Source: Leifsonia virtsii
GTDB taxonomy: Bacteria > Actinomycetota > Actinomycetes > Actinomycetales > Microbacteriaceae
Length of the DNA stretch: 64,000 bases
Direction: 5' to 3'
Assembly: GCF_030433675.1 (NCBI RefSeq)
Contig: NZ_JAROCB010000002.1
Span: 248,001-312,000, forward strand
Shown here: positions 1 through 64,000 of the stretch, in pieces
Position numbering within the stretch: position 1 is the first letter of the stretch
How the letters are laid out: every line of letters begins with the position of its first letter
The notes under the pieces: generated by a model
What the model saw: only the letters and a program-made list of their open reading frames with translations
What the model was told of the DNA's origin: nothing
Databases searched by the model: none
Position numbers and translations under genes: made by a program

Positions 1-1184
1 TGTACACGCACAAGGCGTTCGGCATCCACTTCTTCACGTTCATCGTGTGCTTCATCGTGATGACCTCGGGCATCACGTCGGCGTCGACGGCCTCCCGTGC
101 GTTCGCGGTGAACCTGACGATCGGGTTCGGCCTGCCGAACGACAATCTCACGACTCTTCTGATCGCGCTCGCGTTCATCGTGCTGATCATGCTGGTCAAT
201 CTCCGCGGCGTGTCCGAGAGCGTCTGGCTGAACGTGGTGCTCACGCTGGTCGAGCTGTCCGGCCTGCTGCTCGTCATCTTCATCGGGATGTGGGCGATCG
301 CCGGCGGCAACGCCGACTGGTCGCGGGTGGTCGCGTTCGAGACCCCTGAGGACAAGGGCGTGCTGCTGGCGGTCAGCACGGCCACCTCGCTCGCGTTCTT
401 CGCGATGGTCGGCTTCGAGGACTCGGTCAACATGGCCGAGGAGACCAAGGAGCCGAGCCGCATCTTCCCGAAGATGATGCTCAGCGGCCTCGGCATTGCA
501 GCCGTCATCTACGTGCTGGTCTCGATCACCGTGGTGGCGCTCGTGCCGATCGGGCAGCTCGCCGGCAGCGAGACCCCGCTCGTCACGGCCGTCGAGGCGG
601 CGGCTCCCGGCTTCCCGATCAACGACCTGCTGCCGTTCATCTCGATGTTCGCCGTCGCCAACACGGCCCTCATCAACATGATGATGGCGAGCCGTCTGCT
701 CTACGGCATGAGCAAGCAGAAGGTGCTGCCGCCGTTCCTGGCGAAGGTGTCGCCGAAGCGCAGGACGCCGTGGACGGCCATCCTGTTCACCACGGCCCTC
801 GCGGTCGGCCTGATCGGCTACGTGTCGCTCGACCCGAAGGGCTCGATCGTGGCGCTCCTCGGCGGCACGACGTCCCTGCTCCTGCTCGCGGTGTTCGCGG
901 TGGTGAACGTTGCGGTGCTCGTGCTGCGGAAGCAGCCGGTCGACCACAAGCACTTCCGTGCGCCGACCGTCCTCCCGATCGTGGGCGCGATCACCTGCCT
1001 GTACCTGGTCTTCCCCTGGACTTCCGGCCGCCCGGGCGGCCAGTACACGATCGCGCTCGGGCTGCTCGCGATCGGCGTGCTGCTCTGGGTGGCGGAGCGC
1101 ATCTACGCGGCGGCCGCGAAGCGGCGGTCCGGGGAGCACACGAGAGGCGGGACCGAGGAGGAAGAGGAGGCTTCCCGTCGATGA
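1..1184 (+). CDS. APC family amino acid/amine permease (5' truncated by window edge)
   Basis: The reading frame is open from base 3, so the N-terminal part lies outside the window. The visible ~393 residues hold roughly ten hydrophobic segments and the APC hallmark loop GFEDSVNMAEE followed by KEPSR, typical of amino acid-polyamine-organocation transporters. The protein should sit in the cytoplasmic membrane and import an amino acid or amine with a cation; the substrate cannot be read from sequence. The C-terminus is a charged tail with a run of five Glu. An AT-rich palindromic stretch follows the stop. Family assignment is firm, substrate unknown. Confidence 0.9.
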   Translation, partial: YTHKAFGIHFFTFIVCFIVMTSGITSASTASRAFAVNLTIGFGLPNDNLTTLLIALAFIVLIMLVNLRGVSESVWLNVVLTLVELSGLLLVIFIGMWAIAGGNADWSRVVAFETPEDKGVLLAVSTATSLAFFAMVGFEDSVNMAEETKEPSRIFPKMMLSGLGIAAVIYVLVSITVVALVPIGQLAGSETPLVTAVEAAAPGFPINDLLPFISMFAVANTALINMMMASRLLYGMSKQKVLPPFLAKVSPKRRTPWTAILFTTALAVGLIGYVSLDPKGSIVALLGGTTSLLLLAVFAVVNVAVLVLRKQPVDHKHFRAPTVLPIVGAITCLYLVFPWTSGRPGGQYTIALGLLAIGVLLWVAERIYAAAAKRRSGEHTRGGTEEEEEASRR

Positions 1185-1445
1185 TATGCATTTATAGCGA
1201 CCTATAGCTTCTTGCTATAACTTCCCATAAGTTGCTAGAACGGCTGAATGGATCCGGTCAGAAATCCCTACGCTCCGGGCGCGGGTAGAAAGCCCGCGGC
1301 GCTTGTCGGCCGCGACCTCGCTCTCCGAGAGTGGATGACAGATCTGTGGTCTATGCGCCCGAATACGGGGTGATCGCCTTCACGGTTCCCGGTATGGCAG
1401 CCTTCGTTCTCCGGCAGCGCTCCTGAATCGCCTTGCAGCGTCCCG
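1185..1445. other. Intergenic region with AT-rich start, no gene recognised
   Basis: No convincing gene is seen here. Bases 1181-1240 are only 35% GC by hand count and contain two adjacent inverted repeats. Further on are a CGCGGG/CCCGCG stem-loop near 1278-1296 and a perfect 10-bp palindrome ACAGATCTGT at 1338-1347 that could be a small operator. No riboswitch or tRNA fold was recognised. Confidence 0.5.
1203..1233. promoter_or_regulatory. Tandem AT-rich inverted repeats
   Basis: TATAGC-ttctt-GCTATA (1203-1219) is followed directly by AACTT-cccat-AAGTT (1219-1233), in a 60-base stretch of 35% GC within a ~70% GC region. It could be a regulator-binding site, the end of the permease transcript, or a remnant of inserted DNA. 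Neither arm is followed by a T-run. Confidence 0.4.
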
Positions 1446-1724
1446 CTACGCGTCCCCCGCCCGGTGGCGGGGCTCGCCGCGCTCGACGATGGTCGCCGGG
1501 TCGAGGTCGTCCTCCGGCGGCACGGGCACGTCGCCGACGTCGTCCGGTCCGCCGGTTCCCGGGCGGACGGTGTCGCCGGTGGACTCCGACTGCTTCACCT
1601 CGGTCTCGCGCTCGCTCGACGGGCTGTAGGAGCGGTCCTTGGCTGTCTGGTCCGCGTCGATCTGGTGCTGGTCGGGGGCGACGTCCTGGTCGGCTGCGTC
1701 GCGCTGGTCGGGGGAGGCGTTCAT
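1446..1724 (-). CDS. Small hydrophilic hypothetical protein (92 aa)
   Basis: A short, very polar protein rich in Asp, Gln, Ser and Pro, with no membrane segment and no domain I recognise. The ATG at 1724 was chosen because upstream residues of the longer frame are Arg/Pro-rich and look non-coding. No clear Shine-Dalgarno is seen. It lies divergent to the following SDR gene, which has a similarly polar N-terminus. Composition resembles small disordered stress-related proteins of actinobacteria, but function is unknown and the start is uncertain. Confidence 0.5.
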   Translation of the reverse strand: MNASPDQRDAADQDVAPDQHQIDADQTAKDRSYSPSSERETEVKQSESTGDTVRPGTGGPDDVGDVPVPPEDDLDPATIVERGEPRHRAGDA

Positions 1725-1819
1725 TGGAGGGACGGTACGCGCACATCCCGGGTGGCCCAAGCCCCTGACGGGCTCCCGTGCGCGGTGTTGCCTGGTGGGA
1801 CGACGAATGGAGGTCATGG

Positions 1820-2659
1820 ATGTCTTTCCCTGAACAGCAGCAGCAACCGCCCGGCCGCACGGACGAGATGGATCCGCGCCCGGACCACGGCGAGGAGAGC
1901 TACCGCGGGAGCGGGAAGCTGACCGGAAAGGTCGCCCTCATCACCGGGGCCGACAGCGGCATCGGCAAGGCGGTCGCCATCGCCTACGCGCGCGAGGGCG
2001 CCGACGTCGCCATCTCCTACCTGGAGGAGGACGACGACGCGGAGGACACCGCGACCTGGGTGCGGGAGGCCGGCCGGAGGGCGCTCCTGCTGCGCGGGGA
2101 CGTGTCCGACCCGCAGCACTGCCGCGACCTGGTGGCCCGCACGGTCGAGGAGCTCGGCGGGCTCGACATCCTGGTCAGCAACGCGGCCTACCAGATGACG
2201 CACGAGTCGCTGGAGGAGATCCCGGACGAGGAGTGGGACCACACGATCGCGACCAACGTGTCCGCGTTCTTCCACCTGACGAAGGCGGCCGTCCCGCACC
2301 TGAAGCCAGGGTCGAGCATCATCGGCTCGTCGTCGGTGAACTCCGACATGCCGTCTCCGACGCTGCTTCCCTACGCGGCGACGAAGGCGGCGATCGCGAA
2401 CATGACGGCGTCACTGGCGCAGCTGCTCGGGGAGAAGGGCATCCGCGCCAACAGCGTCGCGCCCGGACCGATCTGGACGCCGCTGATCCCGTCGACCATG
2501 CCCGTCGAGAAGGTCACCCAGTTCGGGAGCGACACCCCTCTCGGGCGTGCGGGCCAGCCGGCCGAGCTCGCGCCGGTGTACGTGCTGCTCGCCTCCGACG
2601 AGGGCTCGTACATCTCGGGTGCGCGGGTGGCGGTCACGGGCGGCCGTCCCGTCCTGTAG
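1820..2659 (+). CDS. SDR family oxidoreductase with polar N-terminal extension
   Basis: A 279-residue short-chain dehydrogenase. The cofactor motif TGADSGIG is at 42-49, NAAY begins at 121, the catalytic Ser lies near 170-172, and Tyr185/Lys189 form YAATK. The first ~35 residues (Gln/Pro-rich, then DEMDPRPDHGEE) match the extension seen in YghA/YhdF-type general-stress SDRs. The ATG at 1820 was chosen over an in-frame upstream start because GGAGG lies six to seven bases before it. It probably reduces or oxidises an alcohol/aldehyde with NAD(P); substrate unknown. A strong hairpin follows the stop. Confidence 0.9.
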   Translation: MSFPEQQQQPPGRTDEMDPRPDHGEESYRGSGKLTGKVALITGADSGIGKAVAIAYAREGADVAISYLEEDDDAEDTATWVREAGRRALLLRGDVSDPQHCRDLVARTVEELGGLDILVSNAAYQMTHESLEEIPDEEWDHTIATNVSAFFHLTKAAVPHLKPGSSIIGSSSVNSDMPSPTLLPYAATKAAIANMTASLAQLLGEKGIRANSVAPGPIWTPLIPSTMPVEKVTQFGSDTPLGRAGQPAELAPVYVLLASDEGSYISGARVAVTGGRPVL

Positions 2660-2671
2660 CCCACGCACGAG

Positions 2672-2704
2672 AACGGCGCCGGTGGTCAGGCCGCCGGCGC
2701 CGTT
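2672..2704. terminator. Bidirectional hairpin terminator
   Basis: AACGGCGCCGG (2672-2682) pairs with CCGGCGCCGTT (2694-2704). It lies between the convergent SDR and SRPBCC genes, and no T-run is present. Confidence 0.7.
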
Positions 2705-2725
2705 CGCGTGTTCGAGGCTGAGCGG

Positions 2726-3193
2726 TCAGACCGTCTCGCCGCGGTCGACCTCACCGCGCCAGGCGCCGGTCTCGCCGCCCTGCGACTCGATGAACTCCTT
2801 GAAGTTCTTGAGGTCCTTCTTCACCGCGTGGTCGTCGAGGCCGAAGACCTGGCCGACCTTCTCCAGCGCGTCCGACGGCGCCCACTCCAGCTGGACCGTC
2901 ACCTTGGTCTCCGTGTCGGAGAGGCGGTGGAAGGTGACGACACCGGCGTGCTCGGTGTCGCCGGCGACCGACTTCCACGCCACGCGCTCGTCGGGGATCT
3001 GCTCGGCGATGACGGTGTCGAACTGGCGCTCCACGCCGCCGATCTTGACCCGCCAGTGGTTGGTGGTGTCGTCCACCTGGGTGATCTCCTCCACCTCGTC
3101 GAGGAAGTGGGGGAAGGACTCGAACTGGGTCCACTGGTTGTACGCCGTCGTGACGGGCACGTTCACGTCGATGGACTCGGTCACTGCAGCCAT
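2726..3193 (-). CDS. SRPBCC family protein (polyketide cyclase/dehydrase type)
   Basis: A 155-residue START/Bet v1-like fold protein. It opens with ESIDVNVPVTTAYNQWTQFESFP, the usual first strand and helix of the cyclase/dehydrase family, and ends in a long amphipathic helix around EKVGQVFGLDDHAVKKDLKNFK-type sequence. Such proteins bind hydrophobic ligands, and single-domain versions beside stress genes are common in actinobacteria. The start at 3193 has AAAGGAG upstream. Ligand unknown. Confidence 0.85.
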   Translation of the reverse strand: MAAVTESIDVNVPVTTAYNQWTQFESFPHFLDEVEEITQVDDTTNHWRVKIGGVERQFDTVIAEQIPDERVAWKSVAGDTEHAGVVTFHRLSDTETKVTVQLEWAPSDALEKVGQVFGLDDHAVKKDLKNFKEFIESQGGETGAWRGEVDRGETV

Positions 3194-3306
3194 GTCGGCT
3201 CCTTTCGTAACGCTTCTTGTTGTGGCGATCGGCCCCGACGCTAGGCCGGGCGCCGCGAGCGAGGTAGGGGATGGATTTCCCAGGTTGATCGTGGAAAGGC
3301 CGGCGC

Positions 3307-4482
3307 TCACACGGACTGCGGCGGCCCGACCGGCCAGCGCAGCAGCGCTGCGGCGGGCGCGTCGTCCGGCAGCTCGCCGTGGGAGACCACGATCACGCGG
3401 GCGTCGGTCAGGACCGCGGCGCGCGCGATCGCCACCGACGCGGGGACCACCCCCAGCTCGCCCGCGCCGAAGTCCTGCTCCGGGGCGGTGGCGATCCACG
3501 GCTGCGCGTCGAGCGCGATCGCGCGGCGCTGCCCGTCGTGGGTGCGCTCGGCCTCGCGCGGCACGCACACCAGCACGGTGTCGGCCTGGCTCTGCTCGAG
3601 CGCGGCCACGACCTCGCCGACGCCGAGCGCCTCGCTCCGGCCCTCGCCCTCCGAGCGGGTGAAGATGCGCTCAAGCGCCGCCCGCTCGTCCTCCGCGGCG
3701 ACACGCGCGACGGCCTCCTCGAAGTGCCGGAACAGCTCGGCCTGGTCGTCGCCCGGCGTCGCCTCCAGCTGCTCGGAGACGAGCACGGCCTTCGCCGCCG
3801 CAGGCAGCTCCTCGGTGAGGAGTTCGACGGCGCGCACATCCCCCGCGACCAGGACAAGTCGAGGATGGAAGCGCTCGACCAGCTCCCCGACCCGCTCTGC
3901 GACCATCGCCTCGTTGTGCTTCCAGGTGTCCTCGACGTAGTGCTGGTAGCGGAGCTGCGCCCAGCCGCCGGAGGGGACCTTGTGCACGATCCCGTCCGGG
4001 TCGCCCTGCACGCGTTCGGCGTCGCCCGCCGAGGGCGCCGTCTCACCGCCGGCGGACGGGTCCAGGTCCGGACCGCGGTGCCAGATGGTCGCGCCCTCGC
4101 GGGACGCCTCCACCAGCAGGGCGTGGAAGTCGAACGCGTCCCGGGCGAGCAGGGGGAGAGGGTCGATCACGGGAGCATGCCACGCCCATCCGTCGCGCGG
4201 GATGGCGCCGAGCATGACCTGGTTCACCTCGACCCTGCCGTCGCGGACCGCGAGGAACCGGGCACTCGGGCTCGGGGTGTCGTGCTCGGCGGTGAGGGCG
4301 GCCTCCACCGCGTCGCGGTCGGGCTGCGGCGCGCCCTGCTCCTCCAGCGAGTCCAGCAGCGAGCGGTGACGCAGATCGACCGTGCGCTTGGGGTCGGGGA
4401 GGTCTCGGGAGATGTCCGCCAGCACCGTCGTCCACGGCCCCGGCTCGGCGAGCAGGGGGCCCAGGATGTCGCGCGCGGTCAT
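3307..4482 (-). CDS. baeRF2-type (Rv2629-like) eRF1/Vms1-related protein
   Basis: 391 residues. The layout fits bacterial eRF1-like proteins close to mycobacterial Rv2629: an N-terminal block with LRHRSLLDSLEEQG, a central segment GGWAQLRYQHYVEDTWKHN, and a C-terminal region with VPREAERTHDGQ. The family is related to peptide-release and ribosome-rescue factors, and Rv2629 itself is dormancy induced. The canonical GGQ is not visible; the equivalent position is within GGWAQLRYQ. GGAGG precedes the ATG, which overlaps the stop of the upstream 97-aa gene as ATGA, so the two are translationally coupled. Confidence 0.8.
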   Translation of the reverse strand: MTARDILGPLLAEPGPWTTVLADISRDLPDPKRTVDLRHRSLLDSLEEQGAPQPDRDAVEAALTAEHDTPSPSARFLAVRDGRVEVNQVMLGAIPRDGWAWHAPVIDPLPLLARDAFDFHALLVEASREGATIWHRGPDLDPSAGGETAPSAGDAERVQGDPDGIVHKVPSGGWAQLRYQHYVEDTWKHNEAMVAERVGELVERFHPRLVLVAGDVRAVELLTEELPAAAKAVLVSEQLEATPGDDQAELFRHFEEAVARVAAEDERAALERIFTRSEGEGRSEALGVGEVVAALEQSQADTVLVCVPREAERTHDGQRRAIALDAQPWIATAPEQDFGAGELGVVPASVAIARAAVLTDARVIVVSHGELPDDAPAAALLRWPVGPPQSV

Positions 4483-4772
4483 CGGGAGTCCTCCTCGCCG
4501 GTCTCGGTGCTGAACACCACGGGATCCGGGCCGGTCGCGCCCGGGTCGCCGGGGTCCTCGGCGCCGGTCACGTCGTCGTCCGCGGCCCGCTCCTCTCCGT
4601 CGATCCCGGAGGCGGCCACCACCTCCTGGTCGTCCGTGTCGTCGGGCATCGGCTCGGTCTGCCGCCACTCCTCGACGTGGCTGGGACCGTGACCCTGCAC
4701 GAAGGGCTGCGCCTCGTGGGCCAGCTGCTCGTCCTGGGCCGGTCCGTGCTTCGTGTTGCCTCGTTCGGCCAT
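4479..4772 (-). CDS. Acidic hypothetical protein (97 aa) coupled to the baeRF2 gene
   Basis: A polar, Asp/Glu/Gly/Pro-rich protein with no hydrophobic segment, likely disordered. It begins MAERGNTKHGPAQDEQLAHE with AAGGAG just upstream. Its TGA overlaps the ATG of the baeRF2-type gene. Its leader is a near copy of the leader of the divergent DUF2795 gene, which suggests joint expression. Function unknown. Confidence 0.7.
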   Translation of the reverse strand: MAERGNTKHGPAQDEQLAHEAQPFVQGHGPSHVEEWRQTEPMPDDTDDQEVVAASGIDGEERAADDDVTGAEDPGDPGATGPDPVVFSTETGEEDSR

Positions 4773-4795
4773 GTCGTTCTCCTTCCACGTGTGAA
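4765..4795 (-). repeat. Leader repeat, left copy (inverted relative to 4891-4923)
   Basis: On the minus strand this has TTCACACG (4795-4788), then a 22-base block (4786-4765) that includes the Shine-Dalgarno, the ATG and the next codons of the 97-aa gene. The 22-base block is identical to 4902-4923 on the plus strand. Confidence 0.8.
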
Positions 4796-4890
4796 GGCCC
4801 GTGTGGGCCCGAACGCGACCGAACGAACCACCGGCCCGAGGAGGCTGCAACCTCTTGCCAGCGGACGAGATGGGGGTAGGCGTGGAGGCG

Positions 4891-4923
4891 TTCACACGAA
4901 CGGAAGGAGAACGACATGGCCGA
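4891..4923 (+). repeat. Leader repeat, right copy
   Basis: TTCACACG at 4891-4898 is followed by the 22-base block at 4902-4923 that holds GGAAGGAG, the ATG and the start of the DUF2795 gene. It mirrors the leader of the divergent 97-aa gene, so both genes carry the same translation-initiation region. Confidence 0.8.
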
Positions 4924-5110
4924 TCGCCCCATCCAGATCGACGTGCAGAAGTACCTGAGCGGGGTGGACTACCCGGCGAGCAAAGCCGACCTGGTCGGCA
5001 CCGCGCAGGGTCAGGGCGCTCCGAAGGAGGTCGTCGACGCGCTCGAAGGCCTGCCGGACCGCGAGTTCGACAGTCCGGTGCAGGTCACGGAGGGCATCGG
5101 CGGCAGCTGA
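4916..5110 (+). CDS. DUF2795 domain protein (64 aa)
   Basis: A small protein with the DUF2795 pattern: VQKYLSGVDYPASKADLV, a short Gly-rich turn, then VVDALEGLPDREFDSPVQVTEG. The family is widespread in actinobacteria, often beside stress genes; its biochemical role is unknown to me. GGAAGGAG precedes the ATG. It is divergent from the 97-aa/baeRF2 operon and shares its leader. A hairpin overlaps the stop codon. Confidence 0.85.
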   Translation: MADRPIQIDVQKYLSGVDYPASKADLVGTAQGQGAPKEVVDALEGLPDREFDSPVQVTEGIGGS

Positions 5111-5116
5111 GCCGCC
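5099..5116 (+). terminator. Hairpin at the DUF2795 stop
   Basis: GGCGGC (5099-5104), loop AGCTGA containing the stop, GCCGCC (5111-5116), then a short A-run. It lies between convergent genes. Confidence 0.55.
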
Positions 5117-5137
5117 GAAAAGTCCGGCGCCGCGGCC

Positions 5138-6040
5138 TCAGGCCCAGCGCCGGGCCGCCCAGCGCTCGAACAGGCCGAGCAGCGAGTCGGTGATCTTGCC
5201 GAGCACGGCCAGCAGGATGATCGCGAGGAAGAGGCGGTCGGTGCGGCCGTTGTTCTGCGAGTCGCTCAGCAGGAAGCCGAGTCCCATCGACGACGCGATC
5301 AGCTCGGCGGCGACGAGGAACAGCCACGCCTGGGCGAGAGCGAGCCGGAGGCCGGAGATGACCGACGGCAGCACTGCGGGCAGCTGGACCGTGGTGAACA
5401 GGCGGACGCCGTTCAGGCCGAACGCGCGTCCCGCCTCCACCAGGTGGCGGTCGACGTGCTTGAGGGCCGCGGCGACGGTCGTGTAGACGGGGAAGAACGC
5501 GCCGATCGCGATCAGGATGATCTTGGAGTCCTCGCCGATCTTGAACCACAGGATCAGCAGCGGCACCCAGGCGAGCGACGGGACCGCCCGGATGGCGGCG
5601 AGGGTCGGGCTGAACAGGATGTCCGACCAGCGCGACAGCCCGACCAGCGCCCCCAGCAGCAGGCCGAGCGCCGCGCCGATCGCGAAGCCGATCAGTACGC
5701 GCTGGGTCGAGATAGCGACGTACTGCCCGAGCAGGCCGCGCTGCGCGAGGTCGACCGCCGCCTCCCACACCATCGCGGGCGTCGGCAACTGCGACGACGT
5801 GAACGCGCCGGAGGTCGCGGCGACCTGCCAGACCACGAGCAGGATCACCGGGATGAGGAACCCGGCGGTGATCCGCACCCAGCGGCGGGAGGCCAGCGGG
5901 ACGCGGGAGCCCGCCGGCCCCGGCCCCGGATCCGGTCGCGGCCGCTCGCGGGCGACCGAGATGCCGCCCGCGCCGGCCAGCCCGGCGCCGCCCGCGTAGA
6001 TCAGCGGGCCCTCGCCTCCCGGCGCGTTGCTCGTCGTCAT
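5138..6040 (-). CDS. ABC transporter permease (sulfonate/nitrate/taurine type)
   Basis: A 300-residue inner-membrane permease with about six membrane segments after a ~65-residue polar, Gly/Pro-rich N-terminus. The coupling loop with EAGRAFGLNGVRLFTTVQLP matches the EAA motif of SsuC/TauC/NrtB permeases. It is third in an operon after the ATPase and binding protein; the ATG at 6040 lies eight bases after the binding-protein stop. It should form the channel of an importer for a small organic anion such as an alkanesulfonate, though the ligand is not proven by sequence. Confidence 0.9.
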   Translation of the reverse strand: MTTSNAPGGEGPLIYAGGAGLAGAGGISVARERPRPDPGPGPAGSRVPLASRRWVRITAGFLIPVILLVVWQVAATSGAFTSSQLPTPAMVWEAAVDLAQRGLLGQYVAISTQRVLIGFAIGAALGLLLGALVGLSRWSDILFSPTLAAIRAVPSLAWVPLLILWFKIGEDSKIILIAIGAFFPVYTTVAAALKHVDRHLVEAGRAFGLNGVRLFTTVQLPAVLPSVISGLRLALAQAWLFLVAAELIASSMGLGFLLSDSQNNGRTDRLFLAIILLAVLGKITDSLLGLFERWAARRWA

Positions 6041-6048
6041 GGTGTCCG

Positions 6049-7086
6049 TCAGCCCCCGATGGCGCCCGGGTCGGCCTTCTTGGCGAAGGTCGGGTCGAGC
6101 AGCGTGTCGAGCGCCTTGTCGATGTCGGCCTGCGAGCGGACGTCGCCCGACTGGACGAAGATCGGCCCGACCTTCTTCAGCACGGCCAGCTGCGCCTTGC
6201 CCGGCACGTTGGAGACGTCCAGGTTGGTGCGCTCGGTGATGACCGTGGTGGCGACCGCCGGGTCGATGCCGGCGACGTCGGAGAGGATCTTCGCCGTCTC
6301 GTCGGGGTGCTTCTGCGCCCAGGCCCGCGCGTACTCGTAGGTGTTCACGACGGTCTGCGCCACATCCGGCTTCGACGACAGGAACGACTCGGTCGCGTTC
6401 AGGAAGCCGTAGGTGTTGAACTTCACGTTGCGGTAGATGAGCTTCGCGCCCGACTTCTCGGCGTTGGCCATGATCGGGTCGAGGCCGCTCCAGGCGTCCA
6501 CGGAGCCGTTCTGGAGAGCCGCCCAGCCGTCCGCGTGCTGCAGGTTCTGGATGGTGACATCGCTCGCCGACAGGCCGTTGGCCTCCAGCGACTGCAGCAG
6601 GAAGAAGTACGGGTCTGTGCCCTTGGTGGCGGCGACCTGCTTGCCCTTGAGCTTCTTCACCGAGGTGATCGGGGAGTTCGGGCCGACGACGATCGCCGAC
6701 CACTCCGGCTGCGAGTAGATGTCGATCGTCTTGATCGCGGAGCCGTTGGACCGGGCGAGCAGCGCGGCCGAGCCGGCGGTCGACCCGACGTCGATGGCGC
6801 CGGAGCGCAGCGCCTCGTTGGCCTTGTTCGAGCCGGCGGACTGCACCCAGTTGACGGTGATGTCCTGCTTCTTCAGCGCCTTCTCCAGCCAGCCCTCCTT
6901 CTTGATGACGAGGCTCAGCGGGTTGTAGGTGGCGAAGTCGATGTTGAGCGTTCCGCCCTTGGTGACGCCGGCGGTGCTCTCCGACCCGGCTGCGGCGCCC
7001 TCCCCGGCGACGCAGCCGGTCAGCAGAAGGCTCGTGGCGGCGGCGATGGCCGCGGCGGCGGTCAGGATGGTGGATGTGCGGCGCAT
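6049..7086 (-). CDS. ABC transporter substrate-binding lipoprotein (SsuA/NrtA-like)
   Basis: 345 residues. A signal peptide ends in the lipobox LLTGC (Cys25), so the mature protein is lipid-anchored outside the membrane. The body has the two-lobed NMT1/SsuA-like pattern: GGTLNIDFATYNPLSLVIKK, then EALRSGAIDVGSTAGSAALL and KGKQVAATKGTDPYFFL. It captures the ligand for the adjacent permease and ATPase. Aliphatic sulfonates are the likeliest substrate by family resemblance. GAGAGG lies upstream of the ATG. Confidence 0.9.
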   Translation of the reverse strand: MRRTSTILTAAAAIAAATSLLLTGCVAGEGAAAGSESTAGVTKGGTLNIDFATYNPLSLVIKKEGWLEKALKKQDITVNWVQSAGSNKANEALRSGAIDVGSTAGSAALLARSNGSAIKTIDIYSQPEWSAIVVGPNSPITSVKKLKGKQVAATKGTDPYFFLLQSLEANGLSASDVTIQNLQHADGWAALQNGSVDAWSGLDPIMANAEKSGAKLIYRNVKFNTYGFLNATESFLSSKPDVAQTVVNTYEYARAWAQKHPDETAKILSDVAGIDPAVATTVITERTNLDVSNVPGKAQLAVLKKVGPIFVQSGDVRSQADIDKALDTLLDPTFAKKADPGAIGG

Positions 7087-7117
7087 GATGCCTCTCGGGT
7101 CGCTGTGCGTGGGGGTT

Positions 7118-7975
7118 TCAGTACGGGAAGACGGGGACTGCGGTGGTGCGCTGCTCGCCGTGGGCGCGTCCGTGGCGGTCGATGCCCAGGCCGTCGAGCA
7201 GCTCCGCGCGCAGGGCGGCGAGCTCTGCGGAGCCGCGATCGCGCGGACGGGCGCCGGGAACGGTGGTCACGCTGCGGATCGTGGAGCCGGCGTGCTCCGG
7301 CTCGGTGCCGAGCAGGACGACGCGGTCGGCGAGCTGCAGGGCCTCGTCTACGTCGTGGGTGACGAGCAGGATCGTGGTGGGGGCGGCCGCGTGGACGTCC
7401 AGCAGCAGGTCCTGCATGCGGAGCCGGGTGAGCGCGTCGAGGGCGCCGAACGGCTCGTCGAGCAGCAGGACGCCGGGGTTGCGGGCGAGCGCCCGGGCGA
7501 GGGATGCGCGCTGCGCCATGCCGCCGGAGACCTCGCGCGGCCGGAGGGTGGCGGCGGCGGTGAGCCCGACGAGGTCGAGCAGCCGGGCGACGCGCTCGCG
7601 GCCGGCGGCGCGGTCGAGGCCGCGGGGGAGTCCGAGCGCGACGTTGTCGGCGAGGGAACGCCACGGGAGTAGACGCGGCTCCTGGAAGCCGACGGCGCAC
7701 CGTGCATCCACACCGGCGACCGGGGTGCCGTCGATCAGGGCGGCACCCGCCGTGGGGGCGTCGAGGCCGCCCGCGATGCGCAGCAGCGTCGACTTGCCGC
7801 AGCCGCTCGGGCCGAGGATCGCGACGACCTCGCCCGGCGCGATGCGGAGGGACACGTCGCGCAGCACCACGCGGTGCCGGTCGGACGACCGCTTGTCGCG
7901 CTTGTCTCGCACCTCGAAGGCGCGCCCGACACCGTCGAAGGCGACGGGGAAGGCGGAGGACAGGGCGGCGGTCAT
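7118..7975 (-). CDS. ABC transporter ATP-binding protein (SsuB/TauB-like)
   Basis: 285 residues with all ATPase motifs: Walker A GPSGCGKST (55-63), Q-loop VGFQEPRLLPW, signature VSGGMAQR (149 onward), Walker B LLLDEP and H-loop TH (206-207). It is the first gene of the importer operon. A TAGCGT -10 box lies nine bases before the ATG, so its mRNA leader is very short. The C-terminal ~60 residues are family-variable. Powers uptake through the downstream permease. Confidence 0.92.
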   Translation of the reverse strand: MTAALSSAFPVAFDGVGRAFEVRDKRDKRSSDRHRVVLRDVSLRIAPGEVVAILGPSGCGKSTLLRIAGGLDAPTAGAALIDGTPVAGVDARCAVGFQEPRLLPWRSLADNVALGLPRGLDRAAGRERVARLLDLVGLTAAATLRPREVSGGMAQRASLARALARNPGVLLLDEPFGALDALTRLRMQDLLLDVHAAAPTTILLVTHDVDEALQLADRVVLLGTEPEHAGSTIRSVTTVPGARPRDRGSAELAALRAELLDGLGIDRHGRAHGEQRTTAVPVFPY

Positions 7976-8065
7976 GGTGTTCCGACGCTACCGAGGGGCG
8001 GCGCTCGCCCGCTGGGCCGCTGAAACGCTACGTAATGAAAGTTGTCCGGCGGTGCCGGGGGCGCG

Positions 8066-8473
8066 TCAGAGGGAGGCGCCGGGGACGCCGGAGATCACGA
8101 GCGCGGCGCCGCCGATCCACACGCCGATGGCGAGCACGATGCCCACGAGCGGCACCCAGAAGGCGATGCGCCGCCGGATCAGCAGCACGACCGCGACGAT
8201 GACGGCAGCGACGGTGACCGCGCCGGGGCCGAGGAGCGCGGTGAAGAACCCGGCGCTCATCCGGTCGGTGTCGCACACGGTGGACGCGCCGCACGGGTCG
8301 CTCGCGAAGACCAGGAAGAACGCGAAGAACGTGAGGCCGATGGCGATGGCCCCGCCGATCACGAGCAGGACGATCGTGGTCACGAGGTCCCACACGACGA
8401 CGGGCCGGCGCGGGACGGGCGGCGGGGCGTAGCCGGGCGCGGGAGGGCCGTAGGCGGGTGGCGGCGTCGTCAT
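8066..8473 (-). CDS. Small three-helix membrane protein with Pro-rich N-terminus
   Basis: 135 residues: a Pro/Tyr-rich cytoplasmic start (PPPAYGPPAPGYAPPPVPRR), three hydrophobic segments at roughly 28-54, 76-98 and 104-127, and a Cys pair (61 and 67) in the first outer loop that could form a disulfide. GGAGGAG precedes the ATG. It lies just downstream of xth, co-directional. It resembles DUF6264-like proteins of Microbacteriaceae; that name is from memory and unchecked. Function unknown. Confidence 0.75.
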   Translation of the reverse strand: MTTPPPAYGPPAPGYAPPPVPRRPVVVWDLVTTIVLLVIGGAIAIGLTFFAFFLVFASDPCGASTVCDTDRMSAGFFTALLGPGAVTVAAVIVAVVLLIRRRIAFWVPLVGIVLAIGVWIGGAALVISGVPGASL

Positions 8474-8499
8474 CGTGGCGTCTCCTCCTGTCGTGGGTC

Positions 8500-9348
8500 T
8501 CAGCCGAAGATCATCGGGCGGTCGTCGTCGTCCTCGTCGCCGGCCGGCGGCGCGAGCTCGACGAGCACGGGGACGTGGTCGCTGGGGGCGTCGCCCTTGC
8601 GCTCGTTGCGGTGGATGCTCGCATCCACGACCCGGTCGGCGAAGGCGCGCGAGCCGAGGATGAAGTCGATGCGCAGTCCCTCGTTGCGCGGGAAGCGCAG
8701 CTGCTTGTAGTCCCAGTACGTGTAGCCGTCCGGGACGATCGGGCGCACGACGTCGGTGAGCCCGGCCTTCTCGAACGCGGCGAAGGCGGTGCGCTCCGGC
8801 GGCGAGATGTGGGTCGAGATGCCGGGGACGAGGCTCGGGTCGCCCACGTCGGAGTCGAGCGGGGCGACGTTCCAGTCGCCCATCAGGGCGAGCTGGAGGC
8901 CGGGGTCGTCGGCGAGCCACCGCTGGGTGTCGGCGGCGAGCGCGGCGAGCCAGTCGAGCTTGTAGACGTAGTGCGGGTCGGCGAGGGCGCGGCCGTTCGG
9001 CACGTACAGGCTCCAGAGCCGCACGCCCTCGACGGTCGCGCCGATCGCCCGCGCCTCCTTCGGCAGGTCGGGACCGTCGTGGTCCTTCAGGAAGCCGGGC
9101 ATGTCGGGGAAGCCGATCTCGACGTCTTCGAGGGGCAGGCGGCTGGCGATCGCGACGCCGTTCCACTGGTTCAGGCCGTGCAGCACGACCTCGTAGCCCG
9201 CCTCCTCGAACGCGGCGTAAGGGAACTGCTCCGGCTTGCACTTGATCTCCTGCATCGCCAGGACGTCGACGTCTTCGCGGACCATCCAATCGACCACCCG
9301 GACCACGCGGGTGCGGATGGAGTTCACATTCCAGGTGGCGACGCGCAT
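8500..9348 (-). CDS. xth: Exodeoxyribonuclease III (AP endonuclease)
   Basis: 282 residues with the full ExoIII/APE1 active site: Asn7 in WNVNS, Glu34 in QEIK, Tyr115 in LYVPNG, Asp158 and Asn160 in GDWN, Asp228 in RIDFI, and the Asp257-His258 pair in SDHVP. It cuts the phosphate backbone at abasic sites and trims damaged 3' ends in base excision repair. A TACGAT -10 box six bases before the ATG marks it as leaderless. The acidic tail GDEDDDDRP is not part of the fold. Confidence 0.96.
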   Translation of the reverse strand: MRVATWNVNSIRTRVVRVVDWMVREDVDVLAMQEIKCKPEQFPYAAFEEAGYEVVLHGLNQWNGVAIASRLPLEDVEIGFPDMPGFLKDHDGPDLPKEARAIGATVEGVRLWSLYVPNGRALADPHYVYKLDWLAALAADTQRWLADDPGLQLALMGDWNVAPLDSDVGDPSLVPGISTHISPPERTAFAAFEKAGLTDVVRPIVPDGYTYWDYKQLRFPRNEGLRIDFILGSRAFADRVVDASIHRNERKGDAPSDHVPVLVELAPPAGDEDDDDRPMIFG

Positions 9349-9354
9349 GCCCCG

Positions 9355-9360
9355 ATCGTA
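9355..9360 (-). promoter_or_regulatory. -10 box of leaderless xth
   Basis: TACGAT on the minus strand, six bases before the ATG at 9348. Confidence 0.65.
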
Positions 9361-9451
9361 TCGGCCGCCGCCGACGTCCTCCGAGCCGGCGACGGGTTCG
9401 TGGACGGCTCATCGCCTGTGGACAACTCCCGGTCACCGCGGGGTTCCCCTC

Positions 9452-9457
9452 TAGAAT
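9452..9457 (+). promoter_or_regulatory. -10 box of leaderless pyrE
   Basis: TAGAAT, seven bases before the GTG at 9465. It decides between the GTGs at 9459 and 9465 in favour of the second. Confidence 0.7.
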
Positions 9458-9464
9458 CGTGGAT

Positions 9465-10013
9465 GTGACCGACACACGACAGCAGCTCATCGACTACATC
9501 GCCGCCGAGGCCGTCTTCCACGGCGACTTCACGCTCACCAGCGGCAAGAAGGCGAGCTACTACGTCGATCTGCGCAAGGTCAGCCTCGATCACCGTGTCG
9601 CGCCGCTCATCGGGCGCGTGATGATCGACCTCATCCGCGACATCCCCGACGTCTTCGCGGTCGGCGGCATGACGATGGGGGCCGACCCGGTCGCCGCGGC
9701 GATCCTGCACCAGGGCGCCGCCCAGGGTCTCGAGTACGACGCCTTCGTGGTGCGCAAGGAGCCCAAGGACCACGGCCGCGGCAAGCAGGTCGAGGGTCCC
9801 GACCTCGAGGGCAAGCGCGTCATCGTGCTCGAGGACACCTCCACCACCGGCGGCTCGCCGCTCAAGGCGGCGGAGGCGCTCAAGAAGGTCGGCGCCGAGA
9901 TCGCCGCCGTCGCGGTGGTCGTCGACCGCGACACCGGCGCTCGTGAGGCCATCGAGGCCGCGGGCTACCCCTACTACGCCGCGATCGGCCTGAAGGACCT
10001 GGGGCTGGCCTAG
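9465..10013 (+). CDS. pyrE: Orotate phosphoribosyltransferase
   Basis: 182 residues. Joins orotate to PRPP to give OMP in pyrimidine synthesis. The PRPP loop is VIVLEDTSTTGGSPL (about residues 119-133), with a basic catalytic loop RKEPKDHGRGKQ before it and TLTSGKKASYYVDLRK near the N-terminus. The upstream GTG at 9459 would add two residues but sits within the expected transcription start zone, so 9465 is preferred. The stop overlaps the next GTG by one base, coupling it to the large downstream gene. Confidence 0.95.
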   Translation: MTDTRQQLIDYIAAEAVFHGDFTLTSGKKASYYVDLRKVSLDHRVAPLIGRVMIDLIRDIPDVFAVGGMTMGADPVAAAILHQGAAQGLEYDAFVVRKEPKDHGRGKQVEGPDLEGKRVIVLEDTSTTGGSPLKAAEALKKVGAEIAAVAVVVDRDTGAREAIEAAGYPYYAAIGLKDLGLA

Positions 10014-12670
10014 TGTCCGACGAGCGCGGGAGGGGCGCGGCGGACGACGGGCGTCCGGGCGACGCCGGCGAGCCGGCATCCGACGCGCAGGAACCCGAGT
10101 TCGGCAGCTCCGAGTGGCTGCTGCAGCAGCTGACCGGCGGCCGCCGCGTCGGTCGGCGGTCGGCGGAGCGTGACGACGAGGCAGGCCGGGCCGAGTCGGC
10201 TGAGGAGCCGACCGCGGTGCAGGATGCCGCGCCCGCTTCGGAGGAGATCCCGCCCGTGGCGTCCGGCGACGCGGCGGCGAACGAGCCGGCCGCGTTCGAC
10301 GAGCTGCTCGGCAGCGCCGTCGCGCCGGAGGCGCCGCCCGCGGCGGCGGCCGAGCCCGGCCCCGAGCCGCAGACGGAGTTCCCGGTCGCCTTCAACTGGA
10401 ACCTGACTCCCGGCGAGGGCGTCGACCCGCTTGTGGAGCCCGAACCCGGTCCGGAGCCGGAGGTCGCGTCCTCGGTCGACGTGCCCGCGGCACCGAACCC
10501 GGAGCCCGTGCACGACGACGCCGCGGAGGCTCAGGCAGCCGCGTGGGCGTCGTTCCAGAGTTCGGAGGCGGCGGCGGAGCCGACCGCGAAGCCGGAGGCG
10601 GAGCAGCCGCGCGCTGACCAGGAGGCGGAGCAGCCCGCCTGGTCGCTGTTCGACGCGCTTGTGGCCGAGGGACCGGCGCAGGGAGCGGAGGCGCCGGAGG
10701 AACCCGTCGCGCCTGCCTCGCCGGTGGCTCCGGAACCGGAGCCGGAGCCGGAGCCCGCCGCTGCGCCGGAGTACCGTTCGCCGCTGTTCGAGCCGACGCC
10801 CGCGGAAGAGCCGGAACCGCCCACCGCCGAGACCCCGGTCGCCGCCGGCTCGTGGGTGATCCCGCCCGCGGAGCCGCCTCAGCCTGCCGAGCCCGTACCG
10901 CCGCGAACGATCTTCGACCCGCCGGCGGCCGCATCCACGCCCCCGACCGACGCCGACGCCGACGAGCGCGGGCATGGGCTGGCGGCCCTGCTCGGCTTCG
11001 GTGCGCCGGAGGAGGGCGAGCAGTCCGCGCGCTCCGTCATCGGCGACACCACGAGCATCATTCCGTTGGTCCCCGGCGCCGTGCCGCCCGCCCCCGCGAC
11101 TCCGGCGACGCCGCCGGCGTCCGGCCCCGCGGCCACGGAGCCGCCGTCGACCGAGTGGGCGGGTTCGCACCAGCCCGACCCGTGGCTGGACCGGCCGGGC
11201 CACGCCGATCCCGCGCCGCCGACGAACCCGGTGCTCCCGCCGATCGACGCCGCCGCCCTGTTCGAGCCCGCGACCGACACGGCGGCGCACCGGGCGGCCG
11301 CGCCGGAGCTGGATGCGCTCCTCCGCTCGGAGAGCCGTCCCGAACCCCCTACGCTGCCGGCCGAGCACTCGCTGCCGTCGGAGCCGGAGACGGTCCTCCC
11401 GCCGACCGCGGGGACCGAGCCGGAGCCGTTCGCGCCGACCGCGGCGTTCCCGGCGGTGCTGCCCTCGGAGCCGGAGATCCCGGCGGCGGAGGCCGAGATC
11501 GCCCTGGGAGGAGTGCCGTCGCCCGCGACCAGTCCGATCGACGCGGCGAGCATCGCAGCCGCCGCGGAGACCGCCGCGTTCGAGTCGCCCGCCGCCGCGG
11601 AGGAGACCCCCGACGGCGACGAGTCGGACGGTCTCGCCGAGCTGTTCGGCGACGTGGCGACGATCGACGACGCCCCGACCTACGACGCCCCGACCTACGA
11701 CGCCGAGACCGACGACGCCCCGACCGACCACGCCCCGATCGAGACCGACTCCGCGGGCACCGACGACGAGCCGGCGGCCCCCGCCCGCGACGAGGCTCTC
11801 GACGAGGCCGAGCAGGAGCCCGCCGCTGCCCTCGAGGGACCACAGCTCACGGCGACCGTGCCGTTCTTCCTTCCGTCGCCGGACACTCTCGGCCCCACCG
11901 AGGAGGCCGACGGCATCGACGACGCCGCCGCCACGGGCGGACCGGCCGCCGGCGCCGCCGCGAGCCCGGCCCCCGCCGCCGCGCAGACGTCTACCCCGGT
12001 CACGGCCTCCACCTCACCGTCGGCCGCCGCCGGTCCGACAGCGGCACCGGCCGGCCCCGGCCTGTGGGGCTCGCGCAACAACCGCATCCTGTTCTCCGTG
12101 GCCGGCGGCCTCGCCGTCCTGCTGGTGCTCATCGGGCTGTTCGCGCTCGGCACCCGCATCCCGTCGCTGTTCGGCGCGGCGAAGCCGGTCCCCGCGCCGA
12201 CCGCCTCGGCGGCCTCCGCCACCCCGAAGCCGACGCCGACCCCCACCCCGGTGCCCACGGTGACGCCCAAGCCGGCTCCCGTCGGCGCGGGCACGCACCC
12301 GTGGGATGCCCTCGGCGGCGGCGAGTGCATCCAGCCGTTCACCACCGTCTGGGCGCAGGAGTTCACGGTGGTCGACTGCGCGACGCCGCACACCGCCCAA
12401 CTCGTCTACACGAACCTGCTGTCCGCCGATCCGGCTGCTCCGTACCCCGGCGCCGACGCGCTCGCCGGGCAGGTCCCCGGACTGTGCACCGCCTCCGGCG
12501 TGGTCGACCTGAACGCGGCCGGCGCCTACCCCGACCTGCAGGTCATCGGGTCGTTCCCCGCGACCGAGCAGCAGTGGAAGGACGGACAGCGCTCCTACTA
12601 CTGCTTCGTGAACCGCTCGGGCGGCGAGCCGCTCACGACGTCCGTCGCGGGGCCCGGCCCGACGGGCTGA
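10013..12670 (+). CDS. Large disordered membrane protein with septum-formation-like C-terminal domain
   Basis: 885 residues in three parts. Residues 1 to ~680 are low complexity (Ala, Pro, Glu, Asp), with short repeats such as DDAPTYDAPTYDA around 11660-11740. A single membrane helix follows near 690-715 (ILFSVAGGLAVLLVLIGLF), then a Pro/Thr linker. The C-terminal ~120 residues carry four Cys, including GGECIQPF and VVDCATPHTAQ, resembling the Septum_form domain of actinobacterial cell-division proteins. Predicted topology: a long cytoplasmic disordered arm and a small disulfide-rich outer domain. It starts at a GTG overlapping the pyrE stop. Exact role unknown. Confidence 0.8.
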   Translation: MSDERGRGAADDGRPGDAGEPASDAQEPEFGSSEWLLQQLTGGRRVGRRSAERDDEAGRAESAEEPTAVQDAAPASEEIPPVASGDAAANEPAAFDELLGSAVAPEAPPAAAAEPGPEPQTEFPVAFNWNLTPGEGVDPLVEPEPGPEPEVASSVDVPAAPNPEPVHDDAAEAQAAAWASFQSSEAAAEPTAKPEAEQPRADQEAEQPAWSLFDALVAEGPAQGAEAPEEPVAPASPVAPEPEPEPEPAAAPEYRSPLFEPTPAEEPEPPTAETPVAAGSWVIPPAEPPQPAEPVPPRTIFDPPAAASTPPTDADADERGHGLAALLGFGAPEEGEQSARSVIGDTTSIIPLVPGAVPPAPATPATPPASGPAATEPPSTEWAGSHQPDPWLDRPGHADPAPPTNPVLPPIDAAALFEPATDTAAHRAAAPELDALLRSESRPEPPTLPAEHSLPSEPETVLPPTAGTEPEPFAPTAAFPAVLPSEPEIPAAEAEIALGGVPSPATSPIDAASIAAAAETAAFESPAAAEETPDGDESDGLAELFGDVATIDDAPTYDAPTYDAETDDAPTDHAPIETDSAGTDDEPAAPARDEALDEAEQEPAAALEGPQLTATVPFFLPSPDTLGPTEEADGIDDAAATGGPAAGAAASPAPAAAQTSTPVTASTSPSAAAGPTAAPAGPGLWGSRNNRILFSVAGGLAVLLVLIGLFALGTRIPSLFGAAKPVPAPTASAASATPKPTPTPTPVPTVTPKPAPVGAGTHPWDALGGGECIQPFTTVWAQEFTVVDCATPHTAQLVYTNLLSADPAAPYPGADALAGQVPGLCTASGVVDLNAAGAYPDLQVIGSFPATEQQWKDGQRSYYCFVNRSGGEPLTTSVAGPGPTG

Positions 12671-12681
12671 GCCGGGCTCAG
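12667..12681. terminator. Palindrome containing both convergent stop codons
   Basis: CTGAGCC-G-GGCTCAG is a perfect palindrome holding the TGA of the plus gene and the TGA of the minus gene. With a one-base centre it is a tight hairpin at best, so a terminator role is only possible. Confidence 0.4.
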
Positions 12682-13475
12682 AGCTCCGTCTCGAGCGGAG
12701 CGGCCGACACCAGCTCGTACACGCCGTTCAGCACCTCGTCCGGGCGGAACGGGTAGCGCTCGATCTCGGTGCGGTCGCTGATGCCGGTGAGCACCAGGAT
12801 GGTGTGCAGCCCGGCCTCGATCCCGGCGACGACGTCGGTGTCCATCCGGTCGCCGATCATCGCCGTGTTCTCCGAGTGCGCTCCGATGCGGTTCATGGCC
12901 GAGCGGAACATCATCGGGTTCGGCTTGCCGACCACGTAGGGGTCGCGGCCGGTCGCCTTGGTGATCATGGCCGTCACCGCGCCCGTCGCGGGCAGCGGCC
13001 CCTCAGCGCTCGGACCGGTCGCGTCCGGGTTCGTGGTGATGAACCGCGCGCCCTTGCCGATCAGGCGGATCGCCTTCGTGATCGCGTCGAACGAGTAGCT
13101 GCGGGTCTCGCCGACGACCACGTAGTCCGGGTTCGTGTCGGTCATGATGAAGCCCGCCTCGTGCAGAGCGGTCGTGAGGCCGGCCTCGCCGATGACGTAC
13201 GCGCTGCCGCCGGGCATCTGCGACTTGAGGAAGTCGGCGGTGGCGAGGGCGGACGTCCAGATCGACTCCTCCGGCACATCCAGGCCCGAGGTCCTCAGCC
13301 GGGCGGCGAGGTCGCGCGGCGTGAAGATCGAGTTGTTGGTGAGGACCAGGAACGGGGTGCCCTGGTCGCGCCACTGCTGGATGAGATCGGAGGCGCCCGG
13401 GAGCGCCTGGTTCTCGTGCACCAGCACGCCGTCCATGTCGGTCAGCCAGCATTCGATCTCGTCGCGACTCGTCAC
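12678..13475 (-). CDS. HAD-IIA family hydrolase (NagD-like)
   Basis: 265 residues. HAD motif I is DMDGVLV (Asp13/Asp15), motif II is in FLVLTNN, the invariant Lys is in VGKPNP (about Lys184) and motif IV is MIGDRMDTD (about 207-214). The C2-type cap lies between motifs II and III with FITTNPDATGP. Members dephosphorylate nucleotides or sugar phosphates. It starts with a GTG preceded by AAAGGGG. It ends seven bases from the convergent septum-type gene. Confidence 0.92.
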   Translation of the reverse strand: MTSRDEIECWLTDMDGVLVHENQALPGASDLIQQWRDQGTPFLVLTNNSIFTPRDLAARLRTSGLDVPEESIWTSALATADFLKSQMPGGSAYVIGEAGLTTALHEAGFIMTDTNPDYVVVGETRSYSFDAITKAIRLIGKGARFITTNPDATGPSAEGPLPATGAVTAMITKATGRDPYVVGKPNPMMFRSAMNRIGAHSENTAMIGDRMDTDVVAGIEAGLHTILVLTGISDRTEIERYPFRPDEVLNGVYELVSAAPLETEL

Positions 13476-13556
13476 ACGGGCCCCTTTCGCCGGGATTCGG
13501 ATGCGACCAGCTTAGAGGCCGCATCCCCGCCGCGGTGAGGCCGGCCGCACCCCGGA

Positions 13557-13562
13557 TACGCT
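13557..13562 (+). promoter_or_regulatory. -10 box of leaderless TrmH-type gene
   Basis: TACGCT six bases before the GTG at 13569. Confidence 0.55.
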
Positions 13563-13568
13563 GAGCGA

Positions 13569-14210
13569 GTGGACGACACCCCTCACCCGGCGCACGAGCT
13601 GAGCACGAACGGCGTCGGACCGTGGCCGGGGGACTGGCCGGACGACCCGCGCTACGACCCCGAGCTGCTCCGCCACGGCGACACCCGCAACGTCATCGAC
13701 CGGTACCGCTACTGGAGCATGGAGGCGATCGTCGCCGACCTCGACCAGCACAGGCACCCGTTCCACGTGGCCATCGAGAACTGGCAGCACGACATGAACA
13801 TCGGCTCCATCGTCCGCAGCGCCAACGCGTTCACCGCGGACACCGTCCACATCATCGGCCGCCGCCGCTGGAACAAGCGCGGCGCGATGGTGACCGATCG
13901 CTACCAGCACGTGACGCACCACGACGACGTGACCGGGTTCGTCGGCTGGGCGCGGGAGGCCGGGCTCCCGGTGATCGCGATCGACAATGTCCCGGGTTCC
14001 GTGCCGATCGAGACCTTCGCCCTGCCACGGGAGTGCGTGCTGCTGTTCGGCCAGGAGGGCCCCGGGCTCTCGGCTGCGGCGCTGGATGCGGCGGACGCCG
14101 TGGTCGAGATCACGCAGTTCGGCTCCACCCGCTCGATCAACGCCTCCGCCGCCGCCGCGATCGCGATGCACGCGTGGGTCACCCAGCACGTCCCCTTCCC
14201 GCCGCGCTAG
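13569..14210 (+). CDS. TrmH/SpoU family RNA methyltransferase
   Basis: 213 residues with the three SPOUT motifs: motif 1 near ENWQHDMNIGSIVRSANAF, motif 2 LLFGQEGPGLS, and motif 3 STRSINASAAAAIAMHAW. These form the knotted SAM site of 2'-O-ribose methyltransferases acting on tRNA or rRNA. The target nucleotide is not identifiable. It begins at a GTG with no Shine-Dalgarno, in line with a leaderless message. The stop lies four bases before a 57-bp palindrome. Confidence 0.93.
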   Translation: MDDTPHPAHELSTNGVGPWPGDWPDDPRYDPELLRHGDTRNVIDRYRYWSMEAIVADLDQHRHPFHVAIENWQHDMNIGSIVRSANAFTADTVHIIGRRRWNKRGAMVTDRYQHVTHHDDVTGFVGWAREAGLPVIAIDNVPGSVPIETFALPRECVLLFGQEGPGLSAAALDAADAVVEITQFGSTRSINASAAAAIAMHAWVTQHVPFPPR

Positions 14211-14214
14211 CGAT

Positions 14215-14271
14215 CGAGTTGCACGTCGTGGCGGCTATCCGGCCCGAATAACGACCACGACGTGCAACTCG
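14215..14271. repeat. 57-bp intergenic palindrome, family A copy 1
   Basis: Perfect 17-bp arms at 14215-14231 and 14255-14271 around a 23-base centre that starts CGGCTATCC. It fills the gap between two convergent genes, four and five bases from their stops. Two other 57-bp copies are at 37080 and 57015. Likely a bidirectional terminator as well as a dispersed repeat. Confidence 0.85.
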
Positions 14272-14276
14272 GCGGG

Positions 14277-14684
14277 TCAGCGGTTGGCGAGGCGCCAGAC
14301 GAGCTTCAGGCCCGACCAGTCGGTGTCGATCGCGGCGACTTTAACGTCGACCAGGCCGCGGGCCAGTGCGGCCTCGCGCACGACGCTGTCGCTCAGGTCG
14401 CTGACGTGGCCGCCGGCCTTCCGCGGCCAGGCCGCCCAGATCATCCCGTCGGGCCGGATGCGCTTGCCGAGGCCGTCCAGTTCCGCGAGGAGCTCTGCGG
14501 TCGAGCGGAAGAAGGCGAGGATCAGCCCGGCCGGCTCGTCGCCGACCCAGGTCACCTCCGGAGCCCCGTCGAGCGGGATGCTCCAGCCGTCGTCGGCGTG
14601 CAGCACCGAGACACGCATGCCGGGCTTGAGGCCGAGCTTCTTCCACAGCGGCGTGCCGGAGTAGCCGGCGGCGGCCGCGGTCAT
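14277..14684 (-). CDS. DUF3052 family protein
   Basis: 135 residues from the ATG at 14684; an ATG at 14693 would add three. The sequence fits the DUF3052 family: YSGTPLWKKLGLKPGMRV, then ILAFFRSTAELLAELDGL and PDGMIWAAWPRKAGG, and VDVKVAAIDTDWSGLKLVWR at the end. Such proteins look like small Rossmann-type, methyltransferase-like domains without a clear SAM motif. Its ATG overlaps the upstream metallophosphoesterase stop as ATGA. Function unknown. Confidence 0.88.
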   Translation of the reverse strand: MTAAAAGYSGTPLWKKLGLKPGMRVSVLHADDGWSIPLDGAPEVTWVGDEPAGLILAFFRSTAELLAELDGLGKRIRPDGMIWAAWPRKAGGHVSDLSDSVVREAALARGLVDVKVAAIDTDWSGLKLVWRLANR

Positions 14685-15523
14685 CCGCGCCATCCCGCGT
14701 CGTCCGCGATCCGCCGGACCGCCTCCGCATCGAGGTCGTACACCGTCGCGCCGTCGTCGGGCGCCGGCGCCGTGACGACGTGCGCCCGCACCGGGCCGTC
14801 GACCGGCACCTGCACCCAGGCGAACCCGGCCCCGCGCACCGCGCGCTCGCGCGGCGGCGGCCACAGCACGTCGGTCGTGTTCGCGACCGCCGGGGCGACG
14901 ACCACGGGGATGCCGGAGGGGCCCGCCTCGGTGACCAGCCCGTGGTGGTAGTGCCCGGCGAGGATGGCGCGCACGTCTCCTGCCGCGCACACGTCGACCA
15001 GCGGCTCCGGGTCCACGAACCGCAGCGTCTCGAAGAGCAGGGTCGTCGGCGCGACCGGGGGATGGTGCAGCACCACGACCGTGCCGTTCTCCGCCGGGGT
15101 GGCGAGCACCTGGCGCAGCCGGTCGAGTTGTGCGGAGTCGACGCTGCCGTACCCTGCGCCCGGCACGCTGGTGTCGACCGTGACGATCCGGAAGCCGCGC
15201 ACCGCCGTCACCGTCTCGCGCGCGCCCAGCACCTCCTCGAACCCGTCGCGCAGGTCGTGGTTGCCCATGGCGTAGACGATGGCCGCCCCGCGCTCGGCCG
15301 CCCACGGTTCGAGCGTGCCCTTCAGCCGCCGGTACGAGTCGGCGCTGCCGTCGTCGGAGAGGTCGCCCGACGCGACCACCACATCCACCTCGGCGAGCGA
15401 GCCGGCGCGCGCCAGGACCCGGTCGAGCCCTGCCAGGGTGTCGACGATCCCGTAGTGCAGGCGGCCGTCGCCGTACAGGTGCGTGTCGGAGAGGTGCAGG
15501 ATGCGGAGGGCGTCGTCGGTCAC
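14681..15523 (-). CDS. Calcineurin-like metallophosphoesterase (CpdA/Icc-like)
   Basis: 280 residues with the complete dimetal site: DTH in HLSDTHLYG, GD in VASGDLSDDG, GNHD in YAMGNHDLRD, a His in VLHHPPV, and GHYH in ILAGHYHHG. The layout resembles class III cyclic-nucleotide phosphodiesterases of the CpdA/GpdQ group, but the substrate could be another phosphodiester. GTG start with a TAGGGT -10 box six bases upstream, hence leaderless. Coupled to the DUF3052 gene downstream. Confidence 0.9.
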   Translation of the reverse strand: MTDDALRILHLSDTHLYGDGRLHYGIVDTLAGLDRVLARAGSLAEVDVVVASGDLSDDGSADSYRRLKGTLEPWAAERGAAIVYAMGNHDLRDGFEEVLGARETVTAVRGFRIVTVDTSVPGAGYGSVDSAQLDRLRQVLATPAENGTVVVLHHPPVAPTTLLFETLRFVDPEPLVDVCAAGDVRAILAGHYHHGLVTEAGPSGIPVVVAPAVANTTDVLWPPPRERAVRGAGFAWVQVPVDGPVRAHVVTAPAPDDGATVYDLDAEAVRRIADDAGWRG

Positions 15524-15529
15524 GCGGCC

Positions 15530-15535
15530 ACCCTA
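15530..15535 (-). promoter_or_regulatory. -10 box of leaderless metallophosphoesterase
   Basis: TAGGGT on the minus strand, six bases before the GTG at 15523. Confidence 0.65.
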
Positions 15536-15569
15536 CCGGCGACCACCGGCACGCCGAGCGGAGCCCGGC

Positions 15570-15734
15570 TCACTCGGTGTCGAGCGCCTCGATGATCGCG
15601 TCGACCGCGGTGAGGAGGTTGTGCAGCGCCTGCCGCTCGATCGAGTCCTCCGGCAGCTTCTGGATGTCGTAGGTGGCGGCGCTGGCCGCCTGTCGCGCCT
15701 GCGAGAGCGCCGCCTGCACTTCGAGATCGGCCAT
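15570..15734 (-). CDS. Small helical hypothetical protein (54 aa)
   Basis: A 54-residue frame, MADLEVQAALSQARQAASAA followed by a second helix ending in EALDTE. It has high Ala/Gln content, no membrane segment and GGGAGGA seven to eight bases before the ATG. It sits between YhgE and the metallophosphoesterase on the same strand. Translation signals and codon use look genuine. No family recognised. Confidence 0.65.
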   Translation of the reverse strand: MADLEVQAALSQARQAASAATYDIQKLPEDSIERQALHNLLTAVDAIIEALDTE

Positions 15735-15812
15735 GGTGGTCCTCCCTGCGTTCGGATGCTGGTGGGCGCCACCCTATCGCCCGCGGAGGGGCGCCCACCA
15801 GGGGTGCGCGAC

Positions 15813-17666
15813 CTAGCCGATGAGCGAGGGCCGCAGGTCGCGCAGGGTGCGGAAGTGCGTCATCCGGGTGACGCCGATGGCCGAGACGAGCAGGGCGATC
15901 AGCATCCACAGCGCGAGAACTCCGGCGTCCGCCCAGGCCGTCGCCGGATTGCCGCCGTACATCAGCTGCCGGATGCCGTCGACCGCGTACGACATGGGCA
16001 GCACGTGGTGCAGTGCGGCGAGGGGACCGGGCAGCGTCTGCCAGGGGAACGTCCCGCCCGCGGTCACCAGCTGCAGCACCATGAGCACGAGCCCGAGGAA
16101 CTGCCCGACGCTGCCGAGCCAGACGTTGAGCGCCAGGATGATCGCGGCGAAGGTGACCGACGCGAGCCCCATGAGCCCGTACATCCCGAGCGGGTTGTCG
16201 ATGCGGAAGCCGAGGGCGCCCGCGACGATGGCGAACAGGCCGACCATCTGGATGGCGCCGAGCAGCCCGGGGGTGAGCCAGCCCGCCAGCGTGATCTTGA
16301 TCGGCGAGTGCAGTGCCGTGATGGCGCGGCGCGAGACCGGCTTGACGATGAGGAACAGCGCGTAGATGCCGATCCACCCGGCCAGCGCCACGAAGAACGG
16401 CGCAAGGCCGGCGCCGTAGGTCCCGGCGGACGTGATGGAGTCGTTCTTCAGGTTCACCGGGTCGGCGATGGTCGACGCCTGCTTCTTCTGCAGGGCGGGG
16501 GAGTTGTCCGGGATGCGGTCGACGCCGGACGTGAGCCCGTCGCTCAGCTGCACGGTGCCGTCGTGTAGGGTCGTCAGCCCGTCGCGGAGCTGGGCCGCCC
16601 CGGTCGCCGCGGTCGACGCTCCGGACGCCAGCTGGCCGGCTCCGGCCGCGGCCTGCTGCGACCCCGACGCGACCTGGGAGGCTCCGTCGGCGACCTGCCC
16701 GGCGCCGGACGCGAGCTGGTTGATCTGGCCGACCGCTCCCTGGATCTGGCTGTTGCCCGACTGCACCTTCGTGTCGAGGTCGCCGAGCACCGCCTTCACC
16801 TGGTCGAGTTGTGCCTGCGTGGCACCGGCGGCCTGCAGCCGGTCGAGCAGGTCCTGCTGCGCGGCGGGCGCTGCCGCCGCGATCTGGGCGGCGGCGGCGC
16901 TGGCCTCGTTCGCCTTGGTGGCCAGCTGCTGGTTGCCTGCGGCCACTTGCGCTGCGCCGTCGCTGACCTGCTGGGCGCCGGAGGCGAGCTGGCCGAGCTT
17001 GCTCGCCAGCTCCTGCGACCCGGAGGCCAGCTGCGAGGTGCCGTCGGCCAGCTGCGAGGCGCCGGACTGCGCGGTCGCGCTGCCGTCGACCAGCTTGCTC
17101 GCGCCGTCGGCGGCGGTGACGAGGTTCGAGCGGATGTCGGCGAGCCCGAGCAGGAACTGCTTCGCCGCCTGCTCGTTGACCTGCTTGACGATGGAGGTTC
17201 GGATCTTCTCCGCGGCCTGGGTGCCGATGGTCGAGGCCAGGTAGCTGTTGGTGTCGTTGGTGGTCAGCGTGACGACCGCCCGGTGCGGGTCGGTGCCGGA
17301 GGCCGACGCGAGCGCCGACGAGAAGTCCTTCGGGAAGGTGATGCTGAAGTCGTACTTGGAGTCGTCCACGCCGCTCGCCGCCGAGCCGGAGGCGACCCGG
17401 TGCCACTGGAACGAGCCGTCGTCGATCAGCTGCTGGGCGACGTCGTCGCCGTAGTTGACCGTCTTGCCGTCGACCGTAGCGCCCGTGTCATCCACCACGA
17501 TGGCGGCGGGGATGCGGTTCAGGTTCGCGTACGGGTTCTGGTTCGCCCACAGGTACAGGCCGCCGTACAGCACCGGGACGCACATCAGGGCGATGAGCGC
17601 CACGATGGACATCGGGCTGGCCGTGAGGCGGCGGAACTCCGCCGCGATCATCTGCGGGATCTTCAT
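15813..17666 (-). CDS. YhgE/Pip family membrane protein
   Basis: 617 residues. One N-terminal membrane helix (about 18-40), a large outer domain, a long coiled region of repeated GASQLADGTSQL-like heptads (about residues 190-365), and five to six C-terminal membrane helices of ABC-2 type. This is the layout of YhgE/phage-infection proteins, related to MmpL/ABC-2 exporters, possibly exporting or anchoring cell-surface material. Its ATG overlaps the stop of the degenerate ATPase gene, in an operon with a TetR regulator. Confidence 0.92.
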   Translation of the reverse strand: MKIPQMIAAEFRRLTASPMSIVALIALMCVPVLYGGLYLWANQNPYANLNRIPAAIVVDDTGATVDGKTVNYGDDVAQQLIDDGSFQWHRVASGSAASGVDDSKYDFSITFPKDFSSALASASGTDPHRAVVTLTTNDTNSYLASTIGTQAAEKIRTSIVKQVNEQAAKQFLLGLADIRSNLVTAADGASKLVDGSATAQSGASQLADGTSQLASGSQELASKLGQLASGAQQVSDGAAQVAAGNQQLATKANEASAAAAQIAAAAPAAQQDLLDRLQAAGATQAQLDQVKAVLGDLDTKVQSGNSQIQGAVGQINQLASGAGQVADGASQVASGSQQAAAGAGQLASGASTAATGAAQLRDGLTTLHDGTVQLSDGLTSGVDRIPDNSPALQKKQASTIADPVNLKNDSITSAGTYGAGLAPFFVALAGWIGIYALFLIVKPVSRRAITALHSPIKITLAGWLTPGLLGAIQMVGLFAIVAGALGFRIDNPLGMYGLMGLASVTFAAIILALNVWLGSVGQFLGLVLMVLQLVTAGGTFPWQTLPGPLAALHHVLPMSYAVDGIRQLMYGGNPATAWADAGVLALWMLIALLVSAIGVTRMTHFRTLRDLRPSLIG

Positions 17667-18376
17667 GCTGTCTCCACGATCTGGTCCGGGAGATCGTCGG
17701 TGTCGTCCCGGCCGGGGTCTTCGTCGAAAGTGTCTGGTCTGGTGCCGTCCGGGCCCGTCTCACCGGGGCCTGTCTCATCCATGCGGGAGACGAGGGAGGC
17801 CGCGGCGATGGCCGCGGCGGAGGCGTCGCCGGCGACGACGAGCACCGCCTTGTCGCGGCCCGCGAGCTCGCGGGCGAAGCGCCACCACTCGACCGGGTCG
17901 CCGCCGTGGCGGTCGGGCGACACGATCACGAGCGCGTCGACGCCCTTCCGCAGAAGGGCCAGCTCGGCGAGCAGGCGGATGCGGACCGTCGGCGGAACCG
18001 TGCCGATCGCCGCGCGCGACCACTCCGACGCGCCCAGCTCGCGCAGGGTGCGGCCGACGGCGACGGGATGCGACGGCCGGCCCGCGAACATCAGCTCCTC
18101 CGCGACGATGCCCGAGACCGTGACGTCCGCCGCGGGCTCGGACACGTCGGGCGCGTCGATGAGGGCGATCCGGCGGCGCATCGCCGAGTAGTCGGTGGCG
18201 CCGTCGATGGTGACGCTGCCGGTGTCCGGCCGCATCCTCCCGGAGGCGATGAGCCCGAGCACGGTCGGGCGCTGCTCCGTCTCGGCGCGGGCGAGGGTGG
18301 CGCGACCGGTCTCGAAGGCCGCCGAGGTCTCCGGGAGCGCAGCCCCCTTGCCGACGTGGTCGAGGACGATCTTCAT
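17663..18376 (-). CDS. Degenerate ABC-ATPase-like partner of YhgE
   Basis: 237 residues aligning by eye with an ABC ATPase but lacking its catalytic motifs. Where GxxGxGKST should stand the protein reads ARAETEQRPTVLGLIASGRM; RPDTGSVTIDG then follows as in true ATPases. The signature zone is TVPPTVRIRLLAELALLR, Walker B is VDALVIVSPDRHGGD and the H-loop zone is AVLVVAGDA. The C-terminal tail is acidic. It overlaps both neighbours (ATGA at each end), so it is made with YhgE and the TetR protein. ATP hydrolysis is unlikely; a structural or regulatory role is inferred. Confidence 0.7.
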   Translation of the reverse strand: MKIVLDHVGKGAALPETSAAFETGRATLARAETEQRPTVLGLIASGRMRPDTGSVTIDGATDYSAMRRRIALIDAPDVSEPAADVTVSGIVAEELMFAGRPSHPVAVGRTLRELGASEWSRAAIGTVPPTVRIRLLAELALLRKGVDALVIVSPDRHGGDPVEWWRFARELAGRDKAVLVVAGDASAAAIAAASLVSRMDETGPGETGPDGTRPDTFDEDPGRDDTDDLPDQIVETA

Positions 18377-19035
18377 CGGGCGTCGCCTCCCGTGGACGCG
18401 CCGGTCGCGGCGCCGAACGCCAGCTCGGGGGTGGAGGCGATCAGCTCGCCCGCCTCCCGCCAGCCGAGCCCCGCGGCTCCGAGGCCGGCGAGCATGACGA
18501 GCCGGTGGCCCGCCTCCGGCGTCAACCGCGCGCGGGTGGCCTCGTCGAGCACGGAGACGGCGGCGTTCTCGATCAGCCGGGTGACAGTCTCGCGGTCGAG
18601 GTCGGTGCGGATGCGCCCGGACTCCATGCCGCGGCGCACGGTCTCGCGCAGCCGCTCGCGCGCCGGGTCGAGGGCGGTGCCGACCAGGTCGCGGTGCGGA
18701 CCGCGGACGGCCAGCGCCGCGCTGACGCGCACGTGCTCGACCTCGGCCCAGAGGGTCGCGCCGAACAGCGCGATCTCGACCAGGGGGTCGGGATGCGACA
18801 CCGGGTCGAGCAGGGCCGCCAGCCGGCGGGCGCCGCGGGTGAACACCTCGACCAGCAGCTCGTCGCGCGTGGCGAAGTGGCCGTAGACGGCACGCCGGCT
18901 GAGGCCGGCGCGGGCCGCGATGCTCTCGAGCGACGCGTCGATGTCCTCGTTGAGCGAGGCCGCCGCGGCGCCGAGGAGGGCCTCGCGGTTCGCCGCGGCG
19001 TCGCGGCGCGGCGCGCGGGTGGATTCGGTGGGCAT
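18373..19035 (-). CDS. TetR family transcriptional regulator
   Basis: 220 residues. The N-terminal helix-turn-helix is [26 protein letters not shown], followed by a helical ligand domain. A TACACT -10 box six bases before the ATG at 19035 makes this start more likely than the ATG at 19053. A 16-bp inverted repeat at 19057-19072 overlaps its upstream promoter region and is the probable operator. It likely represses its own operon, which carries the ATPase-like and YhgE genes; the inducer is unknown. Confidence 0.9.
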
Positions 19036-19041
19036 GCGTCC

Positions 19042-19047
19042 AGTGTA
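19042..19047 (-). promoter_or_regulatory. -10 box of the leaderless TetR operon
   Basis: TACACT on the minus strand, six bases before the ATG at 19035. Confidence 0.7.
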
Positions 19048-19056
19048 CGCCATTCG

Positions 19057-19072
19057 TGCACACTTGTGTGCA
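19057..19072. promoter_or_regulatory. Candidate TetR operator
   Basis: TGCACAC-TT-GTGTGCA, perfect 7-bp arms. It lies 9 bp upstream of the TetR -10 box and also covers the expected -35 zone of the divergent purA promoter (-10 TAGGAT at 19089-19094). Confidence 0.7.
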
Positions 19073-19088
19073 ACTTCGTGGCTCGCGA

Positions 19089-19094
19089 TAGGAT
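19089..19094 (+). promoter_or_regulatory. Candidate purA -10 box
   Basis: TAGGAT, predicting an RNA leader of about 53 bases before the purA GTG. The -35 is not clear and would overlap the TetR palindrome. Confidence 0.45.
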
Positions 19095-19153
19095 CGAGTG
19101 CGACGGTCGTCCGCGTGGCGCCGACGCGTTCCACCCATCGAGAGGACTCAAAC

Positions 19154-20440
19154 GTGCCCGCGATCGTGATCATCGGCGCCCAGTGGGGCGACGAAGGCAA
19201 AGGCAAGGCGACCGACGTCCTCGGCAGCCGCATCGACTACGTCGTCAAGTTCAACGGCGGCAACAACGCGGGCCACACCGTCGTCGTCGGCGATGAGAAG
19301 TACGCCCTGCACCTGTTGCCCTCCGGCATCCTGACCGAAGGCGTCACCCCGGTCATCGCGAACGGCGTCGTCGTCGACATCGAGGTGCTCTTCGAGGAGC
19401 TCGACGCGCTGATCGCCCGCGGCGTCGACGTCACGCGCCTCAAGGTCAGCTCCAACGCGCACGTCATCACCTCGTACCACCGCACGATCGACAAGGTCAC
19501 AGAGCGCTTCCTCGGCAAGCGCCAGATCGGCACCACCGGCCGCGGCATCGGCCCGACCTACGCCGACAAGATCAACCGGGTCGGCATCCGCATCCAGGAC
19601 CTGTTCGACGAGAACATCCTCCGCCAGAAGGTGGAGGGCGCCCTCGACCAGAAGAACCACCTGCTGGTGAAGGTCTACAACCGCCGCGCGATCGGCGTCG
19701 ACGAGGTCGTGGACCAGCTGCTCGCCTACGCTGAGCGCCTGCGCCCGATGGTCGTCGACAGCTCCCTGCTGCTCAACCAGGCGCTCGAGGAGGGCAAGTA
19801 CGTCCTGTTCGAGGGCGGCCAGGCGACGATGCTGGATGTGGACCACGGCACCTACCCGTTCGTGACGTCGTCCAACTCCACCGCCGGCGGCGCCGCGACC
19901 GGCTCGGGCATCGGCCCGAACCGCATCGACCGCGTGATCGGCATCGTGAAGGCGTACACCACGCGCGTCGGCGCGGGCCCCTTCCCGACCGAGCTGTTCG
20001 ACGAGTGGGGCGAGTTCCTCCGCGAGCGCGGCTTCGAGTTCGGCACGACGACCGGCCGCCCCCGCCGCACCGGCTGGTACGACGCCCCCGTCGCGCGCTA
20101 CACCGCACGCATCAACGGCGTCACCGACTTCGTGCTCACCAAGCTCGACACCCTGACCGGCATCGAGCGCATCCCGGTGGCCGTCGCCTACGACGTCGAC
20201 GGCGTGCGCCACGACGAGGTGCCCGCCTCGCAGAGCGACTTCCACCACGCGAAGCCGATCTACGAGGAGTTCCCCGGGTGGACCGAGGACATCTCGGGCG
20301 CCCGCAGCTTCGAGGACCTGCCGAAGAACGCGCAGGACTACGTCCTCGCCCTGGAGCGCCTCTCCGGCGCCCGCATCTCCGCGATCGGCGTGGGCCCCGC
20401 CCGCGACCAGATCGTGGTGCGCCACGACCTGATCGACTGA
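19154..20440 (+). CDS. purA: Adenylosuccinate synthetase
   Basis: 428 residues. Joins IMP and aspartate using GTP, the first step from IMP to AMP. The P-loop [11 protein letters not shown] is near the N-terminus, followed by [23 protein letters not shown] binds IMP, and [13 protein letters not shown] and the C-terminal KLDTLTG are diagnostic. Length is normal. GTG start with GAGAGG eight bases upstream; the first residues [14 protein letters not shown] match the family start. Confidence 0.98.
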
Positions 20441-20464
20441 CCCGCGCCCGGCGGTCGCCCTCGG

Positions 20465-20527
20465 CGAGGTGCGAGTGGTTGCGGCTATCCCGGCCGAGTG
20501 GCGACATCTTGTCGCCACTCGGCCGGG
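20465..20527. repeat. Intergenic palindrome related to family A, with strong hairpin
   Basis: A hairpin with perfect 18-bp arms at 20489-20506 and 20510-20527 and a 3-base loop, between convergent purA and the acetyltransferase. Bases 20465-20490 resemble the left half of family A, including GCGGCTATCC, but the matching right arm is missing, as if the element had been rearranged. Likely a bidirectional terminator. Confidence 0.75.
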
Positions 20528-20552
20528 TCGGTTGCCCGGGCGGTGACCGCCG

Positions 20553-21839
20553 CTAGAACCAGGTGCTGAGGCGCGGGGGCACGGTCGTGCGGAACAGCCG
20601 GTCGAGCGCCTCCGCGTCGCCCTGGATGCGGCCGGCGAGCGAGAGCCCGCGCACCACGTCGTGGCCGAGGTAGGCGCTGCCGAGCGCGGCGACGGGCAGT
20701 GACACGTCCGCCGTGTCCTCGGTCGCCTGCACCTCGGCGCGTCCGTCGCGGACGGTCAGGCGGAATCGGTCGCCGGCCAGCCCCAGGTCGTCGGCGACGT
20801 CGATCACGAGCGAGCCGTCCCGCTCGTAGGTTCGCGCCTGCAGGGCGGCCGGGACGTCGAGGATGCGCACCCACAGGTGGTCCTGCAGTTCGGTCACCCG
20901 GGCACCGCGGATGTCGTTCACGAGCGACTGGTACGGCTCGTCGACGCCGCGCGTCCACACCTTCACCTCGGCGACGAGGTCGAGCTCGATGAGGAACCGC
21001 CACAGGGTGCGGAGCGCCTCAGGGGTCGCCGCGGCGAGGTGGTTCACGACGACGGTGTGGCGGGTGAAGTCGTCCTCCGGGTCGTCCTTGAGGACGTAGG
21101 TGACGAAGCCCTCCGGCTCGCCCTCGGCCGAGTCGTAGCGCACCAGGCGCAGCTTGTCGGCGTCCGGGTCGCCCTTCATCGGGCCGATCAGGCGCTTCGC
21201 GAGGTACGGCTCGAGGCCGATCTCGCCCGCACGGGACGCCATGACCCGGTCGAGGACGCGCGCACCGGTCTCCTCGTACTCGGCGGGCTCGGCGAACGAC
21301 AGACGCCCGGGGGTCTCGCCGCCGGCCCAGCCCACGCGCTTGGTATCGACGCTCCACGCGGTGGCCCAGGTCGCCGGGCCGAAGCCCCAGCGACCGTAGA
21401 TGACCGACTCGGAGACGGTGAGGATGGCGAGCGGCAGCCCCAGCGCGTGCGCGGTGCGCAGCTCGCCGCCGAGCAGTGCGGTCGCGATGCCGCGGCGGCG
21501 GTGGGTCGGCGCGACCGTCACGGAGCTGATGGCCCAGGAGTCGACGCGCGCGCCGCCCGGCACGGTGAGCGGTGCCGGCCAGGTGTTGACGGTGCCGACC
21601 GGGTCGGAGGTTGCGCCCTCGTCGTCGTAGACGCCCGTGTTGCGCCGGCCCGCGAAGCTGCCGCGGGCCTCCTCCAGCACCTCCGCTGAGGGGCGCTTGC
21701 CGTGGAAGCCGCGGAAGTCGGCGCGGATCCAGCCCTCCAGCGCGGCGGCGTCGTCGTTGTCGAGCACGGCGTACCGGAGTCCGGTCGCGGCGAGGGCCGC
21801 CCGGGAGGTCTCGTCGAGGGGTGCGGTGAGGTAGTCCAT
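20553..21839 (-). CDS. Eis-like GNAT N-acetyltransferase
   Basis: 428 residues, the usual length of Eis-type enzymes. An N-terminal GNAT domain has the acetyl-CoA loop VTVAPTHRRRGIATALL, a second GNAT-like domain lies in the middle, and the last ~110 residues are SCP2-like. Eis proteins acetylate aminoglycosides and other amines; the true substrate here is unknown. Leaderless ATG with TACGGT six bases upstream. Its start is 50 bases from the divergent start at 21890. Confidence 0.88.
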   Translation of the reverse strand: MDYLTAPLDETSRAALAATGLRYAVLDNDDAAALEGWIRADFRGFHGKRPSAEVLEEARGSFAGRRNTGVYDDEGATSDPVGTVNTWPAPLTVPGGARVDSWAISSVTVAPTHRRRGIATALLGGELRTAHALGLPLAILTVSESVIYGRWGFGPATWATAWSVDTKRVGWAGGETPGRLSFAEPAEYEETGARVLDRVMASRAGEIGLEPYLAKRLIGPMKGDPDADKLRLVRYDSAEGEPEGFVTYVLKDDPEDDFTRHTVVVNHLAAATPEALRTLWRFLIELDLVAEVKVWTRGVDEPYQSLVNDIRGARVTELQDHLWVRILDVPAALQARTYERDGSLVIDVADDLGLAGDRFRLTVRDGRAEVQATEDTADVSLPVAALGSAYLGHDVVRGLSLAGRIQGDAEALDRLFRTTVPPRLSTWF

Positions 21840-21845
21840 CCCTTC

Positions 21846-21851
21846 ACCGTA
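21846..21851 (-). promoter_or_regulatory. -10 box of leaderless acetyltransferase
   Basis: TACGGT on the minus strand, six bases before the ATG at 21839. Confidence 0.65.
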
Positions 21852-21876
21852 TCGGCGGCGCCGGTCGCATGTCAGC

Positions 21877-21882
21877 TAGCGT
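21877..21882 (+). promoter_or_regulatory. -10 box of leaderless gene at 21890
   Basis: TAGCGT, seven bases before the ATG. Only 25 bases separate it from the opposing -10 box, so the two -35 zones overlap. Confidence 0.65.
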
Positions 21883-21889
21883 TGAGGGC

Positions 21890-22183
21890 ATGAAGGTGCG
21901 TGGTCTCATCCAGAGCAGCGGTACACGGGAGCTGACGGCGGAGGCCGACGACGCGCAGGCGGCGCGCGCCCTGATCGAGGAGCAGGTGCCGGAAGGGTTC
22001 GACCTGCTGCAGGTGCACAACGCGATGCCGCGCGGCGGGCGCGTGATCGCGACCGGTGTCATCCGGGAGTCCGCCGTGCGCGAGGTCGAGGCCGAGGGCG
22101 CCGACTATGCGGCCGCCAGCGCCGCCCTCCGCGCGCAGGTCCCGCCGGACCACCGCCTCCTCACCATCGTCGTCGACGCCTGA
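21890..22183 (+). CDS. Small conserved-looking hypothetical protein (97 aa)
   Basis: A soluble alpha/beta-looking protein, MKVRGLIQSSGTRELTAEAD to HRLLTIVVDA, without membrane segments or catalytic motif. A clean leaderless promoter and normal codon use support it as real. The pattern of two strands flanking Ala-rich helices is compatible with a small ferredoxin-like domain, but I do not recognise the family. Confidence 0.7.
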   Translation: MKVRGLIQSSGTRELTAEADDAQAARALIEEQVPEGFDLLQVHNAMPRGGRVIATGVIRESAVREVEAEGADYAAASAALRAQVPPDHRLLTIVVDA

Positions 22184-22193
22184 CCCTCCGCGC

Positions 22194-22260
22194 ACCGTCG
22201 AGTACACGAAGACTTCACGTTTTGCGCCGAAAAGCGTGCAGTCTTCGTGTACTCGATGGT
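22194..22260. repeat. Intergenic palindrome, family C
   Basis: 21-base arms at 22194-22214 and 22240-22260 with one mismatch. The 25-base centre can extend the stem (CACGTTTT against AAAAGCGTG). It lies between convergent genes, 11 bases after one stop and 8 before the other. Likely a bidirectional terminator. Confidence 0.85.
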
Positions 22261-22268
22261 GGGGGGTT

Positions 22269-23192
22269 TCAGGGGAGGGGGAAGGGCTCGGCGGCGGCGG
22301 ACTCGAGCAGCGGCCAGAGGCGGGCGCCGAGGCGTGGGGAGCGGGAGGCGCGGGTCGCGGCGGCGTGCACGGGCGCGCCCTTCGTCAGCAGCGCAGGGCC
22401 GAGGTAGTCGCCGCCGGACACGTCCGGGTCGAGCACGGCCCGCACCGGGATGTGGGCTCCCGCGTCCTTGCCCTGCGTCCACGCCGCCTGCAGGTTGTCC
22501 GCGAAGCGCTTCAGCCGGCTGGGCTGGTTGACCCCGCGGATGCCGGGCGTGCGCCCGGAGGTCGAGTACCCGGGATGCACGACGATGCTGCGAACCGAGG
22601 ACCCGGAGGCCCGCAGCCGCCGGTCCAGCTCGAAGCCGAACGCCTGTGCCGCGATCTTCGACCCCGAGTAGGCGCGCCAGCCGGTGTACGACTGCTCCAG
22701 CTGCAGGTCGTCGAGGCGCAGCCGTCCCATCCGGGATGCCAGCGAGCCCAGGACGACGATCCGTGCATCCCCTGTGCGCTCCAGCGCGGGGAGGACGCGG
22801 GCGGTCAGCCGGAAGTGCCCGAGCACGTTGGTCGAGAGCACGAGCTCATTGCCGTACGCGTCGGTCCGGCGCGTCCGCGGCGGGTGGACGATGCCCGCGT
22901 TGAGCACGAGCGCGTCCAGCCGGTCGAGGGCCAGCAGCGACTCCGCCGCCGCGTCGACCGAGCGCCGGTCGGCCACATCCAGCGGCATCGCCTGCACGCG
23001 CGCCCCGGGCACCCGGCGGCGGATCGCCGCGACGGCCGACTCGGCCCGCTCCGGGTCGCGGCAGGCGAGCACCACCCGTGCGCCCGCGCGGGCCAGCTGC
23101 TCGGCGGTGAAGTAGCCGACGCCCGCGTTCGCGCCCGTGATCGCCACGGTGCGGCCGTGGGCGTCCGGCAGCTCGGCCGGGTTCCAGCCCAC
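22269..23192 (-). CDS. SDR family oxidoreductase (protochlorophyllide/retinol dehydrogenase-like)
   Basis: 307 residues. Cofactor loop TGANAGVG near residue 19, acidic/basic turn ACRDPERAE, LVLNAG, and catalytic YSGSK near residue 170 with Ser in LGSLASR. The long C-terminal extension with VHPGYSTSG is typical of the retinol-dehydrogenase-like branch. Substrate unknown. GTG start two bases after the chorismate mutase stop, so probably co-transcribed. Confidence 0.9.
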   Translation of the reverse strand: MGWNPAELPDAHGRTVAITGANAGVGYFTAEQLARAGARVVLACRDPERAESAVAAIRRRVPGARVQAMPLDVADRRSVDAAAESLLALDRLDALVLNAGIVHPPRTRRTDAYGNELVLSTNVLGHFRLTARVLPALERTGDARIVVLGSLASRMGRLRLDDLQLEQSYTGWRAYSGSKIAAQAFGFELDRRLRASGSSVRSIVVHPGYSTSGRTPGIRGVNQPSRLKRFADNLQAAWTQGKDAGAHIPVRAVLDPDVSGGDYLGPALLTKGAPVHAAATRASRSPRLGARLWPLLESAAAEPFPLP

Positions 23193-23194
23193 CG

Positions 23195-23509
23195 TCAGCG
23201 GCCGTTCTCGCCGGCGATGCGCTCGTGGTGGTGGATGACCTCGGCGATGATGAAGTTGAGGAACTTCTCCGCGAACGCCGGGTCGAGGTGGCTCTCCTCG
23301 GCCAGGCCCCGCAGTCGCTGGATCTGCTCGCGCTCACGCTCGGGGTCGGCCGGCGGGAGCCCGTGCTCCGCCTTCAGCGCCCCCACCTGCTGCGTGAACT
23401 TGAACCGTTCGGCGAGCATGTGGATGACCGCCGCGTCGATGTTGTCGATGCTCTGGCGGATGCTGTGGAGCTGTTGGAGTGCGGCCTCCGTGTCGCTGAT
23501 GTCGGGCAT
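23195..23509 (-). CDS. Chorismate mutase (AroQ fold)
   Basis: 104 residues, all-helical AroQ type: SIRQSIDNIDAAVIHMLAER with the usual Arg and acidic positions, KFTQQVGALKAEHG, then PADPEREREQIQRLRGLA. Converts chorismate to prephenate for phenylalanine and tyrosine synthesis. Leaderless ATG with TAGGGT six bases upstream. No signal peptide, so cytoplasmic. Confidence 0.92.
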   Translation of the reverse strand: MPDISDTEAALQQLHSIRQSIDNIDAAVIHMLAERFKFTQQVGALKAEHGLPPADPEREREQIQRLRGLAEESHLDPAFAEKFLNFIIAEVIHHHERIAGENGR

Positions 23510-23515
23510 GCTCCG

Positions 23516-23521
23516 ACCCTA
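23516..23521 (-). promoter_or_regulatory. -10 box of leaderless chorismate mutase
   Basis: TAGGGT on the minus strand, six bases before the ATG at 23509. Confidence 0.65.
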
Positions 23522-23544
23522 CCGGGCGGAGCATGCCCGCACCG

Positions 23545-24876
23545 TCACAGGCTGGGCGACGGCTCCGCGAGCACCCGGGTCAGCACCGGCCGCGTCGCGC
23601 GGAGGGCAGCCCAGACCAGCAGGATGCCGGCCGCGAGGCACCCGGCGACGGTCGCCAGGGTCAGCGGCGAGGTCAGGAGGCTGAGGCCGGTGAGCGGGAA
23701 CAGCACGACCGCAGCCGTCACGGCGGAGCCGACCGAGGTGATGCGCAGCGGCGAGAGCACCGCGCGGCCGCGGGCCGCGTTCATTTCGGCGACGGGCATC
23801 CCGATGCGGTCGAGGCTCACGTAGAGGTCGCGGCGGTCGAGGATCGCGGCGGCCTGGTTCACTCCGGCCGAGCACGCCACCATCAGGAAGGAGGCGACGA
23901 TCGTGATCAGCACGCCGGTGCGGATGTCGGCGACGAGCATCCGGGACTGCGCGTCCGCGCCGTCGCCCGCCGCATCCAGCACCGCGACGCCGACCCCCGC
24001 CACGACCGCGACGAAGCTGGTCATCGCCACGCCGGAGACCTGCCGCCACGCGGCCTTGGGGGACTCCAGGATGCTGCGCGCGGCGAGCAGGCGCCGCGCG
24101 GTCCTGGCGCGGCGCGCCTGCCCCGAGGCGACCAGCCTCAGCACCCACGGGCCGATCAGGTTGAGCACCGCGACCGTCCCGCCGAAGCCGACGGCGAGCA
24201 CGGTCACGAGGACGCCGATGCCGGGCACCGCCGACAGCGTCGACATGGCGCCGGCGACGAGCGCGACGACCGCGACCGTGACGACCACGCGCACCCAGTG
24301 CACCCTCGGCGCCTGCTGCCGGGTGCGCACGCCGAGCGGCGACAGGATGACGCCGCGGAGTCCGACGACCGCGCTCACCGCGGCCAGCACGCCGACGCCG
24401 ACCACCGCGAGCGCGACCCAGGCGGGAGCGAGCAGCACCGAGAAGCCGAGCGGTTCGCCGCGGAACGGGATCAGCGCCACCAGCGGGGACGCGACCAGCG
24501 CGACGAACGCTCCGGCCAGCGCGCCCACGACCGCGAGCACGGTCGACTCGATCACGGTGAGCGCGGTCACCATTCCGGGCGTCGCCCCGAGCAGGCGCAG
24601 GCTGGCCAGCCGGTCGTCGCGGCGGCGGGCGGAGAGTCGTGCAGCCGAGCCGCCGAGGGCCACGAGCGGGACGATCAGCAGCGAGAGCGCGATGACGGCG
24701 AGCACCTGGTACAGCCCCGCCATGTCGTCGGTCCAGCTGAAGAACGCCTGCGCGCCGCCTGCGACGATGAGCAGCAGCGCGGTCACGACGGCGAACGCGA
24801 CGACCGGAAGCGCGACGGTGGAGCGGGCGGAGGCGCTGCGCCGTGCGAACAGCCAGGCCAGGCGGAGCGTGGTCAT
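23545..24876 (-). CDS. FtsX/MacB-like ABC transporter permease
   Basis: 443 residues with about eight to ten hydrophobic segments in two FtsX-like blocks. The first block includes the RLASLRLLGATPGMV motif typical of FtsX/LolC permeases, and the second ends near RGRAVLSPLRITSVGS. Together with the upstream ATPase it should form an exporter or mechanotransmission complex for peptides, lipids or antibiotics. The ATG overlaps the ATPase stop (ATGA). Confidence 0.88.
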   Translation of the reverse strand: MTTLRLAWLFARRSASARSTVALPVVAFAVVTALLLIVAGGAQAFFSWTDDMAGLYQVLAVIALSLLIVPLVALGGSAARLSARRRDDRLASLRLLGATPGMVTALTVIESTVLAVVGALAGAFVALVASPLVALIPFRGEPLGFSVLLAPAWVALAVVGVGVLAAVSAVVGLRGVILSPLGVRTRQQAPRVHWVRVVVTVAVVALVAGAMSTLSAVPGIGVLVTVLAVGFGGTVAVLNLIGPWVLRLVASGQARRARTARRLLAARSILESPKAAWRQVSGVAMTSFVAVVAGVGVAVLDAAGDGADAQSRMLVADIRTGVLITIVASFLMVACSAGVNQAAAILDRRDLYVSLDRIGMPVAEMNAARGRAVLSPLRITSVGSAVTAAVVLFPLTGLSLLTSPLTLATVAGCLAAGILLVWAALRATRPVLTRVLAEPSPSL

Positions 24877-25580
24877 CGCGACACCACCTCGTCGACGATC
24901 CGCCCGTCCGCGAGGCGCAGCACGCGGGAGCAGCGGGAGGCGACGGTCTCGTCGTGGGTGACCACCACCAGCGAGCGGCCGCGGTCGGTGGTGGAGCGGA
25001 TGAGCGCGTCCATCACCTCCGCCGAGGTCTGCGAGTCGAGCGCGCCGGTCGGCTCGTCGGCGAACACTACCGCGGCGCCCGTGGTCTGCGCCCGGGCGAT
25101 CGCCACGCGCTGCGCCTGGCCGCCGGAGAGCTGCCCGATGCGCCGTGCCTCGAAGCCGGCGAGGCCGAGGGCCGCGAGCCACATGGCCGCAGTCTGCTCG
25201 GCGGCCCTGCGGTCGACGCCGTTCAGCATGAGCGGGAGGGCGACGTTCTCGAGCGCCGTCAGCTCGGGCAGCAGCAGCCCCTGCTGGAACACGAAGCCGA
25301 ACGCCTCGCGGCGCAGCCGGGAGCGTCCGCGCTCGTCGAGGCCGGTGACCTCCACGGGGCCGTGCGGGGTCGCGAGCACGACCGAGCCGCTGTCGGGTGC
25401 GACGATGCCGGCCAGGCAGTGAAGCAGGGTGGTCTTGCCGGAGCCGGAGGCTCCCATGATCGCCACCGACTCCCCGGGGGCGATGCGGAAGTCGACGCCG
25501 GCGAGCGCGACGGAGCTGCCGTAGGACTTGGTGAGCGCGGCCGCGGAGAGGGCGGGCGCTGTGGCGGGTGCTGAGGTCAT
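24873..25580 (-). CDS. MacB/LolD-like ABC transporter ATPase
   Basis: 235 residues from the ATG at 25580; an ATG at 25616 would add twelve and cannot be excluded. Motifs: Walker A MGASGSGKTTLL, Q-loop FVFQQGLLLPELTALENV, signature LSGGQAQRVAIARA, Walker B VVFADEPTGALDS and H-loop VVTHD. ADEPTGALD is characteristic of the MacB/LolD class. Powers the FtsX-like permease downstream. Confidence 0.92.
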   Translation of the reverse strand: MTSAPATAPALSAAALTKSYGSSVALAGVDFRIAPGESVAIMGASGSGKTTLLHCLAGIVAPDSGSVVLATPHGPVEVTGLDERGRSRLRREAFGFVFQQGLLLPELTALENVALPLMLNGVDRRAAEQTAAMWLAALGLAGFEARRIGQLSGGQAQRVAIARAQTTGAAVVFADEPTGALDSQTSAEVMDALIRSTTDRGRSLVVVTHDETVASRCSRVLRLADGRIVDEVVSR

Positions 25581-25696
25581 GCCTCCAGCCTGGCGGCCGG
25601 GTGCATCGGGCGGCATCGGGCGGGAGGCTCATCCTCGCGCCGGACCGTCATCCTCGGGAGGTCGTCCCCAGGTATGACCGGCTCGGCTTCGACCGC

Positions 25697-27190
25697 TCAG
25701 CTCGTGGCGACGCGCCCGACCTTCTCGGTCTTGTCCCACTTGGCCTCGGTGCCGGCCAGCTCCTTGAGGTAGGAGTCGAACGTGATCGCGCACAGCAGCG
25801 AGCCGTAGCCGGCGAGGTAGATGAGCGCGGGCGCGAGCCAGCGGCCGGCGCGCGTCTTCTCCGCCTTGCGGGCGAGCCACGCGACCACCATCGAGAACGG
25901 GATCCAGATGTAGATCGCGAGCGTGATCGCGAACAGGGCGGGACCGTCGAGGGTGACCCCGAAGAGGCCGGGCAGCCAGACGAGCATCACCGGCGGGAAC
26001 AGCGCCGTCACCATGACCAGCATGTTGATGATCCCGGGGAACAGCAGCACGTGACCGATGGTGTGCTTCGTCGTCGCCCCGTCGGTCTGCGAGCCCAGGA
26101 TCAGCACGAACAAGTACGCCAGCGCCGCCGAGATCCACAGCACCCGGAAGACATTGGTGGCGAGCTCGTCCTGCAGGAACAGCAGCCCGGCCAGTCCCAC
26201 CGACGACAGGATCATGATGAGTGGGAGCAGCCACAGGCTGAACCACACGATCCCGAAGCTGATGCCGCCCAGGTGGTGCTTGCGCGACGGCCGGAACCAC
26301 ACCTTCGCGTAGCGGGCGGTGACGGTGACGTTGCCGCGTGCCCAGCGCAGCCGCTGCTTCCACAGGGCGTCGACGCGGTTCGGCTCCTCCGCGAGCACGT
26401 GGGCGTGCGGCTCGAAGACGACCTTCTTGCCGAGCAGCTGCGTCTCGAAAGTGGTGATCGTGTCCTCCGCGAGCGACGACGTGTCGATGCGCCCGCCGAT
26501 CGCGATCAGGTTCTCGCGGGTGTGCAGCTGCGCTCCGCCGGCGAGGCATGCCTGCGCGCCCAGCACGTTCTGCGCACGGCGCGCGGCAGGCTGCGAGAGC
26601 ACGTACTCCACACCGACGAACTTGGTGAGGTAGTTGCGCTCGGTGCTGCCCTCGCGGATGTAGGCGGACACGGCGCCGACGTCGGGGTCGGCCAGGTGCC
26701 GGGTCATGCGGCGGAGCGAGTCCGGCAGGTAGATGACGTCGGCGTCCATGATCAGGAGCGCCTCCATCCAATCGTCCTCCAGCACCCGGGCGATGCCGTG
26801 GTTGAGGGTGTGCGCCTTGCCCTGGCCGCCCTGCTCGCGGCGCAGCAGGAACACGTTGCCCGGATACTGCTCGGCGCGGTCGCGCACGACGACCGGGGTG
26901 TCGTCGGTGCTGGCGTCGTCGACGACGTAGATGCGCAGCGCCTCGCGCGGGTAGTCCAGCTTCATCAGCCGGTCGATGGAGGCGCCGATCACGGCGCCCT
27001 CGTTCCAGGCCGGCACGATGATGGCGACCCGGGGGAGGTAGGGCGCGGCCTTCTTGTAGTGGTTGATCCAGGCGTGGAAGGGGATGACCACGAACGTCGC
27101 CGCCGCCGCGATCACCGGGATGAGGCCGGAGAGCGCGAGGATCAGGCACACGATCACGCCGATCCAGTGCAGCACGGTGAGAACGTCCAC
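25697..27190 (-). CDS. Membrane glycosyltransferase family 2 (polysaccharide synthase-like)
   Basis: 497 residues. Two N-terminal membrane helices, a GT-A domain with IIVPAWNEG, VVDDASTDDT, IMDADVI, an AED catalytic motif in SSLAEDTITTFE and QRLRWARGN (the QxxRW motif), then about five C-terminal membrane helices. This is the processive GT2 layout of hyaluronan, cellulose and poly-GlcNAc synthases, which polymerise and extrude a polysaccharide. The sugar is unknown. AGGAGG precedes the GTG; TAGGGT at 27215-27220 is a candidate -10. Confidence 0.9.
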   Translation of the reverse strand: MDVLTVLHWIGVIVCLILALSGLIPVIAAAATFVVIPFHAWINHYKKAAPYLPRVAIIVPAWNEGAVIGASIDRLMKLDYPREALRIYVVDDASTDDTPVVVRDRAEQYPGNVFLLRREQGGQGKAHTLNHGIARVLEDDWMEALLIMDADVIYLPDSLRRMTRHLADPDVGAVSAYIREGSTERNYLTKFVGVEYVLSQPAARRAQNVLGAQACLAGGAQLHTRENLIAIGGRIDTSSLAEDTITTFETQLLGKKVVFEPHAHVLAEEPNRVDALWKQRLRWARGNVTVTARYAKVWFRPSRKHHLGGISFGIVWFSLWLLPLIMILSSVGLAGLLFLQDELATNVFRVLWISAALAYLFVLILGSQTDGATTKHTIGHVLLFPGIINMLVMVTALFPPVMLVWLPGLFGVTLDGPALFAITLAIYIWIPFSMVVAWLARKAEKTRAGRWLAPALIYLAGYGSLLCAITFDSYLKELAGTEAKWDKTEKVGRVATS

Positions 27191-27246
27191 CCGAGACCTC
27201 CTGTTCTACCCTGCACCCTACCGTGCGGGCCGACGCCGTAGACGGC

Positions 27247-27275
27247 AACAGGCCCCGGCGACGCCGGGGCCTGTT
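27247..27275. terminator. Hairpin terminator after the FMN reductase gene
   Basis: AACAGGCCCCGGC, loop GAC, GCCGGGGCCTGTT: perfect 13-bp arms. It follows the stop at 27296 on the minus strand and precedes the glycosyltransferase promoter. Confidence 0.8.
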
Positions 27276-27295
27276 CGCGGGCGGAAGGCTGCCCG

Positions 27296-27988
27296 CTACC
27301 GCCGCTGGGTGGGGAGACTCCCGCCCGCGGCCAGCCGCATCAGGTCGGAGCCGAGGTCGATGCCCAGCTCGTCGCCGCCGGCGGAGCCGAACTCGTGCTG
27401 GTAGCTGTCCCACGAGGTGTCGGTGATCTTCGCCTCGACCTCCGACTCCATGAGCACGACCAGCTCACGCGCGGCCCGGTCGATGCGCTTGCCGAGGGAC
27501 TTGTCCTGCCAATCCTCGGTGGACGCGAAGACCGAGGTCGGCGCGGTCATGGTGCGGAGGAAGGCGAACAGCGACCGCATCTCCCCGTCGACCACCAGCG
27601 CGTGGCGGGCCGTGCCGGCGGTGGCGCCGAGCACGACGGGCTTCGCGATCAGCAGGTCGTTGTCGAGCACCTGGAAGAACGAGGTGAACAGCCCGCTCGG
27701 GCCGGCCTTGTAGACCGGGGCCGTCGCGATGATGCCGTCGGCCTCCTTCAGCGCCTCGACCGCCTTGGTGAACTTCGGGCCGAGGTGCCCGGACGCGAGG
27801 GCCGCGCCGAGCTCCGGCAGCAGCTCCCGCAGGTCCAGGTTGAGCGTCTGGACCGTGCGGCCGTCGCGCTGGGCCGCGGCCTCCACGCGCAGGGCGAGGC
27901 GGTCGGCGAGCATCTTCGTCGACGACGGGTCGCTGACGCCCGCGTTGACGACGACGACGCGGAACGGGCGCGGGTCGGATGTGGTCAT
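27296..27988 (-). CDS. CE1759-type NADPH-dependent FMN reductase
   Basis: 230 residues of flavodoxin-like fold: FRVVVVNAGVSDPSSTKMLA, then ADGIIATAPVYKAGPSGLF, and VVLGATAGTARHALVVDGEMR. It fits the CE1759 family, which is paired with an LLM oxidoreductase. It should supply reduced FMN to the enzyme encoded 35 bases upstream. The start at 27988 has GAGAAGG before it. Confidence 0.9.
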   Translation of the reverse strand: MTTSDPRPFRVVVVNAGVSDPSSTKMLADRLALRVEAAAQRDGRTVQTLNLDLRELLPELGAALASGHLGPKFTKAVEALKEADGIIATAPVYKAGPSGLFTSFFQVLDNDLLIAKPVVLGATAGTARHALVVDGEMRSLFAFLRTMTAPTSVFASTEDWQDKSLGKRIDRAARELVVLMESEVEAKITDTSWDSYQHEFGSAGGDELGIDLGSDLMRLAAGGSLPTQRR

Positions 27989-28023
27989 GGTCTTACCTTC
28001 TCTCGAGTCCCAGGCTGCCGGCG

Positions 28024-29211
28024 TCAGAGCGCCGGGTAGCTGGCCTGGAACTGCTCCTCGGTGTCCTGGTAGGGGGACGCGCCGGTGACGTTGTCGCCGC
28101 GGTTGGCGTTCGGTCGCGGCTGGCGCGGTGCGCTGTCGCCGTACTTTGCCTTCACGAGCGACTCGTGGGTGGGCGCGTCCGGGGTCTCCGGGTCCTTGCG
28201 GGCCTCGGTCTCCTTGCGCAGCACGGGGATGACGTGCTCGCCGAGCAGGTCGAGCTGCTCGAGCACCGTCTTCAGCGGCAGGCCGGCGTGATCCATCAGG
28301 AACAGCTGGCGCTGGTAGTCGCCCGCCCACTCGCGGAAGGTCAGCGTCTTGTCGATGACCTCCTGCGGGCTGCCGACGGTCAGCGGGGTCGCGTCCGTGA
28401 ACTCCTCCATCGTCGGGCCGTTGCCGTAGACGGGGGCCTCGTTGAAGTACGGGCGGAACTGGTCCTTCGCGTCCTGCGAGTTCTTCGCGATGAACGCCTG
28501 GCCGCCGAGGCCGACGATCGCCTGCTTGGCGGTGCCGTGGCCGTAGTGCTCGAAGCGCTCGCGGTAGAAGGCGATCAGCCGCTGGTAGTGCTCCTTCGGC
28601 CAGAAGATGTTGTTGGCGAAGAAGCCGTTGCCGTAGAACGCGGCCTGCTCGGCGATCTCCGGGGTGCGGATGCTGCCGTGCCAGACGAACGGGGGAACGT
28701 CGTCGAGCGGTCGCGGGGTGGAGGTGAAGCCCTGCAGCGGGGTGCGGAAGCGTCCCTCCCAGTCCACCACGTCCTCGTGCCACAGCCGATGCAGCAGGTT
28801 GTAGTTCTCGAGGGCGAGCGGCAGGCTCTGGCGGATGTCCTGGCCGAACCACGGGTACACAGGTCCCGTGTTGCCGCGGCCGATCATCAGGTCCATGCGG
28901 CCCTTCGACAGGTGCTGCAGCATCGCGTACTCCTCGGCGATGCGCACCGGGTCGTTCGTGGTGATCAGCGTGGTCGAGGTGGTCACCGTGAGCTTCTCGG
29001 TGAGCGCCGCGATGTGCGCGAGCAGGGTCGTGGGGGACGACGAGAAGAAGGGCGGGTTGTGGTGCTCGCCGATCGCGAAGACGTCGAGTCCGACCTCCTC
29101 CGCGTGCTTCGCGATCTTCACGATCGCGTCGATGCGCTCCGCCTCGCTCGGCGTCTCACCGGAGACCGGGTCCCGGGTGATGTCGCTGACGGAAAAGATT
29201 CCGTACTGCAT
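28024..29211 (-). CDS. LLM-class flavin-dependent oxidoreductase (CE1758 type)
   Basis: 395 residues of luciferase-like TIM barrel. Family blocks visible are DVFAIGEHHNPPF, LTVTTSTTLITTNDPVRIAEEYAMLQHLSKGRMDLMIGRG and ANNIFWPKEHYQRL-type sequence. It belongs with the FMN reductase as the CE1758/CE1759 two-component monooxygenase; the oxidised substrate is unknown. The C-terminal ~60 residues are polar. AGAGGAG precedes the ATG. A 14-bp palindrome lies upstream. Confidence 0.92.
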   Translation of the reverse strand: MQYGIFSVSDITRDPVSGETPSEAERIDAIVKIAKHAEEVGLDVFAIGEHHNPPFFSSSPTTLLAHIAALTEKLTVTTSTTLITTNDPVRIAEEYAMLQHLSKGRMDLMIGRGNTGPVYPWFGQDIRQSLPLALENYNLLHRLWHEDVVDWEGRFRTPLQGFTSTPRPLDDVPPFVWHGSIRTPEIAEQAAFYGNGFFANNIFWPKEHYQRLIAFYRERFEHYGHGTAKQAIVGLGGQAFIAKNSQDAKDQFRPYFNEAPVYGNGPTMEEFTDATPLTVGSPQEVIDKTLTFREWAGDYQRQLFLMDHAGLPLKTVLEQLDLLGEHVIPVLRKETEARKDPETPDAPTHESLVKAKYGDSAPRQPRPNANRGDNVTGASPYQDTEEQFQASYPAL

Positions 29212-29242
29212 GTCTGGCTCCTCTGATTGTTCTCGCCGTTTC

Positions 29243-29256
29243 TATGCAAACGCATA
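29243..29256. promoter_or_regulatory. Small palindrome upstream of the LLM/reductase operon
   Basis: TATGC-AAAC-GCATA in an AT-rich patch about 30-45 bases before the LLM start. Possible operator overlapping the promoter; no regulator gene is adjacent. Confidence 0.4.
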
Positions 29257-29322
29257 TAACGCGAGGCGGGCCGATGTATTCCCATCCTGGTCCTGCCTTC
29301 CCGTATCGGGTAGGGCGGCCCG

Positions 29323-29390
29323 CGACTGCGGTCGTCCGGAACGATTGCGGCTGCGCGCCGGCCCGCAGTTGTTCCGAACGACCGCAGTCG
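29323..29390. repeat. Intergenic palindrome, family D
   Basis: 20-base arms at 29323-29342 and 29371-29390 with one mismatch, and a 28-base centre that can form an inner GCGG/CCGC stem. It follows the LysM gene stop (29407, minus strand) and so probably ends that transcript before the LLM promoter. Confidence 0.8.
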
Positions 29391-29406
29391 CAGATGGAGG
29401 AGCAGG

Positions 29407-30288
29407 TCAGAGGGCCTGCGGGTCGAGATTCAGCGACTGGTCCTGGAGCAGGTTGAGGGCGCCGTCGTAGGCGCGACCGCTGGGGTTCAGCCACAGAAGA
29501 TCCTGCGAGGTGATGCCGAACCGCTGCGCGACGCCGTCGAACGTGTCCCCGGCCGCGACGACGTACCGCGCCGGAGCACCGGACGCGGTCGTGTCCGGCA
29601 CGCGCCCCGTCGCTCCCGCGCGCGCACCGCCGTCGACCGGGTGGACGTTGGTCGCGCGCTCCGGGATCGACCAGCGCACGGTGTTCACCGCGAGCACCTT
29701 GTCCGGGCCCAGCTCCACCGGGACTCCGTCGGCGGACGCGGCGGAGGAGTAGGTGACGAGCGTGCCGAGGTACGACGGGTTGCCGACGTAGCCGAGCTCG
29801 GCAGTCGAGGCGGCGGCCGTGCCGGTCGTGGGACCGCCGAGGCTGTGGTCGGCGACGCCGTGCCAGGTGAGGCCGTCTCCGACCTGCGGCGGGACGTCGA
29901 TCAGCGTGACCGAGACGGGGATCGGGACGGTCGACGTGAAGCCGGAGTACTGGATCGAGTAGGTGTTGTCGCCGTTCGACACGATCCGGTAGTGGAAGTG
30001 GATGCTGCCCTTCGGCGACGCCACGCTCGCCTCGGCGACGGCGGTGCCCGACGGGACGGGCGCGAGCGTCGGCGGCGGACCCGGCGGAGTCGTCGGCGTC
30101 GGTGTCGCGCTGGGCGTCGGCGTCACCGGCGCGGAGTGCGTGGGCTTGGGCTTCGCGGTCGTGTGCCGCGCGACGGGCTTCGCCTGCGCCCCTCCGTCGA
30201 AGAGCGCGCACCCCGACAGCGCGACGACGAGCGCGACGAGCATCCCTGCGGCGGCCGCGCTGCGGGCACGCCTGATCGTTCGAACCAT
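29407..30288 (-). CDS. LysM-domain lipoprotein
   Basis: 293 residues. A signal peptide ends in the lipobox VALSGC, followed by a Pro/Thr/Lys linker (TPTPSATPTPTTPPGPPP), a ~140-residue beta-rich outer region, and a C-terminal LysM motif YVVAAGDTFDGVAQRFGITSQDLLWLN that binds peptidoglycan. It should be anchored at the membrane and hold the wall. The start at 30288 has GGAGGGGGG upstream. Its ribosome-binding site and a TAGCGT -10 box (30305-30310) fall inside the 46-bp direct repeat. Confidence 0.88.
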   Translation of the reverse strand: MVRTIRRARSAAAAGMLVALVVALSGCALFDGGAQAKPVARHTTAKPKPTHSAPVTPTPSATPTPTTPPGPPPTLAPVPSGTAVAEASVASPKGSIHFHYRIVSNGDNTYSIQYSGFTSTVPIPVSVTLIDVPPQVGDGLTWHGVADHSLGGPTTGTAAASTAELGYVGNPSYLGTLVTYSSAASADGVPVELGPDKVLAVNTVRWSIPERATNVHPVDGGARAGATGRVPDTTASGAPARYVVAAGDTFDGVAQRFGITSQDLLWLNPSGRAYDGALNLLQDQSLNLDPQAL

Positions 30289-30294
30289 GTTCCC

Positions 30295-30340
30295 CCCTCC
30301 GGGAACGCTACCAAATCCGCGGTGGCCGGATCTCATCCAT
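30295..30340. repeat. 46-bp direct repeat, copy 1 (lysM side)
   Basis: Identical over 46 bases to 31211-31256. On the minus strand it holds TAGCGT (30310-30305) and part of the lysM ribosome-binding site. An ATCCG/CGGAT inverted repeat lies inside. It marks one end of a 916-bp insertion. Confidence 0.92.
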
Positions 30341-30342
30341 GC

Positions 30343-31173
30343 CTAGAGCGGGTACGACTCAAGGCCTCTTGTCGTTCCAGTGCAGACGTGCTGCATTACG
30401 TCCTCTAGGGAGTGGATCGCTGCTTCAACCTGGCCGAGGGGGGTGTAGGCCCCATCTGGCGCGTGCCCGGTCACACCCCAGTCCCAGCGCACCTCGGCTC
30501 CGCTGAGAGGGTCCTGAATAGCCATCGGGATAGCGGTGCGAGCTGTGACATAAGTGCCTCCGGATTCGAGATCGAGTTCGTGCTGCTCGAATTCGATACC
30601 AAAGTCGCCTGCGCCAGCTCGCCTCAGTGCGACCTGATAGTCCGAGCCCGTGTGGATTGGTGCGGCAGATACCAGGTCGGCATGCTTATCGAGGTTGTTC
30701 AGGCGTGCCAGCACCGCGAGGGCATCTGCGGCTGGCTGCTCGACATACTGGAACGGCTGGACTTGGCGGATTCGAGCAACCAATTCGGGTGGGATTGCAG
30801 ACAAGGCGGGCGCGACCTTGTCCCAAGAGTCAACCGACAGGGCAGCCGGAAAAGAGACCTTGTTTCGCCTCGAGAGTCCAGCGCCCGATAGTGACGAAAG
30901 CTCCCACGCGAAACTAGAAAGGGCTCCGCGAGCGTGATGGAGGGCCTCACTCATCGTGAGGGAAAGCTGCCGCACGGGCGCAGGTTCGTCAATATCTAGA
31001 TATAGAACGAACGTCTGTGGGTCTAGCTGCGTCCATGCAGGAGAGACGTGATCGCCACGGTTCCACCTCTGGGCGATCTCGAGCGTCTCCCTGGCGCGTT
31101 CTTTTGCACGCGCGAGCCTCTCCAACGGAGTGGTGGAGATGTCCACTCCAAACTCGATGGTTCGTTCACTCAT
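30343..31173 (-). CDS. Low-GC cargo gene of the direct-repeat cassette, function unknown
   Basis: 276 residues. The frame almost fills the insert: its stop is two bases from repeat copy 1 and its ATG 37 bases from copy 2. A 60-base sample (30541-30600) is 52% GC against ~70% around it, suggesting transfer. The protein has a helical segment ALHHARGALSSFAWELSSLS and the phrase ALAVLARLNNLDKHADLV. This resembles a widespread uncharacterised bacterial family with LDHL ... LNNxDKH patterns (recollection, unchecked). No membrane helix or signal peptide. TACGTT (31180-31185) lies six bases before the ATG, and a second TAGCGT sits in repeat copy 2. Confidence 0.8.
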   Translation of the reverse strand: MSERTIEFGVDISTTPLERLARAKERARETLEIAQRWNRGDHVSPAWTQLDPQTFVLYLDIDEPAPVRQLSLTMSEALHHARGALSSFAWELSSLSGAGLSRRNKVSFPAALSVDSWDKVAPALSAIPPELVARIRQVQPFQYVEQPAADALAVLARLNNLDKHADLVSAAPIHTGSDYQVALRRAGAGDFGIEFEQHELDLESGGTYVTARTAIPMAIQDPLSGAEVRWDWGVTGHAPDGAYTPLGQVEAAIHSLEDVMQHVCTGTTRGLESYPL

Positions 31174-31179
31174 GGGGTC

Positions 31180-31185
31180 AACGTA
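31180..31185 (-). promoter_or_regulatory. -10-like box of cassette gene
   Basis: TACGTT on the minus strand, six bases before the ATG at 31173. A second possible -10, TAGCGT (31226-31221), lies in the direct repeat upstream. Confidence 0.5.
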
Positions 31186-31210
31186 GAGGTTGTCGGCGCA
31201 GTCCGTGTAG

Positions 31211-31256
31211 CCCTCCGGGAACGCTACCAAATCCGCGGTGGCCGGATCTCATCCAT
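31211..31256. repeat. 46-bp direct repeat, copy 2 (EamA side)
   Basis: Second identical copy, 916 bases from the first. It lies just upstream of the cargo gene, so its TAGCGT would point into that gene. Confidence 0.92.
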
Positions 31257-31297
31257 TCGTGTCCGATTTCCGCACGCGCCCCGTCGGTGGCTCCCGC

Positions 31298-31303
31298 TAG
31301 CGT
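31298..31303 (+). promoter_or_regulatory. -10 box of leaderless EamA gene
   Basis: TAGCGT, six bases before the GTG at 31310. Confidence 0.65.
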
Positions 31304-31309
31304 CGAAAC

Positions 31310-32230
31310 GTGAAGATCGCCGTGCAGTTCGCCGCCATGGGGCTCATCTGGGGCGCCAGCTTCCTGTTCATGAAGGTGGCGCTCGAGGGCGTCTCGTTCG
31401 GCCAGGTGGCGTGGGCGCGGCTGGTCTTCGGGGCGGCGACGCTCGGCGTGATCGCGCTCGTGACGCGGGTGCGGCTTCCGCGCGAGCCGATCGTCTGGCT
31501 GCACTTCACCGTCGTCGCGGTCACCTACTGCGTCATCCCGTTCCTGCTGTTCGCCTGGGCGGAGCAGTACGTCTCCTCCAGCCTCGCGAGCATCTACAAC
31601 GCCGTGACGCCGATCACCACCGCGATCCTGGCCACTGCCGCGTTCCGGGTCGAGAAGCTCAACCGAGACCAGGTGCTCGGCGTGCTGGTCGGGGTCGTCG
31701 GCGTCATCGTCGTGGTCGGCCCGTGGGCGGTGGATGCGCTCGCCGGCAGCCTCTGGGGCCAGCTCGCGTGCCTCGGCGCGGTGACGTGCTACGGGTTCAG
31801 CTTCGGCTACATCCGCCGGTTCATCAGCCCGCGCGAGGTGTCCGCGACCGCGAGCGCCTTCCTGAACATCGGGCTCGCCGCCGTCATCATGGTGCTGCTC
31901 ACGCCGGTGGTCGCGTGGCATCCGATCTCGTTCAGCTGGCCGGTGCTGCTGTCGCTGCTGGCGCTCGGCGCGCTCGGCACGGGCGTCGTCTACATCTGGA
32001 ACATGAACGTGCTGCGCGCGTGGGGCCCGACCGCCACGTCGGGCGTCACGTACGTCACGCCGGTGGTGGGCGTGGCGCTGGGCATCCTCGTGCTCGGCGA
32101 GCACCTCACCTGGAACGAGCCCGTCGGCGCGGCGATCGTGCTGGCCGGCATCCTGCTGACCCAGCAGCGCGTGCGCCTGTTCACCCGCCGGCAGGCCGAG
32201 CTCGCCGCGCGGGAGGCCGCCGCGCGTTAG
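31310..32230 (+). CDS. EamA/DMT family transporter
   Basis: 306 residues with about ten membrane helices in two EamA repeats. The first begins AAMGLIWGASFLFMKVALEG and the second around GAVTCYGFSFGYIRRF; PVVGVALGILVLGEHL near the end is typical. Such proteins export metabolites or amino acids; substrate unknown. Leaderless GTG. Its stop overlaps the stop of the convergent esterase gene by two bases. Confidence 0.92.
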   Translation: MKIAVQFAAMGLIWGASFLFMKVALEGVSFGQVAWARLVFGAATLGVIALVTRVRLPREPIVWLHFTVVAVTYCVIPFLLFAWAEQYVSSSLASIYNAVTPITTAILATAAFRVEKLNRDQVLGVLVGVVGVIVVVGPWAVDALAGSLWGQLACLGAVTCYGFSFGYIRRFISPREVSATASAFLNIGLAAVIMVLLTPVVAWHPISFSWPVLLSLLALGALGTGVVYIWNMNVLRAWGPTATSGVTYVTPVVGVALGILVLGEHLTWNEPVGAAIVLAGILLTQQRVRLFTRRQAELAAREAAAR

Positions 32231-33228
32231 GCGTGCCGCTTCAGGAACGCGAGGGTCGCGTCCAGCGCCTCGTGCGCCTCGGCGAACTTCAGGTGGAACT
32301 GGTACTCGTGCGGCAGCTGCGGTTCGTGGTTGGCCGGCCAGAACAGCTCCGTCACCTCCACCCCCTTGCCGCGCAGCGTCGTCGCCATCGGCACCGACTG
32401 CGACCAGGTGAGGCCGTCGCCGTTGCCGCCGGAGATGTAGGTGGGCGGGAAGTCGCCGGTGACGTGCCGGAGGGTGGACATCGTGGAGCCGACGTAGGTC
32501 TGCGACCAGTCCTTGTCGCCGCTGTACGACCAGAGCGCCGTCTTGAAGCCCCAGGCGAGGATGCCGTTCAGCGTCGACAGCGCCCCCAGGTCGTACACGC
32601 CGCAGTTGAGCAGGATGGCGGACAACTGCTCGCGCCGCAGCGACGGCCGGATGCCGAGCAGGTGCGCGTACTCCGGGCTCGTCGTCAGCACGGCCAGCTG
32701 GCTGGCGAGCTGCGACCCGGCCGAGTCGCCGGCGAGGACGATGCGCTCCCGGTCGATCCCGAGCTCGTCCGCGTGGGCGTCGAGGTAGGCGAGGGCCGTG
32801 TTCAGCTGCTCGACCGCGGTCGGGTACGACGCCTCCGGCCCGAGCGTGTAGTCGAGCCCGACCGTCGCGTAGCCGTGCGAGGCGAGGATGCGCAGGTACG
32901 GGTCGACGTCCTTGCTGGCGCCCGAGATCCACGCGCCGCCGTGGATCCACACGACGGCCGGCAGCGGCCCCTTCTCGCCCTCCGGCCGGAACAGGTCGAA
33001 CGTCGTGTCGGGCGAGCCGGGCGCGTACCGCAGCCCGGTCTGCGCGGTCACGCCGCTGGTCGGGACGAACGGCTCCATCTCGGCGACCGTCTCGGCGGCG
33101 CCCTTCTCGAACACGCTGCGGATCACGAGCGCCGACGGCCACGGCGTGGCCCGCGCGATCCCGGCCGCGACGCCCGCAGCGGCGACCACTCCTCCGATGA
33201 TCCCCGCCGTCCGGCGCGCCCGTGTCAT
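32227..33228 (-). CDS. Alpha/beta hydrolase, HSL-type esterase
   Basis: 333 residues. An N-terminal hydrophobic stretch (about 7-25) may anchor it in the membrane. The oxyanion motif HGGAW and nucleophile elbow GDSAG place it in the hormone-sensitive-lipase family; DGLTW and NHEPQ near the end carry the likely acid and His. Acts on carboxyl esters; substrate unknown. Leaderless ATG with TACGGT six bases upstream. Confidence 0.9.
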   Translation of the reverse strand: MTRARRTAGIIGGVVAAAGVAAGIARATPWPSALVIRSVFEKGAAETVAEMEPFVPTSGVTAQTGLRYAPGSPDTTFDLFRPEGEKGPLPAVVWIHGGAWISGASKDVDPYLRILASHGYATVGLDYTLGPEASYPTAVEQLNTALAYLDAHADELGIDRERIVLAGDSAGSQLASQLAVLTTSPEYAHLLGIRPSLRREQLSAILLNCGVYDLGALSTLNGILAWGFKTALWSYSGDKDWSQTYVGSTMSTLRHVTGDFPPTYISGGNGDGLTWSQSVPMATTLRGKGVEVTELFWPANHEPQLPHEYQFHLKFAEAHEALDATLAFLKRHA

Positions 33229-33234
33229 GCCCTC

Positions 33235-33240
33235 ACCGTA
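33235..33240 (-). promoter_or_regulatory. -10 box of leaderless esterase
   Basis: TACGGT on the minus strand, six bases before the ATG at 33228. Confidence 0.65.
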
Positions 33241-33251
33241 TCGCGCCGTCC

Positions 33252-33305
33252 GCTCCTGAGTTCTTCGACCCGGCACGCCGGTGCGCGGTCGAAGAACTCA
33301 GGAGC
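33252..33305. repeat. Intergenic palindrome, family B copy 1 (after purL)
   Basis: Perfect 19-bp arms at 33252-33270 and 33287-33305 with the core GCTCCTGAGTTCTTCGA. It begins ten bases after the purL stop on the minus strand, so it probably terminates purL. A related copy follows purQ at 47751. Confidence 0.85.
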
Positions 33306-33315
33306 TGACGGGTGG

Positions 33316-35634
33316 TCAGGCGACCGTCGGGCCGAAGTGCTCGGGGAGGGTGGAGCGGTGCACGCCGCGCAGCTCCTCGACGCCGATCGTGAAGAGGTCC
33401 TGCACCTCGAGCACCGGCTGGGCGCCGACCTCGGCGTCCGTCACGCCGATGCGGAGAACCGGGATGCCGCGTCCCTCGCACAGACCGCGGAACTTCACGT
33501 CGTCCTCGCGCGGCACGCTCACGATCACGCGGGCGGTCGACTCGGAGAAGAGCGCGGTCGCCGCGTCCACACCGTCCCGCTCCTCGATCTCGGTCAGCCA
33601 GACGCGGGCGCCGACGCCGAACCGCATGACGCTCTCGGCCAGGGCCTGCGCGAGGCCGCCGTCGGCGAGGTCGTGCGCCGACGAGATGAGCCCCTCCTGC
33701 GCGGCCGCGTGCAGCGCCTCGGCGAGCGAGCGCTCGGCGGCGAGGTCGACCGCCGGCGGGTGACCGCCCAGGTGGCCGTGGATGGTGCCCGCCCACGCCG
33801 AGCCGTCCAGCTCCTCGCGGGTGATGCCGAGGAGGTAGATGTTCTCGCCCTCGTCCTGCCAGCCGCTCGGGATGCGGCGCGCGACGTCGTCGATCACGCC
33901 GAGCACGCCGACGACGGGCGTCGGGAAGATGGGGGTGTCGCCGGTCTGGTTGTAGAACGACACGTTGCCGCCGGTGACCGGGATCTCGAGCTCCAGGCAG
34001 GCGTCGGAGAGGCCCTCGACCGCCTGCGAGAACTGCCACATGACCTCGGGGTTCTCCGGGCTGCCGAAGTTGAGGCAGTCGGTGACCGCGACCGGGACGG
34101 CGCCGGAGGCGGCGACGTTGCGGTACGCCTCGGCGAGGGCGAGCTGTGCGCCCTGCTTCGGGTCGAGCTGGCAGTAGCGGCCGTTGGCGTCCGTCGCGAT
34201 GGCGAAGCCGAGGCCGGATTCCTCGTCGACCCGGATCATGCCCGCGTCGTCGGGGAAGGCGAGCGCCGTGTTGCCGCCGACGAAGTAGTCGTACTGGTCG
34301 GTGACCCAGCCCTTGTCGGCCAGGTTGGCGCTGCCCAGGAGGGCGAGCGTCTGCTCGCGCAGCTGGTCGCCGGTCGTGGGCCGGGCGAACACGGAGGCCG
34401 AGTCGTCCTGGAGGGCGTCGATCCACGTCGGGTAGGCCACGGGCCGCTCGTACACCGGGCCGTCGACCGCGACCGTGCGGGGGTCGACGTTGACGATCTC
34501 CTCGCCCTTCCAGTTGATGACGAGACGCCCGGTCTCGGTGACCTCGCCGAGCACGCTCGTCTCGACGTCCCACTTGGCGGTCACGGCGAGGAAGGCGTCG
34601 AGCAGCTCGGGCTTGACGACCGCCATCATGCGCTCCTGGCTCTCCGACATGAGGATCTCCTCCGCCGTGAGGCTCGGGTCGCGCAGCAGCACCTTGTCGA
34701 GCTCGATGAACATCCCGCCGTCGCCGTTGGACGCCAGCTCGCTGGTCGCGCACGAGATGCCGGCGGCGCCCAGGTCCTGGATGCCCTCGACCAGCTTGTC
34801 GCGGAACAGCTCGAGGCAGCACTCGATGAGCACCTTCTCGGCGAACGGGTCGCCCACCTGCACGGCCGGGCGCTTGGTCGGGCCGCCCGCGGAGAACGTG
34901 TCGGACGCGAGGATGCTGGCCCCGCCGATCCCGTCGCCGCCGGTGCGCGCGCCGAACAGCACGACCTTGTTGCCCTCGCCGGACGCGTTGGCCAGGTGCA
35001 GGTCCTCGTGGCGGAGCACGCCGACCGAGAGCGCGTTGACCAGCGGGTTGCCCTGGTACACCGGGTCGAAGTAGGTCTCGCCGCCGATGTTCGGAAGGCC
35101 CAGGCAGTTGCCGTAGAACGAGATGCCGGAGACGACGCCGTGCACGACGCGAGCGGTGTCCGGGTTGTCGATGGCGCCGAAGCGCAGCTGGTCCATCACC
35201 GCGACGGGACGCGCGCCCATCGAGATGATGTCGCGCACGATGCCGCCGACGCCGGTGGCGGCGCCCTGGAACGGCTCGATGTACGAGGGGTGGTTGTGCG
35301 ACTCCACCTTGAAGGTGACCGCCCAGCCCTCGCCGACGTCGACCACGCCGGCGTTCTCGCCCATGCCGACCATGAGGTTCTTCTTCATCGCCGGGCTGAC
35401 CTTCTGGCCGAACTGGCGCAGGTAGATCTTCGACGACTTGTAGGAGCAGTGCTCCGACCACATCACCGAGTACATCGCCAGCTCGCCGCTGGTGGGGCGG
35501 CGGCCGAGGATCTCGCGGATGCGGGCGTACTCGTCCTCCTTGAGCCCGAGCGCCGCGAACGGCTGCTCCCGCTCCGGGGTCTCGATCGCGTTCGCGACGG
35601 TGTCGACGACGTGCGTGGTGGTGGTGTCGGTCAC
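33316..35634 (-). CDS. purL: Phosphoribosylformylglycinamidine synthase, large subunit
   Basis: 772 residues, the short PurL form that works with separate PurQ and PurS. Makes FGAM from FGAR, ATP and ammonia in purine synthesis. Visible blocks: [44 protein letters not shown]-site GGETYFDP and IDDVARR-region repeats. GTG at 35634 has AGGAG eight to nine bases upstream, and TAGACT at 35678-35683 is a candidate -10. PurS and PurQ are encoded 12 kb away on the same strand. Confidence 0.98.
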
Positions 35635-35701
35635 GCGGGCACTCCTGGCTGGGCGGGGCAGGCGGGGGATGGGCTCCAGTCTACCGGGCGTGCCGGTGGG
35701 G

Positions 35702-36478
35702 TCACGCGGGGCAGAACTCCGAGGGGATGGTCTTCGACGGCCCGACCTGGATACCTCCCACCTTCCCCTCGAGAACCGCGAAGACGATCCAGGTGCCGCT
35801 GCCATTGCCGATGCCGTAGTAGCTCACGACATCGCCGTACTCGCCGGTCTTCTCGATGCCCGGGTACGCCGCCAGGAGCTCGTCGGGAGTGGACCCCACG
35901 CCGATGCCCTCTGCGGTCCTTGGCGTGGCAAGCTCGCGGTCACCGTTGGCGGTGAAGTTGTACCCGAGGTAGAGCTGATCGGTGAGCGTCGAGTCCGCCC
36001 CCCTGAACGCCGATAGAGCCAGCCCATCGGGAGCGACGAGGTCGCGCTGATGATCGCGACACACATCGTAGGTCTGATCGCTCCAACCGGGGACAAGTGC
36101 TGGCACTGTCGAGATGTCGACACCTACGCCGACCGGCCCGATGCCGTCGAAGCCGATGATCCAGGTCGACGGATCGGAGGGGTCCTGCGTCGGCGGGGTC
36201 GTCGCCGACGGTGTGAGTGTCGGTGCGGGCGTCGGCGTCGGGGTGAGGGTCGGTGTCGGCGTCGCCGTCGGCGCGGCGGCCGGAGTCAGGTCGAGCAGGC
36301 CGGTGCCCAAGGCGTAGGCGACCGTTCCTCCCGAGATCGACAGCGCCAGCACCACGAGCGTGGCGATGAGCGCGGTGCGCTTGCGTCCGCCGGCGCGTCC
36401 GGGGTGCGCGTCGGCGTTGGCGACCACGAGGTCGCGGATCGCCGCTTTGCGGCGCGGGTCGAAGGTGGGCTCGTTCAT
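35702..36478 (-). CDS. Single-pass membrane protein paired with ECF sigma factor
   Basis: 258 residues: a ~32-residue cytoplasmic N-terminus, one membrane helix (about 34-56), a Pro/Thr-rich spacer of [14 protein letters not shown] type, and an outer domain of ~155 residues with two Cys. The ATG overlaps the sigma gene stop (ATGA). The position is that of an anti-sigma factor, but the short cytoplasmic part lacks the zinc HxxxCxxC motif. It may be an atypical anti-sigma or a sensor. Confidence 0.75.
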
Positions 36479-37038
36479 CGCTCCCCTCCGTTCATGAGTT
36501 CTGTCAGGCGTGCCTTGGCGCGGGAGAGGCGCGATTTCACGGTTCCGGGGGCGACACCGAGCGCGGCGGCGGCCTCGGTGGTGCTGAGCTCCTCCAGCAC
36601 GCAGAGGGTGAGGATGTCCTGGTCGCGCTTGGGCAGCTGCGCGAGCGCGGCGCGCAGCGAGGTGCGGCGTGTGTCCCGGTCGATGCGGTCGTCCACGAAA
36701 TCCGCGTGGTCCGGCGCATGCTCCGGTGGTGGCAGCTGCTGCAGCCCCTCCCGGTAGCGCCGCGACGCCCGCACGTAGTTGCGGAACACGAAGTTCGTCG
36801 TGACCAGCAGCCAGGCGACCACCGACCCGTCGACGATGCGCATCGCATCCCGTCGCCGCCAGGCCTCCAGGAAGACGACGGCGACGATGTCCTCGGCGTC
36901 GTGCAGCGACGCGGTCAGCCGCATCGCCTGCCGGAACACGCGGTCGTGGTGCAGATCGAACAGTGCGCCGAACGCGTCCGCGTCACCATCGCGCACGCGT
37001 TCGAGCACTGCCGGCTCGTCGAGTTGGATTCCCCTCAC
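36475..37038 (-). CDS. ECF-type RNA polymerase sigma factor
   Basis: 187 residues from the GTG at 37038. Sigma region 2 spans DAFGALFDLHHDRVFRQAMRLTASLHDAEDIV with VVFLEAWRRR, and region 4 has LPKRDQDILTLCVLEELSTTEAAAALGVAPGTVKSRLSRA. A longer frame reaching 37125 runs into a palindromic repeat and is unlikely to be translated. The start is not firm: no good Shine-Dalgarno is seen. Directs transcription of an unknown regulon with its membrane partner. Confidence 0.9.
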   Translation of the reverse strand: MRGIQLDEPAVLERVRDGDADAFGALFDLHHDRVFRQAMRLTASLHDAEDIVAVVFLEAWRRRDAMRIVDGSVVAWLLVTTNFVFRNYVRASRRYREGLQQLPPPEHAPDHADFVDDRIDRDTRRTSLRAALAQLPKRDQDILTLCVLEELSTTEAAAALGVAPGTVKSRLSRAKARLTELMNGGER

Positions 37039-37079
37039 ACTCTGTAGTGTCCCGGGCCGGCCCAGCGGTTCCCAAATGC

Positions 37080-37136
37080 CGAACTGCGCGTTGTGGCGGC
37101 TATTCCGGGCGAATAGCCGCCACAACGCGCAACTCG
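37080..37136. repeat. 57-bp intergenic palindrome, family A copy 2
   Basis: 25-base arms (37080-37104 and 37112-37136) with two imperfect pairs and a 7-base loop. Same length as the copies at 14215 and 57015. Arm positions 9/49 and 13/45 differ from those copies as paired, compensatory changes. It follows the glycan-importer ATPase stop on the minus strand. Confidence 0.88.
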
Positions 37137-37159
37137 GCGAGCGGGGTCAGCGGAGGGCG

Positions 37160-38782
37160 TCAGGGGACGCGCGAGAACGGGTCGGGGATCGCTGCGAGGA
37201 GCTCCTGCGTGTAGGGGTGGGTGGCGTTGTCGATCACCTGCGAGGCCGGGCCCTGTTCCATCACGCGGCCGCCCTCCAGCACCGTGACGTCGTCGGCCAG
37301 CGCGCGGGCCGAGAGCAGGTCGTGGGTGATGTAGAGCATGGCGATGCCGCGGTCGGCGACCAGGCGCTTCAGCAGTTCGAGGATCTCGGCGCGGATGGAC
37401 ACGTCCAGCATCGACACAGGCTCGTCGGCGATCAGCACCACCGGGTCCGCGGCGAGGGCCCGCGCGATGACCACGCGCTGCCGCTGGCCGCCGGAGAGCT
37501 GGTGCGGCAGCTTGTCGATGAAGCGCTCGGCCGGCGTGAGCCCGACCTGTTCGAGCAGGGCGAGCGTCCGCTCCCTCACCTCGCCGCGCGCGACGCCGCC
37601 GTAGTTCCGCAGCGGCCGCGACAGCGTGTAGGCGACCGTGCTGGCGGGGTTGAGGGAGGAGAACGGGTCCTGGAACACCAGCTGCGTCGTCGCCCGGTAG
37701 GCGCGCAGCCGGGCGCCGCGCAGCGAGTCGACCGACACCGGTGAGGCCCCGGGCGCGGTCAGAGTGATCGAGCCGGTGTCGGGCCGCTCCATCCCGAGCA
37801 GCAGTCGCGCGATCGTCGACTTGCCCGAGCCCGACTGGCCGACCAGCGCGGAGACCGTGCGCTGCCTCAGGGTGAGCGACACGTCCTGCAGCGCTGTGAC
37901 GCTGCGCTTGGTGCGGCCGCGGCCGACCCGGTAGGTCTTGCCGACCGATTCCATGCTCAGGATGGGCGCCTCGGTCGTCTCGGCCCGCGCCTTCGCGACA
38001 CCGCCCGAGCTGACACGGTACGCATCCAGCAGCATCTCGGTGTACGGGTGCCGGGCGCCGGCCAGCAGCTCCGCCGGCGTCCCCTGCTCGACCAGCTCGC
38101 CGTCGAGCATGACCATCACGCGGTCGCTCAGCTCGAGCACCGTTCCCATGTCGTGGCTGATGAACAGCACCGCGAACCCGAGCTGCGCCTGCAGCTCGCG
38201 CAGGCGGTCCAGGATGCGACGCTGCACCAGCACGTCGAGCCCGGTGGTCGGCTCGTCGAGCACCACCAGCTTCGGCCCGAGGGCGAGCGCCAGGGCGAGG
38301 GCGACGCGCTGCTTCATCCCGCCGGAGAGCTCGTGCGGGTAGCTGTCGAGCACCTCCGGGTCGAGGTCGACCATGCGCAGCAGCTCGGCGGCGCGGTCGC
38401 GGGAGGCGGGGAGCTTGTGCGCGGTGAAGGTGTCCTTGAACTGCGCCGCGACGGTCAGCACCGGGTTGAGCGAGTTCATCGACGACTGGAAGACCGTCGA
38501 CAGCGACACCCAGCGGATGCCGCGCAGCTGGTCGTCGTTCAGCCCGTCGAGGCGGCGGCCGTCGAAGACGACGCTCCCACCCTCCTGGTGCGCGGGGCGG
38601 CTCAGCAGCTGCAGCACGGCGTTGCCGAGTGTCGATTTGCCGGAACCGGACTCGCCGACCAGCCCGACGAACTCGCCGTCGTCGATGGCGAACGAGACGT
38701 CCTTGACCGCGTGGTGCGGCGCGTGGTCGCGCGGACGGTAGACGACGGACAGGTCGGTGACCTCGAGGAGTGCCACGGTCAT
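37160..38782 (-). CDS. Duplicated ABC ATPase of an oligosaccharide/peptide importer
   Basis: 540 residues made of two fused family 5 ATPases. Domain 1 (about 1-245) has GESGSGKSTL, LSGGMKQRVALALALA and VVLDEPTTGLD. Domain 2 (about 270-540) has GQSGSGKSTI, LSGGQRQRVVIARALA and LIADEPVSMLD. Each domain ends with the oligopeptide-transporter C-terminal extension. It powers the two permeases upstream, whose genes overlap it by ATGA. Last gene of the lacI-side operon. Confidence 0.95.
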   Translation of the reverse strand: MTVALLEVTDLSVVYRPRDHAPHHAVKDVSFAIDDGEFVGLVGESGSGKSTLGNAVLQLLSRPAHQEGGSVVFDGRRLDGLNDDQLRGIRWVSLSTVFQSSMNSLNPVLTVAAQFKDTFTAHKLPASRDRAAELLRMVDLDPEVLDSYPHELSGGMKQRVALALALALGPKLVVLDEPTTGLDVLVQRRILDRLRELQAQLGFAVLFISHDMGTVLELSDRVMVMLDGELVEQGTPAELLAGARHPYTEMLLDAYRVSSGGVAKARAETTEAPILSMESVGKTYRVGRGRTKRSVTALQDVSLTLRQRTVSALVGQSGSGKSTIARLLLGMERPDTGSITLTAPGASPVSVDSLRGARLRAYRATTQLVFQDPFSSLNPASTVAYTLSRPLRNYGGVARGEVRERTLALLEQVGLTPAERFIDKLPHQLSGGQRQRVVIARALAADPVVLIADEPVSMLDVSIRAEILELLKRLVADRGIAMLYITHDLLSARALADDVTVLEGGRVMEQGPASQVIDNATHPYTQELLAAIPDPFSRVP

Positions 38783-39705
38783 CCCTCCCTCAGCTGGGGG
38801 TTGCTCAGCGTGTCGATGCCGAAGTTGATCAGGGTGAAGCTGGTGATGAGCAGCGCCAGCGCGAGGCCGGGGGCCACCAGCCAGGCGAACTGCCCGGTGA
38901 GCAGCGCGCCGCCGATGTTGGCCTGGTTGAGCATCGCGCCCCAGCTGACCGTCTGCGGGTCGCCGAGGCCGAGGAACGACAGTCCCGCCTCCCCGCCGAT
39001 CGCGCCGAGCGCCGCGCCCATGAAGCCGACCACGATGAGCGAGGTCATGTTGGGCATGATCTCGCGCAGGATGATGCGCGGAGTGCTGTCGCCGGCGAGC
39101 CTGGCCGCCGAGATGTAGTCGCGGGTGCGGAGCGAGATGACCTGCGAGCGCTTGATGCGCGCGCCGTACGCCCAGCCGGTGATGCTGATGACGAAGATGA
39201 TCATCCCGATGCCGCGCACCGGCGAATACGACGCCAGGGTCACGATCAATGGGAGCACGGGGACCACCAGCGCGAGGTTCGTCAGGAACGAGAGGATCTC
39301 ATCCACGATGCCCTGGCTGTACCCGGCGACCAGGCCGATGATGAGGCCGATCGCGGTGGAGATGAGACCGGCGACGAGGCCCACGAGCAGCGAGGTGCGG
39401 GCGCCCCAGATCAGCTGACTGAAGACGTCCTCCCCGCTGTCGGTCGTGCCGAGCCAGTGCGCGCCGCTCGGGCCCTCGCTGGGGCCGCCGACGGCCGCCC
39501 GCGGGTCGTACGGCGCGATCCACGGCGCAAGGATGGCCGCGAGCACGAACACGGCGAGCAGCACCAGCCCGACGCGGCACTTGGGGTCGCGCCACAGGAG
39601 GACGTACCAGCGCGGGCCGCGGCCGGCGTTGTTGGAACGCTGGGCCGGGACTGCGGAGGTCTCGACGCCCAGCGGCTCGTTCTGGATCGAGGTCGCCGAG
39701 CTCAT
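38779..39705 (-). CDS. ABC permease, DppC/OppC type
   Basis: 308 residues with six membrane helices. An N-terminal polar stretch is followed by VGLVLLAVFVLAAILAPWIAP and the family phrase HWLGTTDSGEDVFSQLIWGARTSL-type loop; the EAA coupling motif is in YISAARLAGDSTPRIILREIMPN. Pairs with the DppB-type permease upstream; its start overlaps that gene's stop (ATGA). Confidence 0.95.
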   Translation of the reverse strand: MSSATSIQNEPLGVETSAVPAQRSNNAGRGPRWYVLLWRDPKCRVGLVLLAVFVLAAILAPWIAPYDPRAAVGGPSEGPSGAHWLGTTDSGEDVFSQLIWGARTSLLVGLVAGLISTAIGLIIGLVAGYSQGIVDEILSFLTNLALVVPVLPLIVTLASYSPVRGIGMIIFVISITGWAYGARIKRSQVISLRTRDYISAARLAGDSTPRIILREIMPNMTSLIVVGFMGAALGAIGGEAGLSFLGLGDPQTVSWGAMLNQANIGGALLTGQFAWLVAPGLALALLITSFTLINFGIDTLSNPQLREG

Positions 39706-40694
39706 GCCGTGGCCGCCTTTCGCACTCGGGGGTCCAGGACGCCGTACAGCACGTCCGCCGCGAGGTTCGCGACCAGGACGCCGACGGTCGTCAGCAGGAA
39801 GATGGCCTGCAGCAGCGGGTAGTCGCTGTTGCCGACCGCCTCGAAGAGCAGCCGGCCGAGGCCGGGGTAGTTGAAGATCGTCTCGACCAGGATGGTGCCG
39901 CCCAGCAGCCCGCCGAGCGCCAGCGCGAAGCCGGTGACCGACGGCAGGATGGCGATCCTGGCCCCGTAGGTGAGCGCGATGGTGCGCTCGCCGAGGCCCT
40001 TGGCCTTCGCCAGGCGCGAGTAGTCCTCGCCGAGCGTCTGCACCATGTTGTTGCGCATCGCCAGGATCCAGCCCAGCGGGCCGGTGATGAGCAGCGCGAT
40101 CATCGGGAGTGCGGCGTGGGAGATCGCGTCGCCGATGAACGGCCAGTTCCAGCCCGGCGTCGTGTCGCCGTAGCCGCCGGACTCCGGGAACACCTGCCAG
40201 GTGAAGCAGAACAGGAAGATCAGCATCAGGGCGATCCAGAAGAACGGCAGCGTTCCGAGGAACGTCGAGCCGAGGGTCAGCACGGAGTCGACGCGCGAGC
40301 CGCGGCGGTACGCCGCCCACGACCCGAGCAGAGTGCCGACCACGAACGACACGATGGTCGTCACGCCCACCAGCACGATCGTCCACGGCATGGCCTGCGC
40401 GATCACGTCCGTCACCTTGTAGGGGAAGTACGTGAACGAGACCCCGAAGTCGCCCCGGACGATCGCGCCAAGGTAGTCGAGGTACTGCTGGAAGAGGTTC
40501 TTGTCGCTCACCCCGAGCATGAGACGCACCGACTGCAGCTGCGCCGGATCGACGGACGCGTTCCGGCCGACCAGCTTGCGCACGATGGCCTCCGCCGGAT
40601 CTCCCGGCTGCAGCCGGGGGATCAGGAAGTTGAGGGTGACCGCCGCCCACAGCGTCGCGACGAAGAACCCCGCTCTCCGGAGGAAGTAACGCAT
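39702..40694 (-). CDS. ABC permease, DppB/OppB type
   Basis: 330 residues. Starts MRYFLRRAGFFVATLWAAVT as DppB-type permeases do, with PGDPAE after the first helix, six membrane helices and an EAA loop DYSRLAKAKGLGERTIALTYGARIA. Forms the channel with the DppC-type partner. The genomic setting beside GH35 and GH3 enzymes suggests glycan fragments rather than peptides. Confidence 0.95.
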   Translation of the reverse strand: MRYFLRRAGFFVATLWAAVTLNFLIPRLQPGDPAEAIVRKLVGRNASVDPAQLQSVRLMLGVSDKNLFQQYLDYLGAIVRGDFGVSFTYFPYKVTDVIAQAMPWTIVLVGVTTIVSFVVGTLLGSWAAYRRGSRVDSVLTLGSTFLGTLPFFWIALMLIFLFCFTWQVFPESGGYGDTTPGWNWPFIGDAISHAALPMIALLITGPLGWILAMRNNMVQTLGEDYSRLAKAKGLGERTIALTYGARIAILPSVTGFALALGGLLGGTILVETIFNYPGLGRLLFEAVGNSDYPLLQAIFLLTTVGVLVANLAADVLYGVLDPRVRKAATA

Positions 40695-40703
40695 GGCGGG
40701 CTC

Positions 40704-42380
40704 CTACTTCGCCGGCGTCAGGTGGGTGAGGATGATCGGCATGTTGCTCGGCTTCGCGTACGGATCGCTCGCGCTCGGCCAGCCGACCGCCCGCTTGGTC
40801 GAGTACTCGAACCAGCTGGCGCCGTACCAGAGCGGGATGTAGGGCTTCTTCTCGTACATGATGGTCGCGAGCTCGCCGACGGTCTTCTTCTGCGCCGCCG
40901 GGTCGGGCTCCTGCCGCAGCTGGTCGATCAGCTGGTCGGTGGTGTCGTCGCGCCAGCGCACCTCGTTGGTCTTCGCGGCCTCGCCGATCGGCGCGGTCTC
41001 GCTGCTGGCCAGCGGCTCCAGGAAGTTGCGGTACATGTCGCAGCTGCCGCCGCGCACGCCGAAGGTGAGGTCGTACTGGCCGGTGAGGCGGTTCTGGTTC
41101 TGCACCTCGTAGGTCGGGTTCTGCATGTCGACGGTGATGCCGAGTGCCGAGAAGTCCTTCTGCACGATCTTCGCGGCCTGGATCCAGTCGTTCCAGCCTC
41201 CGGGGATCTGGATGGAGAAGCTCATCGGCTTGCCCTCCTTGTCCAGGCGCTTCCCGTCGGAGCCGAGCTTGTAGCCGGCCTTGTCGAGCTCGGCCTTCGC
41301 GGCCTTCACGTCGTAGGAGATGTAGCCGTCATCCGGGATGGAGGAGGGCAGCCAGTCCTTCGCGTTCGGCAGCACGAGGCTGGTCTGGCTGGCCTTCTCC
41401 ACGTAGCCCTGCTGGGCGTCCTCGACGATGGAGTCCTTGTCCATCGCCTTCGCGATCGCGTCGCGGAACGACTGGTCGTCGAACGGCTTCTTGTCGAGGT
41501 TCATGTACAGGCTGATCGGCGATCCGGCCGGGAACCAGTACTTGTTGTGCTTCGGGTCCTTCGCGACGTACGACTTGTCGATGTCGGGGATGTACATCGC
41601 GTTGGAGTCGTAGTCGCCGCGGGCGAGCTTCAGCTGCTCGACCTGGCCCTGGTCGGAGTTGTTGAACTGGATCTTGTCGACCTTGATCTTGTCGGCCTGC
41701 CAGTAGCCGGGGTTCCGCGTCAGCACGAGCTTGGTCGGGCTGAACGTGCTGGTCATCATCGGACCGGTGCCCACCGGCTTCGTGTTCGTGTACGTCGTCG
41801 GGTCCTTGACCTTCGACCACAGGTGCTGGGGGACGATCAGGACGCTGTTGACCGCGACCAGGCTGCTGGCGCCCGGCCCGTCGAAGTGGAAGGTGACGCT
41901 GTCGCTGCCGGTCTTCTCCACCGACTTCAGCGACGCCCACGCACCGCGGGTGTCGAGCGCCGGGTACTTCTTGATCATGTCGAACGTGAAGACGACGTCG
42001 TCGGCGGTGAACGGCTTGCCGTCGGAGAACTTCACGCCGTCGCGCAGCGTGTAGACGAGCGTCGACGGGTCCTTCCAGTCCATCTTCGTGGCGAGCCACG
42101 GCTCGTACTTGCAGGAGTACTCGTTGAGCATCATCAGCGGCTCGTAGAGGTAGTTCCCGACGCTCAGCGCGGTGGCGAGGTAGGGGTTGTAGTTCTCCTT
42201 CGGGTTGGAGCCTCCGCCGAAGCCGCCGAAGTTGAGCATCGGGATGCGGCCGTCGCCGCCTGCCGCGCTCGATTCGCCTGTTCCGGAGCAACCGGTCATG
42301 GCCAGCGCGGCGACCGCCGCTGCGGCCACGACCGCGCTGAGCCTCCTGCGGGTCTTCGCTTGAGGGCGTCGTCGGTCCAT
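40704..42380 (-). CDS. Family 5 extracellular solute-binding lipoprotein
   Basis: 558 residues. A basic N-terminus and signal peptide lead to the lipobox MTGC, then the SBP family 5 layout: YEPLMMLNEY, TLRDGVKFSDGKPFTADDVVFTFD, and PVGTGPMMTSTFSPTKLVLTRNPGYW. Such proteins bind peptides or oligosaccharides; cello-, xylo- and galacto-oligosaccharide binders of this family are known. The ATG at 42380 has AAGGAGG eight bases upstream and is preferred over the GTG at 42389. Confidence 0.94.
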   Translation of the reverse strand: MDRRRPQAKTRRRLSAVVAAAAVAALAMTGCSGTGESSAAGGDGRIPMLNFGGFGGGSNPKENYNPYLATALSVGNYLYEPLMMLNEYSCKYEPWLATKMDWKDPSTLVYTLRDGVKFSDGKPFTADDVVFTFDMIKKYPALDTRGAWASLKSVEKTGSDSVTFHFDGPGASSLVAVNSVLIVPQHLWSKVKDPTTYTNTKPVGTGPMMTSTFSPTKLVLTRNPGYWQADKIKVDKIQFNNSDQGQVEQLKLARGDYDSNAMYIPDIDKSYVAKDPKHNKYWFPAGSPISLYMNLDKKPFDDQSFRDAIAKAMDKDSIVEDAQQGYVEKASQTSLVLPNAKDWLPSSIPDDGYISYDVKAAKAELDKAGYKLGSDGKRLDKEGKPMSFSIQIPGGWNDWIQAAKIVQKDFSALGITVDMQNPTYEVQNQNRLTGQYDLTFGVRGGSCDMYRNFLEPLASSETAPIGEAAKTNEVRWRDDTTDQLIDQLRQEPDPAAQKKTVGELATIMYEKKPYIPLWYGASWFEYSTKRAVGWPSASDPYAKPSNMPIILTHLTPAK

Positions 42381-42453
42381 GGTGGACACCTCCTTGTGTC
42401 GGGGGATTGGTGGTGCGGTGTTGAGGTGGGGGATTCGGTGGGATGCGCGTCCG

Positions 42454-43479
42454 CTACGAGGGGCAGCCGCAGCTGCTCCGGCGGACGACGTGGGAGGGGA
42501 CGACCTCGCTCTCGGCGGGCCGCCCGGCGATGAGGTCGAGCAGCAGCCGGGCGGCCGTGCCGGAAAGGTCGCGGAGAGGCCTGGCGAGGGTGGTGAGCCC
42601 CGGCGTGACGAGTCCGGCCATCGGCACGTCGTCCACGCCGGTGATCGCGAGCTCGCTGCCGATCGCGACGCCCTCGCCGAGCAGCGCGAACATCAGGCCG
42701 AGCGCGAGCTCGTCGTTGGCGCACACGACGCCGTCGATCTCGCCCGCGCGGAACTGCTGCAGGATGCGCGGGGCGGCGAGCACGCCGTCCGGCTGGGTGA
42801 GCCAGGCGTGCACGGGCGCGGGCGGTTCGAGGCCGGCCGCCCGCATCGCCTCGGCGTAGTGGTCGAAGCGCGACTGGATGTCCGGCGAGTCGCTCGGGCG
42901 CCCGAGGAACACCAGGCGCGTGCGGCCGTGGTCGCGGATGAGGTGGTCGACCAGGTCGCGCATGTGCTCGTGGTCGCTGCGCACCTGCAGGGCGCCCTCC
43001 GGGATGCCGGAGCCGTCGGGGTCGCCCCCGATGATGACGACGGGCACGAGCTCCGCCAGCCGGCGGATCGTCTCCTCGTCGACCACGCCCGCGTGCACGG
43101 CCAGGCCGTCCACGCGCTCTGTCATCGCCGTCAGGTCGGCGGCGGTGTCGCGGAGGGCGTGGGTGCCGAGGATGTTGACGCTCACGCCCGCGGTGATGGC
43201 CGCGCGGTCGAAGCCCTCGATCAGTTCGCCGAAGTACGGGCCGCTGAGCCCGGGGAAGACGATGCCGAGGGCGCCGTTCCTGCGGTTGGCGAGGGCCGTC
43301 CCGAAGTGGCTGGGACGGTAGCCGTGCTCGGCGATCGCCCGGGAGACGCGCTCGCGCATCTCGGGCGAGACCTGCCCGATGCCGCGGTAGACGCGGGAGA
43401 CGGTGGCGGTCGAGACGCCTGCCAGCTCCGCGATCTGGCGCACGTTGAGACGCTCGCCTTCGCGCTTTCCGCTGCCCAC
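42454..43479 (-). CDS. LacI family transcriptional regulator of the glycan locus
   Basis: 341 residues. The DNA-binding head is NVRQIAELAGVSTATVSRVYRGIGQVS, with the hinge GYRPSHFGTALA, then a periplasmic-binding-protein-like sugar domain. GAAGGAG lies just before the GTG at 43479. It is divergent from the GH35/GH3 genes and precedes the importer genes on its own strand. Two adjacent palindromes at 43568-43592 are its likely operators. Probably represses both arms until an oligosaccharide is present. Confidence 0.93.
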   Translation of the reverse strand: MGSGKREGERLNVRQIAELAGVSTATVSRVYRGIGQVSPEMRERVSRAIAEHGYRPSHFGTALANRRNGALGIVFPGLSGPYFGELIEGFDRAAITAGVSVNILGTHALRDTAADLTAMTERVDGLAVHAGVVDEETIRRLAELVPVVIIGGDPDGSGIPEGALQVRSDHEHMRDLVDHLIRDHGRTRLVFLGRPSDSPDIQSRFDHYAEAMRAAGLEPPAPVHAWLTQPDGVLAAPRILQQFRAGEIDGVVCANDELALGLMFALLGEGVAIGSELAITGVDDVPMAGLVTPGLTTLARPLRDLSGTAARLLLDLIAGRPAESEVVPSHVVRRSSCGCPS

Positions 43480-43567
43480 ATCCACTCCTTCGTCGGTGCC
43501 GGTGTGCCGGGAGACCGGCGCACGCGGTGAGGGGTTGTCCTCTGCGGGCGTTTTGGTAGTCTCGCCA

Positions 43568-43592
43568 GTAACCGGTTGCAGTAATCGGTTAC
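43568..43592. promoter_or_regulatory. Paired LacI-type operators
   Basis: GTAACCGGTTGC (43568-43579) and GTAATCGGTTAC (43581-43592) are near-palindromes with a shared GTAAYCGGTT pattern, 13 bases apart centre to centre, in the lacI/GH35 divergent promoter region. Confidence 0.8.
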
Positions 43593-43650
43593 AGCGACCA
43601 TAAGCCACCGATCGCACGATCACAACCCCCACCGATGAGGAAGGCCGACG

Positions 43651-45885
43651 ATGCCCATCCCCACCCGACTGGAGCGTTCCCGCATCCTGGTCGACGGCGA
43701 GCCGCGCGTGGTGCTCGCCGGCGAGATCCACTACTTCCGGCTGGCCCGGCGCGATTGGGAGGACCGCATCCGGGCCGCCGTCGACGCCGGTCTGAACACC
43801 GTCGCGAGCTACATCCCGTGGATCTGGCACGAGCTTCCCGACGGAACGCTGGATGTCTCAGGCGACACGCGTGCGGAGCGCGACCTCGGCGCCTTCATCG
43901 ACCTGTGCGCCGAGCACGGGCTGTGGTTCATCGCCCGGCCGGGGCCGTTCCAGATGGCGGAGCTCAAGAACGAGGGGCTGCCGCACCGGCTGCGGCGCGA
44001 GCACCCCGAGATCCACCCGACGGGCTGGGACGGCGCTCCCGCCACCACACGCACCGTCGACTACCTCGCCCCCGCGTTCCTGGCGGAGGCCGAGCGCTGG
44101 TACGACGCCGTGCTGCCCGTGCTCGTCTCCCGCCAGCGCGAGTACGGCGGCCCGGTCATCGCGGTGCAGCTGGACAACGAGGTCGGCATGCTCGACTGGG
44201 TCTCGAACACGCCGACCCTCACCGAGCAGGCGCGGCGGGAGTTCGCCGAGTGGTCGGGCCTGGAGGTCGACCCGCGCGGCGGCGCCGCCGGCACCGACGG
44301 CGAGCTCGCTCTCCACCACGAGCTCGCCCGGTTCACCCGCGACCGGTTCGCGCGCTACCTCCAGACCCTCGAGGGGTGGGCGCGCGATCGCGGCGTCACC
44401 GCTCCGCTGCTGGTCAACATCCACGGCACGGGCGCGGGACGCGGGCTCACCTACCCGATCGGCGTCAGCCAGCTCGCGCCCGCCTACCGCGGCAGGGAGG
44501 GCGTGACCGGCGGAACGGACATGTACCTGGGCGAGCTGACCGTCCAGAACGTCGCCGACCTGTACCTCGGCAACGCCTTCACCTCCGCGGTGCACGGCCC
44601 CGACCAGCCGCTCACGGCGCTGGAGTTCGACGCGGGCGACGGCGACTACGGCGAGGACCTCGCCTCGCTCACCTCCCCCGACGCGACGGTGCTGAAGACG
44701 CTGCTCGACGTCGCGCAGGGCACCAGGGCGATCAACTACTACCTGTTCGCGGGCGGCATCAACCCGCTGCTGGAGCGGCCGGTCGGCGACGGCGACGACC
44801 GCATCGGCTTCACCGGGGAGCGGCACGGGTTCGCCGCGCCGATCGGGCCGGAAGGCGAGCCGTCGCCCGCGCTCGCGGGAGTCGCCGAGGCGACCGCCGC
44901 CGTGCTCGCCCACGAACGGCTCTTCGCCGAGGGCGTGCAGCTGACCGACGACCTCGTGCTCGGCTTCGTCGCCGACCACTACCTGACCGAGTACACGCAT
45001 CCCGCCGCCCGTCGCCGCGCCGAGCAGGTGCGCGACCGCGAGCGGCACCGCGGCTTCGGCGACCGGCATACGCTCGCCCGGGCGCTCGTGCTCGGCGGCT
45101 GGAGCTTCGGCGCGCTCGACCTTCAAGCGGCCGCAGGGTCGGATCCCGCCTGGAGCGCGGCCGCGCCCCGCGACGAGCGGGAGGGCCGCGACCGCGAGCT
45201 CGTCGTGCTCGCCACGGGGGCGGAGCTCGGGCGCGGGGTGCAGGAGTTCCTCGCCCGGCACGTCCAGACGGGAGGGCGCCTGCTGCTCGTCGGCGACCTC
45301 CCGCAGCACGACGCCGACGGCAGCCCGTGCACTGTCCTCGCCGACACACTGGGCGTCCGCGACGCCGGCCGCGCCGACGAGCGGGTCGACGCCGCAGGGG
45401 AGTACCACCCGACCGTCCGTGCCGTCGGCGCCCTCGCAGCGCACGGCGCCCGCGAGGTGCGCGTCGGCGGAGCCCAGCTGTTCGCCGGGGCGGGTGAGGA
45501 GCTGCTCCGCGAGCGCGGCGGCGGCCTGCCGGCGGCGGTCCGCGTCTCGCTCGACGGGGGCGGAGTGGCCGTGCTGCTCGGAGCCGACTACCCGGTCCAC
45601 GTGGGGTTCTGGCGCGACCTGCTGGCGCTCGCCGGCGCGCGTCCCCGGCTCGAGCTGAACGCCGACCGGCCCGGGGTCGTCGCGGTCCCGATCGCCGCCG
45701 ACACCGAGGCGGCGCTCGTCGCCGTCAACGTCGCGCCCTACGACGTGACCGTCGCGCCGGAGTTCGACGGCGTGCCGCTCGGCGACGGCCCGACCGTGCT
45801 CGGCCCGCGCGGCCACCGCATCCTGACCCTGCCCGCGGGAGCGGGCGCAGCACCGACCACCCACCGAACGGAGACCCACGCGTGA
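43651..45885 (+). CDS. Glycoside hydrolase family 35 (beta-galactosidase type)
   Basis: 744 residues without signal peptide, so cytoplasmic. The TIM barrel begins with VVLAGEIHYFRLAR and AAVDAGLNTVASYIPW; the acid/base is Glu177 in QLDNEVG and the nucleophile Glu325 in TALEFDAG. The C-terminal half looks like the beta-sandwich accessory domains of the family. It should release terminal galactose or a related sugar from imported oligosaccharides. GTGA overlap with the following GH3 gene. Confidence 0.92.
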   Translation: MPIPTRLERSRILVDGEPRVVLAGEIHYFRLARRDWEDRIRAAVDAGLNTVASYIPWIWHELPDGTLDVSGDTRAERDLGAFIDLCAEHGLWFIARPGPFQMAELKNEGLPHRLRREHPEIHPTGWDGAPATTRTVDYLAPAFLAEAERWYDAVLPVLVSRQREYGGPVIAVQLDNEVGMLDWVSNTPTLTEQARREFAEWSGLEVDPRGGAAGTDGELALHHELARFTRDRFARYLQTLEGWARDRGVTAPLLVNIHGTGAGRGLTYPIGVSQLAPAYRGREGVTGGTDMYLGELTVQNVADLYLGNAFTSAVHGPDQPLTALEFDAGDGDYGEDLASLTSPDATVLKTLLDVAQGTRAINYYLFAGGINPLLERPVGDGDDRIGFTGERHGFAAPIGPEGEPSPALAGVAEATAAVLAHERLFAEGVQLTDDLVLGFVADHYLTEYTHPAARRRAEQVRDRERHRGFGDRHTLARALVLGGWSFGALDLQAAAGSDPAWSAAAPRDEREGRDRELVVLATGAELGRGVQEFLARHVQTGGRLLLVGDLPQHDADGSPCTVLADTLGVRDAGRADERVDAAGEYHPTVRAVGALAAHGAREVRVGGAQLFAGAGEELLRERGGGLPAAVRVSLDGGGVAVLLGADYPVHVGFWRDLLALAGARPRLELNADRPGVVAVPIAADTEAALVAVNVAPYDVTVAPEFDGVPLGDGPTVLGPRGHRILTLPAGAGAAPTTHRTETHA

Positions 45886-47738
45886 CCCCCGACTACCGCA
45901 CGTCCGACGACGGAGTGCTCTACCGCGACCTCAACGGCAACGGCCGGATGGATCCGTACGAGGATCCGCGCCTCCCGGTCGAGGACCGCGTCGCCGATCT
46001 GCTCGCCCGGCTCAGCCTGGAGGAGAAGGTCGGGCTGATGTTCCAGACCGTGATCGAGGCGGGCCAGGACGGCGCGCTCATCGAGACCGCGGGCAACATC
46101 TCCAAGTCGCCCACCTCCACGGTTGTGGTCGGCAAGCGGATGAACCACTTCAACGTCCACCAGCTGCCGGATGCGCGGCTCTCTGCGCGCTGGAGCAACG
46201 CGCTGCAGAAGCTGGCGGAGCAGACGCCGCACGGCATCCCGGTCACCGTCTCCACCGACCCGCGCCACGCGTTCGTCGACAACTCGGGCGTCTCGTTCTC
46301 CGCCGGGCACCTGTCGCAGTGGCCCGAGCCGCTCGGCCTCGGCGCGATCGGCGACGAGGAGGGCGCGCGCCGGTTCGCGGACATCGTTCGCCAGGAGTAC
46401 TGCGCCATCGGCATCCGCGCGGCGCTTCATCCCACCGTCGACCTCGCGACCGAGCCGCGCTGGGCCCGGCTGCCCGGAACCCTCGGCGCCGACCCGGAGC
46501 TCGTCACCCGGCTCGCCGGCGCGTACCTCGACGGGCTGCAGGGCGGCCCGGAGCTCGGCCCGCAGTCGGTGGCCTGCACGACGAAGCACTTCCCCGGCGG
46601 CGGCCCGCAGAAGGACGGCGAGGACGCGCACTTCCCCTACGGCCGCGAGCAGACCTACACCGCGGGCCGCTTCGAAGACCACCTGGAGCCGTTCCGCGTC
46701 GCCATCGCCAAGGGCACGAGCGCGATCATGCCGTACTACGGGATGCCGGTCGCGCTGGAGCTCGATGGCGAGCCGATCGAGGAGGTCGGCTTCGGCTACA
46801 ACAAGCAGATCGTGACCGGGCTGCTGCGGGAGAGGCTCGGCTACGACGGCGTCGTCGTCACCGACTGGGAGCTGGTGAACGACAACCACGTCGGCGACCA
46901 GGTGCTCCCCGCGCGCGCCTGGGGCGTGGAGGAGCTGGACCCGGAGGAGCGCATGCTGCGCATCCTGCAGGCAGGCGCCGACCAGTTCGGCGGCGAGGAG
47001 TGCGTCGACCTGCTGCTCGGGCTGGTGCGCTCCGGCCGGGTCTCGGAGGAGCGCATCGACGAGTCCGCGCGCCGGCTGCTCGCGGTGAAGTTCCGGCTCG
47101 GGCTGTTCGACGACCCCTATGTCGACGAGGAGGAGGCGGCCCGTATCGTCGGGCGCGCCGACTTCCAGGAGGCCGGGCGCCGCGCGCAAGCCGAGTCGCT
47201 CACGCTGCTGCAGGTTGCCGAGGGGGCGCTGCCGATCGCCGAGGGCGTGCGGCTCTACGTCGACGGCGCGAACCCCGAGATCGCCGCAGATTACGGCACG
47301 GTCGTCGGCTCACCCGCCGAGGCGGATGTCGCCCTGGTGCGGGTGAACGCGCCGTGGGAGCACCGCGACGACCTCTTCCTGGAGGCGTGGTTCCACCAGG
47401 GGTCGCTGGAGTTCCCGCCCGCCGAGGTGGAGCGCATCCGCTCGATCGCCGCCCAGGCGCCGGTGGTCCTGGTGGTGAACCTCGACCGGGGCGCCATCCT
47501 GACCCCGTTCGTGGACATGCCGGGCGTCGTCGCGCTCGCCGGCGTCTACGGCGCGGGCGACGCGGCCGTGCTCGACGCGCTCACCGGCCGCATCCCGCCG
47601 CGTGGACGCCTGCCGCTCGAGCTCCCGTCCTCGATGGCCGCCGTCGAGGCGCACGCTCCCGACCAGCCGGGCGGCTCCGCCGACGCGCTCTTCCCCCTCG
47701 GCCACGGCCTGCGCCTCCCCGTCCCGTCCCGCGCCTGA
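45882..47738 (+). CDS. Glycoside hydrolase family 3 (beta-glucosidase/xylosidase type)
   Basis: 618 residues. Opens with an EF-hand-like calcium loop DLNGNGRMDPYED, then the GH3 barrel with CTTKHFPGGGPQKDGEDAHF and the nucleophile Asp328 in VVVTDWEL; the C-terminal alpha/beta domain follows. No signal peptide, so it acts on imported substrate. Translated from a GTG overlapping the GH35 stop. The exact linkage cannot be told from sequence. Confidence 0.93.
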   Translation: MTPDYRTSDDGVLYRDLNGNGRMDPYEDPRLPVEDRVADLLARLSLEEKVGLMFQTVIEAGQDGALIETAGNISKSPTSTVVVGKRMNHFNVHQLPDARLSARWSNALQKLAEQTPHGIPVTVSTDPRHAFVDNSGVSFSAGHLSQWPEPLGLGAIGDEEGARRFADIVRQEYCAIGIRAALHPTVDLATEPRWARLPGTLGADPELVTRLAGAYLDGLQGGPELGPQSVACTTKHFPGGGPQKDGEDAHFPYGREQTYTAGRFEDHLEPFRVAIAKGTSAIMPYYGMPVALELDGEPIEEVGFGYNKQIVTGLLRERLGYDGVVVTDWELVNDNHVGDQVLPARAWGVEELDPEERMLRILQAGADQFGGEECVDLLLGLVRSGRVSEERIDESARRLLAVKFRLGLFDDPYVDEEEAARIVGRADFQEAGRRAQAESLTLLQVAEGALPIAEGVRLYVDGANPEIAADYGTVVGSPAEADVALVRVNAPWEHRDDLFLEAWFHQGSLEFPPAEVERIRSIAAQAPVVLVVNLDRGAILTPFVDMPGVVALAGVYGAGDAAVLDALTGRIPPRGRLPLELPSSMAAVEAHAPDQPGGSADALFPLGHGLRLPVPSRA

Positions 47739-47750
47739 CCCCGCCCCAAC

Positions 47751-47817
47751 GCCAACAGCTCCTGAGTTCTTCGACCGACACGCCGGGCGTGACTCGAAGA
47801 ACTCAGGAGCTGTTGGC
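47751..47817. repeat. Intergenic palindrome, family B copy 2 (after purQ)
   Basis: Perfect 24-bp arms at 47751-47774 and 47794-47817 with a 19-base centre. The GCTCCTGAGTTCTTCGA core is shared with the copy after purL. It lies between convergent GH3 and purQ, 8 to 12 bases from each stop. Confidence 0.9.
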
Positions 47818-47825
47818 TGGGGCCG

Positions 47826-48524
47826 TCAGGCCTCGACGAGGGCGGAGCGGATGACGGAGGTGAAGAAGGTGAGGCCGTCGGTGCCGGAGCGCATCGCCTC
47901 GTGGGTGTCGGGGCCGAAGCCGGGCTCGACTGCGTGCTCGGGGTGCGGCATGAGGCCGACCACGTTGCCGCGCTCGTTGCGGACGCCCGCGATGTCGTTG
48001 AGGGAGCCGTTCGGGTTGACGTCCTTGTAGCGGAAGACGACCATCCCCTCGCCCTCGAGCCGGTTCAGCTCCTCCGCCGACGCGATGAAGCCGCCCTCGC
48101 CGTTCTTCAGCGGGATGACGATCTCCTGGCCCTGCTCGAAGCCGGTCGTCCACGGGGTGGCGGCGTTCTCGACGGTCAGGTGCTGGTCGCGGCGGATGAA
48201 GTTGCCGTGGTCGTTGCGGATCAGGCCGCCGGCGACGAGGTGCGCCTCGGCGAGCATCTGGAAGCCGTTGCAGATGCCGAGCACCGGCATGCCCTTGCCC
48301 GCCGCGTCCACGACCTCGGTCATGATCGGCGAGAGGGAGGCGATGGCGCCGCAGCGCAGGTAGTCGCCGTAGGAGAAGCCGCCCGGAAGCACCAGGGCGT
48401 CGACGCCCTTCAGGTCGTGCTCGCCGTGCCAGAGCGCGACCGGCTCCGCGCCGGCGAGCCGCACGGCGCGGAGCGCGTCGCGGTCGTCGAGCGAACCGGG
48501 GAAGGTGATGACGCCGATGCGCAT
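47826..48524 (-). CDS. purQ: Phosphoribosylformylglycinamidine synthase, glutaminase subunit
   Basis: 232 residues, a class I glutamine amidotransferase. Cys85 is in [10 protein letters not shown], and His/Glu are in [10 protein letters not shown] near the C-terminus. Supplies ammonia to PurL. The N-terminus [17 protein letters not shown] is typical. Its ATG overlaps the purS stop by one base. Confidence 0.97.
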
Positions 48525-48784
48525 CAGGCGTCCACCTCGGCGGGGTAGTGGATGCCCACCACGTCTTCGATCACGGAGTTGGACAGGATCTCGCCCGCGA
48601 TCTCCTCCACCGTCGCGCGCACCTCGTCGTCGATCGGACCGTCGACGCTCAGCTCGAAGCGCTTGCCGACGCGGACGCCGGTGACCCGGCCACGACCGGT
48701 GCGGGCGAGCGCGCCCGCGACGGCCTTGCCCTGCGGGTCGAGCAGCTCGGCCTTCGGCATCACTTCAACAACGATGGTGGGCAC
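48524..48784 (-). CDS. purS: Phosphoribosylformylglycinamidine synthase, PurS subunit
   Basis: 86 residues: [30 protein letters not shown] and [15 protein letters not shown], the full PurS pattern. It bridges PurQ and PurL. GTG at 48784 with GGAG seven bases upstream; TAGAAT at 48831-48836 is the probable -10. Confidence 0.96.
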
Positions 48785-48814
48785 GGGGACACTCCGCTCA
48801 CTCGGGCCACAAGG

Positions 48815-48836
48815 GTGGGGTTTCCCCACGATTCTA
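48815..48836 (-). promoter_or_regulatory. purSQ promoter with overlapping palindrome
   Basis: TAGAAT (48836-48831) as -10 and a perfect palindrome GTGGGG-TTT-CCCCAC (48815-48829) centred near the predicted transcription start. It could be a repressor operator or a 5' mRNA hairpin. Confidence 0.55.
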
Positions 48837-49700
48837 CCGTGCGGAGAGGGTCGCGGGTTCCGGAGCGGCGACCGCGGCCGCGTGGGCGACGGCGCGCTCC
48901 TCGAGCGCTGCTCTCAGCCTCCCGAACAGGGCGGAGGAGGCGGCACCGGGCCAGTCGGCGGGGAGGGCGGCGGAGGGGAGGCCCGGGTCGCGATACGGGA
49001 TGACGCGCCACTCGTCGAGCACGCGGATCCAGAGGGCGAACGCGTCGGCGTCGTCGTCGGGCGGCGTCGCCGCCGCCGGGCCGAACCGGGCGAGGAAGCC
49101 GTCGTGCGCGGCCCGGATCGCGGCGAGGTCGTACCAGCGGGCGAGCCCGGCGGCGAGGTCGCCGTGCGGGAGCGCGCCGGCGAAGAGAGCGACGGCGGGG
49201 GCCCCTGCGGCAGGCGTGGCGCCTCCGAGGCCGGCGACCGCCGACGCGAGCTCCTCCTCCAACGCGGAGGGGGCGATCCAGAGCCCGTCGGCCACCGTGC
49301 CGCAGCCCAGCGAGGCCAGCCTCCGACGCAGCCGGTCGCGAGCACCGCGGCCCTGCTCCGGGAACGACAGCGACAGCAGGCACCACGCGGACGCCTCCAC
49401 GCGCTCGCCGAAGATGCGCGCGTCCCCGCGCTCCAGCATCGGGAGGGCGGCAGGGTCGAGCGCGTAGCCGGCGACGGCGTCGCGCGGCTCGCGGCGGAGC
49501 ACCCCGCGCGAGCACAGCCGGGCGAGGCCGGAGCGGGCGGTCGGCGCGGGCACGCCGAGCGCATCCATCAGCCGCACCGCCCCGGCCGCGCTCATCCACC
49601 CGCCGATGGGCCGCAGGACGCTGCCGACGACGGTCCGCAGGAGCGCCGCGGCGCTGCCGCTGCTCGCCTCCAGGTCGTCGCGGGCCGAACCGTCAGTCAT
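48834..49700 (-). CDS. PaaX-like transcriptional regulator
   Basis: 288 residues. The N-terminal winged helix is LLRTVVGSVLRPIGGWMSAAGAVRLMDALGVPAPTARSGLARLCSRGVL, as in PaaX/GntR-like proteins. The middle and C-terminal domains follow PaaX, with CLLSLSFPEQGRGARDRLRRRL and WIRVLDEWRVIPYRDPGLP. It overlaps the kynU stop by eight bases and so belongs to the tryptophan-catabolism operon, which it probably controls; the inducer may be a pathway intermediate. Confidence 0.88.
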   Translation of the reverse strand: MTDGSARDDLEASSGSAAALLRTVVGSVLRPIGGWMSAAGAVRLMDALGVPAPTARSGLARLCSRGVLRREPRDAVAGYALDPAALPMLERGDARIFGERVEASAWCLLSLSFPEQGRGARDRLRRRLASLGCGTVADGLWIAPSALEEELASAVAGLGGATPAAGAPAVALFAGALPHGDLAAGLARWYDLAAIRAAHDGFLARFGPAAATPPDDDADAFALWIRVLDEWRVIPYRDPGLPSAALPADWPGAASSALFGRLRAALEERAVAHAAAVAAPEPATLSAR

Positions 49701-50970
49701 GCGTGAGGAGCTCGCCCAGGGTGTCGCGCACGGCCGCCATCCCGGCGCAGACCTCCTCGAAGCTCGTGCTGAGCGGCGACAGGCCGACACGCAGACCGTC
49801 GGGGTCGCGGTAGTCCGGGATGACGTCCTGCTGCCAGAGCAGCTCCGTCACCTGGCGCATGGCCGGGTGGCTCAGGGTGATGTGGCCGCCACGCCGCTCC
49901 GGGTCGCGTGGACTGGCGAGCGTCACCCCGAGCGGCGTCAGCCACTCGTCGGCCAGCGCGACGGCGAACTCGGTCAGCGCGACCGACTTCGCGCGCACCG
50001 CGTCGATGCCCGCCTCGCCGATCATGTCGACGGTGTCGCGCATGGCGAGCATCCCGACCACCGGCGGCGTGCCGCTGAGGAAGCGCCGGACGCCGTCGGC
50101 CGGGAGGTACTCCGGGCCCATCAGGAAGACGTCGCGCACGCCCATCCAGCCCTGGATCGGCTGGGTCAGCTGCGGGATCAGCCGCGCGTTCACATAGCCG
50201 AACGCCGGCGAACCGGGGCCGCCGTTCAGGTACTTGTAGGTGCAGCCGACGGCGAGGTCGACCTCGGCCGCGTCCAGCTCGACCGGCACAGAGCCCGCGG
50301 AGTGGCAGAGGTCCCACAGCACGAGCGCGCCGGCGTCGTGGACGATGCGGGTGATCGTTGCGAGATCGGCGAGGAACCCGGACCGGTAGGCGACGTGGCT
50401 CAGCACCACCAGGGCAGTCTGCGGGCCGACCGCGGCGGTGACCTGCTCGGGGGTGACCCCGGCCTCGGTGTCCGCCTCGATCCAGACCAGGCGCAGTCCG
50501 CGCTCGCGCGCGATGCCGTCGAGCAGGTAGCGGTCGGTCGGGAAGTTGTCGGTGTCGAGCACGATCTCGCTGCGCTCCGGGAGGCTGTCGACCGCCGCGC
50601 GCGCCAGCTTGTAGAGCAGGACGGTCGTCGAATCGCCGACGAACGTCTGCCCGGCTGCCGCGCCGAGCGCGACGCGGCCGAGGTCGTCGCCGATCGTGAA
50701 GGGCAGCTCCATCCACTCCTCGTCCCAGCCGCGGATGAGGCGGCCGCCCCAGCCGTTCAGCAGGAAGTCGTGGATGCGCTCGATGCTCGCGCGGGTCGGG
50801 CGCCCGAGCGAGTTGCCGTCGAAGTAGGCGACGACCGAGCTGCTGCCGTCGTCGATCCCGGCGAAGCGGCGGCGGTAGGCGGCGAGCGGGTCCGCCGCGT
50901 CGAGCGCCCGCGCTGCGGTGAGCGGGTCGGGGGAGAGGGAGGCGGGCGGGGCGGGGTCGAAGTCGGTCAT
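49693..50970 (-). CDS. kynU: Kynureninase
   Basis: 425 residues of PLP-dependent fold type I. Cleaves kynurenine to anthranilate and alanine. Visible: YFDGNSLGRPT, NFPTDRYLLDGI, LWDLCHSAGSVPVEL, and the PLP lysine in CTYKYLNGGPGSPAF. Length is normal. Third gene of the kynA operon. Confidence 0.96.
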   Translation of the reverse strand: MTDFDPAPPASLSPDPLTAARALDAADPLAAYRRRFAGIDDGSSSVVAYFDGNSLGRPTRASIERIHDFLLNGWGGRLIRGWDEEWMELPFTIGDDLGRVALGAAAGQTFVGDSTTVLLYKLARAAVDSLPERSEIVLDTDNFPTDRYLLDGIARERGLRLVWIEADTEAGVTPEQVTAAVGPQTALVVLSHVAYRSGFLADLATITRIVHDAGALVLWDLCHSAGSVPVELDAAEVDLAVGCTYKYLNGGPGSPAFGYVNARLIPQLTQPIQGWMGVRDVFLMGPEYLPADGVRRFLSGTPPVVGMLAMRDTVDMIGEAGIDAVRAKSVALTEFAVALADEWLTPLGVTLASPRDPERRGGHITLSHPAMRQVTELLWQQDVIPDYRDPDGLRVGLSPLSTSFEEVCAGMAAVRDTLGELLTHD

Positions 50971-51001
50971 GCTCGTGCTCCGGTGGTGGTGGTCGGACGG
51001 G

Positions 51002-52087
51002 TCATGGACGTGCTGCCTCGGCGACGAGAACTGCGACCGTCAGGCCGCGGGCGGTCGCCAGCCACTCGGGCAGGGCGTCCGGGTCGGACGGCGGCGCGGA
51101 CGGGATGTGCGCCAGGCGGGCCCCGATGGTCGGCGGAGTGCCGTCGTCGGGGCGCCGCAGCCCGGCGATGGAGCGGAGCAGCGCGTGCTCCGGAACGCCG
51201 GCGTCGAGCATCCCGCGCAGCTCCCGGGCGTTGACGCCGACGGCGAGCGGGCCGTTGCCGAGGTCGGTGCCGTAGAGCACATGGCCGCCCGCGCGCGCGA
51301 ACCGGCCGAGGTTGTCGGAGGCGATGCCGTGCTGCTCGGTCGGCTCGCCCCAGCCGTGGATGTCGAGCGTGCTCACCCAGGTGACGCCGCGGCGCACGCA
51401 CTCGGCGATCAGGTCGTCGTCGACGCGCTCGGTGAACGGTGTGTGCGCGAGCTGATCGGCGCCGGCCGCGATCGCGCGCGCGGTCTGACCCTCGCCCTGC
51501 ACGTGAACGGTCACCGGGACGCCCTGGGCGTGCGACTCCCTCACAATTCCGAGGAGGACGCGGTCATCCACAGTTTCACCGTCCTCGGTGTTGAGGGTGA
51601 CCTTGATGCGGGAGGCTCCCAGCATGACATTCGCCCGCACCGCCAGCCGCGCCTCCCGCTCCCCGCCGACCTCCGTCGAGGAGCCCGGCGGCCCCCACCC
51701 GGCGTTGACCGGGTAGCCGCCCCTGCAGGTGAGGAGCGAGCCGACGATCGCGACGGAGGGCCGGGTGAGGTCGTCCGTCAGCCAGCCCGCGGCCACAGCC
51801 GGCACCCAGCCGAGGTCGATCGCGTGCGTGACGCCGCCCGCGAAGACCGCGTGCTGGTCGGTCAGGCCGAGATGGACGTGGTGGTCGGTCAGGCGCGGGA
51901 ACAGCGTGCCGTCGATGCGCAGGTGGCGGCCGTCCGTGTTCGCCCGCGCGGGGACCGGGTCGTCGTCGCCGAGCGGATGCAGGCGCTCGCCGTCGCAGCG
52001 GAAGGTGGTCTCGCCGAGGAAGCGGTGGCCGGTCCAGACGGCGTCGACCGTGACGTAGGTGTCGGCGCCGGGCTCCGGCGCGCTCAT
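51002..52087 (-). CDS. Metal-dependent amidohydrolase, candidate kynurenine formamidase
   Basis: 361 residues of the imidazolonepropionase/amidohydrolase superfamily. The metal ligands are visible as HHVH in [10 protein letters not shown], His in VTVHVQG and LAHTPF, and Asp in YGTDLGNG; a Lys in IKVTLNT could be the bridging residue. It overlaps kynA (ATGA) and sits 31 bases before kynU, the position where N-formylkynurenine must be hydrolysed. No classical KynB or alpha/beta arylformamidase is seen here, so that role is inferred from context only. Confidence 0.75.
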
Positions 52088-52944
52088 GCGGGCGTCCCGA
52101 TCTCGGTGCGCACGGCGTACAGCTCGGGGAAGAACGTCAACTCGAGTGCTTTCTGCAGGAAGCCGGCCCCGGTCGATCCGCCGGTGCCGGTCTTCATGCC
52201 GATCGTGCGCTGAACGGTCTTCAGGTGGCGGAAGCGCCAGAGCTGGAAGTTGTCCTCCAGGTCGACGAACTCCTCGCAGGCCTCGTACTCGCGCCAGTGG
52301 TCCGCGGCGTGCTCGTAGATCTCGCGGAAGACGGGGACGAGCTCCGGGGCGAAGACGTGCGCCTGGGTGACGTCCCGCTCCAGCAGCGCAGGCGGCACCG
52401 CGAAGCCGGCGCGGGCGAGGTACCGCAGGAACTCGTCGTAGATGCTGGGCGCCTCCAGCAGCTCGGCCAGCAGGGCGTGAGCGGCGGGGTCGCTCTCGAA
52501 GACGCTCAGCATGCGGCGGTTCTTGTTGCCGAGCACGAACTCGACCGCGCGGTACTGGTACGACTGGAAGCCCGACGAGTTGCCGAGGAACCCACGGAAC
52601 TCCGCGTACTCGGTGGGCGTCAGCGTCGCCAGCACCGACCACTGCTCGGTCAGGGTGCGCTGGATGTGCTTCACGCGGGCGATGCGTTTGAGGGCGGGCG
52701 AGAGGTCGTCCGCGCGCAGCAGGTCGCGGGCCGACTCCAGCTCGTGCAGCACGAGCTTCAGCCAGAGCTCGGTGGTCTGGTGCTGGATGATGAACAGCAG
52801 CTCGTCGTGATGCGGCGGACGGCTCACCGGTCGCTGGGCGCTGAGCAGCGTCCCGAGGTCCAGATAGGAGCCGTACGACATGCGCTCGCGGAAGTCCGTG
52901 ACGATGTCGGGGTCGAACTCGCGGGTGTTGTCGCCATCAACCAT
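52084..52944 (-). CDS. kynA: Tryptophan 2,3-dioxygenase
   Basis: 286 residues, a heme enzyme opening the indole ring of tryptophan to N-formylkynurenine. Blocks: [57 protein letters not shown], and the heme-ligand His in [20 protein letters not shown]. First gene of the operon; the ATG is preceded by a weak AGGAT. Divergent to the phosphonate trio. Confidence 0.97.
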
Positions 52945-53159
52945 GCTGCAATCCTGCGCCGACCGCCCGAAAAGTGCAACACCCGTCGCTGGACGAACGT
53001 TCACCCGCGCGTAACCAGGGGGTTGGGCGCGATGCGTAGCGTGCTCGTCGGAGCCCGTCGACCCCGGTCGGGCGGTGCGCCCGGGCAGCCCCTGGCCGCG
53101 TGGACGCGGAAGGCGCGCGCCGGCTGCGGCGTCGCAGGGAGCGGAGAGAGGGGCTCGGG

Positions 53160-54320
53160 ATGGGCAGGCACTACGACCTCGTCGTGGTCGGCGCGGGCAT
53201 CGTCGGTCTCGGGCACGCCGTGGCCGCCCTCCGCCGTGGGCTGACCGTCGCCGTGGTGGACCGCGCATCCGGGATCACCGGGGCGTCGGTCCGAAATTCC
53301 GGGCACCTCTGCGTGACCGGGCAGGAGGGCGAGGCCCGCGCGTATGCGGAACTCGCGCGCGAGCTGTGGCTGACGCTCGCGCCGGAGGCCGGCTTCTGGC
53401 TGCGGGAGTCCGGCACCGTGGTCGTCGCCCGGGCGGAGGACGAGCTGGCCGTGCTCGAGGAGTTCCGGGAGCGGCGCGGCGGGCAGGACGCCCGCATCCT
53501 GACGCCTGCCGAGGTGCGCGACCGGGTGCCGGTCGCCGACGGCGTCGCGCTCGGCGGCGCCTTCCTCCCCGCCGACCTCCAGGTGGACCCGCGCGAGGCT
53601 GCCGCGGCGATCGCCCGCTGGCTCGATGCGCACGGCGTGGACTTCTTCTGGCAGACCGCGGCGGTCGGCGTGGAGACGGGACGCGTCCACACCACCCGCG
53701 GCCGGCTCGCTGGAGACGCCGTGGTCGTCGCCGTCGATCACGACCTCGACCAGCTGTTCCCGGGCCTCGCCGACGATCACGGCATCCAGCGCTGCGCGGT
53801 CGACATGCTGCTGCTGGAGGCCGACCTCGACCGCCCGCTCGACTCGCCCGTGCTCACCGGCTGGTCGCTCCTCCGCTCCCCCGGCTTCGCCCGCACGCCG
53901 AGCGCCTCCGCCCTGCGCGACCGGCTCGCCGCCGAGCAGCCGGCGCTGGCCGCGCTCGACGGAGATCACCTGTACGCGCAGCGGGCCGACGGCGCCCTGA
54001 TCGCCGGGGGCACGCAGCACCGCAGCGAGGACGTATCGCCGTTCCAGCTCGAGGGGGCTTTCGAGCTGCTGCTGGAGCAGGCGCGTGAGCTGTTCGGCAC
54101 CGCCGAGCTGCGCGTCCGGGAGCGCTGGCAGGGCGTGTACGCGTCGGCGCCCGACGAGTTCCTCGTCGCCTCGCCCGCCCCTGCCGTCCGCGTGGTCTCG
54201 GTGACGGCCGGCATCGGCATGACCACCGGGCTCGGCCTCGCCGACCGCGTCGTCGACGAGCTGTTCGCCGGCGCGCTCGGCTCCCTCACCTCCGCGGGCT
54301 CTGCCGCCCGCGCCCGCTAG
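53160..54320 (+). CDS. FAD-dependent oxidoreductase of the phosphonate-associated (HpnW-type) family
   Basis: 386 residues of DAO fold. The FAD motif is [16 protein letters not shown], with [19 protein letters not shown] downstream. The closest family I know is the oxidoreductase found with phosphonatase-like genes in proposed aminophosphonate catabolism. It probably oxidises an amine on a C-P or related compound. The ATG at 53160 follows GAGAGGGG; a GTG at 53100 is possible but the added residues look non-native. First of three co-directional genes. Confidence 0.85.
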
Positions 54321-54344
54321 CCGCACCGCACGAAAGGCACCACC

Positions 54345-55217
54345 ATGACCCCTGACGGCCGCATCACCAGCGAGTTCGACGACCTGACCGTCGAGAAGAC
54401 CGGCTTCGGGACCGGCGTCGCCGACGACGAGGACTGGGACGCCTTCGACGACGGCCTCGACGACGACGCCGCCGTGCGGGCGGAGGACCGCGGCGACGAC
54501 GGGCGGGACGACGACCTCGCCGACCTCGAGCTCGTCGTGCTCTCCCTCGCGGGAACGACCCTTCTGGACGACGGGCTGGTGGAGCGGGCCTTCGAGCGCG
54601 CGGCCGACGCCGCCGGCATCGCCCCGGCCGCGCCCGACCGGCAGGACGCCCTGGACTTCGCGCGTCAGGCCGTCGTGCGGTCACCTCTCGCGGTGTTCCG
54701 CACTCTGACGGGCGACGACGACCAGGCGCAGCACGCCGCCGCCGTGTTCTCGTCCGCGTACGCCGACCTCGCCGCCGTCGGCGGGCTCGCCGCGGTCCCG
54801 GGCGCCGAGGACGTCATCCGTCTCCTCCGCGCCACCGGCGTCAAGGTCGCCCTCGTGACCGGCCTCTCGCAGGCCGCCCAGGACGCGGTGCTCGACGCCG
54901 TGGGCTGGCGCGACCTCGCCGACGTGACGCTGAGCGCGGACGACGGCGGCCGCGCCCGCCCGTTCCCCGACCTGCCCCTGACGGCCCTGCTGCGCACCCG
55001 CGCCTCCAGCGTCGAGGGGATGGTCGTCGTCGGCGACACCCCGGCCGACATCGCGTCGGGCATCGCCGCGGGCGCCGGGCTCGTCGTCGGCGTGCTCACC
55101 GGTGCGCACGACGAGCGCACACTGCTCGACGCGGGCGCGGACGCCGTGCTGCCCAGCGTCGCCGACCTCCCCGAGCTCCTCGGCTACCACGACCTCGCCG
55201 GGCTCGGCTCCCGGTGA
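54345..55217 (+). CDS. PhnX-like HAD hydrolase with altered motif I
   Basis: 290 residues. An acidic, Asp-rich N-terminal extension of ~60 residues precedes the HAD fold. Motif I reads VVLSLAGTTLL: the nucleophile Asp of the usual DxAGTT is Ser67. Motif II VALVTGLSQ, motif III near ADDGGRARPFPD and motif IV VVVGDTPADI are intact. Relatives are phosphonatase-like enzymes cleaving phosphonoacetaldehyde-type compounds. Unless another residue substitutes, it may be inactive or act as a binding subunit. GTGA overlap with the next gene. Confidence 0.8.
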   Translation: MTPDGRITSEFDDLTVEKTGFGTGVADDEDWDAFDDGLDDDAAVRAEDRGDDGRDDDLADLELVVLSLAGTTLLDDGLVERAFERAADAAGIAPAAPDRQDALDFARQAVVRSPLAVFRTLTGDDDQAQHAAAVFSSAYADLAAVGGLAAVPGAEDVIRLLRATGVKVALVTGLSQAAQDAVLDAVGWRDLADVTLSADDGGRARPFPDLPLTALLRTRASSVEGMVVVGDTPADIASGIAAGAGLVVGVLTGAHDERTLLDAGADAVLPSVADLPELLGYHDLAGLGSR

Positions 55218-56377
55218 CGGTCAAGGCGGTGACCCCGCGCGTCGTGGAGCCGCCGGCGCGCCTGGGGATGGGGGTCAGCGTGTATCCGTCCGCCACGGCC
55301 ATGGTGTGGCCGGGGGATGGGCACGCCCATGAGGCGGTCGCCGTGCCCGGCGTGCGCCTGGCGCCGGGGGACGTGCTGGTGGAGGTGGAGCTCGCGACGG
55401 TGTGCGGCTCCGACGTGCACACCGTGCTGGGCCACCGGCAGGCGCAGGCCCCGCTGGTGCTCGGCCACGAGCAGGTCGGCCGCGTCGTCGCCCTCGGCCG
55501 CGGCGGCGCGAAGACGACCGACGGGCACCGCGTCTCGCTGGGCGAGCGCGTCGTCTGGTCGGTCGCCGTGCCGTGCGGACGCTGCGCCCGCTGCCGGCGC
55601 GGCCTGCCGCAGAAGTGCGTCGGACTGCAGAAGTACGGCCACGAGCGGATGCGGCGCGGCTGGGAGCTGTCCGGCGGGTTCGCGACGCACACCCACATCC
55701 TCGACGGGACGCCGCTCGTGCGCGTCCCGGATGACATGCCGGCCGAGGTGCTCGCCCCGGCCTCCTGCTCGACGGCGACCGTCGCCGCCGCCCTCGAGGC
55801 CGCCTCCGCCATCGTCCCCCTGGAAGGCGCGCTCGTGCTCGTCGCCGGCGCCGGGATGCTCGGCCTCACCGCCACCGCGATGGCGACGGAGGCCGGCGCC
55901 CGCGTCGTCGTGAGCGAGCCGCTGCCCGAGCGCAGGGAGGCGGCGCTCGCCTTCGGCGCGGTCGGCGTGGCCGACCCGCGCGCCGCCGCCGGCTCGCCCT
56001 CCGGTCTCGCCTCCGTGCTGGCGAAAGCGGGAGGCCGGGCGCCGGCGCCGACGATCGCGCTGGAGCTCTCCGGCAACCCGTCCGCCGTCCGCTCCCTGCT
56101 CGGTGCGGTCGACGTCGGCGGGGTGCTCGTGCTCGTCGGGTCGGTGTGTCCCGGTCCGGAGCTCGGGATCGTGCCGGAGCAGCTCGTGCGGCGCCTGCTC
56201 ACGATCCGCGGCGTCCACAACTACGCGCCGCGTCACCTTGAGCAGGCGGTGCGCTTCCTCGCCGAGACGTGGCAGCGCTACCCGTTCGCCGAGCAGGTGG
56301 GGGAGACCTTCCCACTGGCCGAGGTGGATCGGGCGCTCGCCGCGACGACGCACCCGCGGGTGGCGGTGCGGCCGTAG
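55214..56377 (+). CDS. Zinc alcohol dehydrogenase of the phosphonate-associated (HpnZ-type) family
   Basis: 387 residues of MDR fold. The catalytic zinc site is formed by Cys in VCGSDVHT and the GHE motif LGHEQVG; the structural zinc Cys set is CGRCARCRRGLPQKC, and the NAD loop VAGAGMLGL. The family occurs with the preceding two types of gene in proposed phosphonate catabolism. Starts at a GTG overlapping the previous stop. Confidence 0.88.
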   Translation: MTVKAVTPRVVEPPARLGMGVSVYPSATAMVWPGDGHAHEAVAVPGVRLAPGDVLVEVELATVCGSDVHTVLGHRQAQAPLVLGHEQVGRVVALGRGGAKTTDGHRVSLGERVVWSVAVPCGRCARCRRGLPQKCVGLQKYGHERMRRGWELSGGFATHTHILDGTPLVRVPDDMPAEVLAPASCSTATVAAALEAASAIVPLEGALVLVAGAGMLGLTATAMATEAGARVVVSEPLPERREAALAFGAVGVADPRAAAGSPSGLASVLAKAGGRAPAPTIALELSGNPSAVRSLLGAVDVGGVLVLVGSVCPGPELGIVPEQLVRRLLTIRGVHNYAPRHLEQAVRFLAETWQRYPFAEQVGETFPLAEVDRALAATTHPRVAVRP

Positions 56378-56380
56378 CCT
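56375..56380 (+). promoter_or_regulatory. -10-like box before the UDG-type gene
   Basis: TAGCCT, overlapping the previous stop codon and six bases before the GTG at 56387. Confidence 0.45.
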
Positions 56381-56386
56381 GGGGTG

Positions 56387-56989
56387 GTGTTCGACCGCTT
56401 CTTCGACCTCATCCGGGCCGTGCCGGAGCCCGCGGACGCCGAGCTGCTGTACGGCGACGACGAGCTCGGGCGGCTGCGGGAGCGCAACCTCCGGCGCTAT
56501 CTGGAGTTGCCGCACGCGCCCGTCTTGCTTCTCGGCGAGGCTCCCGGCTGGCGCGGGATGACGGTCACCGGCGTGCCGTTCACGTCCGTGCGCGAGGTGG
56601 AGGCCGGGGTGCTCCCGGGGCTCGAGCTGCCTGCGGACCCGCAGGCGCCGTGGGAGGCGTCGAGCCGGGTCTTCTGGCAGACCATGGCGCAGTGGCAGGG
56701 CCCGCTCCCGCTGTCGTGGCCGGTCTACCCGCACCACCCCTTCGTGGCAGGGAAGCCGCAGACGAACCGCACGCCGCGCTCCTCCGAGGTGCGCGCGGGC
56801 GGCCCTGTCGCTCTGGAGCTCATCGAGGCGCTCGGCATTGAGGCCGTCGTCGCCGTCGGCCGCAAGGCGCAGGGCGCGCTCGCCGAGGCCGGCATCGAGG
56901 CGCCGGCGATCCGGCACCCGGCCCAGGGCGGCGCGCGGATGTTCACCGACCAGCTGCTATCCCTCAACCGGGCGATGCTCGAATCCTGA
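56387..56989 (+). CDS. Uracil-DNA glycosylase superfamily protein
   Basis: 200 residues. The N-terminal motif LLLGEAPGWRGMTVTGVPFTS corresponds to motif 1 of the UDG fold and the C-terminal IRHPAQGG to motif 2; between them VVAVGRKAQGAL forms the central strand and helix. It may remove damaged bases or be a non-catalytic relative. Start at 56387 follows the leaderless pattern; GTG at 56384 is the alternative. A 57-bp palindrome follows. Confidence 0.75.
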   Translation: MFDRFFDLIRAVPEPADAELLYGDDELGRLRERNLRRYLELPHAPVLLLGEAPGWRGMTVTGVPFTSVREVEAGVLPGLELPADPQAPWEASSRVFWQTMAQWQGPLPLSWPVYPHHPFVAGKPQTNRTPRSSEVRAGGPVALELIEALGIEAVVAVGRKAQGALAEAGIEAPAIRHPAQGGARMFTDQLLSLNRAMLES

Positions 56990-57014
56990 GCCCGCCGCGC
57001 CCCTGACCCGGCGA

Positions 57015-57071
57015 CGAGTTGCACGTCGTGGCGGCTATCCCCGTCGAATAGCGACCACGACGTGCAACTCG
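57015..57071. repeat. 57-bp intergenic palindrome, family A copy 3
   Basis: Perfect 17-bp arms at 57015-57031 and 57055-57071, identical to the arms of the copy at 14215. The 23-base centre differs at only five positions. It lies between convergent genes, 13 bases from the stop at 57084. Confidence 0.9.
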
Positions 57072-57083
57072 ACGAGCCGCAGC

Positions 57084-57605
57084 TCAGCCCAGGGGGGTGG
57101 CCTGGCGGTGCTGGGTCACCTTGTCGAGGTAGACGGCGGCGTTCTCGGCGATGCCGCGCAGCTCGTCGTCGGTGAGCTCGCGGCGCACCTTCGCCGGAAC
57201 CCCGGCGACGAGCGAGCGCGGCGGGATGTCGGCCCCCTGCGTCACAACGGCGCCGGCGGCCACCAGTGAACCCGTGCCGATGCGGGCTCCGTTGAGGATC
57301 GTCGCGCTCATCCCGATGAGCACGTCGTCCTCGATCGTGCAGCCGTGCAGCACCGCGTTGTGACCGACCGACACCCGCTCGCCGACCGTCAGCGGGAACG
57401 CCGGATCGACGTGGGCGGACACGTTGTCCTGGAGGTTGGAGTCGCGCCCGATGGCGATGGGCGCGTTGTCGGCCCGCACGACCGCGCCGTACCAGACGCT
57501 CGCGCCCGGTGCGAGCGTGACGTCGCCGACGACGGTCGCGTTCGGCGCAACCCAGGCGTCGTCCGCAACGCGCGGCGCGCGGTCCCCGGGGAGTGAGAGC
57601 AGCAT
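57084..57605 (-). CDS. Gamma carbonic anhydrase-like hexapeptide-repeat protein
   Basis: 173 residues of left-handed beta helix: APNATVVGDVTLAPGASVWYG, then RDSNLQDNVSAHVD and SVGHNAVLHGCTIEDDVLIG. His residues of the metal site are visible in SAHVD and VGHNAVLHG. Gamma-class enzymes hydrate CO2, though many YrdA/CaiE-type relatives lack proven activity. The ATG at 57605 has AGGAAGGA upstream; a GTG at 57635 overlaps the -10 box (TAGCGT, 57634-57639) and is excluded. Confidence 0.9.
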   Translation of the reverse strand: MLLSLPGDRAPRVADDAWVAPNATVVGDVTLAPGASVWYGAVVRADNAPIAIGRDSNLQDNVSAHVDPAFPLTVGERVSVGHNAVLHGCTIEDDVLIGMSATILNGARIGTGSLVAAGAVVTQGADIPPRSLVAGVPAKVRRELTDDELRGIAENAAVYLDKVTQHRQATPLG

Positions 57606-57633
57606 CGGCGTTCCTTCCTGTCGGTTGGATGTC

Positions 57634-57639
57634 ACGCTA
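57634..57639 (-). promoter_or_regulatory. -10 box of the gamma carbonic anhydrase gene
   Basis: TAGCGT on the minus strand, giving a leader of about 20 bases before the ATG at 57605. Confidence 0.55.
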
Positions 57640-57645
57640 CCGCCC

Positions 57646-57687
57646 TTGACCGTTCACTGTTCCGTGCCGTATATTCCTCTTGGAATA
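57646..57687 (+). promoter_or_regulatory. padR-MFS promoter with overlapping operator
   Basis: -35 TTGACC (57646-57651), an 18-base spacer and -10 TATATT (57670-57675). A palindrome TATTCC-tctt-GGAATA (57672-57687) covers the -10 and start zone, as expected for repression by the PadR protein encoded next. Confidence 0.8.
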
Positions 57688-57705
57688 ATCGAACTGGAAG
57701 TCGAG

Positions 57706-58284
57706 ATGGCCGAACCACGCACCCTCACCCCCCTCGCCGTCGCCGCGCTCGCGCTGCTGGCCGAGCGTCCGTCGCATCCGTACGAGATGTACCAGACGCT
57801 CATGCAGCGTTCGGAGGACCGGCTGGTCAAGGTGCGCCCCGGCTCGCTCTATCACACGGTCGATCGGCTGGAGGCCCACGGCCTCGTCCGGGCGACCGGC
57901 ACAGAGCGCGAGGGCAACCGCCCCGAGCGCACCACCTACGAGATCACGGACGAGGGCACGCGGTCCCTCGGTGAGCGGATCACCGAGATCATCGGCACTC
58001 CCGTCAACGAGTACCCCGAGTTCCCGCTCGGCCTCGGCGAGTCGCACAACCTCCCGCTGGAGACCGTCGTCGCCCTGCTGCGCAAGCGGGTCTCACTCAT
58101 CCGGGCCGACACGGCGGTCCTGGATGACGCCGTCGAGCACCTCACCCAGCGCGGCGTCCCCGCCAAGTACTGGATCGACGTCCGCTACCAGCGGGCGCTC
58201 GCCACGGCGGACGCGGATGTGCTGGAATCCCTGATCGCAGACCTCGAATCGGGCGTAGTGTCCTGGTCCGAGGACGAGCACTGA
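57706..58284 (+). CDS. PadR family transcriptional regulator
   Basis: 192 residues. The winged helix spans TLTPLAVAALALLAERPSHPYEMYQTLMQ with KVRPGSLYHTVDRLEAHGLV, and a helical dimerisation region follows. The ATG at 57706 has GGAAG upstream. PadR proteins often repress an adjacent drug exporter; here the MFS gene starts ten bases downstream and a palindrome covers the shared promoter. Confidence 0.93.
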   Translation: MAEPRTLTPLAVAALALLAERPSHPYEMYQTLMQRSEDRLVKVRPGSLYHTVDRLEAHGLVRATGTEREGNRPERTTYEITDEGTRSLGERITEIIGTPVNEYPEFPLGLGESHNLPLETVVALLRKRVSLIRADTAVLDDAVEHLTQRGVPAKYWIDVRYQRALATADADVLESLIADLESGVVSWSEDEH

Positions 58285-58294
58285 GAGAAGAACC

Positions 58295-59956
58295 ATGGAA
58301 CGTCAACTGAAGCCCTGGCCGGCCCTCTGGGCCCTGGTCATCGGGTTCTTCATGATCCTGATCGACACGACCATCGTGTCGGTCGCGAACCCCTCGATCA
58401 TGAAAGGCCTGAACCTCGGCACCGACTACAACTCCGTCATCTGGGTCACGAGCGCCTACCTGCTCGCCTACGCCGTCCCGCTGCTCATCACCGGGAGGCT
58501 CGGCGACCGGTTCGGCCCGAAGAACCTCTACCTGATCGGCCTCGTCATCTTCACAGCGGCCTCCGCCTGGTGCGGTTTCGCCGGCCACATCGGCATCCTG
58601 ATCGCCGCCCGCGTCGTGCAGGGTCTCGGCGCCGCGCTGATGACGCCGCAGACGATGGCCGTCATCACCCGCATCTTCCCGCCGGAGCGCCGCGGCGCGG
58701 CCATGGGCCTTTGGGGCGCCGTCGCCGGTGTCGCCACGCTGGTCGGCCCGCTGCTCGGCGGCGTGCTCGTCGACAGCCTGGGATGGGAGTGGATCTTCTT
58801 CATCAACGTCCCCGTCGGCATCGTGGCGTTCATCCTGGCGATGCGCCTGGTGCCGAAACTGCCGACGCACACGCACAGCTTCGACGTCCTCGGTGTGGTC
58901 CTCTCGGCCGTCGGCATGTTCCTGCTGGTGTTCGGCATCCAGGAGGGCAGCACCTACGACTGGGGCACCATCTGGGGCCCGATCTCGGTGTGGGGGCTCA
59001 TCATCGCCGGCATCGTCGTACTCGCCGCCTTCGTCGTCTGGCAGGCGTTCAACAAGAAGGAGCCGCTGCTCCCGCTGCCGCTGTTCCGCGACCGCAACTT
59101 CTCGCTGTCGAACGGCGCGATCACCACGGTCGGCTTCGCCGTCACGTGCATGGCGCTGCCGCTGGTGTTCTACTTCCAGACCGTGCGCGGCCTGACCCCG
59201 ACCGAGTCCGCGCTGATGCTCGCCCCCACGGCGGTCCTCTCCGGCGTGCTCGCGCCGTTCGTCGGCCGCCTGATCGACCGGGTGAACCCGCGCAACATCG
59301 CCACCCCGGCGCTGGTGCTGTTCGCCTTCGCGCTGTTCCTCTACTCCCGGATGCTGTCGCCGGATGTGAACATCTTCCTGCTGCTCATCCCGAGCGCGCT
59401 CCTCGGCATCGCGATGTCGGGCGTGTGGGGACCGATCTCCACCACCGCGACCCGCAACCTGCCGATCAGCCAGGCGGGAGCCGGCTCCGGCGTGTTCAAC
59501 ACCACTCGCCAGATCGGCGCGGTGCTGGGCAGCGCCTCCATCGCGGCGCTCATCTCGGGCCGCCTCGCCGTCGATCTGCCGAAGGTGCCGGGCGGCGCGG
59601 CCAACGCCAGCGAGGCCGCGGCGGGAACCGAGCTGCCGCAGATCCTGCACGCCGGCTTCACCCAGGCGATGTCGGAGGCGCTGCTGCTGCCCGCCGCGGT
59701 CGCCTTCCTCGGCGCCCTCGTCGTGGTGTGGTGGGAGCGGCCGAAGCCGCCGGCGTGGGCGAAGCCCGCCGGTGCCGGTGCGCCGGCGGATGCCGCAGCC
59801 GGCGCAGCCGAGCCGACGCACGGCGCGCACGCCGCCCCGGTGCCGGTGGACGCCGTCGCGCACGGCTCGCACGCCGCCGACGTCGCGCCCGCGACCGACG
59901 CGGCCCCGGGCGAGGAGCCGCCGCACGGCGTCCACGCCGCCCCCGTCGCGGACTGA
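58295..59956 (+). CDS. MFS drug exporter, DHA2 (EmrB/QacA) type, with His-rich tail
   Basis: 553 residues and about 14 membrane helices. The DHA2 motifs are LIDTTIVSVANPSI in helix 1, GRLGDRFGPKNLYLIGL in the 2-3 loop and VGPLLGGVLVDSLGWEWIFFI near helix 5. The last ~90 residues form a cytoplasmic Ala/Pro/Gly tail with HGAH, HGSH and HGVH units, which might bind metal. Exports drugs or metabolites with proton exchange. Co-transcribed with padR. Confidence 0.94.
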   Translation: MERQLKPWPALWALVIGFFMILIDTTIVSVANPSIMKGLNLGTDYNSVIWVTSAYLLAYAVPLLITGRLGDRFGPKNLYLIGLVIFTAASAWCGFAGHIGILIAARVVQGLGAALMTPQTMAVITRIFPPERRGAAMGLWGAVAGVATLVGPLLGGVLVDSLGWEWIFFINVPVGIVAFILAMRLVPKLPTHTHSFDVLGVVLSAVGMFLLVFGIQEGSTYDWGTIWGPISVWGLIIAGIVVLAAFVVWQAFNKKEPLLPLPLFRDRNFSLSNGAITTVGFAVTCMALPLVFYFQTVRGLTPTESALMLAPTAVLSGVLAPFVGRLIDRVNPRNIATPALVLFAFALFLYSRMLSPDVNIFLLLIPSALLGIAMSGVWGPISTTATRNLPISQAGAGSGVFNTTRQIGAVLGSASIAALISGRLAVDLPKVPGGAANASEAAAGTELPQILHAGFTQAMSEALLLPAAVAFLGALVVVWWERPKPPAWAKPAGAGAPADAAAGAAEPTHGAHAAPVPVDAVAHGSHAADVAPATDAAPGEEPPHGVHAAPVAD

Positions 59957-59968
59957 CCGCTCACGAGA

Positions 59969-60005
59969 GAAGGAGGTCGCAGCCGAACCGGCTGCGACCT
60001 CCTTC
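59969..60005. terminator. Strong bidirectional hairpin terminator
   Basis: Perfect 16-bp arms (59969-59984 and 59990-60005) with a 5-base loop GAACC, between the convergent MFS and VOC genes. Confidence 0.85.
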
Positions 60006-60025
60006 CCTTCTCAGGCCTTCGCGTC

Positions 60026-60919
60026 TCAGGCCGCTGATACTCCCGTTTCCGAGACGACCCGGACCGCGTTCGCCCACGGATCGTCGAACGTGACCGAACT
60101 CCCGTCGTCCCGCGCGGCGATGCCGTAGTGCCTCATCCGCTCGCTCAGCTCGCCGACGTCGTCCGAAGACGGCACCCGGATCTCCACCTCGCCGAGCCCG
60201 AGCGCCAGCTGCCTGCGCCCCGCGCCGCGGCTGTTCCACGTGTTCATCGCCATGTGGTGGTGGTAGCCGCCCGCGCTCACGAACAGGGCGCTGCCGCCGA
60301 GCGCGGCCGTCGTCTCGAAGCCGAGCCGGTCGACGTAGAAGGCGCGGGCCGACTCGACGTCGCCCACCGAGAGGTGCACGTGGCCGACGCCGGCGTCGCC
60401 GAACGGGGTGGCGCCGTCCTGCTCGGCCAGGGCGAGAGCACGCTCGGTGAGGTGCTCCTCGAGGAAGCCGTTGGGGTCGAGGTAGAGCGTCGCCATCTCG
60501 ACCTGGCCGTGCGTCCAGCTCCACTGGCTGCGGTCGCGGTCCCAGTACAGCTCGACGCCGTTTCCCTCCGGGTCGGTGAAGTAGAACGCGGTGCTCACCA
60601 GGTGGTCGGCGCTTCCGGTGAAGGTGCCGGGTGCCCGCCTGGCGACCGAGTACACCGCGGCCGCCAGCGCCTCCTGCGTGTCGAACAGGATCGCGGTGTG
60701 GAAGAGCCCCGCCTCGCCGGGCGACGCGTGCCGCAGCTCCGGCGCGTGCACCAGGATCACCGCCGGCGTCGCGCCGCGGCCCAGGATGACCCGGTCGCCT
60801 TCCGCCGCGAGCACGCTGAGCGTGACGGCGTCGCGGTAGTAGCGGGTCATGGCGTCGAGGTCGGCGACGCGGAGGGTGACGGCGCCCATGGCGGAGTCGG
60901 CGGGCAGGAGTTCGGACAT
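60026..60919 (-). CDS. VOC family protein (CatE-like dioxygenase/glyoxalase fold)
   Basis: 297 residues with two vicinal-oxygen-chelate modules. The first begins MGAVTLRVADLDAMTRYYRD, the second GVGHVHLSVGDVESARAFYVD. DPEGNGVELYWDR and a His cluster in GGYHHHMAMNTW provide likely metal ligands. The two-domain layout matches Bacillus CatE-type catechol 2,3-dioxygenases, but many relatives have other or unknown substrates. Start context lacks a clear Shine-Dalgarno. Confidence 0.88.
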   Translation of the reverse strand: MSELLPADSAMGAVTLRVADLDAMTRYYRDAVTLSVLAAEGDRVILGRGATPAVILVHAPELRHASPGEAGLFHTAILFDTQEALAAAVYSVARRAPGTFTGSADHLVSTAFYFTDPEGNGVELYWDRDRSQWSWTHGQVEMATLYLDPNGFLEEHLTERALALAEQDGATPFGDAGVGHVHLSVGDVESARAFYVDRLGFETTAALGGSALFVSAGGYHHHMAMNTWNSRGAGRRQLALGLGEVEIRVPSSDDVGELSERMRHYGIAARDDGSSVTFDDPWANAVRVVSETGVSAA

Positions 60920-60952
60920 ATGGATGAGAACATCCGCCCGACCGGGACTATT

Positions 60953-61657
60953 TCACGTCTCGATCGCGCCGCCGGTCTCGGCGAGGTAGCGGCGCAGAGT
61001 GAGCGACGGGTCCTCGGCCTGACGGCTGCGGTAGCGGGCGAAGTCGAGCTGGTCGCGCAGGGACGAACCCCCGCGCATGCGCTCGGCCTGCGCACCCTCC
61101 ACCGTCTGGATGCGCAGGGCCTCCGCGAACAGCTGCTCGCGGTCGCCCGCGGCCAGCACGAGCACTCCGTCGTCGTCCCCGACCACCCAGTGCTCCGCGG
61201 TCACGGTCACCCCGTCGAGGAAGGCGGACCGCATCGCCGTGCCGGCCGGCGGCACCCGTCGCGGGCCGAACGGGTGCGCCCCGCGGCTGAACACGGGCAG
61301 CCCGATCTCGCGCAGCTGTGCCGTGTCGCGGTGCCGGCCCCAGATGACGGCGCCGGCCATCCCGGCCTCGCGCGCCTCCAGCAGCATGAGGTCGCCGACG
61401 CACGCCTCGTCGTCGCGGCCGCCGTTATCGACGACGAGCACCGCGCCGGGCGGGGCGTCGTCGATCGTCTCCAGCAGCACGTCCACGCTGCCGAGGTGCG
61501 TGACCGGGGCGGCGGGTCCGGCGAACGGGCGGCCCGGGAGCAGCGCGACCAGGCTCACGGGAGCGGTCTGCACGGCGATCCCGAGTCGCACGGCGGCGTC
61601 GGCGATCGCGGCGGTGGCGGGAATAGGGACGGGCGCGGTGTCGGATTCGGCGGCCAT
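60953..61657 (-). CDS. RraA-like / HMG aldolase family protein
   Basis: 234 residues. The RraA fold is seen in GAVLVVDNGGRDDEACVGDLMLLEAREAGMAGAVIWGRHRDTAQL with LPVFSRGAHPFGPRR, and the Gly-rich DGVTVTAEHWVVGDDDGVLVL region. Members include 4-hydroxy-4-methyl-2-oxoglutarate aldolases and RNase E inhibitors; which applies is not known. The RD within NGGRDDEA is the usual divalent-metal Asp region. Leaderless ATG with TAGCGT six bases upstream. Confidence 0.85.
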   Translation of the reverse strand: MAAESDTAPVPIPATAAIADAAVRLGIAVQTAPVSLVALLPGRPFAGPAAPVTHLGSVDVLLETIDDAPPGAVLVVDNGGRDDEACVGDLMLLEAREAGMAGAVIWGRHRDTAQLREIGLPVFSRGAHPFGPRRVPPAGTAMRSAFLDGVTVTAEHWVVGDDDGVLVLAAGDREQLFAEALRIQTVEGAQAERMRGGSSLRDQLDFARYRSRQAEDPSLTLRRYLAETGGAIET

Positions 61658-61663
61658 GACGTG

Positions 61664-61669
61664 ACGCTA
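61664..61669 (-). promoter_or_regulatory. -10 box of leaderless RraA-like gene
   Basis: TAGCGT on the minus strand, six bases before the ATG at 61657. Confidence 0.65.
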
Positions 61670-61726
61670 TACCGCCCGGTATGCGCTGTGCGGCATGCGG
61701 ACGGCCGCGCCCGGCTCGCGCCCGGA

Positions 61727-62629
61727 TCAGTCCCCGGTCAGGCGCTCCAGGAGTTCGCGGTAGCGGGCGGCGGTCCGCTCCACGACCTCCGCGGGCAGCT
61801 GCGGCGGGGTGCCGGTCTTGTCCCAGTTCGCGGCGAGCCAGTCGCGGACGATCTGCTTGTCGAAGCTCGCCATGCGCTCCTCGGGAGTGGTGCCCGCGGC
61901 GTAGGCGGCGGCGTCCCAGTACCGGCTGGAGTCGCTGGTCAGCACCTCGTCGGCGAGGGTGATCTCGCCCGTGGTGCGGTCGGCGCCGAACTCGAACTTC
62001 GTGTCCGCGATGATGACGCCGCGCTGCTCGGCGATGGCGGCGCCGCGCTCGTAGACGTGCAGCGAGAGGCGGCGCAGCTCCTCGGCGATGTCCGGCCCGA
62101 CCAGCTCGACCGTGCGCTCGAAGCTGATGTTCTCGTCGTGCTCGCCGAGCGGGGCCTTCCACGCGGGCGTGTAGATCGGCTCGGGGAGGCGGTCGCCGTT
62201 CTGCAGGCCGGCGGGCAGCGGGATGCCGCACACGCTCTGCGATGCCCGGTACTCCGCCCAGCCGCTGCCGGTCAGGTACCCACGCACGACGCACTCGATG
62301 GGGAACATGTCGAGCGGCTTCACCAGCATCGAGCGGCCCGCGACCTCGGCAGGGATGCGCTCGACGACCCGCTCGCCGTCCAGCACGTGGTCGGGGACGA
62401 GGTGGTTCGGGATGTCGTCGAGCTGGTCGAACCACCACAGGCTCAGCGTGGTCAGCAGCTCGCCCTTGCCCGGGATGCCCGGCTCCAGCACGTGGTCGAA
62501 CGCGCTCACCCGGTCGCTGGCGACGACCAGGACGCTGTCGGTGTCGGCGAGGCCTGTCGCGCCCTCGGGCACATACAGGTCGCGCACCTTGCCCGAGTAG
62601 ACGTGGACCCATCCCGGAAGTTCGCTCAC
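61727..62629 (-). CDS. purC: Phosphoribosylaminoimidazole-succinocarboxamide synthase
   Basis: 300 residues, the longer (~300 aa) SAICAR synthetase form. Adds aspartate to CAIR using ATP. Blocks: VYSGKVRDLYVP, LVVASDRVSAFDHVL, PIECVVRGYLTGSGWAEY and IIADTKFEFG. GTG start with a TACGAT -10 box six bases upstream, hence leaderless. It is separate from the other purine genes in the window. Confidence 0.97.
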   Translation of the reverse strand: MSELPGWVHVYSGKVRDLYVPEGATGLADTDSVLVVASDRVSAFDHVLEPGIPGKGELLTTLSLWWFDQLDDIPNHLVPDHVLDGERVVERIPAEVAGRSMLVKPLDMFPIECVVRGYLTGSGWAEYRASQSVCGIPLPAGLQNGDRLPEPIYTPAWKAPLGEHDENISFERTVELVGPDIAEELRRLSLHVYERGAAIAEQRGVIIADTKFEFGADRTTGEITLADEVLTSDSSRYWDAAAYAAGTTPEERMASFDKQIVRDWLAANWDKTGTPPQLPAEVVERTAARYRELLERLTGD

Positions 62630-62635
62630 CCGACC

Positions 62636-62641
62636 ATCGTA
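62636..62641 (-). promoter_or_regulatory. -10 box of leaderless purC
   Basis: TACGAT on the minus strand, six bases before the GTG at 62629. Confidence 0.65.
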
Positions 62642-62720
62642 CGGTGCGACCGGGCGCGGCCGGGGCGCAGAGCGGCGCCCGCCGGGCAGGGGCCCGTCGG
62701 GCGCGCGGGCGCCGCATGCG

Positions 62721-63125
62721 TCAGCCGAGCAGCTTCGCCTTGGCGGCGGCGAACTCGTCGTCGGTGAGCACGCCCTGCGTGTGCAGGGTGGCGAGCTGCT
62801 GCAGCTGGGCCATCATGTCGTCGCCGCCGCCTGCCGCCGGCGCGGCCTGCTGCTGCGCGGCGAGCTGCTGCGCCGCGGCCTCCTGGGCCATCTGCTGCAT
62901 CTGCGCCTGCTGCTGTTGCTGCTCGTACTGCTGCTGCTGGTAAGCGGCCTGCTGCTGCTCGTACGCCTGCTGCTGCTCGGCGGCCTGCTGGTCGGCCTGC
63001 GCCTGGTACTTCTGCTGCTGGTGGTGCTGCACACCACCGGCCACGGCCGAGGCCGTTCCCGCGACGACCGCTGTGCGCGCCGCCATCCCGATCAATCCCG
63101 GGCGTCCGATCCGTCTCAACGGCAT
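62721..63125 (-). CDS. Gln-rich SHOCT-domain protein
   Basis: 134 residues: a short basic start, a weakly hydrophobic Ala/Gly/Val stretch (about 13-31), a long Gln/Ala/Tyr-rich coiled segment (about 34-95, with runs of four to five Gln), and a C-terminal SHOCT motif LQQLATLHTQGVLTDDEFAAAKAKLL. SHOCT domains are short helical oligomerisation or targeting modules. GGAGGAG precedes the ATG. It follows the DUF6325-like gene by ten bases, so the two form an operon. Confidence 0.88.
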   Translation of the reverse strand: MPLRRIGRPGLIGMAARTAVVAGTASAVAGGVQHHQQQKYQAQADQQAAEQQQAYEQQQAAYQQQQYEQQQQQAQMQQMAQEAAAQQLAAQQQAAPAAGGGDDMMAQLQQLATLHTQGVLTDDEFAAAKAKLLG

Positions 63126-63135
63126 GGTCTCCTCC

Positions 63136-63597
63136 TCAGCTCTCCGTGGTCTCGAGCTCGTCAGTCTCGAGCTCGTCGTACGCCTCCGCGGCGACCGCGT
63201 TCAGCACGGGCGCCGGGATGCGCTCGCTGTGCAGCACGACTCCGCCCGACTCGAAGAAGCGGCTCGCCAGCTCCTTCGCCCACAGGTGCTCGATCACGAG
63301 GATCGCGCCCGTCGAGCCCGGCTGGAGCAGTTCGGCGATCTCCTGCACATCCTCGTCGCCGGCGATGCCGCTCGCGTCGAGGGTGATGTCGGTCAGCCCG
63401 ATGTCGCCGTCCATCTCATCCAGCTCGATGATGTCGACACCGCCGTCGGCGTGCCGCTCGATGAAGACCAGGTCGAGCAGGCGGACCGTGCCGCTGTCGA
63501 CCAGTTCGAGGATCGCATCGACGACCCCTGCCGACGGTCTGTCCGTGTCGAACTGCGCGACCATGAACTCCGCCGGACCGTACTCGAATTCGGCCAT
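63136..63597 (-). CDS. DUF6325/DUF1269-like small protein
   Basis: 153 residues. Begins MAEFEYGPAEFMVAQFDTDR and includes SGTVRLLDLVFIERHADGGV, DVQEIAELLQPGSTGAILVIEHLWAKELASRF and an acidic tail of ELETDELETTES type. This is the pattern of a family usually found beside SHOCT-domain genes in actinobacteria. No membrane span; function unknown. AAAGGGG lies upstream of the ATG. Confidence 0.8.
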   Translation of the reverse strand: MAEFEYGPAEFMVAQFDTDRPSAGVVDAILELVDSGTVRLLDLVFIERHADGGVDIIELDEMDGDIGLTDITLDASGIAGDEDVQEIAELLQPGSTGAILVIEHLWAKELASRFFESGGVVLHSERIPAPVLNAVAAEAYDELETDELETTES

Positions 63598-63717
63598 CTC
63601 AGCCCCTTTCCCGCGGCCCACCCCGCTGTTCACGGGCACCATACTGCGGGCCCGGTCGGCCTGGCTACGCACTCTTTCGGCCGCTCCGGACAGCCCGTGC
63701 CGCACCCGCCTCCTCCC

Positions 63718-63723
63718 TAGACT
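63718..63723 (+). promoter_or_regulatory. Candidate -10 box of the alditol oxidase gene
   Basis: TAGACT about 55 bases before the ATG at 63779; it opposes the minus-strand DUF6325 gene. Confidence 0.45.
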
Positions 63724-63778
63724 GGGACGAGTCGACAGGAGGCGGATCGCCGTTTCCCGGGCGGATCGAGGAGGACCG

Positions 63779-64000
63779 ATGGCGGAGAAGAACTGGGCGG
63801 GCAACTACGAGTACCGGGCGGCGTCCCTCGCAAGGCCGCGGTCGGTGGAGGAGCTGCGCGATCTCGTCCTCGGCGCCCCCGCGGTGCGCGCGCTCGGCAG
63901 CCGGCACTCGTTCAACGACCTGGCGGACACGCCGGGGCTGCTCGTCAGCACGGCCGACCTGCCCGGTGGGATCCGCATTGACGAGACCGCGCGCACGGTG
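63779..64000 (+). CDS. Alditol/xylitol oxidase-like FAD protein (3' truncated by window edge)
   Basis: The first 74 residues are visible and the frame stays open to the window end. It begins MAEKNWAGNYEYRAASLARP, then RSVEELRDLVLGAPAVRALG and SRHSFNDLADTPG. NWAGN..Y and the His in GSRHSFND (the usual covalent-FAD residue) are features of alditol/xylitol oxidases of the GLO/AldO family. GAGGAGG lies five bases before the ATG. Oxidises sugar alcohols with O2 if complete. Confidence 0.85.
   Translation, partial: MAEKNWAGNYEYRAASLARPRSVEELRDLVLGAPAVRALGSRHSFNDLADTPGLLVSTADLPGGIRIDETARTV

Follow-up and report, generated by a model that had tools for sequence, protein, structure and literature searches.

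A foreign-looking single gene inserted between two copies of a 46-bp host sequence upstream of lysM in Leifsonia virtsii

Introduction

Small att-type islets at tRNA genes consist of a short insert between direct repeats. In integron gene cassettes one gene fills the unit and the promoter lies outside the unit, and in the minimal mobile elements of Neisseria a single accessory gene is located between conserved neighbours. The insertion sequences IS1549 and IS1634 generate target duplications of variable length, from 8 to 514 bp, without a mechanistic model at the date of that report (PMC2266710). In eukaryotic work, fill-in of a staggered break combined with end joining is reported to duplicate the local sequence at the repaired break, with no element ends and no transposase (PMC8355091).

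Here we consider a locus of Leifsonia virtsii, located within a 64-kb stretch of DNA that was analysed as a whole (hereafter the window), where 870 bp with one gene, which we call the cargo, lie between two copies of a 46-bp sequence in the interval between a lysM gene and an eamA transporter gene. Unlike the islets at tRNA genes, this locus has no tRNA gene and no integrase, its intergenic site drifts between species, and the repeat core was not found elsewhere. As in an integron cassette, a single gene fills the unit and apparently relies on an outside promoter; however, there is no array here and the repeats are host DNA, and the repeat follows the cargo stop codon at a distance of 2 bp, which leaves no room for an attC of the usual size. 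In contrast to the minimal mobile elements of Neisseria, no alternative cargo was seen at this site, and the presence of a direct duplication points to insertion rather than to exchange between the flanks. Long direct repeats made on insertion are shared with IS1549 and IS1634, whereas a transposase gene, ungapped inverted ends and an IS1634-family match in the genome are all missing. The eukaryotic duplications share the duplication of local sequence without element ends or transposase but are tandem, while here a whole foreign gene stands between the copies, the host is a bacterium with Ku and LigD, and the event is known from sequence alone.

Results

A single-gene insert between identical repeats

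The two copies of the direct repeat lie exactly where a prior sequence-only reading of this DNA had placed them, at 30295-30340 (left) and 31211-31256 (right), are identical at 46 of 46 positions and are separated by 916 bp start to start. Both are considered on the minus strand: the left copy is the native lysM upstream region, with a TAGCGT box and most of the Shine-Dalgarno sequence, and the right copy is positioned just upstream of the cargo gene, pointing into it. The inserted DNA between them (30341-31210, no strand assigned) is the 870 bp missing from the empty sites of relatives described below. On one side lies lysM (29407-30288, minus strand), an intact open frame that matches Pfam LysM at E 1.1e-4, just over the cut-off, and whose start is our own choice, the ATG at 30288-30286 after GGAGGGGGG. 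On the other lies eamA (31310-32230, plus strand), divergent from the cargo, likewise an intact open frame and matching Pfam EamA at E 4.9e-37. Beyond these two, Pfam recognises luciferase-like monooxygenase, alpha/beta hydrolase and AIR synthase-type domains in the adjoining genes.

The insert has a GC content of 60.5% compared to 70.6% for the contig and holds a single credible gene of 276 codons for amino acids (30343-31173, minus strand; ATG 31173-31171, TAG 30345-30343), bearing out the earlier description of a foreign-looking single-gene insert. The gene fits tightly, with 37 bases between the right repeat copy and its ATG and 2 bp between its stop codon and the left copy; its frame can be read back to a TTG within the right repeat, and homologues align from near the ATG. 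Its third-position GC is 0.649, against 0.932 for lysM and 0.980 for eamA, and considering also its distant and patchily distributed relatives, the cargo gene looks foreign. Also in agreement with the sequence-only reading, no integrase or transposase was found in the insert ORF or among the five neighbouring genes scanned (28027-35805), and the 64-kb window contains no tRNA gene. We note a palindrome with AGCTCCTGAGTTCTTCGA at 33246-33311 of the window, which recurs across the contig, for example at G000:C3 211695, 295749 and 351705, and resembles a REP or shared terminator family.

Empty sites in relatives

The eamA-side search covered 28 genomes of the genus and gave matches in 28 of 28. 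For the empty-site test, the window flanks 29401-30340 and 31257-31900 were joined at one repeat copy and aligned to the relatives. The joined flanks aligned without the insert across the site in six relatives of the genus, four of them almost gapless: L006, the nearest, in genome G016 (93.8% identity, 0 gaps), L007 (88.1%, 1 gap), L008 (87.3%, 2 gaps), L010 (87.2%, 0 gaps), L012 (79.7%, 17 gaps) and L013 (75.9%, 79 gaps). The remaining 21 of 27 loci in the genus (own excluded) gave no lysM by blastn or tblastn within 1.5 kb beside the match, and these loci are therefore uninformative on the insertion site. No occupied site was found in the other genus genomes among the 28 examined, and a homologue of the cargo is present in two of the 28, the own genome and G002, where it is located elsewhere and shares 29% identity. 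These alignments establish the 870 bp as an insertion, the relatives having an empty site in which the repeat sequence occurs once, which is the arrangement by which the sequence-only reading had suggested its proposed insertion be verified.

Deletion between direct repeats would also leave exactly one copy. One might consider the insert to be ancestral and lost from the relatives by precise recombination between the repeats. This would require several independent losses, however; at E 0.001 a homologue is missing from 26 of the 27 other genomes of the genus, and the two copies do not differ from each other although the site itself has diverged among species, so that we regard this history as highly improbable.

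The lysM gene itself looks accessory, since 7 of the 28 genomes of the genus were found to have it next to eamA; in L009, L011, L014, L015 and L019 the start of a luciferase-like gene seems, by eye, to stand directly upstream of eamA instead. Two insertions may thus have occurred at this spot.

Origin of the 46-bp repeat

The single copy of the repeat sequence differs from the window copies at 1 of 46 positions in L006, 4 in L007, 5 in L008, 7 in L010 and 9 in L012, and in L013 the region is too diverged for ungapped placement. The own genome holds just two copies of the 46-mer at up to 3 mismatches; the sequence-only reading had suggested a search for the repeat around other cargo genes, and none was found in the own genome. 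A 34-bp core at up to 3 mismatches was found in one of 398 genomes of the family, the own genome, and in none of the 397 others, a sample without G016, which carries this core once as native DNA at its own site. Viral contigs contain no exact match to a 26-bp core, and searches of the plasmid and phage collections with the region gave no DNA match. By these comparisons the 46 bp are local host DNA, drifting between species like its surroundings. Because of this local, drifting nature and the presence of just two copies in the own genome, the repeats are best read as a target duplication rather than as a carried attachment core; a carried core would need to match drifting intergenic DNA at 46 of 46 positions, a coincidence for which target duplication has no need.

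For a view of other such repeats, 1.988 Mb of the 4.199-Mb own genome were compared with themselves, using exact 18-base seeds and copies 250-8000 bp apart. The 46-bp pair is the longest direct repeat in the part scanned, followed by repeats of 41, 33, 32 and 30 bp; those of 41, 33 and 32 bp belong to repeats with many copies or a short period (C3:358 kb and C3:53 kb), and the 30-bp pair is located at C3:751940. A 1.7-kb stretch of lower GC content (0.637; C2:907032-908759) is flanked by 23-bp repeats, of which the left lies within a tRNA-Gly gene, and looks like a small att-type islet; since the scan picked it up, the scan can detect small integrated elements. A repeat at C3:727827 looks like a REP-type palindrome. 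At G000:C3:26272-28739, two genes that by eye are IS-like transposase genes are accompanied by a 19-base direct repeat, which occurs three times around them.

The tRNA-Gly islet indicates that the lineage does acquire elements of this kind, and two identical copies in the occupied site with one in the empty site is the geometry expected if a circle carrying the same 46-bp sequence, mobilised in trans, had integrated by site-specific or RecA-mediated recombination (att-type or Campbell-type). By eye, the repeat also contains an inverted heptamer pair matching in 6 of 7 positions (AAATCCG/CGGATCT) with a 7-bp spacer, which by rough estimate is about what chance would provide. However, the foreign circle would have to match a drifting local intergenic 46-mer at 46 of 46 positions, neither viral contigs nor the other 397 genomes of the family contain the cores, no DNA match came from plasmids or phages, and the insert carries no recombinase. 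The ends of the insert, moreover, show no terminal inverted repeat in ungapped comparison (permutation p 0.34). The att-type site or trans-mobilised element favoured by the sequence-only reading is thus not supported, the 46-mer differing at 1-9 positions in five relatives and its cores not having been found elsewhere, and we consider integration of such a circle unlikely, if still worth bearing in mind.

The cargo gene family

Homologues of the cargo share ~25-42% identity over the matched parts and occur in 15 of 398 family, 9 of 396 order and 15 of 394 class genomes, the own genome being included in each set and some genomes belonging to more than one; the cargo also has a homologue in three plasmid records. 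The family is uncharacterised, with conserved H..R..L...W and DKH motifs, the conserved residues including H80, R83, W91 and DKH163-165 (numbered as in P0001, whose sequence has an additional residue at its start). The alignment of the cargo with its homologues spans its length and, for most of eight, includes the start and end regions; the cargo therefore looks whole. It has no domain match in Pfam, NCBIfam or PHROG; an eight-member alignment gave two Pfam matches (E 0.035 and 0.063, one member each) and one PDB sequence match (E 2), and a single-sequence structure prediction yielded no reliable model (mean pLDDT 34.5). A PADLOC match to Csm4 (E 0.065), which also appeared with the eight-member alignment, was judged to be chance. 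No close relatives of the cargo were found in genome_contigs or phages; with the Streptomyces pair A2 as query, genome_contigs gave a single Streptomyces locus, which was left out of the analysis, and viral contigs gave none.

Thirty-eight homologue loci (own excluded) were compared with themselves for repeats, taking 1.5 kb on each side (3 kb for three of them) at E 0.01. A repeat pair on both sides of the homologue was found in three of the 38, L122, L034 and L044, and in none of the other 35. The repeats at L122 belong to a repeat family, considered below. L034, on a Streptomyces goshikiensis plasmid, has a 418-bp direct pair of 88% identity, ~4.7 kb apart and overlapping annotated transposase genes, as well as a 31-bp, 90% pair read as part of a degenerate duplication; the homologue between these transposase-overlapping repeats looks somewhat like the content of a composite transposon. 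The L044 pair (24 bp, 88%, E 0.009) was judged to be chance. At L036:2377-2566 a cargo homologue adjoins two near-identical 44-bp stretches that resemble parts of tRNA genes.

A non-autonomous transposon, moved by a transposase of the IS1549/IS1634 kind, would account for a long target duplication, such duplications of variable length being documented for both elements (PMC2266710). Three observations stand against it: no IS1634-family match in the own genome, with a model that matched 5 of 14 control genomes and exceeded its cut-off in one; no ungapped inverted repeat at the insert ends; and most cargo homologues without such flanking repeats within the 1.5-3 kb examined. We therefore think it very unlikely that the insert arrived in this manner.

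A cassette-like array around the best-scoring homologue

The best-scoring homologue, L122 in genome G895 (33% identity, E 8.9e-24), is located between two of 11 like-oriented sites spaced ~0.5-3 kb apart (C2:803-815 kb of that genome; sites at C2:803027-814888, covered by L134-L137, C2:775001-855000). Counting ORFs of at least 70 aa and omitting those that cross a site, seven of the 10 intervals between the sites contain one ORF, two contain two and one contains four. Genome-wide in G895, an 18-base core at up to 3 mismatches gave 29 matches (24 forward, 5 reverse) compared to one for the reversed control, and 26 of the 29, three poor ones having been dropped by eye, gave the consensus AAGGGGtTGcATTAACGATTaGTGGGGTTgCC. 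Further sites of this genome are at C1:337-341 kb, C1:89-99 kb, C1:129-130 kb, C2:202-205 kb and C2:565-566 kb. No integrase was apparent by eye in the one G895 array read. The genome has four tyrosine recombinase family matches, one of them under the cut-off; for the two that are full-length, the XerC and XerD models give the highest or nearly the highest scores, somewhat under the cut-offs of these models, and the integron integrase model scores them far lower. With up to 2 mismatches allowed, one or two site matches appear in 10 of 60 other genomes of the same family as G895; 8 genomes match the reversed control, and chance may thus account for most of these matches. Two of the matches, in G1150 and G1152, are exact. 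G895 is possibly an actinobacterial genome with Xer-driven cassette arrays.

The best-scoring homologue sits in an array with ~30-bp sites, and the only two full-length tyrosine recombinases encoded by that genome are closest to XerC and XerD. One may imagine that the cargo came from a pool of single-gene actinobacterial cassettes lacking their own recombinase and entered a host promoter by a promoter-duplicating process, capture and expression being accomplished in one step. The 46-mer of the window is, by eye, unlike the ~30-bp site of G895, and we give this scenario a slim chance.

The duplicated lysM upstream region

On the minus strand each repeat copy reads ...TTTGGTAGCGTTCCCGGAGGG, followed in the case of the left copy by GGGAACATG, the lysM start. 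The TAGCGT box, with TTTG before it, is kept in seven of seven genomes that have lysM at this place (own and six relatives). A consensus scan found no sigma-70-type promoter, so the label 'promoter' reflects conservation and position, and the promoter activity of the duplicated sequence is putative. The duplication of DNA just upstream of lysM, with one copy before each gene, agrees with what the sequence-only reading had described; the right copy may serve the cargo as a promoter. By eye, no Shine-Dalgarno sequence can be made out shortly before the cargo ATG, the GGAGGG of the repeat being ~37 nt upstream of it. With the cargo stop codon just 2 bp away from the left repeat, cargo and lysM may also be co-transcribed.

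Discussion

Our preferred, still tentative, explanation is a recent one-off capture of a foreign fragment with one intact gene at a staggered, filled-in break, plausibly by end joining. Let us assume that the DNA upstream of lysM was broken with its ends staggered by 46 nt. Foreign DNA would then have been joined between these ends, and fill-in of the single strands would have duplicated the 46 bp. Ku and LigD would be the likely joiners; the own genome contains Ku, with an 820-aa LigD gene product encoded adjacent to it. As the duplicated 46 bp would include the promoter of lysM together with most of its ribosome-binding site, lysM would keep its promoter and the cargo would gain one upstream. 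Selection would favour such an insertion among random ones, because neither neighbour is broken and the newcomer would be transcribed. The 46-bp repeats might also allow RecA to remove the insert precisely.

Two features by which capture through end joining might be recognised are found at this locus, namely a duplicated sequence that is host target DNA and the availability of Ku and LigD. The latter show the capacity for end joining only, and against its involvement no direct trace of end joining was found at the site. The donor DNA was not found in the genome_contigs, plasmid or phage collections. A stagger of 46 nt is long, and this counts against capture at such a break. It is also improbable that a random fragment would fit one gene as tightly as this (37 bp before the ATG and 2 bp after the stop codon) without selection or a defined cassette. 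The same end product, with no need for a site-specific enzyme, could perhaps be reached without a staggered break if a replicating polymerase switched template to copy the foreign DNA and re-entered 46 bp behind its exit point; nothing points to such template switching specifically, however, and we hold it to be rather improbable.

A gene acquired from elsewhere often lacks a promoter that its new host can use. At this locus, whose empty site can be traced, the insertion itself appears to have supplied one, a copy of host promoter DNA arising as a by-product. Within the 1.988 Mb scanned no comparable event was conspicuous, and this counts against the capture reading. If end joining does bring about such captures regularly, it would offer a simple route for single genes to enter a genome and be expressed without a mobile element, and a long target duplication around a single gene would be a signature that can be searched for in closely related genomes.
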